Part shown: positions 1 to 26,154 of the stretch, piece by piece
Layout of the letters: every line of letters starts with the position of its first letter
How positions within the stretch are numbered: the stretch's first letter is position 1
IMG/VR virus record: IMGVR_UViG_3300047678_000503
Coordinates: 1-26,154 of that record
From: a virus
Length of the DNA stretch: 26,154 nt
Reading direction: 5' to 3' (one strand)
Position numbers and translations under genes: made by a program
The notes under the pieces: model-generated
What the model saw: the letters and a program-made list of their open reading frames with translations, nothing else
What the model was told of the DNA's origin: nothing
Database searches by the model: none

Positions 1-2
1 AA

Positions 3-86
3 GGTGGGTTAATCATCGGGCAACTTTCAAAAGTTGTAGCTGGTCGGATTATAAGTACAAATCCAAAATGGAAACGCCCGCTGTAG
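3..86 (+). CDS. C-terminal end of an upstream gene (partial)
   Basis: The frame starting at base 3 is open and ends at TAG 84-86, giving 27 residues that finish PKWKRPL. The gene would begin left of the window, so family and function cannot be read. The choice of frame rests on its protein-like residue mix and on the stop lying only 5 bases before the attC-like box at 92-98, the spacing expected of a cassette gene. A second frame (from base 2) is open to TAA 95-97, so the frame is not certain. Confidence 0.35.
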   Translation, partial: GGLIIGQLSKVVAGRIISTNPKWKRPL

Positions 87-91
87 CTTGC

Positions 92-224
92 CCATAACGT
101 TTCTCGGCTTGGCGAGGTTTGGGACTTAGAAGCACAATCGCTCAATTTTAGTACAAATTTTAAATAGAAATACAAATGGAAAATTCAAAACAAAACCCCC
201 AATCTTGCCAAGCCGATGTTAGCG
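92..224 (+). other. attC-like imperfect inverted repeat (integron-type recombination site)
   Basis: The outer boxes are CCATAAC (92-98) and GTTAGCG (218-224), which share a TAAC/GTTA pair. Inside them TCGGCTTGGC (104-113) and GCCAAGCCGA (207-216) are perfect 10-base complements. Pairing continues inward, with some wobble, between 114-123 and about 197-206, leaving a loop of roughly 70 bases. The left spacer is 5 bases (99-103) and the right spacer 1 base (217). The order R''-L''-loop-L'-R', the asymmetric spacer and the long variable loop are how integron attC sites are built. The outer boxes fit the classical RYYYAAC/GTTRRRY consensus only loosely, so this is an attC-like call. No integron integrase is in the window. 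Confidence 0.5.
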
Positions 225-628
225 GTTCGGCTTTTTCTCTGCACGATTTAAAGTGTGGAAATGTTTTAAATTATAATACAGCAGAAGGAGAAATTTTGCC
301 TTCTGTAATTGACTGGCAAGACCTTAAATGGCTTAGCGAAGACCCGAAAGGATTTAATTTAGTCCACTCGCCTATTCCGCTTACCGCAGAACATTTAAAG
401 ACGTTTGGTTTTTCTGATGGCGATTATAAAGATGGCTACATTGGTAAAGACTTTAAAAGTGGCGGCATGATTTTAGATTTTGTATTGTCGAAACCACATA
501 CAAAAGGCGAATGGAACACAACGTATACTTTCGATTTTGAGGGTCATAGGTTTAGCAAAATGGAATTTGTCCACGAGTTGCAAAATTTCTACTTCGGTTT
601 AACTGGGGAGTGGCTGTCTTTAAGCTGA
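176..628 (+). CDS. Small Bacteroidota mobile-element protein, cassette-borne
   Basis: This 150-residue cytosolic protein has no signal peptide or membrane segment. Its C-terminus (VHELQNFYFGLTGEWLSL) and central PIPLTAEHLKTFGF match, from memory, a family of small uncharacterised proteins common in Bacteroidota phages and mobile elements, which end in a V-H-x-L-Q-N-x-Y-x-x-L-T-G-x-x-L motif. No biochemical role is known to me. The homologous part seems to start near residue 20. The first 15 or so codons are encoded by the right half of the attC-like site, as if the gene borrows its start from the recombination site. ATG 176 is the only reasonable start. The stop codon abuts the next attC-like half site at 629, the arrangement expected of a one-gene cassette. 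Coding is likely, function unknown. Confidence 0.7.
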   Translation: MENSKQNPQSCQADVSGSAFSLHDLKCGNVLNYNTAEGEILPSVIDWQDLKWLSEDPKGFNLVHSPIPLTAEHLKTFGFSDGDYKDGYIGKDFKSGGMILDFVLSKPHTKGEWNTTYTFDFEGHRFSKMEFVHELQNFYFGLTGEWLSLS

Positions 629-650
629 CCGCTAACGTTTGTATTGGCGC
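629..650 (+). other. 5' half of a second attC-like site (R''-L'' only)
   Basis: CCGCTAAC (629-636) directly follows the stop codon of the 176-628 gene and is the exact complement of GTTAGCGG at 218-225, the box at the start of the same gene. The spacer and arm GTTTGTATTGGCGC resemble 99-113 of the first site. The matching arm (GCGCCAATAC) is not found downstream, so only half a site remains. This is expected if the array is interrupted here by phage or other DNA. Confidence 0.4.
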
Positions 651-682
651 AACTAATGCTTTCAACTTGCTTGCATATTGCT

Positions 683-895
683 ATGAAAGTTAAAAAAAGT
701 ATACAGAAAAATTTTAGGGTTAGCCCAGAGGTAGCTAAGTGGATGGACGCGCACCCGCTAAGTAACAACGCGCTGGTAACATACGCCTTGCACCTGCTAA
801 TGCAGATAGAAGCCAACGCCACGCTGCCAATTAGTGGCAGTATGGTAAAAATTGAATACATAACCGGCCCCGAAGGCGATAAACTACCATTTTAA
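683..895 (+). CDS. Small hypothetical protein, first gene of the early run
   Basis: This gene encodes 70 residues, beginning MKVKKSIQKNFRVSPEVAKW and ending EGDKLPF. The N-terminal third is basic and is followed by a predicted helix around ALVTYALHLLM, an outline compatible with a small DNA-binding protein. I do not recognise the family. ATG 683 is preferred over ATG 656 and TTG 644 because the upstream codons overlap the attC-like half site and add residues of no clear character. It is followed after 3 bases by the 899 gene, so the two are probably cotranscribed. Confidence 0.5.
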   Translation: MKVKKSIQKNFRVSPEVAKWMDAHPLSNNALVTYALHLLMQIEANATLPISGSMVKIEYITGPEGDKLPF

Positions 896-898
896 TTT

Positions 899-1318
899 AT
901 GAATACCACGTACAGCATAAGCAGCAGCCGGTTTGATGGCGAAGTACGGGTTACTTACAACCCGGAAAAGTTGCTGGTAAAGTTTGAAGTAATTGGCAGT
1001 ATTGAGCATAAACGAATGATACAGGTTTTACGTTTGCTGCCGCTTACCTCAGACGAACTTAACGATCTTAAGAAAACCAGTAAAACAGTAGTAATACAAG
1101 AGGTTTTTGAAGAAATTACCTTTGACATGATGTGGAAGCGGTACGATGACAGCGACCGTAGCAGCAAGAAGAAAAGCCTTGCCAAATGGGCTAAAATGGA
1201 CGTAGCTAACCAGCGAAAAGCGTACTTTTTTTACGCCAAATACGTTCGCAGCCTTCCGCCTGGTGTTGCAAAAAAATACCTTACTACGTATTTGAACGAT
1301 GAGCTTTGGAATAATTAA
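899..1318 (+). CDS. Phage early protein with replication-protein-like C-terminus
   Basis: The protein has 139 residues. The C-terminal half (about residues 72-139) follows the layout F-x-x-M-W-x-x-Y, a run of lysines (SSKKKSLAKWAKM), then YLTTYLNDELWNN. That ending (T-Y-L-N-x-x-x-W) is typical of the tail of replication-associated proteins in many phages, where it follows a winged-helix region. Here the N-terminal half is a short beta-rich segment and no helicase-loader or primase motif is visible. It lies between two other small genes in a compact run. Role in replication is inference from the C-terminal pattern only. Confidence 0.55.
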   Translation: MNTTYSISSSRFDGEVRVTYNPEKLLVKFEVIGSIEHKRMIQVLRLLPLTSDELNDLKKTSKTVVIQEVFEEITFDMMWKRYDDSDRSSKKKSLAKWAKMDVANQRKAYFFYAKYVRSLPPGVAKKYLTTYLNDELWNN

Positions 1319-1320
1319 AT

Positions 1321-1328
1321 TACGTTTG
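1321..1328 (+). promoter_or_regulatory. Possible -7 element (TACGTTTG) upstream of the 1364 gene
   Basis: TACGTTTG matches the Bacteroidota -7 consensus TAnnTTTG exactly and lies 35 bases before ATG 1364. No TTTG sits at the usual 19-21 base spacing upstream: the nearest copies are at 1291-1294 and 1305-1308. The call is therefore weak. Confidence 0.28.
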
Positions 1329-1363
1329 AAACACTTTTAAAACGCATAAAACCAACAACAAAA

Positions 1364-1813
1364 ATGACAACAAAATCTCCATGGAAAACATGGCACAAGG
1401 TATTTCTTAGCATTGTTGCTGCTATTATCTTATTGTTTTTGCTCGTAATAAACAAGGCAGACAACGCTTATCAAGCATCGCTTACACCGCAGCAAAAAGA
1501 CAGCATTCGGAAAGTAAAAGAAGCAGCCAACCAGGCGGAGCGGATGGAAGAAGAAAAAAAAGACCGGGATAAGGTTATAAAAAAAGCGTTCAATGAATGG
1601 GATGGCAGCCATATAAATTTAGTAAAACTGGTAAAAGACAATATGAACGACCCCGGCAGCTTTGAGCACGTAGAAACAAAATATTGGGATAATGGCGATT
1701 ACCTTGTTTTAGAAATGAAATACCGGGGCAAAAATGCTTTTGGCGGTATAGTTACCCAAAGCATACGTGCCAAATCAGACCTGCAAGGGACTATTTTAAA
1801 AATATTGGAATAG
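1364..1813 (+). CDS. Membrane-anchored small protein with WDGSH...GKNAFGG domain
   Basis: The protein has 149 residues. A short basic N-terminus is followed by one membrane segment (about residues 12-29, FLSIVAAIILLFLLVI), then a charged, probably coiled-coil stretch rich in K and E (45-75). The C-terminal globular part (about 76-149) carries WDGSH, MNDPGSFEHVETKYWD and RGKNAFGG. I have seen this small domain in many bacterial and phage proteins of unknown function, often behind a membrane anchor or in lipoproteins. The C-terminal part should lie outside the cytoplasm. It ends the first early run: a promoter and leader separate it from the antirepressor gene. Confidence 0.6.
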   Translation: MTTKSPWKTWHKVFLSIVAAIILLFLLVINKADNAYQASLTPQQKDSIRKVKEAANQAERMEEEKKDRDKVIKKAFNEWDGSHINLVKLVKDNMNDPGSFEHVETKYWDNGDYLVLEMKYRGKNAFGGIVTQSIRAKSDLQGTILKILE

Positions 1814-1829
1814 AGCGAAAAATAAAAAA

Positions 1830-1860
1830 TTTGCTGTAAAAAACAATCATCCTATTTTCG
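1830..1860 (+). promoter_or_regulatory. Bacteroidota-type promoter for the antirepressor operon
   Basis: TTTG at 1830-1833 and TATTTTCG at 1853-1860 are separated by 19 bases. This fits the -33 TTTG / -7 TAnnTTTG promoter pattern with one mismatch in the -7 box. Transcription would start near 1867 and leave a leader of about 150 bases before ATG 2020. Confidence 0.45.
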
Positions 1861-1920
1861 CATCAGCTTTGAACGGCTACTATCAAATTTTTATGGTGCG
1901 AATTCAATTAAACTTATTGG

Positions 1921-1991
1921 CCGGAAGGTGGCGAGCAGTAATGCCGCCCGAATTTTTCATGCACCGCATGATAGTTGCCGTTCACTTCCGG
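1921..1991 (+). ncRNA. Foldable 5' leader (possible cis-regulatory RNA) of the antirepressor gene
   Basis: Three stems can form together. CCGGAAG (1921-1927) pairs with CTTCCGG (1985-1991). GGTGGC (1927-1932) pairs with GCCGCC (1943-1948), one G-U pair. CATGC (1958-1962) pairs with GCATG (1966-1970) around a 3-base loop. The result is a three-way-junction outline followed by a T-rich tract (1993-2000). Base 1927 is claimed by two stems. It resembles no riboswitch class I know. It could be a leader that folds by chance, an attenuator or an early regulatory RNA. Confidence 0.3.
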
Positions 1992-2019
1992 TCATTTTTT
2001 CATTTCTTAAATTTTTGCT

Positions 2020-2694
2020 ATGAACGGCAACAACAACAACAGACCAGTTCAGTCTTTAAATGAGCTACCTATTATTCAGCAGGGTGAAAACCTGCTTGTT
2101 TCTGCCAATTATCTACACAAACGGCTTAATGTTCCAACAAAGTTTTCGATGTGGATTCAAAGGCGTATTAATGAATACGGATTTGAACCCCGAATCGATT
2201 ACTTTGATTTCCCAAATTTGGGAATCAAAAGTGATGGTTTGCTTCCCAAATTTGGGAAGCAAAAAACAGGAAGCGGGGGTCATAATGCAAAAGATTATCT
2301 TCTTACGCTTGACACTGCTAAAGAGTTGGCAATGTTGGAATGCAATGAAGTTGGCAGACAAATTCGCCGTTATTTTATTTCCATTGAAAAGCGTTACAGG
2401 GATTGGATAGGTTTTATATTGCCAAGGCTGGAAATGGATTATGATTTGTTTGGACAGCGAGAAGGTTACAATTACTTACAATTACTTAAAGCTTGTGGGT
2501 GCAGTACGCATAGCGGTGCAAGAAGTGCCAGGCAGCGCAAAAACCCGCAAGAGTTTTGGCGCAATGGCAGGGGTGAACTTATTGTATCGGGAAAATATGG
2601 CAAGGCTATTATTACCAATACTATTGCCCGCAAGTTGAATATTGAAACCAAACAAAGGCGGCTTGCTGCTTTACCACAAGGAGGTGCCCAATGA
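2020..2694 (+). CDS. AntA/AntB antirepressor-like protein
   Basis: This 224-residue protein fits the AntA/AntB antirepressor family. Its N-terminal domain (about residues 15-130) runs ...LVSANYLHKRLNV...FSMWIQRRINEYGFE...DYF...GSGGHNAKDYLLTLDTAKELAMLECNEVGRQIRRYFISIEKRY. The D-Y-x-L-T-L-x-x-A-K-E-L-A-M and R-R-Y-F-I-x-x-E-K motifs are the family hallmarks. In known phages such proteins counter a lysogeny repressor or alter late gene choice. The C-terminal part (about 140-224) is basic and may bind DNA or a partner. Residues about 64-80 (FPNLGI...LPKFGK) form an insertion encoded by two copies of a perfect DNA palindrome. The gene ends in a 4-base ATGA overlap with the next gene. No repressor partner is seen in this window. 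Confidence 0.75.
   Translation: MNGNNNNRPVQSLNELPIIQQGENLLVSANYLHKRLNVPTKFSMWIQRRINEYGFEPRIDYFDFPNLGIKSDGLLPKFGKQKTGSGGHNAKDYLLTLDTAKELAMLECNEVGRQIRRYFISIEKRYRDWIGFILPRLEMDYDLFGQREGYNYLQLLKACGCSTHSGARSARQRKNPQEFWRNGRGELIVSGKYGKAIITNTIARKLNIETKQRRLAALPQGGAQ
2209..2258 (+). repeat. Twin palindromes inside the antirepressor gene
   Basis: The 16-base perfect palindrome TTCCCAAATTTGGGAA occurs at 2209-2224 and again at 2243-2258. The second extends to 20 bases (2241-2260). The copies are 34 bases apart, centre to centre. They are read in different frames as FPNLGI and LPKFGK within the domain insertion. Confidence 0.9.
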
Positions 2695-2936
2695 GTAAGC
2701 AAACAATTATCCAAAGCAAGTACAATATGGCGGGCGTGGTGCATTTGGCAGAAAAAGAATACGACCCGCAAAGCATGGTAAAGCATTTGGAAGAAATTGA
2801 TTGGGAATACACGCAGTATGCGCTAAAAGATACCGAACTATGCGGCCTTGCCCACGTAGCTGCCAATAGAATCTTTTTAAAAGAACTTATGGAAGCTTTT
2901 AGAGTAATGTTTGAAGAAATGCCCGAACAGAGGTAA
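2691..2936 (+). CDS. Small acidic hypothetical protein coupled to the antirepressor
   Basis: This gene encodes 81 residues, acidic and probably helical. Its start overlaps the stop of the antirepressor gene (ATGA at 2691-2694), so translation is likely coupled. No membrane segment, signal or known motif is visible. Family unrecognised. Its position suggests an early phage role with the antirepressor, but nothing in the protein shows what that role is. Confidence 0.6.
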   Translation: MSKQTIIQSKYNMAGVVHLAEKEYDPQSMVKHLEEIDWEYTQYALKDTELCGLAHVAANRIFLKELMEAFRVMFEEMPEQR

Positions 2937-2948
2937 TTCACAAAACCT

Positions 2949-3230
2949 ATGTGTAAAGGTTTAAAGGCCGTGCTTATTGATAGCGCGGCCTTTGCGTTTA
3001 TTTTTGCTACAGTTGTGGCTTATAATCGTAAAAATTACTTAAAAACTGTGCGGCATATTACAGAAGTGTATGCCAGCGTAAAAGAAACGGATGTGCCGGA
3101 TAGTAAGATTATAAGGCATGAGTTTCCCAAACGGGGCATTTATATAAGCTACCGCACCTGGATGAACATTAAGAACATGAAGCAAAGTGATGTGGTGCAG
3201 CAGCCTTACCGGCAAATAGACATGTTTTAA
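2949..3230 (+). CDS. Small phage hypothetical protein
   Basis: The gene encodes 93 residues starting 12 bases after the previous stop. Residues about 8-25 are hydrophobic and could be a weak membrane segment. The rest is basic and resembles short proteins found before late genes in Bacteroidota phages, which have the pattern I-Y-x-x-Y-x-x-Y/W-R-T-(W/Y)-x-x-x-x (here RGIYISYRTWMNI). No function is known to me. It is the last gene of the early plus-strand run, which ends at the terminator at 3311-3340. Confidence 0.5.
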   Translation: MCKGLKAVLIDSAAFAFIFATVVAYNRKNYLKTVRHITEVYASVKETDVPDSKIIRHEFPKRGIYISYRTWMNIKNMKQSDVVQQPYRQIDMF

Positions 3231-3232
3231 GC

Positions 3233-3268
3233 CTCACCCCCGGCCCCTCTCCTCAAAGGAGAGGGGAG
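3233..3268 (+). repeat. GC-rich hairpin repeat, copy 1
   Basis: CCCCTCTCC (3244-3252) and GGAGAGGGG (3258-3266) form a perfect 9-base stem with a TCAAA loop, preceded by CTCACCCCCGG. It belongs to a dispersed family: other copies are at 3341-3375, 10790-10821, 15005-15035 and a degenerate one at 20670-20696. It lies just 3' of a gene and may act as a transcript end or barrier. Confidence 0.7.
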
Positions 3269-3310
3269 AAATACAAGCAAATTTGATTAGGGTTGGAATA
3301 TTGGATTAAC

Positions 3311-3340
3311 GGGCGGTGTTTCTACACGGCCCATTTTTTT
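3311..3340 (+). terminator. Intrinsic terminator of the early plus-strand operon
   Basis: GGGC-G-GTGT (3311-3319) pairs with ACAC-G-GCCC (3324-3332), one G-G mismatch, around a TTCT loop. Seven T follow (3334-3340). The tract is on the plus strand, so it ends early transcription before the converging minus-strand late block. Confidence 0.7.
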
Positions 3341-3375
3341 GGCCCCACCCCAACCCTCCCCAAAGGAGAGGGGGT
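3341..3375 (+). repeat. GC-rich hairpin repeat, copy 2
   Basis: This is a second member of the CCCACCCC...CCTCCCC-AAA-GGAGAGGGG family, with an imperfect stem. Its right end touches the stop codon of the minus-strand gene at 3375, so it could form the 3' end of the late leftward transcript. Confidence 0.6.
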
Positions 3376-3875
3376 TAAACAGCCTTTTGAACGGCTAGCC
3401 TTGCCGTTGGTTTTGGTGCTTTTGCAATTACTGGCATGGCGCTGTTGTCTTTCATTTCGGTAGTAAAGGTTATCTCGTAAATGCGAACGCCATCTTCCCG
3501 TCTTATTCTACTGTTGTTGGTGCGTATGAGCGCACTGTAATTTTGCCCGCCGGTAAAGCCGTGCAAGGCAATGTACACATTGCGCAACAGCACAAAAATG
3601 CTATCAGCAGCTACTTTTTGCGTGAGCGGCGCACGCTGGCTGCTGTTGCTTAGGCGCAAATCGGCAATGCGCACTTTCACCTGCAATAATCCCAACTGTT
3701 GCAAATGGCCGCTGTTAGTCCATGTGGCAGAAACTACATCAACCAGGGCACAGGGCCATTTTACCGGCGGGTGGGGCTGGTAAAAATCAAGCTGCCCCCA
3801 ATCTTCGTCAATGTATTTTAATGCTGGCACTTTTAGGGCAAGGCGTGTGGTAACATCATCAATAATTTGTTCCAT
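3375..3875 (-). CDS. Tail terminator / head-tail completion protein (gp37-like position)
   Basis: The protein has 166 residues. It starts with an amphipathic helix (MEQIIDDVTTRLALKVPALK), then proline-rich PHPPVKWPCALVDV, then alternating beta strands (LLQVKVRIADL...YEITFTTEMKD). This alpha-beta outline with a central P-x-x-(F/W)-P-x-x-x-V/L-D motif is shared by tail terminators and Mu gp37-type proteins, which cap the tail and prepare it for joining to the head. Assignment rests on outline and position next to the gpG-like gene. It is the last gene of the leftward block, 12 bases after its upstream neighbour. Confidence 0.5.
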   Translation of the reverse strand: MEQIIDDVTTRLALKVPALKYIDEDWGQLDFYQPHPPVKWPCALVDVVSATWTNSGHLQQLGLLQVKVRIADLRLSNSSQRAPLTQKVAADSIFVLLRNVYIALHGFTGGQNYSALIRTNNSRIRREDGVRIYEITFTTEMKDNSAMPVIAKAPKPTARLAVQKAV

Positions 3876-3887
3876 ATTACTTTTTTA

Positions 3888-4439
3888 TTATTTTAGCCTT
3901 TGGGCAATGTAGGCAGCCAGTTCTTTTACATTTTCATCTAATACCTGCTGTACCATTTCATCCACCTTATTATGAGGGCCAATAAATTGCCGCTGTGGTA
4001 TTTTTAGTTTAGATCCCACTTTCATTAATGCCAACCCCTTGAAATATTCCGCTTCTTGTGTTAAGGCCATGTTCCTTTTGCTTTTGCTTACCTGTCCACT
4101 CTTTTTTGTGGTTACTCCCCCCGATGCCTTGTAATACATTGCCCAAAAGTATTTTTTCATAGCAGCGGTAACGGTAAGCGTGCCGCCTTCGTTGTGGATG
4201 GCAGCATACGGCATGCTGTTTGTGAAAGAAAGGCCGTTGCTAAGCACTTCCGTTTTGTTGCCCGCTCTCAGGTCACCAGTACGCATCATTAGGCTGCCAC
4301 GGCTTACCGCTCTTTTTGTGGCTGGCCATGCATCCGTAAAGAATGCTTTGCGCTCAAAATTGCGGTCAAATTCATCGGTAAGCTCTACCCGCAAGTCTTT
4401 AAGTACGTTGTGTAAAAAATTATCGAAAGTGGTGGCCAT
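3888..4439 (-). CDS. Phage virion morphogenesis protein, Mu gpG-like
   Basis: The protein has 183 residues. It shows the family layout of the phage virion morphogenesis proteins (Mu gpG, P2 gpS relatives): N-terminal helices, RGSLMMRTGDLRAG, then NSMPYAAIHNEGG, and a C-terminal PQRQFIG motif. The R-T-G-x-L-R, Y-A-x-I-H-x-x-G and P-x-R-x-F-(I/L)-G elements are diagnostic. The family acts in head or tail completion. It lies between the gpF-like and tail-terminator-like genes, as in Mu-like phages. A stretch KKSGQVSKSKRN (about residues 115-128) is a basic insert. The 61-base gap to the gpF-like gene holds half of a hairpin. Confidence 0.75.
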   Translation of the reverse strand: MATTFDNFLHNVLKDLRVELTDEFDRNFERKAFFTDAWPATKRAVSRGSLMMRTGDLRAGNKTEVLSNGLSFTNSMPYAAIHNEGGTLTVTAAMKKYFWAMYYKASGGVTTKKSGQVSKSKRNMALTQEAEYFKGLALMKVGSKLKIPQRQFIGPHNKVDEMVQQVLDENVKELAAYIAQRLK

Positions 4440-4486
4440 ATAATGTATTATATTTGTGGTGCCGGGATTGCGTATTCGGGCAGACT

Positions 4487-4515
4487 CAGGCGAAAAGGTT
4501 TTACTTTTTCGCCTG
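4487..4515. repeat. Perfect inverted repeat spanning the gpF-like stop codon
   Basis: CAGGCGAAAA (4487-4496) and TTTTCGCCTG (4506-4515) are perfect 10-base complements with a 9-base loop that contains the stop codon (4501-4503) of the minus-strand gpF-like gene. No T tract follows on the minus strand. On the plus strand TTTAATTTTT follows. It could be a transcript-stabilising hairpin or a scar of C-terminal module exchange. Confidence 0.6.
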
Positions 4516-5979
4516 TTTAATTTTTACTAACAGGTTTCCTTTTACAAGCCAGTTTATCTGATTGCCTAAAAAGTTAATGTCGTTAAAAGCTCTGTTTGAC
4601 AAGTAATCCACATCTTTTGCCGTAAAAGATTGTTGCAAGTCTGTAATTACAGGGATTGTTTCTTGCTCAGCCGCTTCTATCATCCTTTTTACGGCTTTAC
4701 TTTTTACTGTTGGCGTTTTTACGTCAAAGTATTGCTCCCCTATTTTTATATCTGGGTTTGAATTGCCTTTTATGCCTGGTAATAGCTTTGCCCTGGCTTC
4801 TTTTTCGCTAAAGTGTATTTCAGGGGGCATAAGCACGTTGCCGCCTTTTTTGGCAAATTCTTTAGCCACTGCCAGTACATTTTTAAAATCGCTTTTTTCG
4901 GGGTTTAAAAGCTGGTGTGCCAACACCTTTCCACCGCTGTCGTTATCGGAATGTAGGGTAGTATATTGATCTTCCACAGGTTTGGCATAAACGGCCTGTT
5001 TTTCTGCAACGCTGTACTTTTTCCCAAACCGTTCATCCGCCTGTTCATTCACCGCTTTTATGGCTTTGCACTTATCGTTGTTTTCATTGGCCAATTGCGT
5101 GTTGCAATTGCCGCTGTAGGTGTAGGGGTGGCCGGGCGGGAAAACCTTTTTCTCTTTACCGGCATTAAAGCGAAAAATTTCCGCTTTGTTTTTTCCATCC
5201 TTACCAATTTGGGTGGTGGCCACATCGCCTAATTTATTGGCTGTATCGCTATCGGTAACCTCGTATTTTCCTTTACGCACCTGTACGACTGTGCAGCGGC
5301 ACCGCCAGCCGTTTGGTGGGAAATAGCTGTTCCAAAAAGGGTCATCGACCGGCAGGGTAATATTGGCTAATGCCGCATGCGCTTTTCTTACTTTATCATC
5401 CTGTGCGGTACGGTATTGTAAATGGTAGCGGTCGCCATCCTGTTCGTACTGCTGCCATTTATCGGCCATTTGGGCGCTACGGGTTGCAAATATGTGTTCT
5501 GCTTCCAAATACTGTTCGTTGTATTTCGCCGATAACGGTTTTACATCCTGCAACCATTGCTGCCTTGGCTTTATGTTGCCATCGGGGTTTAGCAGCAAGT
5601 CGTTTGCTTCTTTTAGCTGGGTGTAGGTTTTCATGCTGCTAAACACAAAAACATTCTTTTCCAGCGCGGCCCTGATGGCAGGCGGCATTTGCTGGCTAAC
5701 GCCGGTGTTAACGGCGTTTTTAAGCACATTAAAAGTGCTTTCGGTAAGCTTTTTAACTGGTGCAGCCTGCAAATCGGCAGCGGCAAAGCCTTTATTGCCA
5801 TGCAGCCAGTTGGCGGCTTCATCAAAGGCGCTCATTACGGCTTTTATGCCAGGTATGCCGTCCAAGAGTATTTCGTGCGTGAGGGCACGCAAGGGTTCGC
5901 AGCATTCGGCATATAGCTTTTGCAACTGGTAATGCAGCCCTATGTAAACAGCCTTAGCCCCTTGTGTGTGGCAATACAA
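4501..5979 (-). CDS. Mu gpF-like minor head protein fused to a C-terminal nuclease-like domain
   Basis: The protein has 492 residues. The central head-morphogenesis domain (about 100-240) has the family signature: FSSMKTYTQLKEA, then QYRTAQDDKVRKAHAAL, then DDPFWNSYFPPNGWRCRC. In Mu, gpF is a minor capsid protein that helps shape the head. After about residue 340 an unrelated C-terminal module follows. Its core KGNSNPDIKIGEQYFDVKTP, then helices and VITDLQQSF, resembles the tRNase/BECR-type or PD-(D/E)xK-like toxin tips of CdiA and other polymorphic toxins, with D...DxK as likely active residues. Fusions of gpF with such nucleases are known as phage polyvalent proteins, thought to be injected with the DNA. 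No immunity gene is adjacent. The start is uncertain: TTG 5979 lies in a hairpin loop, and the first ATG is at codon 49. Confidence 0.75.
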   Translation of the reverse strand: MYCHTQGAKAVYIGLHYQLQKLYAECCEPLRALTHEILLDGIPGIKAVMSAFDEAANWLHGNKGFAAADLQAAPVKKLTESTFNVLKNAVNTGVSQQMPPAIRAALEKNVFVFSSMKTYTQLKEANDLLLNPDGNIKPRQQWLQDVKPLSAKYNEQYLEAEHIFATRSAQMADKWQQYEQDGDRYHLQYRTAQDDKVRKAHAALANITLPVDDPFWNSYFPPNGWRCRCTVVQVRKGKYEVTDSDTANKLGDVATTQIGKDGKNKAEIFRFNAGKEKKVFPPGHPYTYSGNCNTQLANENNDKCKAIKAVNEQADERFGKKYSVAEKQAVYAKPVEDQYTTLHSDNDSGGKVLAHQLLNPEKSDFKNVLAVAKEFAKKGGNVLMPPEIHFSEKEARAKLLPGIKGNSNPDIKIGEQYFDVKTPTVKSKAVKRMIEAAEQETIPVITDLQQSFTAKDVDYLSNRAFNDINFLGNQINWLVKGNLLVKIKQAKK

Positions 5980-5986
5980 TTGCCAC
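5968..5986. repeat. Hairpin around the putative gpF-like start
   Basis: GTGGCAA (5968-5974) and TTGCCAC (5980-5986) are perfect complements with a 5-base loop, in the 11-base gap between portal and gpF-like genes. CCCC and GGGG flank it at 5958-5961 and 5987-5990. The likely TTG start on the minus strand falls in the loop and stem edge, so folding could limit translation of the fusion protein. Confidence 0.55.
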
Positions 5987-5990
5987 GGGG

Positions 5991-7208
5991 CTACCCGAAA
6001 AAATCAGAAAGCTGTAACTTCTGCTTTGCTGCCGGGTCAGTGGCAGGCGTTGCCCTTTCGCCGGTTACCTCAATGCCAAAGGTTTTTTTAATCCATTCAG
6101 GGTCTACATTAAAGTATTGCAGCGCGCCGCTGGTGTACTTCCAAAGGCTTTCCAAATCGGGCACCTGTTCAAATTCGCCCATAATGCCCGGCTTTATAAG
6201 GCCCAATTTTGCCAGTGCCGGAAGTATGATACTGTTGAAAGATTGTTCAATCAAAGCCATATCTGCCTTAACCAGGTTAAACAACATGTTCTGGCTGCTG
6301 TCTTCTTTTGAACGGTTGCCATTAACGGTATCTTGCCCAATAACGGCACCACTTACCAGCAAGCTTATTTCGTTATTGCAAAGCGCAATCAGGTTTTTAT
6401 ATACATCCCCGTTGGTGCTGTCAACTTTTGCAAATTCAAAGGTTTCTTCTTCATCAATTATGAACCATGCAGCCGCCCCCATATCACTCATCATGCTTTC
6501 GGCACGTTTAAGCATGGTGGGGTCTTGTGTGTTGGTTTTCATATAGCGCGGTGGTATGCCGTATATCTCACATAGTTCGCTCCAACAGCTTTGTGCAAAT
6601 CGCTTAAACAATACGTGCGGCACTGCCTTGTTAAGCAATCCAAGATCGCCTGTATTAAACTCTAAAATGTAAGTGCCATATTCGGGCATTTCGCGGTACT
6701 TAATAGAAGTATCTTCCGAATAATCTTTGAAGTACAAGCCAAGCTGTGGTACAACGTTTGTGCGTGGCAATACAATGGCGTTTGCCTGTATGCCTGCATC
6801 GGTTTTGCTAAGTTCCAGTTCAACCAGGTTGTAACCGTAATACACGCTATCTAACACTGCTTTGCATAGCTGCCGGTAAATAGGCATTTTGCTAAGCAAT
6901 GCTGTTTGTTCTTCATCCACTTCGCCGGTTGCCGATTTTAGTTTAAAAGGGATAGAAAAGATTTGCTGTTGGCGGTTTTCAACCTGGCTGGTAAGTAATG
7001 CATCAATCCTTGCCTCATTATACAGCAACTGCAAGGCAAAATTCTTTGCCTCCTCTGCCATTGCCTGGTTGTAGGCATCATTCCAAACCTTTATATCGGC
7101 ACGCATTCGGCTTACTGCCTTAAGGGTGTTTGGCAGTACCCTTTTTTTATCGGGTGTTGAAGCTGCTAATGTTTTTTTGCCACGGGAAAAAGAGAAAGAA
7201 AATTGCAT
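5991..7208 (-). CDS. Portal protein, DUF935 / Mu gp29-like
   Basis: The protein has 405 residues and belongs to the Mu gp29 portal family, somewhat short for the family. It forms the dodecameric ring through which DNA enters and leaves the head. Visible family features are the N-terminal helical part with DALLTSQVENRQQQIFS (about residues 68-84), YGYNLVELE, then FAQSCWSELCEIYGIPPRYMK (about 210-230), and a C-terminal NEISLLVSGAVIGQDT segment. The C-terminus is helical and polar. The gene is preceded by the gp36-like gene after 9 bases and followed by gpF after 11 bases, so all are one transcript. Confidence 0.85.
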   Translation of the reverse strand: MQFSFSFSRGKKTLAASTPDKKRVLPNTLKAVSRMRADIKVWNDAYNQAMAEEAKNFALQLLYNEARIDALLTSQVENRQQQIFSIPFKLKSATGEVDEEQTALLSKMPIYRQLCKAVLDSVYYGYNLVELELSKTDAGIQANAIVLPRTNVVPQLGLYFKDYSEDTSIKYREMPEYGTYILEFNTGDLGLLNKAVPHVLFKRFAQSCWSELCEIYGIPPRYMKTNTQDPTMLKRAESMMSDMGAAAWFIIDEEETFEFAKVDSTNGDVYKNLIALCNNEISLLVSGAVIGQDTVNGNRSKEDSSQNMLFNLVKADMALIEQSFNSIILPALAKLGLIKPGIMGEFEQVPDLESLWKYTSGALQYFNVDPEWIKKTFGIEVTGERATPATDPAAKQKLQLSDFFG

Positions 7209-7217
7209 AAGTATTTT

Positions 7218-7661
7218 TTATTCGTGGTTGAATTTTTTTCGGCTTCCGGAGCTGAAAGGTTGCCTGGTTGTGGTGGTGGTATCAAGTGTTGGCAGGTCTA
7301 AGGTTATTTCGCCTTTTGAAACCTTTGTTAACCAGGTAGTGGCACGGTCGTAACGTTCTTTCACGTTTTCATATATTATGTCAACATTGCATAGACGTAT
7401 AACATACCACAAGGCTATGCTTTTAGTCATTTCAAGCAACAACGCATGCCGTGCTGTACCTGTAGCATTAAATGTTGCATCAGCATCGTATTGCAAACGC
7501 CCATCTAACCATTCCTTTTTATTGTTGCCGCGTATATAACTTTTGCTTTCATCAGTTGCGGCAAGTATGGCCATCATTATAATATCATCGTCTGCCTCAG
7601 TTATTTGCTCAATCTCGTATTGATAAACAACCGTTTTAAGTTCTTCAATTTCGATAAACAT
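7218..7661 (-). CDS. DUF1320 head-tail connector, Mu gp36-like
   Basis: The protein has 147 residues. The family pattern is clear: acidic start IEIEELKTVVYQ, a helical segment ending AATDESKSYIRG, LLEMTKSIALWYVIRLC, then VKERYDRATTWLTKVSKGEITLDLP. The Y-x-x-A-x-x-W-L-x-x-V-x-x-G motif is typical. These proteins join below the portal as adaptor of the head-tail interface. In Mu the gene lies after the major capsid gene. Here it sits between large terminase and portal on the opposite strand, a rearranged order. Three tandem heptamers lie immediately upstream of its ATG. Confidence 0.8.
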   Translation of the reverse strand: MFIEIEELKTVVYQYEIEQITEADDDIIMMAILAATDESKSYIRGNNKKEWLDGRLQYDADATFNATGTARHALLLEMTKSIALWYVIRLCNVDIIYENVKERYDRATTWLTKVSKGEITLDLPTLDTTTTTRQPFSSGSRKKFNHE

Positions 7662-7681
7662 GGTGAATGGTGAATGGTGAA
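7661..7681. repeat. Three tandem TGGTGAA heptamers between terminase and gp36-like genes
   Basis: TGGTGAA is repeated perfectly at 7661-7667, 7668-7674 and 7675-7681, filling the entire gap between the two minus-strand genes. Its first base is shared with the gp36-like ATG. Copy number change would alter only spacing. Confidence 0.9.
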
Positions 7682-9184
7682 TTAAAAACGATGGCTAACG
7701 CGCTTGCCATATTTATAAGTGGTATTAGTGGCTTGTGTTCGCCGGTTTAGTTTAAATACAGCGCCTTCCAATGCATCTGGTGCATCATCGTGGCTTTTGC
7801 TGCCTTTCTCAAACATTAGCAGCTGTTCAACCAGTTTAATTACGCCTTCGCTTTCTTTTTCCTTTTCGTTTATAATCAGTAAGCGGCGTTCAAACAGTGG
7901 CTGCATGGCCTCAATACGGGCGAACTTGTCAGGTTTTTTTCTATCATCGCCACGTATAGGTATATGGTGACCAAGGATCCTGCCAACCTCTGTAAATTCA
8001 TTCAAAAGCAAGTCCTGAATGAAATTGCTTTCCATGAAATACATAACAGGAACTTCACCATTAATCCATTTTTCAATGTCGTAATGCCATGCAACCATTT
8101 CGCTTACGCTTACCTGACCGGCGTACATTTTAAGCAAATGATATTCGCCCGTTGGAGCCTTGCCCAATAATGCAGTTGCTTTGTAATCTGCTGTATTGCT
8201 GTCTTTAAAAGATGGGTCGGTATAGCATACGAGAGAGCGGTATTGCTTAAGCGGCAATATTTTACCATACACAATATGTTTTTGTTTGAATACGGTACCT
8301 TCTGTTATAGGGTTGTTCATGTATTCTTTTTGAAATCGGCGTTCGCCAATCAGCTCAATAATGGCATTAACTTCCGCAAGGGTATAGTTTTCGTGCCATG
8401 TTACTTTGCCTTTTTTATCAAGCATATTTACCACCGTGTGGTGTATGCCTTTTAATTGGGCAAAGCGGCTTAAAACGCTATCTTTTGCCAGCCTGTTGCC
8501 TACAAATACCAGCCTTCCGCGACCGCCTTCCATAGCGCCAAAAAGAGCGGTTAAAATCCATTCTAACACCTGGCCAACACGGCGCGGATTCAATACCAAT
8601 TCATCATCATCAACGTCATCAACCACAATGTAATCGGGCCTTCTTCCACGGTTTTTTAACCCGCGTGGCGATTGGCCACGGCCCAATGCCAAAAACTTTG
8701 CTCCGCTGGTGGTATTAAATTCACCTTCCGTCCAACTGCCTTCCACTACTTGCGGGCCAAAATCTGCAATTAATCTTTCGTTATATTGCAGTTCGGCTTG
8801 CAGATCACTAAGCAGGCGCACGGCTGCATCCTGGCTTTTGCTGACCAAAACCATGAAGTGCAGTTCATCCTGCAAAAGCAACCAAAGTGGAATTAACAAG
8901 GATGCATGCGAAGATTTTGCATGTCCACGCGCCCATTCAAGCAACGCCCGAATGGTTTTGCAACGCTTAATAATGTGTGCAGCATCTTTTTGAAATTTTG
9001 CAGTTTCTTTTGTAGCGAGGTGGGGAAAGTATTCTTTAACATAAAAGCCATAATCGCTCAAAGCACGTTTCTTTCGGGCATGCTTTACGGTTTCACTGTC
9101 TTCGCCAGTAAAAGTGGTTGCCAGTATCCACTGAACCCGGTCTGCCCAGCGTTGCAGTAATTCTTTGCTTGCTTTAAAAGCCAT
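7682..9184 (-). CDS. Terminase large subunit, Mu gp28-like
   Basis: The protein has 500 residues. It is the DNA-packaging motor: an N-terminal ATPase and C-terminal RNase-H-fold nuclease. Visible motifs are the Walker A-like ARGHAKSS (about 85-92), Walker B PDYIVVDDVDDDE (about 183-195), and nuclease acidic sites in CYTDPSFKDSNTADYK (about 318-335) and HDDAPDALEG (about 465-475). Length fits the family. It starts 1 base after the end of the small subunit gene, so translation is probably coupled, and heads the packaging part of the leftward late operon. Confidence 0.92.
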   Translation of the reverse strand: MAFKASKELLQRWADRVQWILATTFTGEDSETVKHARKKRALSDYGFYVKEYFPHLATKETAKFQKDAAHIIKRCKTIRALLEWARGHAKSSHASLLIPLWLLLQDELHFMVLVSKSQDAAVRLLSDLQAELQYNERLIADFGPQVVEGSWTEGEFNTTSGAKFLALGRGQSPRGLKNRGRRPDYIVVDDVDDDELVLNPRRVGQVLEWILTALFGAMEGGRGRLVFVGNRLAKDSVLSRFAQLKGIHHTVVNMLDKKGKVTWHENYTLAEVNAIIELIGERRFQKEYMNNPITEGTVFKQKHIVYGKILPLKQYRSLVCYTDPSFKDSNTADYKATALLGKAPTGEYHLLKMYAGQVSVSEMVAWHYDIEKWINGEVPVMYFMESNFIQDLLLNEFTEVGRILGHHIPIRGDDRKKPDKFARIEAMQPLFERRLLIINEKEKESEGVIKLVEQLLMFEKGSKSHDDAPDALEGAVFKLNRRTQATNTTYKYGKRVSHRF

Positions 9185-9185
9185 T

Positions 9186-9722
9186 TTAATTACTGTTTAA
9201 ATTGCATAATCTGTTTTGAATAAATGCATCCTGTAAACGGGTAAGGCGTTTTATAAAATCATCATCAATACCCTCTTTTATTCGGCGGTCTAACAAAAAA
9301 TTTTGAAAATCCATGAGGCACATTACTTCATCATCCACCGTATTGCGCTGCTTTAATGTTTTAAGCTGGCTTACTGCTTTTGCAAAAGCATCGGCATTAA
9401 AGTCTTCCTCATCCAGCATTCCGTTTATCTTTTCCAGCGCTTTAACAATAAGCGTATCCATGCTTATGTTTTTGCTGGCCCGCTTAGCCTCCCAATTGTC
9501 TTTTGTTTTCCAGTCGGTAATTGTTTGTATACTTACGTTGCAGCGTTCGGCAATGTCGTTTTGCGGCACCCGCTTCATGTAAAGGATAAATGCATAATCA
9601 CGGTTGCCATCGTTTTTACTGGCCCGTGTTTTTTTTACAGCAAGCTTTTTTGCAATGGGTTTTACCACTGCTTTTTTAGCAGCTGGCTTTGCTGTTTTTT
9701 TTATTGTTTTTGCCTTTGACAT
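9186..9722 (-). CDS. Terminase small subunit-like protein
   Basis: The protein has 178 residues. The first 38 are a Lys/Ala-rich, histone-like tail (KTIKKTAKPAAKKAVVK...). Next comes a helix-turn-helix (about 42-80) with VPQNDIAERCNVSIQTITDWK followed by NWEAKR, the usual DNA-recognition form of small terminases. The rest is helical, ending with LTRLQDAFIQNRL. Small terminase selects phage DNA and stimulates the large subunit. The very basic N-terminal tail is unusual and may add nonspecific DNA binding. It is the first gene of the leftward operon. Confidence 0.8.
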   Translation of the reverse strand: MSKAKTIKKTAKPAAKKAVVKPIAKKLAVKKTRASKNDGNRDYAFILYMKRVPQNDIAERCNVSIQTITDWKTKDNWEAKRASKNISMDTLIVKALEKINGMLDEEDFNADAFAKAVSQLKTLKQRNTVDDEVMCLMDFQNFLLDRRIKEGIDDDFIKRLTRLQDAFIQNRLCNLNSN

Positions 9723-9850
9723 AGGGCAAAATTGCCATGCCCTATATCCTTTTTAAAATAACAGCGCAAGGTTTGCACAACTAATTGCAAGCGGCATTGC
9801 GGGCGCTCATTTTTGTGTTTCAATATCAAGCGAAAGAAAAAAAACTTAGC
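9723..9850. promoter_or_regulatory. Divergent late control region
   Basis: This is the only gap from which the two late blocks diverge, so both late promoters should be here. For the plus strand, ATTG (9784-9787) and CATTTTTG (9808-9815) are 20 bases apart, a near match to the Bacteroidota -33/-7 pattern, placing the start about 29 bases before ATG 9851. No convincing minus-strand box was found. AGGGCA at 9723-9728 and TGCCCT at 9738-9743 make a small inverted repeat next to the small terminase start and could be an activator or operator site. Confidence 0.4.
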
Positions 9851-10789
9851 ATGGTTCCATTTGTTTTAACGGACGGTACAATAAAAAATAGCTACGGTTT
9901 TCGTATACCAACAAAAGGTATTTCGTTAAAACGATTTAAGAGTAACCCGGTAATGCTCGACCAGCACTATAACAGCACAAGCGCTGTAATAGGTAAGTGG
10001 ACAGATATTAAAACCGAAGGTGAAACGCTTACTGCTGAACCTGAATTTGACACGGAAGATGAAGCTGCTGCAAAAATTGCCGGTAAAGTTCAGCGTGGTT
10101 ATATAAAGGCTGCAAGCATAGGCGTAACATTTGACCGCGAAAAAATGAAAATGGCACCTGATGGTGTTTGGGAATTAACCGCGTGTGAAATGTATGAAGC
10201 AAGCATTGTTGCCATACCAAGCAACGCAAATGCATTGCGTTTGTATGCTGCCGAAACTGGTGAACTTCTTAGCGAAGATGCCGTGAAACTTACGCTTAGC
10301 GCTCTGACAAATACAACTATTCCAAAAAACGAAACTATGAACAAAATTGTTTTAAGCCTTACGGCGCTTACCGCGCTTTGCCTTACTGCACAGCCGGAAG
10401 ACAGTGCAATACTTGCCGCCGCCATTGATAAGCTTGCCACCGATTACAAGGCCGAAAAAGACGCACACACTGCACTGAAATTGCAGGTTGCCAACCAGGC
10501 TAAAGCGGCTGCAAAAACCCTTTGCGATGAAGCAGTGGTAGCCGGTAAGATTACCGCTGAATTGCATGCACAGTTCTTAAGCATTGCCGAAAGTAATTTG
10601 GAGCTTGCCACAAAAGTGATTGGTGCTATGCCGGGCAAAACCAGCCTTGCAGCCGGTACAGTTGTAAAAGGTTTAGCGACCGGTATTGAGGTAAAAACAT
10701 TGGAAGAATTTACCAAGCTAAGTATTGAAAAGCAGCTTGCGTTTAAGAACGAAAACCCCGATAAATACAAGGCGCTGTTTGCTGAATAG
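9851..10789 (+). CDS. Prohead protease with C-terminal scaffold domain
   Basis: The protein has 312 residues from ATG 9851. The N-terminal 170 residues are a herpes/HK97-type prohead protease: VMLDQHYNS holds the probable catalytic His39 and IKAASIGVTF the probable Ser89, followed by YEASIVAIPSNANA. The C-terminal half (about 175-312) is helical, Ala/Lys-rich and typical of an internal scaffold that is digested during capsid maturation. An internal ATG at 10337 could give scaffold alone, as gene Z does within gene I of Mu. ATG 9851 is chosen over an upstream in-frame TTG because it fits the predicted promoter and an A-rich leader. Confidence 0.85.
   Translation: MVPFVLTDGTIKNSYGFRIPTKGISLKRFKSNPVMLDQHYNSTSAVIGKWTDIKTEGETLTAEPEFDTEDEAAAKIAGKVQRGYIKAASIGVTFDREKMKMAPDGVWELTACEMYEASIVAIPSNANALRLYAAETGELLSEDAVKLTLSALTNTTIPKNETMNKIVLSLTALTALCLTAQPEDSAILAAAIDKLATDYKAEKDAHTALKLQVANQAKAAAKTLCDEAVVAGKITAELHAQFLSIAESNLELATKVIGAMPGKTSLAAGTVVKGLATGIEVKTLEEFTKLSIEKQLAFKNENPDKYKALFAE
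10337..10789 (+). CDS. Possible nested scaffold protein (internal start)
   Basis: The in-frame ATG at 10337 begins MNKIVLSLTALTALCL and would give a 150-residue scaffold-only product. The upstream bases are A-rich (CCAAAAAACGAAACT), like other starts in this window, and the position coincides with the protease/scaffold border. Nested protease and scaffold products are known in Mu and lambda. There is no direct evidence of initiation here. Confidence 0.4.
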   Translation: MNKIVLSLTALTALCLTAQPEDSAILAAAIDKLATDYKAEKDAHTALKLQVANQAKAAAKTLCDEAVVAGKITAELHAQFLSIAESNLELATKVIGAMPGKTSLAAGTVVKGLATGIEVKTLEEFTKLSIEKQLAFKNENPDKYKALFAE

Positions 10790-10821
10790 CCCCTCCCCGG
10801 CCCTGCCCTGAAAGGGAGGGA
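10790..10821 (+). repeat. GC-rich hairpin repeat, copy 3
   Basis: This member of the CCTCCCCGGCCC...GAAAGGGAGGG family starts right after the protease/scaffold stop codon. The stem is imperfect (CCCTGCCC against GGGAGGG). Confidence 0.6.
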
Positions 10822-10864
10822 GCAAAAGCGCTTTACAGCTATAAACACCACGAAAAACCAGCAC

Positions 10865-10904
10865 GGGGCGGGAGGCGATAATGCCAGCGCCGCCCCACTT
10901 TTTT
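10865..10904 (+). terminator. Intrinsic terminator or attenuator before the capsid gene
   Basis: GGGGCGG (10865-10871) and CCGCCCC (10890-10896) form a perfect 7-base stem enclosing GGC...GCC. CTTTTTT follows (10898-10904). It lies 22 bases before the major capsid ATG, so it would reduce read-through from the protease or trim the capsid mRNA 5' end. Confidence 0.55.
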
Positions 10905-10925
10905 GCAAAAATTTAAAAACAAAAT

Positions 10926-11840
10926 ATGCCTGCAAATTTTCCCGAAGTATGGCTGCGTAGGGTACGCACCAACATTATATTGGGCGCAATAGCGCCTTGG
11001 ATTGACCGCGTGCCTGAATTAGATGTTCAGGTTACGGAAGTGAACGAAGGCGATATAAGTGAGCAAAACACCATCCACATACCAACCAGTGTGTTTAAGC
11101 CTGATGTTTTAATCAACAACACCACTTACCCGCTTGCATTACAGTCATATACTGACAGTAAGGTTACCGTTAACCTGGATAAATATCAGACGCTGGTAAC
11201 TACCCTTACTGATGACCAGGTAATAGGTGCTGCATACCCGCAAATTGATTTTGCCACCAAACAGCATGTTGCTGCTATTCTTGAAAAGAAGTATGCAAAA
11301 GGTATTCATGCGCTTGCACCAGCCAGCAACGTAGCTGCAACACCGGTATTGCTTACCACGGGTGATCTTGTAAGCGGCAGGCGAAGATTGCTGTATGATG
11401 ACCTGGTTGCATTGGGCTTGCAGTTCGATAAACAAGGCTATTCAAAAATTGGCCGCGTGTTTGTACCAAGCCCCGATCATTACAGCGACATGCTGCTTGA
11501 TCGTAAAAACTTTGGCGACCAACTGGTTAACTACCGCGAAGGAACAATTGTTCCAAAAGTTGCCGGATGGGAAATTATGCCTGCATACAGTGCTAACCCG
11601 TTCTATACCATTAGCACAAAAGTAAAGCTGGCATTTGCCGCTGTACCTGGTGCCGGTACTTCACAAGCTTCCGTTGCTTTTTGCAGCGATGGCGTAATGA
11701 AGAAAACCGGTTTGACCAAACAGTATTTTGACAAACCAACCGCACGTAACCAGCAGAATGAAATTGCCTACAGGCATTACTTTATCTGCCTGCCTTACGC
11801 AGCATCCAACATTGGTGCTGTAATTGATGCAGCCTCTTAA
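10926..11840 (+). CDS. Major capsid protein
   Basis: The protein has 304 residues. Composition and outline suit an HK97-fold coat protein: N-terminal MPANFPEVWLRRVRTNI, beta-rich centre with DKYQTLVTTLTDDQVIGAAYPQ, helix FATKQHVAAILEKKYAKGI (spine-helix-like), GYSKIGRVFVPSPDHYSDML, and C-terminal AYRHYFICLPYAASNIG. Similar proteins follow the protease/scaffold gene in Bacteroidota Mu-like phages. The family name is assigned from memory and order, not from a search. Hairpins flank the gene on both sides, suggesting a separately stabilised or processed transcript for this abundant protein. Confidence 0.8.
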   Translation: MPANFPEVWLRRVRTNIILGAIAPWIDRVPELDVQVTEVNEGDISEQNTIHIPTSVFKPDVLINNTTYPLALQSYTDSKVTVNLDKYQTLVTTLTDDQVIGAAYPQIDFATKQHVAAILEKKYAKGIHALAPASNVAATPVLLTTGDLVSGRRRLLYDDLVALGLQFDKQGYSKIGRVFVPSPDHYSDMLLDRKNFGDQLVNYREGTIVPKVAGWEIMPAYSANPFYTISTKVKLAFAAVPGAGTSQASVAFCSDGVMKKTGLTKQYFDKPTARNQQNEIAYRHYFICLPYAASNIGAVIDAAS

Positions 11841-11873
11841 AATTATAACCACCACAACCACCAGCCGTCCATT

Positions 11874-11903
11874 AGGGGTGTCCCCGTAAAAAGGGATGCC
11901 CCT
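11874..11903 (+). terminator. Hairpin downstream of the capsid gene
   Basis: AGGGGTGTCCC (11874-11884) pairs with GGGATGCCCCT (11893-11903) over 11 bases with two G-U pairs and an 8-base loop, followed by ATTAAAAACTTTT. It is probably a leaky terminator or mRNA-stabilising hairpin. It covers the ATG at 11896, supporting ATG 11923 as start of the next gene. Confidence 0.5.
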
Positions 11904-11922
11904 ATTAAAAACTTTTATTGTG

Positions 11923-12237
11923 ATGTTACTTGATGCAAGCGCAGCCATTTTACAGGATATTGTACAAACGGGTGGCACACTTGCTGTACTGGCTTTCTTT
12001 CTTGTTTACTTTATGAAAGAGCAGAAAGAGGTACGCGGTAAGATGGATGCACTGGTAATAAAGTACGAAAGCGACATAAAAGAGTTGCGTAAAACCTACG
12101 ATGATAAAGTAGACGGCCTGGTAAAACGTATTGATGATATAAACGGAAAAAGCCTGAGCGCCATTTTTGATTTTAAAATGAGTAATGACCGGCTGACGGA
12201 AGCCGTTAATCACTTAACCGAAAAATTACATTCATGA
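11923..12237 (+). CDS. Holin-like membrane protein (BhlA/UviB-like)
   Basis: The protein has 104 residues from ATG 11923. An N-terminal helix is followed by one membrane segment (about 14-31, GTLAVLAFFLVYFMKE), then a long charged coiled coil (KEQKEVRGKMDALVIKYESDIKELRKTY...). One membrane segment directly followed by K-E-x-K-E-x-R and a coiled coil is the plan of BhlA/UviB-type holins. Holins permeabilise the inner membrane to start lysis. The gene overlaps the next, a secreted GH10-type enzyme, by 4 bases (ATGA), the layout of a holin-endolysin pair. An alternative is a structural or spanin-like protein. ATG 11896 is possible but lies in a hairpin. Confidence 0.6.
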   Translation: MLLDASAAILQDIVQTGGTLAVLAFFLVYFMKEQKEVRGKMDALVIKYESDIKELRKTYDDKVDGLVKRIDDINGKSLSAIFDFKMSNDRLTEAVNHLTEKLHS

Positions 12238-13421
12238 AAACATTTATTTTTTTTACTCTGCTATTGCTGTTTGCCTTTGCATGCCAAACGCCTAAACAAA
12301 TTGCCGGTACAAACAAAGTTATACCTGTACTTAGTAATGCTGCTGATGCTGAAAGTGTTGATCTTAAAACTGCTCTGCTGAAAAATAATGTAAAGCTCGG
12401 CGTTTGTGTAAGCACTGCTGATATACAGAACAGATACCCACGGCCTAATAACTTTATGGAAGCCATTGCAAAGTACTTTAATTACTATACCATTAGTGTA
12501 AGCTTTAGCATGGTAGAACGAACGAGAGGAAAGTTTGATTTTACGGTAGCTGATAGAATAGTTGAATTTGCTATTAAGCAACATGGTAAGGTTAAAGGCC
12601 ATTCGCTGGTGCTTGTGGGTGCTATACCTGATTGGGTTGAACAGGGCAATTTTTCGGCAGATACCCTAAAGGAAATACTTAAAACACACGTACAAACTAT
12701 AGTAAAGCACTTTAAAGATAAGTACCCTGGTGCGGTGGATAGCTGGCAGGTGGTAAACGAATCGGTGTGTAATGGTAACATACCGGTTGATTGCCCAAAA
12801 GGTATAAAGAATGTGGTGTGGACAAATATTCATAAGGCTGGTTCAACCGATGAAAGAGACTATATAGCACTTGCCTTTGAATGGGCACACCAGGCAGACC
12901 CTGAGGCTAAGCTTTACCTGAACGAAGACGGCAACGAATACGATGTACACCCTAAGAAACAACGAATATTTGATTTGCTGACCTGGCTGGTAACGAATAA
13001 TGTACCCATAGATGGCGTGGGTATGGAAGCGCACCTGCGATTGTATTATAGCCCGAAAATAACTGTGGCAGGGCTTTTGGCTACCATAAAAAGTTATGCG
13101 GCCCTTGGTTTAGAAACACAAATTACAGAAACTGATGTACTGCTTAGCCGGGGTTACGAGCCTAATAGTTTGCCAACAAAGCCAATACCTGTAATTAAGC
13201 CAGTTGCTGCCGATTACCAGGAACAGGCGAACCTGTATGCAACTTTGCTAAATGCCTGTATTAAAAGTAAAAACTGTACTGCATTTACCACCGGTGCCAC
13301 TTACGATGGCGCAAGCTGGACTAAAAACTACTGGCCCGAAAACAGCTACTACGATCAAATTTTAGATACGGCAGTAAAGCCAAAACAGGCGTATTATACC
13401 ATGCTTGCTGCTGCCAATTAA
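12234..13421 (+). CDS. Divergent GH10-family glycoside hydrolase, predicted lipoprotein
   Basis: The protein has 395 residues. A lipoprotein signal ends at Cys17 (LLLFAFAC) with no acidic surface-export signal after it, suggesting a periplasmic-facing lipoprotein. Residues about 50-390 are a GH10 (endo-beta-1,4-xylanase family) barrel: GKFDFTVAD, VKGHSLVLVGAIPDWV, DSWQVVNES (acid/base Glu176), AKLYLNEDGNEYD, VPIDGVGMEAHL, ETQITETDV (nucleophile Glu299), ATYDGASW. The two catalytic Glu, Asn175, His123 and His267 are kept. Classical xylose-binding sites are not: ENEMKW is TISVSFSM, WH after GH is LV, Q in GxQxH is Glu265, and W of the WG motif is missing. Substrate is probably not plain xylan. 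It is translationally coupled to the holin-like gene inside the virion operon, so a lysis enzyme, a host-surface glycanase or lysogenic conversion are all open. Confidence 0.8.
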   Translation: MKTFIFFTLLLLFAFACQTPKQIAGTNKVIPVLSNAADAESVDLKTALLKNNVKLGVCVSTADIQNRYPRPNNFMEAIAKYFNYYTISVSFSMVERTRGKFDFTVADRIVEFAIKQHGKVKGHSLVLVGAIPDWVEQGNFSADTLKEILKTHVQTIVKHFKDKYPGAVDSWQVVNESVCNGNIPVDCPKGIKNVVWTNIHKAGSTDERDYIALAFEWAHQADPEAKLYLNEDGNEYDVHPKKQRIFDLLTWLVTNNVPIDGVGMEAHLRLYYSPKITVAGLLATIKSYAALGLETQITETDVLLSRGYEPNSLPTKPIPVIKPVAADYQEQANLYATLLNACIKSKNCTAFTTGATYDGASWTKNYWPENSYYDQILDTAVKPKQAYYTMLAAAN

Positions 13422-13444
13422 AGTACATATTTAAACAACATTTT

Positions 13445-13747
13445 ATGAAACATATAGCTTCTTACTTTGAAGGTTACCCGTATAGCAACCAGGCATTTGA
13501 AACAAGCGACAACACGCTTTTTCATAGCGAGGTTGACGCCAAAAACCATGCTGTGTCCTTAAAAGATAAGGATATTAAAACGCATAAACGTCCTGCCCCT
13601 GAAACTGCTGAAAAACCGGCCACCCAAAAAAATGCTGAACCGGCAGCAGATGGCGATAAAACTACCGAAGCTGCTAAAGGAAAAAAAGGCAAAGTTGAAA
13701 AGCCTGAATTGAAGGTTACTGGCTCTGAAATTCCAGCGGCACAATAG
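13445..13747 (+). CDS. Small Bacteroidota phage protein before the sheath (gp35-like position)
   Basis: The protein has 100 residues. Residues 1-45 form a compact region (FEGYPYSNQAFETSDNTLFHSEVDAKNHA) with the pattern T-x-D-x-x-x-F-x-x-x-x-x-A-x-x-H-A, which I associate with small phage proteins next to the capsid or sheath gene in Bacteroidota. The remaining 55 residues are disordered, rich in K, E, A and P. The role may be head-tail joining, as inferred for Mu gp35, but evidence is position only. Confidence 0.6.
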   Translation: MKHIASYFEGYPYSNQAFETSDNTLFHSEVDAKNHAVSLKDKDIKTHKRPAPETAEKPATQKNAEPAADGDKTTEAAKGKKGKVEKPELKVTGSEIPAAQ

Positions 13748-13804
13748 TGATAATACTACAAAAATTTAAGCCAGTCAACATGATGGCTGCATAAAATACT
13801 TATT

Positions 13805-15001
13805 ATGTTACCAAGGGTAAAAATATTTTTTGAAAATGGCGCTTTAGGTAAGGTGGTAACGCCTGCTGATGGTGTGTTGGGATTGCTTTGCACGGGTGCT
13901 ACCGTTTCTAACACTTTTGCACTTGCAACGCCTTACATAGTGCGTAACCTTGATATGGTTGCTGCGCTTGGTATTACAGCATCAAACAACCCTTCCATAT
14001 TTAAAATTGCCAGCGAATACTACGCGGAAGCAGGCAACGGTGCCGAACTCTGGATTATGGCTTTTGCCGATACCGTTAAGATAAGCGACATGGTAGATGT
14101 GGCTGATGCCGCCAAAGGCAAAGCCCTTATTAATGCTGCCAATGGCCGGTTGCGTGGTTTAATTGTTAGCCGCAAACCGGCCGGGGGTTACACGCCAACC
14201 ATTACCAATGGCCTTGATGCTGATGTAGCCCTTGCACTCACTAAAGCAAGTGTGCTGGCAGACTGGGCGCGGGAAAGTAAATATGCACCTGTGTTTATTG
14301 CCATTGAAGGTTATGCCTACAGCGGCAACCCGGTTGCCCTGGCTGACCTTAAAACCAACACAAAAAACACCATTTCTATACTTATTGGCGATACGGTTGT
14401 AAGCAGCAAGCAAGCCGCTGTAGGTGTACTGGCTGGCCGCATTGCCAGCATACCCGTGCAGCGCAATATTGGCAGGGTAAAGGATGGCCCTGTAAAAGCG
14501 CCTGAAATTTACATTTACGACAAACCAGCCGAACAGGCAGATGTGGAAAGCATCCATAACAAAGGGTACATAACCTTTCGCACATTTATTGGCCGCAGCG
14601 GGTACTTTTTTAGCGATGACCCTACTGCCACGGCGGATACGGATGATTACAGCAGCTTAACCGCCCGGCGCACGATTGATAAAGCTTACCGTATTGCTTA
14701 CGATACTATGTTGGAAGAATTGCTGGACGAAGTACCGGTAACCAGTACGGGCACCCTGCAATTGCCGATAGTAAAAAGCTGGGAGGCTAAAGTGGAAAAT
14801 GCCATTGCCAGCGGTATGACAGCCAATGGCGAATTAAGTGCAGACGTAACGGATGCAAATGACCGTGGCGTTAAATGCTATATAGACCCTGATCAAAACA
14901 TTATTTCAAACAGCATTCTTGATGTAAACATACGTGTGCGGCCATTTGGTTACCCGCGCTACATCAACGTGTATTTAGGTTTCCAGGTGATCAGCGCCTA
15001 A
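13805..15001 (+). CDS. Tail sheath protein (DUF2586-like)
   Basis: The protein has 398 residues and forms the contractile outer tube. Its N-terminal domain begins LPRVKIFFENGALGK and contains AAEYYAEAGNGAELWIM-like segments (about 67-85). The middle has the insertion domain with NTKNTISILIGDTV and AAVGVLAGRIASIPVQRNIGRV. The C-terminal handshake region carries RTIDKAYRIAYDTMLEELLDEVP followed by VKSWEAKVENAI and ends with beta strands RVRPFGYPRYINVYLGFQV. The R-T-I-D-K-A helix and I-x-V-x-I-R-V-x-P final strands are typical sheath features. The tube gene follows after a hairpin, as expected for a sheath-tube pair. Confidence 0.85.
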   Translation: MLPRVKIFFENGALGKVVTPADGVLGLLCTGATVSNTFALATPYIVRNLDMVAALGITASNNPSIFKIASEYYAEAGNGAELWIMAFADTVKISDMVDVADAAKGKALINAANGRLRGLIVSRKPAGGYTPTITNGLDADVALALTKASVLADWARESKYAPVFIAIEGYAYSGNPVALADLKTNTKNTISILIGDTVVSSKQAAVGVLAGRIASIPVQRNIGRVKDGPVKAPEIYIYDKPAEQADVESIHNKGYITFRTFIGRSGYFFSDDPTATADTDDYSSLTARRTIDKAYRIAYDTMLEELLDEVPVTSTGTLQLPIVKSWEAKVENAIASGMTANGELSADVTDANDRGVKCYIDPDQNIISNSILDVNIRVRPFGYPRYINVYLGFQVISA

Positions 15002-15004
15002 TGC

Positions 15005-15035
15005 CCTACCCCGGCCCTCCCCGAAAGGGAGGGGG
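15005..15035 (+). repeat. GC-rich hairpin repeat, copy 4
   Basis: CCCTCCC (15015-15021) and GGGAGGG (15027-15033) form a perfect 7-base stem with a CGAAA loop, preceded by CTACCCCGG. It sits right after the sheath stop codon, within the sheath-tube gap, where it may adjust the ratio of the two transcripts. Confidence 0.75.
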
Positions 15036-15068
15036 TAACAAAAATAAAAAAATAAAAAAATATTTATT

Positions 15069-15476
15069 ATGCCTTTTGATAGCAGAGAATACGAATGGGC
15101 TGATTTAACGCTGATACTTGGTGGCCGTGATGTAACTGGCTTTCGTGGTATTAAATACAGCGAAAAAATAGAACGGGAGGCATTGCATGCCAAAGGCCGC
15201 TACCCGCACAGCATACAAAGCGGTAACGTAACCGTTGAAGGAGAAATTACAGTGTTGCAGAGCGAACTTGAAGCTTTAATAAAAGCTGGCAAAGGTAGCC
15301 TGCTGAGGCTTAAAAACCTTATAGCTATTGTAAATTATGGCAACCCGCAAGAGGGCGATGCTTTAGTAACCAATACTATTGGTGGCATTTATTTTACCGA
15401 AAGCCCCAAAGAGCTAAAACAGGGCGATAAGTTTATGGAAGTAACCCTTCCTTTTATGGCAGTGCGCCTAAGCTAA
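15069..15476 (+). CDS. Tail tube protein
   Basis: The protein has 135 residues. The outline is a beta barrel: DSREYEWADLTLILGGRDVTG, then RGIKYSEKIEREALHAKGRYPHSIQSGNVTVEGEITVLQSELEALI, and a final LKQGDKFMEVTLPFMAVRL. The order strand-strand, R-x-P-x-x-x-x-x-G, E-G-x-I-x-(L/V) and a closing P-F-x-x-x-R strand is typical of inner tube proteins of contractile tails in Bacteroidota phages. Tube proteins polymerise below the sheath and conduct DNA. Placement directly behind the sheath supports the call. Confidence 0.8.
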   Translation: MPFDSREYEWADLTLILGGRDVTGFRGIKYSEKIEREALHAKGRYPHSIQSGNVTVEGEITVLQSELEALIKAGKGSLLRLKNLIAIVNYGNPQEGDALVTNTIGGIYFTESPKELKQGDKFMEVTLPFMAVRLS

Positions 15477-15512
15477 TTGTATTTAAAAACAACATTAAAG
15501 CTATTTTAAAAC

Positions 15513-15809
15513 ATGGAAACGTCAATAACTCCCGAACAAATAGAAAGCTGGAAAAAACATCATGGCGATGTTTATATGATTGATGTGGACGGCCACAAGG
15601 CTTACCTTAAAAAGCCCGACCGCAAAACGCTTAGCTATGCTACCAGCGTAGGCGGAAAAGACCCAATAAAATTTAATGAAATTTTGCTGCAAAACTGCTG
15701 GCTGGGTGGCGATGAAGCCATTAAAAAAGACGATACGCTGTTTTTAAGTGCCGGGCAGGTATTGGGTGAACTGATACAGGTAAAAGAGGCCTCTATAGCA
15801 AAGCTTTAG
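15513..15809 (+). CDS. Tail assembly chaperone, short form (gpG analogue)
   Basis: The protein has 98 residues. It is acidic and helical at the C-terminus, with beta strands DVYMIDVDGHKAYLKKPDRKTLSYA near the start, then LLQNCWLGGDEAIKKDD and AGQVLGELIQVKEASIAKL. Position between tube and tape measure, size, and a coding extension in the -1 frame identify a tail assembly chaperone. It would bind the tape measure while the tube polymerises. Translation past the stop by a -1 shift gives the longer GT form described separately. Confidence 0.75.
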   Translation: METSITPEQIESWKKHHGDVYMIDVDGHKAYLKKPDRKTLSYATSVGGKDPIKFNEILLQNCWLGGDEAIKKDDTLFLSAGQVLGELIQVKEASIAKL

Positions 15810-15970
15810 AGGCTGCCTGGGTAAACGAAAAAAAAGACTACATACGTATTAGTAACGCACAACTGCGTTACTATATGCATATACAAGACCCGGACAGCCT
15901 CACTGACGACGAATGGGCCATGCGCCTGAAAGAACTGGAATGGATAAGAAAGAAAGAAGCGGGCAAGTGA
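15770..15970 (+). CDS. Tail assembly chaperone extension in the -1 frame (gpT analogue)
   Basis: In the -1 frame relative to the 15513 gene, sequence is open from 15770 to TGA 15968-15970. It encodes protein-like sequence: KALEAAWVNEKKDYIRISNA, then QLRYYMHIQDPDSLTDDEW, AMRLKELEWIRKKEAGK. No good start codon exists in it, so it should be reached by a -1 ribosomal shift between 15770 and 15809. The likeliest slip is A-AAG at 15800-15803 (GCA AAG CTT TAG), two codons before the stop. This would give a fusion of about 152 residues. A perfect stem TAGTAACGCA/TGCGTTACTA (15850-15859/15864-15873) lies downstream. Reinitiation is an alternative. The frame, hydrophilic helical content and locus all match lambda-type G-T chaperones. 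Confidence 0.65.
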   Translation, partial: TDTGKRGLYSKALEAAWVNEKKDYIRISNAQLRYYMHIQDPDSLTDDEWAMRLKELEWIRKKEAGK

Positions 15971-15973
15971 TGT

Positions 15974-16192
15974 TTACAGGCTAGCAAAAAAGCCTATGCA
16001 GCAAAATATAATTACGGCGCAAGCGAGTATGAGCAGCCCCTTTTTTCTTTGGCCGTTTTTGTTTTGCAACATTTTAAAAACTGCCTGAACAAATGCAAAA
16101 GGCAGCAATGCTACCGGTAATAGCAGCCTTAACAGGCAGCCGGAGATAGCCAGCAAAACGGCTAAAGCATAAAGTGTTAACAGAATTTCCAT
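15974..16192 (-). CDS. Antisense small membrane protein
   Basis: The gene encodes 72 residues on the strand opposite the tail operon, filling the 232-base gap between the chaperone extension (ends 15970) and the tape measure (starts 16203). The protein is almost wholly hydrophobic, with membrane segments about 4-21 and 22-38 (MEILLTLYALAVLLAISGCL, then LLLPVALLPFAFVQAVF), a basic hydrophilic loop (KMLQNKNGQRKKG), and a third segment about 52-70 (LLILACAVIIFCCIGFF). The alternation of hydrophobic segments with a positively charged loop is unlike random reverse-strand translation. ATG at 16192 leaves 10 bases to the tape measure ATG on the other strand. Function unknown: holin-like, superinfection-exclusion or host-interaction roles are possible. 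Confidence 0.5.
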   Translation of the reverse strand: MEILLTLYALAVLLAISGCLLRLLLPVALLPFAFVQAVFKMLQNKNGQRKKGLLILACAVIIFCCIGFFASL

Positions 16193-16202
16193 ACTGCAAT
16201 TT

Positions 16203-18488
16203 ATGGCGAATATTTTAGAATACGTACTTAGCCTTAATGACAAAATGAGCGGCAAACTTGCCGCCATTGGCATTAATAGCGATAAGGCGTTGGACAAGTT
16301 TGCCGCACTAGAAAAGCAAAGCCGTGAAGCTGGCGAAACCATGAAGGTTTTTGGTGGTTCAGTTGGCGCTTTGCGCCAAAAGCTGGAACTGCTAAAAAAT
16401 GAAAGAGACTGGATTCCACAGGCTGAAATTGCAACCATAAAAAAATATAATGGCGAAATAACAAAGCTTGAAAAAAGCATTAATAAGCTTGAGACCATTG
16501 ACGGCAGCAAGCTTAAAAAATGGGGAAAAGATGCGATTGCATCTATGCCGGGTGCTGAATTTATTACCAACTCTATAGTGGCAGCAGGTGCAGCAATGGT
16601 ATCTACTGCAAAAGCTTCTTTTAGTTTCGACGAAGGCATGGCAAAAATAAACGCCACCGCTATGCTATCGCAACCCGAGCTAAATAAACTTGGTACTAAC
16701 CTGCAAAACATTGGCACAAAATACGGTGCGGATATGGGGCGTGTGCCCGAAGCCTTTGAAAAGATTATTAGCCAGATGGGCGAAATAAACCCTAGCATGG
16801 AAGTTTTTGAAAGTGCTTTAAAAGGTGCAAAAGCTACCGGTGCAGATATTGACGTAGTAAGCGGTGCCCTGGCGCAAACCAAAAGTATATTGGGAGATGC
16901 CAGCATAACAGCGGATGATGTGCTGAATACTTTTTTAGCTGCTAAACGGGTTGGTGCTGGTGAGTTTAAAGATTTTGCCGCCTATATGCCCAATTTGATA
17001 AGCGGTGCAAATTCTTTGGGTATTAACTACAAGCAAACTGCTGGAATGTTTGCCTATATGACTGGTAAGGGATTTGATGCTGCCCGAAGTGCCACCCTGA
17101 TGGAAAATGCATTCAGCGCAATGGGCAAAAATGATGTGCGTAAAAACTTAGGAAAAGCAGGCGTTAAAATTTTTGATCATAAAGGTTCCATGCGTGATCT
17201 GGGTGCCATATTTGGCGATCTTAATAAACGCATGGCTGGCATGAGCGATGAGGGTAAGAGCAAGTTTCTTGAGAAGATGGGTTTGGTAGACAAAGAGGCC
17301 CGAAGCGCATTTATTGTAATGGCTGGCGATGCTAATAAGCTAAATGAAAGCCTTAGGGCTGTTGGCGATGGCGCTAAGAATGATGAAATAGGTAAGGCGC
17401 TAAAAGCTGCGCAACATCCGCTACAAAAAATACAGGAACTATGGAGTAAAGTACAAGTGCTAATGATTAAAGTGGGTAGCATAGTTGGGGGTTTGTTAGT
17501 TCCTGCCTTTGCCATCGCTTCAATAGTAATTGACGGAGTAAATTTTGTGCTTGACAAAATAGTAGGCTTTTTTACCGGCTGGGTGGCTGCTATACAAAGC
17601 GGCAACCCCTGGATAGTTGGTCTAACTGCTTTGCTTGCCCTTTTAACGCTTGGTATGGCCATACAATGGGCCTGGGTAAACCGGCTGATTATTCAGCAAA
17701 AATTAAAGGCTGCCTGGGATTTTTTAGTAGCGGCAAGTACAGGCGGATGGGCCGCTGCACAAGCTGTATTAAACGCCTTACTTATAAACAATCCGGTAGG
17801 TTGGGTAATTATTCTCATTATTTCACTTATAGCCGCAATAGGCTATGTTATAATGAAGACAGATGGATGGGGTAACATGTGGGATCATACGGTTAAAGGT
17901 GCAAACTTGCTGTGGCAGGCGTTTGTCGCAGACGCCAAATGGCATTTTCAAGCAATGATTGCTGGCATTGAAATAGGCATGCTTACCCTTGAAAAAGGAT
18001 GGTACCACCTTATGAACTTAATGGGCAAGGCCGGTGCCTCCGAAAAGTTGAACGAGATTGGCGCTGAGATAAAAGCGAAAGCTGATAAAGTGGCAAGCGG
18101 CAGAGCAGCAGTGAATGATTTGTATGATAAATCGGGCAAAGAGTTTGCAGCAGCCGGCAATAGTTTGAGCTGGAATAGCGAAAGAGATGTTATTGGCGAT
18201 ATAAAAAACAAGTTGGGCATCGGCATTGCCGACCCTGATATGCCGGGCGCACCAACCGGCAATACACCAAAACCGCCGGGTGGCGACAATACCACAAAGA
18301 CAAACGAAGACATTGCCACCGGCGGAACAAAAAATACCACTGTGCATATTACAATCGGCAACCAGATTGGCCAACTAAGCATTGCCGCTGGAAACATGAA
18401 AGAAGGTGCTAAGAAAATTGGTGATGTGATTGTAGATGAACTTACAAGAGCTGTGGCCATGGGTGCCGCATTGGGAGGTAGCCAGTAA
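16203..18488 (+). CDS. Tail tape measure protein
   Basis: The protein has 761 residues. It sets tail length and leaves the tail during DNA entry. N-terminal 120 residues are coiled coil (NDKMSGKLAAIGINSDKALDKF). Then comes a TP901-type core: FSFDEGMAKINATAMLSQPE, LGTNLQNIGTKYGADMGRVPEAFEKIISQ, ASITADDVLNTFLAAKRVGAGEFKDFAAYMPNLISGANSLGI, TLMENAFSAMGK. About residues 420-560 contain several hydrophobic membrane segments (IVGGLLVPAFAIASIVIDGV, PWIVGLTALLALLTLGMAI, VGWVIILIISLIAAIGYVIM), as usual for this family. The C-terminal part has a low-complexity linker (TGNTPKPPGGDNTTKTNED). Both chaperone and baseplate genes flank it as expected. Confidence 0.92.
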   Translation: MANILEYVLSLNDKMSGKLAAIGINSDKALDKFAALEKQSREAGETMKVFGGSVGALRQKLELLKNERDWIPQAEIATIKKYNGEITKLEKSINKLETIDGSKLKKWGKDAIASMPGAEFITNSIVAAGAAMVSTAKASFSFDEGMAKINATAMLSQPELNKLGTNLQNIGTKYGADMGRVPEAFEKIISQMGEINPSMEVFESALKGAKATGADIDVVSGALAQTKSILGDASITADDVLNTFLAAKRVGAGEFKDFAAYMPNLISGANSLGINYKQTAGMFAYMTGKGFDAARSATLMENAFSAMGKNDVRKNLGKAGVKIFDHKGSMRDLGAIFGDLNKRMAGMSDEGKSKFLEKMGLVDKEARSAFIVMAGDANKLNESLRAVGDGAKNDEIGKALKAAQHPLQKIQELWSKVQVLMIKVGSIVGGLLVPAFAIASIVIDGVNFVLDKIVGFFTGWVAAIQSGNPWIVGLTALLALLTLGMAIQWAWVNRLIIQQKLKAAWDFLVAASTGGWAAAQAVLNALLINNPVGWVIILIISLIAAIGYVIMKTDGWGNMWDHTVKGANLLWQAFVADAKWHFQAMIAGIEIGMLTLEKGWYHLMNLMGKAGASEKLNEIGAEIKAKADKVASGRAAVNDLYDKSGKEFAAAGNSLSWNSERDVIGDIKNKLGIGIADPDMPGAPTGNTPKPPGGDNTTKTNEDIATGGTKNTTVHITIGNQIGQLSIAAGNMKEGAKKIGDVIVDELTRAVAMGAALGGSQ

Positions 18489-19205
18489 ATGGGTAACATT
18501 TTTACCATACCATGGCTTGACATTGCTGCGGCGGAGGATAAGGCCCGTGCATTGGCCGGTGAGTATGTTGGCAGCGTTGTTGGCGGGCATGTTTTGCCGC
18601 CCGTCCCGTTTTTTATCCGTGATCGTGAAACAAAGATCATTAGTGCAGATGGTTTTGCAAACAGCACCGAAACTGTAGGAAAAACAGACGGTGAAAGTTA
18701 TGAAGTGCAAAGCATTGCTACAGAATTAACCACTGTTGGTTATAGCATTATGGGCGTGCCAATGTGTTTTCCGATAACACTTAAGCCGCAAAGCTGGAAT
18801 GATAACCGCAAGTGGATGCTGCCCACAGAACCAATGATAACTATTGGTGGAGGTAACAAGCTTACCCGGCGCAACGTGGCCAAAATAAGCAACAGCGGCA
18901 AGGCCCGAAGAGGCAGTATAAAAGAGCGTTGGAGTACAGATGACTACACCATTAACATTACGGGTATGCTTACCAAGCTTGATGACTGGACATACCCCAA
19001 AGAAGATTTTAAGCGCTTGGTTGAAATTGCAGAAAGCCGCGAACCAATAATTGTAGAATGCGATTTGTTACTGTATTTAGGCATTACCAGGATAGTAATT
19101 GAAAAATATGATTTTCCTTTTACAAAGGGTGAAGAAAACCAGGCATACACCATTAGTGCATACAGTGATGATGATTGGGATTTGTTTATAAAAATTGACA
19201 GTTAA
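18489..19205 (+). CDS. DUF6046-type baseplate/tail protein
   Basis: The protein has 238 residues and starts at the base after the tape measure stop. Features: MGNIFTIPWLDIAAAEDKAR, FFIRDRETKIISADGFAN, LKPQSWNDNRKWMLPTEPMITIGGGNKLTRRNVAK, RGSIKERWSTDDYTINITGML, and YPKEDFKRLVEIAESREPI followed by CDLLLYLGITRIVIEKYDFP. The pattern G-x-x-K-E-x-W-(S/T)-x-x-D-Y-x-I-x-I-x-G and Y-P-x-x-x-x-x-x-L matches proteins that follow the tape measure in Bacteroidota contractile-tail phages (DUF6046). The topology resembles tube-initiator/LysM-adjacent proteins that join tube to hub. Exact role is inference. Confidence 0.75.
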   Translation: MGNIFTIPWLDIAAAEDKARALAGEYVGSVVGGHVLPPVPFFIRDRETKIISADGFANSTETVGKTDGESYEVQSIATELTTVGYSIMGVPMCFPITLKPQSWNDNRKWMLPTEPMITIGGGNKLTRRNVAKISNSGKARRGSIKERWSTDDYTINITGMLTKLDDWTYPKEDFKRLVEIAESREPIIVECDLLLYLGITRIVIEKYDFPFTKGEENQAYTISAYSDDDWDLFIKIDS

Positions 19206-19207
19206 GC

Positions 19208-20173
19208 ATGTACTATGATATGAACTGGCAGATAACAGTTGGCACTTATCAGCTTGCCATTTTGGAAAGCTGCGAAATTCATAAAAGCGTTGATCTGCTG
19301 GCTGATACTTGTACTATTACCGTTCCACTGTATGCCAATAACAAGCCAGTTGATGCCGGACGTGGGCAAGTAGTTAAAAGAGGCGATAAGGTAAAAGTTC
19401 TTTTTGGTTATGATAATCTGCTTGTAGTTGAATTTGAGGGCTACTTGCTAAACATTGGTACAGATGATACAAGCTTAGTGCTGAACTGTGAAGATGAATT
19501 GTTTTTGTTACGTAAGCCAGTGGCAAACAAGCAATTTGAAAATACTTCTGTAAAAACAATTGCACAATACCTGGTTGACCAAACTGCTGCACCATTAACC
19601 ATTAATTGCAGCCTTACTATTGACTATGACAAATTTGTGATAAACAGCGCAACAGCTTACGATGTTCTTAAAAAGCTGCAAGATGAAACGAAGGGAAATA
19701 TTTACATAAAAAACGGGGTGTTGAATATTCACCCGCCATATACAGAGGAACACGGAAAGGTTGCATATTCCTTTCAGCAGAATATTGAAGGAAGCTCTTT
19801 AAAATATAAAACCGCTGAGGATAAACAGGTACAAATTGTTGTTGAAAACATTGGTGCTGATGGCGAGAAAAAAGAAGTTACTACCGGCACAACCGGCGGC
19901 GATAAAATAACCATTAAGGGCAGCGGCTTAAGCGAGAGTGCTATGAAGCTGCTGGCAGATGCAGAATACAGGCGGCAACTGTTTGACGGTTTTGAAGGTG
20001 ATATTACCACTTGGTTGATACCATACATAGAACCCGGATACAGCGCAAAAATTGATGATGAAGATTTTGAGTACAAAAATGGATGGTATTATACAAAATC
20101 TGTAACAACAACCTTTAGCGAAAGCGGCGGTGTAAGAAAAGTACAGATTGGCATAAAGGTTAGCAATGGATAA
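19208..20173 (+). CDS. Baseplate hub protein (P2 gpD / Mu gp44-like)
   Basis: The protein has 321 residues. Hub proteins form the trimer between tube and spike. Visible are the first barrel (CEIHKSVDLLADTCTITVPL...GDKVKVLFGYDNLLVVEFEGYLLNI), the second barrel-linker (NTSVKTIAQYLVDQTAAPLTI...SATAYDVLKKLQDETKGNIYIKNGVLNIHPP) and the C-terminal piece with LADAEYRRQLFDGFEGDITTWL. The motif T-A-Y-D-V-L-x-x-L-x-x-x-x-x-x-x-I-Y is characteristic of the hub family. The end overlaps the spike gene by 8 bases. Confidence 0.8.
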   Translation: MYYDMNWQITVGTYQLAILESCEIHKSVDLLADTCTITVPLYANNKPVDAGRGQVVKRGDKVKVLFGYDNLLVVEFEGYLLNIGTDDTSLVLNCEDELFLLRKPVANKQFENTSVKTIAQYLVDQTAAPLTINCSLTIDYDKFVINSATAYDVLKKLQDETKGNIYIKNGVLNIHPPYTEEHGKVAYSFQQNIEGSSLKYKTAEDKQVQIVVENIGADGEKKEVTTGTTGGDKITIKGSGLSESAMKLLADAEYRRQLFDGFEGDITTWLIPYIEPGYSAKIDDEDFEYKNGWYYTKSVTTTFSESGGVRKVQIGIKVSNG

Positions 20174-20669
20174 CTTAAGAAAACTGATTGATACACTTAA
20201 AGCGGCTGTTTTAGAACCGCCAACGCTGCCAATTGTACCAATGCAGGTTAAGGCCATAACCGGTGAAAGCTGCACCGTTGTTTATGGCGATCTTGAATTA
20301 ACGGATGTGCGGCTAAAGGCAACAATAAACGGAAGTGGCAATAAATTGCTACTGCTGCCAAAAGTTGGCAGCATGGTGTTAGTAGGTAGTCTTACTAATG
20401 ATTTAAAGGATTTGGCAGTATTGCAGGTGGATGAACTGCAAGAAATAAATTACGAACAGGATGGCTTTAAGCTGGAATTAGATACAACCACCGGAAAGTT
20501 TTTAATAGAAAACCAGCAAGTGGGCCTTAAAGGATTGCTACAGCAGTTAACCGACCTGCTAAAACAGTTTAAAGTTTATACACCGGACGGGCCAAGCGGT
20601 ACGCCGCTGCCAGATACGGTAGCAAGTATAATGCAGTTTGAAACGAGCTTTAAACAGCTTTTAAAGTAA
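20166..20669 (+). CDS. Baseplate spike protein (gpV-like, OB-fold)
   Basis: The protein has 167 residues. Residues about 20-80 form an OB-like barrel (MQVKAITGESCTVVYGDLELTDVRLKA...LLLLPKVGSMVLVGSL). The P-K-V-G-S-x-V-L-V-G motif is typical of the spike family. Then come short beta strands GFKLELDTTTGKFLIENQQVGL, the start of a beta-helix-like needle, and a helical C-terminus. The spike sits below the hub and pierces the cell. It overlaps the hub gene by 8 bases. Confidence 0.75.
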   Translation: MDNLRKLIDTLKAAVLEPPTLPIVPMQVKAITGESCTVVYGDLELTDVRLKATINGSGNKLLLLPKVGSMVLVGSLTNDLKDLAVLQVDELQEINYEQDGFKLELDTTTGKFLIENQQVGLKGLLQQLTDLLKQFKVYTPDGPSGTPLPDTVASIMQFETSFKQLLK

Positions 20670-20696
20670 CCTCACCCCGGCACTGGATAGGGTGAA
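20670..20696 (+). repeat. Degenerate GC-rich hairpin repeat after the spike gene
   Basis: CCTCACCCCGGCAC shares the start of the dispersed repeat family. TCACCC (20672-20677) and GGGTGA (20690-20695) form a 6-base stem. The inner part has decayed. Confidence 0.45.
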
Positions 20697-20714
20697 GAAT
20701 AAATAAAATGAATA

Positions 20715-20924
20715 ATGGCACTTGATAAAACAGCACTGGCAAACGGGATAAAAGAATTGCAGCAGGATATGATTACCCGCGATGCTGATTCTTTTGAAGA
20801 GTATGCGGAAAGATTGGCAAGCCTGATTGACCTATTTGTAAAAAGTGGCGATGTGCAGGCGGGTATAACACTAACAGCCGGTTCTTATAGTGGCGCTACT
20901 ACCGGAATTGGAAAAATGGTATAA
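20715..20924 (+). CDS. Small baseplate-region hypothetical protein
   Basis: The protein has 69 residues: helix MALDKTALANGIKELQQDM, helix SFEEYAERLASLIDLFVKSG and a Gly/Thr-rich tail. Similar short proteins occur between spike and gp25 genes in Bacteroidota phages. Size and location suggest a baseplate accessory or chaperone. It ends 1 base before the gp25-like start. Confidence 0.6.
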   Translation: MALDKTALANGIKELQQDMITRDADSFEEYAERLASLIDLFVKSGDVQAGITLTAGSYSGATTGIGKMV

Positions 20925-20925
20925 A

Positions 20926-21249
20926 ATGAAAGACAAGGGCATTTTAATTAATAACGATTTTGATATTATTATAACCCCTGTGCGTGATGCTTATGGTAAA
21001 ATACAGAAAGGCGTTAAAATAGGAGATTCCTTGTATCAGAACCAGGGTGTTATTCTTACAGTACAGCCGGGCGAAATAAAAGAGTTGCCCCGCATGGGTG
21101 TTGGCATTAACGATATTGTTTTAGATCAGGATTTTTTGGCATGGCGCAGGCGTATACGCGAACATTTAGAATTAGACGGACAAAAGGTGAATGATGTAGT
21201 TTTTGACTTAAATAAAACACTTATGATAGATGCCGAATATAGCAGTTAA
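20926..21249 (+). CDS. gp25-like baseplate wedge protein (gpW family)
   Basis: The protein has 107 residues from ATG 20926. It is compact and contains NDFDIIITPVRDAYGKIQKGVKIGDSLYQNQGVILTVQPGEIKELPRMGVGINDIV, matching the gpW/gp25 pattern in which the chain folds around a short core with QPGEIKE-x-P-x-x-G-V-G near the middle. gp25 is the most conserved contractile-tail wedge protein, linking sheath and baseplate. It starts 1 base after the preceding stop and overlaps the next gene by 20 bases. Confidence 0.7.
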   Translation: MKDKGILINNDFDIIITPVRDAYGKIQKGVKIGDSLYQNQGVILTVQPGEIKELPRMGVGINDIVLDQDFLAWRRRIREHLELDGQKVNDVVFDLNKTLMIDAEYSS

Positions 21250-21520
21250 AGACAGGCAAAGCCTGCTTGATATTGGCATGCAGGAATCGGGGACGGCTGA
21301 GGCCGCTTTTTCATTGGCCACCCTTAATAATCTTAGCGTTACCGAAGATTTATTAAACCGGCAGATTGTTTTAAGTGCGCCGGTAATTGACAAAGCAACG
21401 GTTACGTTTTTTAAAAAAGAAAACCGAAGCCCCGCAACTGCTGAAACATTGTTGCCAGAAGATGAACGCGATGAAGGCATTGACTTTTGGACAATAGAGG
21501 AAGATTTTATAGTTGACTAA
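21230..21520 (+). CDS. LysM/gpX-like baseplate protein
   Basis: The protein has 96 residues. The first 50 residues show a LysM-like pattern: KDRQSLLDIGMQESGTAEAAFSLATLNNLSVTEDLLNRQIVLSAPV, with Q-S-L-L-D-I, A-x-x-N-x-L and a second-strand I-V-L-x-x-P. In contractile-tail phages such domains (P2 gpX and relatives) link tube and hub inside the baseplate. They do not degrade cell wall. It overlaps the gp25-like gene by 20 bases and precedes the J-like gene by 10. Confidence 0.6.
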   Translation: MPNIAVKDRQSLLDIGMQESGTAEAAFSLATLNNLSVTEDLLNRQIVLSAPVIDKATVTFFKKENRSPATAETLLPEDERDEGIDFWTIEEDFIVD

Positions 21521-21530
21521 TCAATTAACA

Positions 21531-22418
21531 ATGGCACAAACGATAGCAGAAATAAAGAAAGTAATAACTGATAACTACATTGACAACGATGCTATTATAG
21601 ATGCCTACGGCCTTGATGTAACAAAAACATTTGAGGAGCAATTTTCAGTAGTAAGTATTGAATCGATAGTGTTTTACTGCATTGCCTTCATACTCTGGTT
21701 GCAGCAAAATATTTTTGATAAAACCCTTGTTGATACCAACCAGGCATTGGCATTAAAAAAACCGCATTCTGCCCGCTGGTATGCGGAACAGGCTAAAAAA
21801 TTTCAGTTTGGTTTTCCGCTTAATCAAGACCGGTCGGGTTTTGATAATGATGGATATACACCCGATGAGATTGCAGCAAGCAAGGTGGTGAACTATGCCG
21901 CTGTAGTTGAACAGGAAAACCAGTTTGGCCGGGTGTACCTGCGTATGAAAATTGCACACGACAATGCTGGCATTTTAGAACCCTTACCTGATGAACAGTT
22001 TGCGGCATTCGTAGAATGGTTTTTAACTACGCAAAGAGATGCAGGCGTAAAGATGGATTTTGTAAACCAGGTCGCAGACAGCCTTAAACAAAAATGGATT
22101 ATTTATTATGACCCATTATTGTTAAGTGCTACTGGTGGCAGACTTGATGGAAGTGATAATGAACCAGTGCAAAACGCCATAAGGAACTATTTGACCAAAC
22201 TGCCTTTCAATGGCATTTACGTTCCAACATACCATATAGATGCAGTACAAAATGTTACAGGTGTTGTAATACCCGAACTGGTTGAGTGTGAAGCCTCATT
22301 TGGTTTGTTGCCGTTTACTGCCGTAAACGGCATGTACACGCCGGATGCCGGGTACTTACGATTTAACAGCAATTCAGATTTAGTATTAGAATTTATAGCC
22401 CAAACCGCAATATTGTAA
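21531..22418 (+). CDS. Baseplate J-like wedge protein
   Basis: The protein has 295 residues from ATG 21531 (an upstream in-frame TTG at 21513 is less likely because it overlaps the preceding gene). It begins AQTIAEIKKVITDNYIDND, continues FEEQFSVVSIESIVFYCIAFILWLQQNIFDK, then PLPDEQFAAFVEWFLTTQRDAGVK and YDPLLLSATGGRLDG...PVQNAIRNYLTKLPFNGIY. The N-terminal Y-x-x-F-x-x-x-F-S-x-V-(S/A) pattern followed by a hydrophobic segment, and the V-x-x-A-I-x-x-Y-L-x-x-L-P-F-N-G motif, match Bacteroidota J-like baseplate proteins. These form the wedge periphery and trigger contraction. Confidence 0.75.
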   Translation: MAQTIAEIKKVITDNYIDNDAIIDAYGLDVTKTFEEQFSVVSIESIVFYCIAFILWLQQNIFDKTLVDTNQALALKKPHSARWYAEQAKKFQFGFPLNQDRSGFDNDGYTPDEIAASKVVNYAAVVEQENQFGRVYLRMKIAHDNAGILEPLPDEQFAAFVEWFLTTQRDAGVKMDFVNQVADSLKQKWIIYYDPLLLSATGGRLDGSDNEPVQNAIRNYLTKLPFNGIYVPTYHIDAVQNVTGVVIPELVECEASFGLLPFTAVNGMYTPDAGYLRFNSNSDLVLEFIAQTAIL

Positions 22419-22419
22419 G

Positions 22420-22914
22420 ATGGCATTTACAGACAAAATATATAGTGTTAACTGGAAAAAATTAGCCCGCTGGCTAATACCAATACTTATGCGGCGCAGT
22501 GCATTTATTGCCATGCTTGATAGTGCCTGTGAGCCTGTAAATGTACTTCATAACCGATTAATTGCACAGCGGGATTACATAGCCTATTGGGTTGAAATTG
22601 ATAGCCAGATATGGCGAATGGAAAAGGCGCTGAATGATAAGTATGATACTATTGAACGGCGGATTAGAATTGTAGACGCTGTTGAATACTTTTCCTTAGT
22701 GCTTTACCAGGTTGAAGAAAACAAGCCGGTTGTTTTTAAACAAAAATTGGAAAATGAGCCGGTTATTTTGTATACCATTTCTGAGGCTTCTTTGTTTTCG
22801 GTTGATTTTATAGTGCAGGTATCAATATGGATTCCATTTGATATGCGTGAAATAAGGGCCTTTATAGATACGTTTAAAACACCTTCAAAAACTTACTCTA
22901 TTCAAATTGTATGA
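22420..22914 (+). CDS. Baseplate I-like protein
   Basis: The protein has 164 residues. It follows the J-like gene after 1 base and overlaps the fibre gene by 4 (ATGA). It starts KIYSVNWKKLARWLIPILMRRSAFIAMLDSACEPVNVLHNRL, then LNDKYDTIERRIRIVDA and ends IRAFIDTFKTPSKTYSIQIV. Position and pattern are those of the P2 gpI / Mu gp48 class, which links baseplate wedges to tail fibres. The R-x-x-x-I-x-x-x-L-D-x-L-x-x-x-V-x-x-L-x-x-x-F/Y-like opening is typical in Bacteroidota phages. Confidence 0.65.
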   Translation: MAFTDKIYSVNWKKLARWLIPILMRRSAFIAMLDSACEPVNVLHNRLIAQRDYIAYWVEIDSQIWRMEKALNDKYDTIERRIRIVDAVEYFSLVLYQVEENKPVVFKQKLENEPVILYTISEASLFSVDFIVQVSIWIPFDMREIRAFIDTFKTPSKTYSIQIV

Positions 22915-24020
22915 ATAAACAAATTGATTTTACTTATTTAGGTGGCCTTAACGTGTACCAAAATACACTCGATTTTTTACAAATAGCATATTCACAGGCC
23001 ATTGATGCTGTTGGTGCATGCTTTGGAAACAAAGTTATTGTAAGCGGCTTAAGTATTTCCGGTGGCTCAATTGGCAATGGGTTTGTTGTGCTTAATGGCG
23101 AACTGTTGCCAGTATTAGGCGGTGCTTTGCTGCCATATTTGTATGTAGAGAACCTGCAAGAAAACGAACAGTTTGCTGATGGCACTTCAAAAACTGTATA
23201 TAGCACAAAGCGCATGCGGTTTACAAGTGTTTCAAGCGGCAATTATCCTTTTAGCGATTTTGCAAGAATGCCATTTTGCACCCAAAACCTTAATGACGGT
23301 TTTGTAAATATTCAAAATCTGTTTGTAAAAATGCTTTTTGGCGAACAGGTAATACTTTCAGGTGGTATTGCCACGTTGGCTGGTTCAAACGTAACCATTA
23401 CGGCAGGTACGGCGTTTATTGGTGGGATTACGGTTGCTTTCCCTGCTTATTCGGGCGCTTTTCCTGTTTACTTGGGCAATGCAGGCACGTGGCTAAGTTC
23501 AGCGCCGGGTACACCGCATATAGTTTATAACCACGACACCAGCCAGTTTTATGAAGATGTATTGCTTAGGAAAACGAGACGTTCTGGTGCCGTAGAAATT
23601 AGAACTAATAACAGCGAGCTTGCATATTTTGACATTAGTACCGGCCTTGGTAAATGGCGCTGGCAGGGTTGGAAAATATGCGATTTAATGCAAAGCCGTG
23701 TGCCATTGGGTTACGACCGGCGCAGCAGTTCGGGAGGCGATGCCGCTTGGGATGCACTTTACAATGTCGTTGGTAACCAGTATGGTGAGAAAAAACACAT
23801 CCTTGCTCCAAATGAGTTTACACACAGGCATACTGTTTCGGGAGTTGGTCCAAACAATGATTATTCTATGCTGAGCGACTTTGAAATCACCGGTGGTGTT
23901 GGTGGTGGGTTGTTCAGGAGTAATGTTAATACTTCTTATGCAGGCAATTCAAGTGGAACGGTTGATGCCCACGAAAACCGCCAACCATTCACAGTAATAC
24001 TTTACATCGAAAGAATTTAA
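22911..24020 (+). CDS. Tail fibre with collar-like C-terminus
   Basis: The protein has 369 residues. An N-terminal anchor (IDFTYLGGLNVYQNTLDFLQ) and beta-rich shaft lead to a C-terminal collar-like domain: MQSRVPLGYDRRSSSGGDAA, then VGNQYGEKKHILAPNEFTHRHTVSG and VDAHENRQPFTVILYIERI. The (R/K)-V-P-L-G-(Y/F)-D, G-x-x-x-H-x-L-x-x-x-E-x-x-x-H-x-H and H-E-N-x-Q-P-F-T-V-x-x-Y-I elements are the collar hallmarks of phage fibre tips. It should contact the host surface. Confidence 0.75.
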   Translation: MNKQIDFTYLGGLNVYQNTLDFLQIAYSQAIDAVGACFGNKVIVSGLSISGGSIGNGFVVLNGELLPVLGGALLPYLYVENLQENEQFADGTSKTVYSTKRMRFTSVSSGNYPFSDFARMPFCTQNLNDGFVNIQNLFVKMLFGEQVILSGGIATLAGSNVTITAGTAFIGGITVAFPAYSGAFPVYLGNAGTWLSSAPGTPHIVYNHDTSQFYEDVLLRKTRRSGAVEIRTNNSELAYFDISTGLGKWRWQGWKICDLMQSRVPLGYDRRSSSGGDAAWDALYNVVGNQYGEKKHILAPNEFTHRHTVSGVGPNNDYSMLSDFEITGGVGGGLFRSNVNTSYAGNSSGTVDAHENRQPFTVILYIERI

Positions 24021-24029
24021 AACATACTT

Positions 24030-25697
24030 ATGAGCTTACAGGTTACGCCTTTCAATACAATTCAGGAATGGTTTCGCAGGCGCAAGAAGCCAACACAAGG
24101 CCAGTTTTGGAACACCTTTTTTTCATTCAGGCACAAGAGTGATAAGATAGCCATGAATGATTTAGATGATGAATTGCAAGGCGCTATTAATGATAGTAGT
24201 GGTGGTGGGTCACTGGCAAGTGTGTTGGCCGCTGGTAATGAAACCGGCGAACACGATATTCAGCTTACCGAAGGTGACAGGCTGGTAGTAGGAATCAACC
24301 GGGCAGGCGTTGGTAAGGGTTCATTTGAAACCGGAAGGGGTGACGACCAGGGCGTTAGCATGCATTCTGCCGCAGGTTTTGAGCTCAATTATCAAGCGGG
24401 CTATCTTAGAAATTTTCCTGAGAATGACCCTGAAAATATTCAACCCTTATATGTTGATTCAGAACTAATTTATAGCGGGGATGCACCCTCTGAGCCTTCC
24501 GATGGAAGGAGTTTGGTTGATAAAAATTATGTGAATACTCGTTATGTTAATCGTATTGCTGGTACAGCAGATGGTGGCCCTCCTATTTCAGGCAGTCTTA
24601 TGTTAAGGCAAGATAATGAACCTAATCGTCCTTTTACAGACATTGAAGCAGGTTCTATACTTATCGGTAACGGAACAGTAGAACAGAATACATGTTATAC
24701 AGGAAGTGGTTTATATTGTTCAGATACTGCTTATTTTATACAAACTAAACCTAAAGAGGAAGGAGGAAGAGGTCTTACTGCAAGTGAGGATTTTTCAAGT
24801 GTTGTTCAAGATAATGATTATGTACAGAAAATTTTTGTTACTACTGCTATTACAGAAGCAATTGGGGGTGGAGGTAGTGGAGGAAGTACTCCTTCTTTAA
24901 ATCAAGTATTATCTCAAGGAAATGAAACTTTAGAACATGATATTATCTTAACTGAAGGTGACAGGCTGGTAGTAGGTGGCAACCGGGCAGGTGTTGGTAA
25001 GGGTTCATTTGACACCTCAAGGGGTGGCGACGGGGGCGTTAGCATGCATTGTGCCGTAGGTTTTGAGCTCAATTATCAAGCGGGCTATCTTAGAAATTTT
25101 CCTGAGAATGACCCTGAAAATATTCAACCCTTATATGTTGATTCAGAACTAATTTATAGCGGGGATGCACCCTCTGAGTTTTCCGATGGAAGGAGTTTGG
25201 TTGATAAAAATTATGTGGATAATGCAATAGCAGGAGCAAGTGGTAGTAGCAATACTACAGGCAAAATGCGTTATATACCTGTGAATACAAATCACTCAAG
25301 TTCAAGTAATGCGTATACTATTCCTATACTAACAGTAAATACAGGCAAGTCGGTAAAAGTTACCGTGTTTTTTGAAGTTACAATTATCGAGGGCGCTTTT
25401 GCAATGGAAAGCCTATATTTTACAACTTCTTTTCAAGGCCAAATGGACTGCATTGTAATTAATACAGCAAATGGGTTTTATTCAAAAAGAATTATAAGGT
25501 CGAGTTTTTCAACATACGCTGAACCAGGAACAGGCCGCGTTTTTGATCAACTATTTACTCCTTATGGAATTGAAAGCTGTGTGATGTCGGGTCTATCGGG
25601 TAGCAGTTCCTATAATTTACAATTAAGAATTACTGAAAATGAAGTTGGTTCAAGCAACAATGTAAAAATAATTGGATATACACTGGTTGAAATTTAA
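24030..25697 (+). CDS. Second tail fibre protein with duplicated shaft module
   Basis: The protein has 555 residues. The N-terminus (residues 1-55: FNTIQEWFRRRKKPTQGQF, then FFSFRHKSDKIAMNDLDDEL) is a Bacteroidota fibre-anchor motif. Two homologous modules follow: LASVLAAGNETGEHDI...GRSLVDKNYV and LNQVLSQGNETLEHDI...GRSLVDKNYV, ending about residues 170 and 398. Their DNA is nearly identical over 265 bases (24270-24534 and 24954-25218). The part between modules and the C-terminal domain (about 410-555, beta-rich) use AT-rich codons (AGA, GGA, TTA) unlike the upstream tail genes, so the fibre is mosaic. The C-terminal domain is probably the receptor-binding tip, but I do not recognise its family. 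Confidence 0.7.
   Translation: MSLQVTPFNTIQEWFRRRKKPTQGQFWNTFFSFRHKSDKIAMNDLDDELQGAINDSSGGGSLASVLAAGNETGEHDIQLTEGDRLVVGINRAGVGKGSFETGRGDDQGVSMHSAAGFELNYQAGYLRNFPENDPENIQPLYVDSELIYSGDAPSEPSDGRSLVDKNYVNTRYVNRIAGTADGGPPISGSLMLRQDNEPNRPFTDIEAGSILIGNGTVEQNTCYTGSGLYCSDTAYFIQTKPKEEGGRGLTASEDFSSVVQDNDYVQKIFVTTAITEAIGGGGSGGSTPSLNQVLSQGNETLEHDIILTEGDRLVVGGNRAGVGKGSFDTSRGGDGGVSMHCAVGFELNYQAGYLRNFPENDPENIQPLYVDSELIYSGDAPSEFSDGRSLVDKNYVDNAIAGASGSSNTTGKMRYIPVNTNHSSSSNAYTIPILTVNTGKSVKVTVFFEVTIIEGAFAMESLYFTTSFQGQMDCIVINTANGFYSKRIIRSSFSTYAEPGTGRVFDQLFTPYGIESCVMSGLSGSSSYNLQLRITENEVGSSNNVKIIGYTLVEI
24270..24534 (+). repeat. Fibre-module repeat, copy A
   Basis: This 265-base segment has an ungapped copy at 24954-25218, 684 bases (228 codons) away. 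I count 14 differences, at least 12 of them in codons that change the amino acid. About 115 bases (from about 24378 to 24492) are identical. Confidence 0.9.
24954..25218 (+). repeat. Fibre-module repeat, copy B
   Basis: This is the second copy of the segment at 24270-24534, in the same orientation and reading frame. Amino-acid changes relative to copy A include I to G, E to D, G to S, D to G, Q to G, S to C, A to V and P to F. The lead-in (24890-24950) is homologous at protein level to the lead-in of copy A but diverged in DNA. Confidence 0.9.
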
Positions 25698-25725
25698 TAA
25701 ACTTAACGAATATAATTAAAAAATA

Positions 25726-25932
25726 ATGAAACCTTCAGTTATAAGTGATAACACTCTATTTATACCTGGTTCACAAGTTTGTGGAATTGAATCTTATGGC
25801 CCTGCAGTCAATCCATCTTTTACTGGTATATTTAGATTGTCAGTAAAATTAAGTAATCCTGGTACTGCAACTATATTAGGTGGAGGAGGAACTCTTCCAG
25901 TTGGTTGCTACAGGTTGGGGCCAACAGTGTAG
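25726..25932 (+). CDS. Short AT-rich orphan gene, possibly truncated fibre-associated protein
   Basis: The gene encodes 68 residues, Gly/Ser/Thr/Pro-rich and beta-like, starting MKPSVISDNTLFIPGSQVCG. It has no membrane segment. It starts 28 bases after the fibre stop in an A-rich leader and shares the AT-rich codon style of the fibre C-terminus, so it probably arrived with it. It ends 38 bases before a transposase fragment and may be cut short by that insertion. Function unknown. Confidence 0.45.
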   Translation: MKPSVISDNTLFIPGSQVCGIESYGPAVNPSFTGIFRLSVKLSNPGTATILGGGGTLPVGCYRLGPTV

Positions 25933-25970
25933 GCTTTCGAACACCGATTGAGATTCGCGTTTATAATTAA

Positions 25971-26154
25971 TTTGCAAAAAACCGGACGAATCGAATTGAG
26001 AAAACGGATAAATGGATTTACCGATTATATAACCATACAGTTAAAATATTAAACAATAAAATAAGCATAGTTTTTTATGATGTGACTACCCTTTATTTTG
26101 AAGTGGAAAAGGACGATGAGCTACGTAAAACAGGTTTTAGTAAGGATGGCAAAC
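25971..26154 (+). pseudogene. Transposase fragment (IS1634/IS4-type), degenerate and running off the window
   Basis: The frame open from 25971 to the window end encodes DKWIYRLYNHTVKILNNKIS, then IVFYDVTTLYFEVEKDDELR and KTGFSKDGK. The F-Y-D-V-T-T-L-Y-F-E and D-x-L-R-K-x-G-F-S-K-x-G-K motifs are the first catalytic Asp region of transposases of this DDE family (IS4-like superfamily, Bacteroidota IS1634-type). The expected N-terminal 150 or so residues are absent: a stop lies at 25968-25970, and a spacer normally found between Y-R-L-Y and the H-T-x-x-I-L helix seems deleted. The right part is outside the window, so its state is unknown. Confidence 0.65.

Follow-up and report, generated by a model that had tools for sequence, protein, structure and literature searches.

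Genetic context of the gene pair

The locus resides in a viral contig of IMG/VR, whose entire linear sequence of 26,154 bp, here termed the window, was analysed. It contains two partly overlapping reading frames on the plus strand, encoding a small membrane protein and a protein with the fold of a glycoside hydrolase of family 10 (GH10), which are embedded between the genes of the major capsid protein and the tail sheath (Table 1). The original prediction had described both open reading frames (ORFs), the ATGA that they share and their location between capsid and sheath genes, all of which we find in place, with the capsid gene upstream and a 100-residue ORF followed by the DUF2586 tail sheath downstream. 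For the upstream frame, which extends to position 12237, the second ATG had been chosen as start, with the first located at 11896.

Table 1. Features of the capsid-to-sheath interval and its borders, with positions in the window.
Feature	Position	Strand	Evidence or remark
Major capsid protein, forming the conserved left edge of the slot	10926..11840	+	Phage_capsid_4 E=1.9e-7; PHROG 267 major head E=8e-20
Small membrane protein of BhlA/UviB plan (one transmembrane segment, charged tail with coiled coil)	11896..12237	+	Alternative start 11923
ATGA start/stop overlap, membrane protein/GH10 protein	12234..12237	+	Predicted translational coupling
Signal peptide with lipobox AFA-C17	12234..12284	+	Sequence
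GH10-fold glycoside hydrolase, 395 aa, occupying the endolysin site of the cassette	12234..13421	+	PF00331, PDB, model, Foldseek
Codon of Glu176, GH10 acid/base (WQVVNE)	12759..12761	+	
Codon of Glu299, GH10 nucleophile (ITETD)	13128..13130	+	
100-aa ORF, conserved right border of the slot, directly before the sheath	13445..13747	+	blastp
Tail sheath (DUF2586)	13805..15001	+	PF10758 E=3.8e-63; PHROG 907 tail sheath E=6e-44

The contig represents part of the genome of a Mu-like phage of Bacteroidota, which has a contractile tail and is of the Winoviridae type. Its Mu-like gene set includes MuF, a Mu-type portal, Gp36, a prohead protease, the capsid protein, the DUF2586 sheath, the tape measure and the hub, and the presence of an AntA antirepressor gene suggests that the phage is temperate. 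The major capsid protein was matched in 28 relatives in tblastn searches and the 100-residue ORF resembles the pre-sheath ORF of most relatives (blastp E 1e-4 to 1e-8). The terminase, portal and head-morphogenesis genes (3375-9722) are inverted with respect to the rest of the window. Among them, the MuF head protein (4501-5979, minus strand) has a C-terminus that weakly matches the CdiA_C toxin domain over residues 408-464, with an E-value of 1.4e-4 and a score that does not reach the curated cut-off, and it might constitute a MuF-toxin fusion that is delivered with the virion. The gene of a fibre-like protein (24030-25697), whose GC3 of 0.27 is lower than that of any other gene in the window, contains a 300-nt direct repeat (24234-24533 and 24918-25217) with copies that are 91% identical and spaced by 684 nt. 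A search with the 3' fibre gene for an overlapping contig that would extend the window found none.

Features of the GH10 protein

The assignment of the downstream protein to the GH10 family in the original prediction is confirmed by a match to PF00331 (E=1.3e-58, 199 bits at a cut-off of 22), which spans profile positions 3-310 of 311 and hence the entire catalytic domain. The nearest sequence of known structure is the xylanase 1xyz (E=3e-38 in the PDB), and the identity to aligned GH10 relatives ranges between 24 and 34%. Structure prediction and superposition on a GH10 xylanase had been suggested as a check, and an AlphaFold model made from an alignment of eight sequences (pLDDT 78, pTM 0.81) identified 1xyz_A as the top match in Foldseek (E=7e-28, TM-score 0.90 by target length). 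In a library of predicted viral structures, the nearest matches to this model are GH5-type barrels with a TM-score of about 0.54. With PF00331 as the only catalytic domain, the protein contains none of the catalytic domains of known peptidoglycan hydrolases, and no peptidoglycan-binding domain was detected in its sequence.

Residue mapping located both catalytic glutamates, Glu176 and Glu299, whose retention, together with the changes at xylose-binding positions, had led to the view of a catalytically intact scaffold that is retuned to another substrate. The catalytic and supporting residues retained in the protein encompass His123, Asn175, Glu176, His267, Glu299, Asp301 and Trp362. Equally in line with the original prediction, the xylose-binding motifs are changed, as found for ENxMK, W127-H128, the glutamine of GxQxH (Glu265) and the tryptophan of WG (Gly354). 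As reference for the mapping we used the residues listed for subsites -1 and -2 of TmxB, the Thermotoga XynB (PMC6163442). Six of the nine residues of subsite -1 are kept (His123, Asn175, Glu176, His267, Glu299 and Trp362), the losses concerning a lysine, a tryptophan (now Leu127) and a glutamine (now Glu265), which correspond to Lys71, Trp108 and Gln228 of TmxB, and all five residues listed for subsite -2 (Glu67, Asn68, Lys71, Gln111 and Trp300 of TmxB) are replaced. In 15 other GH10 domains that were compared, the tryptophan at position 127 is kept throughout, and the lysine and the tryptophan at position 354 are kept wherever the sequence covers them. The conservation of the catalytic machinery in conjunction with the loss of the grip on xylose points towards a different substrate rather than decay. 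The protein thus lacks the xylose-binding residues that would be expected for an endo-1,4-beta-xylanase, and the loss of the xylose subsites makes plain xylan an unlikely target. Concerning the view of an intact but retuned scaffold, the residues agree with both of its parts, while activity and substrate are predicted from sequence. A further trait of the protein, an extra loop between two cysteines (Cys179 and Cys187) following the acid/base glutamate, is also found in the GH10 protein of another virus contig (L055, 2632-3792), which carries a signal peptide.

The N-terminus of the GH10 protein (MKTFIFFTLLLLFAFAC-QTPKQI) is defined by a signal peptide ending in an AFAC lipobox, which resembles the AWAC lipobox that was verified experimentally (PMC6139136). 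In Bacteroidetes, surface lipoproteins contain acidic residues after the cysteine and periplasm-facing lipoproteins do not, with K-(D/E)2, Q-A-(D/E)2, SDDDD or SDDFE acting as export signals in a rule that was established in few genera only (PMC5080379). Since the residues at positions +2 to +7 (QTPKQI) include no acidic side chain, the protein lacks the signature for surface export and is predicted to reside as lipoprotein in the outer membrane facing the periplasm, and hence peptidoglycan, with the proviso that a rule derived from few genera may not be that of the host. We consider peptidoglycan as the likeliest, albeit unproven, substrate. To our knowledge, no GH10 enzyme cutting peptidoglycan is known. 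The main text of the papers on the phage-lysin databases PhaLP and PhaLP 2.0 does not mention GH10, and we have found no paper describing a GH10 endolysin in the literature that was searched.

The partner membrane protein

The label 'holin-like', which had been assigned to the upstream protein, holds with respect to its general plan, with one transmembrane segment at the N-terminus and, behind it, a charged tail of coiled-coil type as judged from hydropathy and sequence, while the underlying scores are weak. The match to Holin_BhlA (PF10960, E=4.8e-4) amounts to 20.5 bits and is below the cut-off of 22.6, the match to the uviB-type PHROG 2429 has an E-value of 6e-4, and no match was obtained in NCBIfam. 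DUF2730 (PF10805), the domain of the Mu releasin, was not among the Pfam matches at E<=0.1. Homology to the membrane proteins found at the equivalent position of related phages was rejected (hhalign probability 0.3%), with agreement confined to plan and position. We thus regard the protein as putative holin or releasin-like lysis regulator. Since the GH10 protein has its own export signal, no pore would be needed for its passage to the periplasm, and a partner that controls timing or activation, akin to a pinholin or the Mu releasin gp25, would fit better than a canonical holin.

The capsid-to-sheath interval in related phages

To place the gene pair into context, we gathered 37 related loci from IMG/VR by similarity of their capsid, sheath and portal proteins and inspected the interval between capsid and sheath, here termed the slot. 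A peptidoglycan hydrolase occupies the slot in 17 of the 37 loci. These enzymes belong to five families, with eight CHAP, four Amidase_2, two M15_3 and two GH108 proteins and one GH24 phage lysozyme, of which 11 were typed directly by Pfam and the others by similarity to those 11. The enzyme usually follows either a small coiled-coil protein with one transmembrane segment or a Phage_holin_4_1 holin and usually precedes a lipoprotein with a C-terminal transmembrane segment, as in the plan of a u-spanin. The reading frames of membrane protein and enzyme overlap by four nucleotides in eight of the 17 hydrolase-bearing slots, in six by ATGA (L004, L005, L009, L012, L015 and L024) and in two by GTGA (L006 and L007). 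In none of the 37 relatives does the slot contain an enzyme other than a lysin. The presence of lysins in 17 slots and the absence of any other enzyme type define the interval between capsid and sheath as a lysis cassette. It is a socket that is filled in turn by at least five enzyme families without relationship to each other. In the window, the place of the enzyme is held by the GH10 protein. As the slot already takes non-homologous enzymes, there is precedent for one more replacement. A scan of the window for proteins combining a lipobox with a C-terminal transmembrane segment did not identify a u-spanin, which leaves the cassette incomplete as a classical lysis set. GH10 was absent from the 30 records of relatives that were searched.

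Three of the related loci (L032, L033 and L034) contain sheath proteins that are 59-62% identical to that of the window and capsid proteins that are far more distant, which suggests an exchange of head and tail modules. In L032 and L034, the slot is occupied by GTA-type holins with three transmembrane segments.

The original prediction of a lysis pair is thus supported by the correspondence of the slot to the lysis cassette of relatives, by the endolysin position of the GH10 protein and by an overlap as found in eight relatives, with the role in lysis itself being predicted. Our preferred reading, to which we assign a probability of about 0.45, is that the pair forms a lysis cassette in which a periplasmic GH10 glycosidase acting at the stage of lysis takes the place of the endolysin.

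Endolysins at other positions and other viral GH10 proteins

As had been claimed, the window encodes no classical endolysin, with no Pfam endolysin family found in the 33 ORFs that were scanned. The contig is shorter than the records of most larger relatives (30-40 kb), and relatives whose slot is devoid of an enzyme carry an endolysin elsewhere. A coiled-coil protein with one transmembrane segment is found in the slot of several loci that lack the enzyme (L010, L011, L014, L016-L019, L022, L025 and L031). In two of them, the endolysin is located at the right end of the record, either as M15 protein 12.95 kb past the start of the sheath (L016) or encoded by a CHAP-like gene at a distance of 12.7 kb (L011), illustrating that about 13 kb may lie between the holin-like gene and that of the endolysin. 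In the record of L033, an M15 protein is encoded in the opposite half, on the early side, and the tail regions of L020, L021, L026, L030, L035 and L038 harbour a GH108, M15 or amidase protein. Since the window ends 12.35 kb past the start of its own sheath gene, an endolysin gene could lie just beyond.

GH10 proteins are also found in other viruses. The contigs L053/L054, L055, L056 and L057 encode full GH10 domains, several of which contain an N-terminal signal or membrane segment. Unlike the protein of the window, these retain the tryptophan and the lysine of the subsites and are located outside a lysis slot. In L054 and L055, the GH10 protein coexists with a separate amidase-type gene, which in L055 is an Amidase_3 gene (6780-7343) situated three genes downstream of that of GH10.

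The off-slot endolysins of relatives and the amidase-type genes of L054 and L055 speak for a role of the GH10 protein as accessory degrader of polysaccharides, a reading we hold as the foremost alternative and regard as only somewhat less probable than the replacement of the endolysin. In this case, the enzyme would be made late, released by lysis or displayed on the envelope, and would loosen capsule, exopolysaccharide or plant hemicellulose to aid the spread of the phage, with the endolysin being encoded outside the fragment. Disfavouring such a role, the slot of relatives contains either a lysis enzyme or none but never an accessory enzyme, the predicted lipoprotein carries no acidic signal for surface export, and its altered xylose subsites are hard to reconcile with plain xylan as target. 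It is the fragmentary nature of the window, together with the off-slot endolysins of relatives and the amidase genes accompanying other viral GH10 proteins, that restricts our confidence in the replacement of the endolysin and lends weight to an accessory enzyme.

Origin of the GH10 gene

Searches of IMG/VR for further GH10 genes next to BhlA-like holins, a check that had been proposed for Bacteroidota prophages, found the pair in no other phage, and its designation as new type consequently rests on one contig. Searches for close GH10 relatives in IMG/VR by peptides of the window and by alignment yielded generic GH10 proteins at about 30% identity only, and the matches to the degenerate motifs GVGMEAH and WQVVNExV in the same collection were unrelated proteins. 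A scan of 84,980 species genomes, whose seeding by peptides makes it insensitive to distant relatives, returned two GH10 relatives of 25-27% identity. Taken together, no close homologue was found in the phage, plasmid, viral and species-genome collections, where the best matches reach identities of 25-34%. The GC content, GC3 and codon use of the gene match those of the phage.

Cellular genomes and plasmids, those of Bacteroidota among them, commonly carry GH10 genes, which, along with the temperate lifestyle suggested by the AntA antirepressor, would be compatible with the capture of a GH10 lipoprotein that serves the nutrition or the envelope of the lysogen and that by chance was placed in a variable slot. 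We consider this scenario improbable, in light of a start codon that overlaps with the preceding late gene, the common strand with the virion operon, the phage-like codon usage and the lack of a close cellular homologue in the searched collections. A recent insertion from the host was rejected on the grounds of the shared composition and codon use, and the missing close cellular homologue in the genome, plasmid and phage searches, together with the absence of the gene from the records of 30 relatives, lends no support to a recent acquisition from a sampled host. An assembly chimera is unlikely in view of the four-nucleotide overlap with the upstream phage gene and the distance of 23 bp to a conserved phage gene.

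The least probable explanation, a structural use as outer-membrane lipoprotein of poor catalytic competence, which would either substitute for the u-spanin or prevent superinfection and would bind glycans without relevant hydrolysis, would account for the predicted lipidation, the cassette lacking the u-spanin-like lipoprotein that follows the endolysin of relatives and the loss of several substrate-binding residues, but it leaves the conservation of both catalytic glutamates and their supporting residues unexpected and is at odds with the lack of the C-terminal transmembrane segment that a u-spanin needs.

A possible mechanism of lysis and its implications

If, as we favour, the pair constitutes a lysis cassette, the GH10 protein would be made late together with the virion proteins and, by means of the lipoprotein signal that it carries, would reach the outer membrane on the side facing the periplasm. 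There, it would cut a beta-linked glycan of the envelope in a retaining mechanism involving the two glutamates, with the glycan strands of peptidoglycan as the most likely target. The membrane protein would time lysis either by a collapse of the proton-motive force or by activation of the exported enzyme, rather than by providing a path for the enzyme, a role for which pinholins and the Mu releasin, both acting for exported endolysins, offer precedent. Several further observations count against a replacement of the endolysin: a GH10 enzyme acting on peptidoglycan would be without known precedent, the protein has no peptidoglycan-binding domain, no u-spanin was found in the window, lipidation is unusual for an endolysin and the arrangement is known from one contig only. 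The most specific form of this proposal, where the GH10 fold has been re-tooled into a hydrolase of peptidoglycan glycan strands and thus a lipid-anchored endolysin activated by a partner with a single transmembrane segment, is less likely than not. If true, a peptidoglycan hydrolase would be known from the GH10 family for the first time, and endolysins would gain a new catalytic class.

What is new at this locus is the GH10 protein as member of a lysis cassette, which was seen once, in a type of cassette that itself is known. In a broader context, lysis cassettes of phages act as sockets for the swapping of unrelated peptidoglycan hydrolases. If a fold associated with plant polysaccharides has entered this socket, either GH10 proteins can evolve activity towards peptidoglycan, which would widen the chemistry of endolysins, or a late operon deploys a glycan-degrading enzyme instead of a lysin. 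Viral 'xylanases' that are counted as auxiliary metabolic genes may thus include envelope-active lysis proteins.

Comparison with known systems

With Flavobacterium phage fF4, a member of the Winoviridae, the window shares part of its layout, where inverted genes on the terminase side are followed by protease and capsid genes on the opposite strand. The small membrane protein follows the plan of the BhlA/UviB holin-like family (PF10960), with a score below the curated cut-off of this family, and the formation of holes or killing of the membrane by this protein would be putative. The GH10 protein shares the (beta/alpha)8 fold and the pair of acid/base and nucleophile glutamates with GH10 xylanases such as 1xyz and the Thermotoga XynB (1vbr), from which it differs by its location inside the late operon of a phage.

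Lysis by Mu involves the SAR endolysin gp22, the releasin gp25 with its DUF2730 domain and spanins (PMC9239132). The resemblance to this system extends to the Mu-like phage, an enzyme that is exported on its own, as predicted for the GH10 protein, and a membrane-tethered regulator with one transmembrane segment and a cytoplasmic tail, whereas gp22 as SAR endolysin is neither a GH10 protein nor a lipoprotein. The closest correspondence is found in the cassettes of the related phages. Their CHAP, Amidase_2, M15_3, GH24 or GH108 enzyme, usually accompanied by a u-spanin-like lipoprotein, is in the window replaced by a GH10 lipoprotein, with no spanin found. In turn, the position between capsid and sheath, the coiled-coil protein with one transmembrane segment as first gene, the four-nucleotide overlap and the strand are common to the window and the cassettes of L004, L009, L012, L015 and others.
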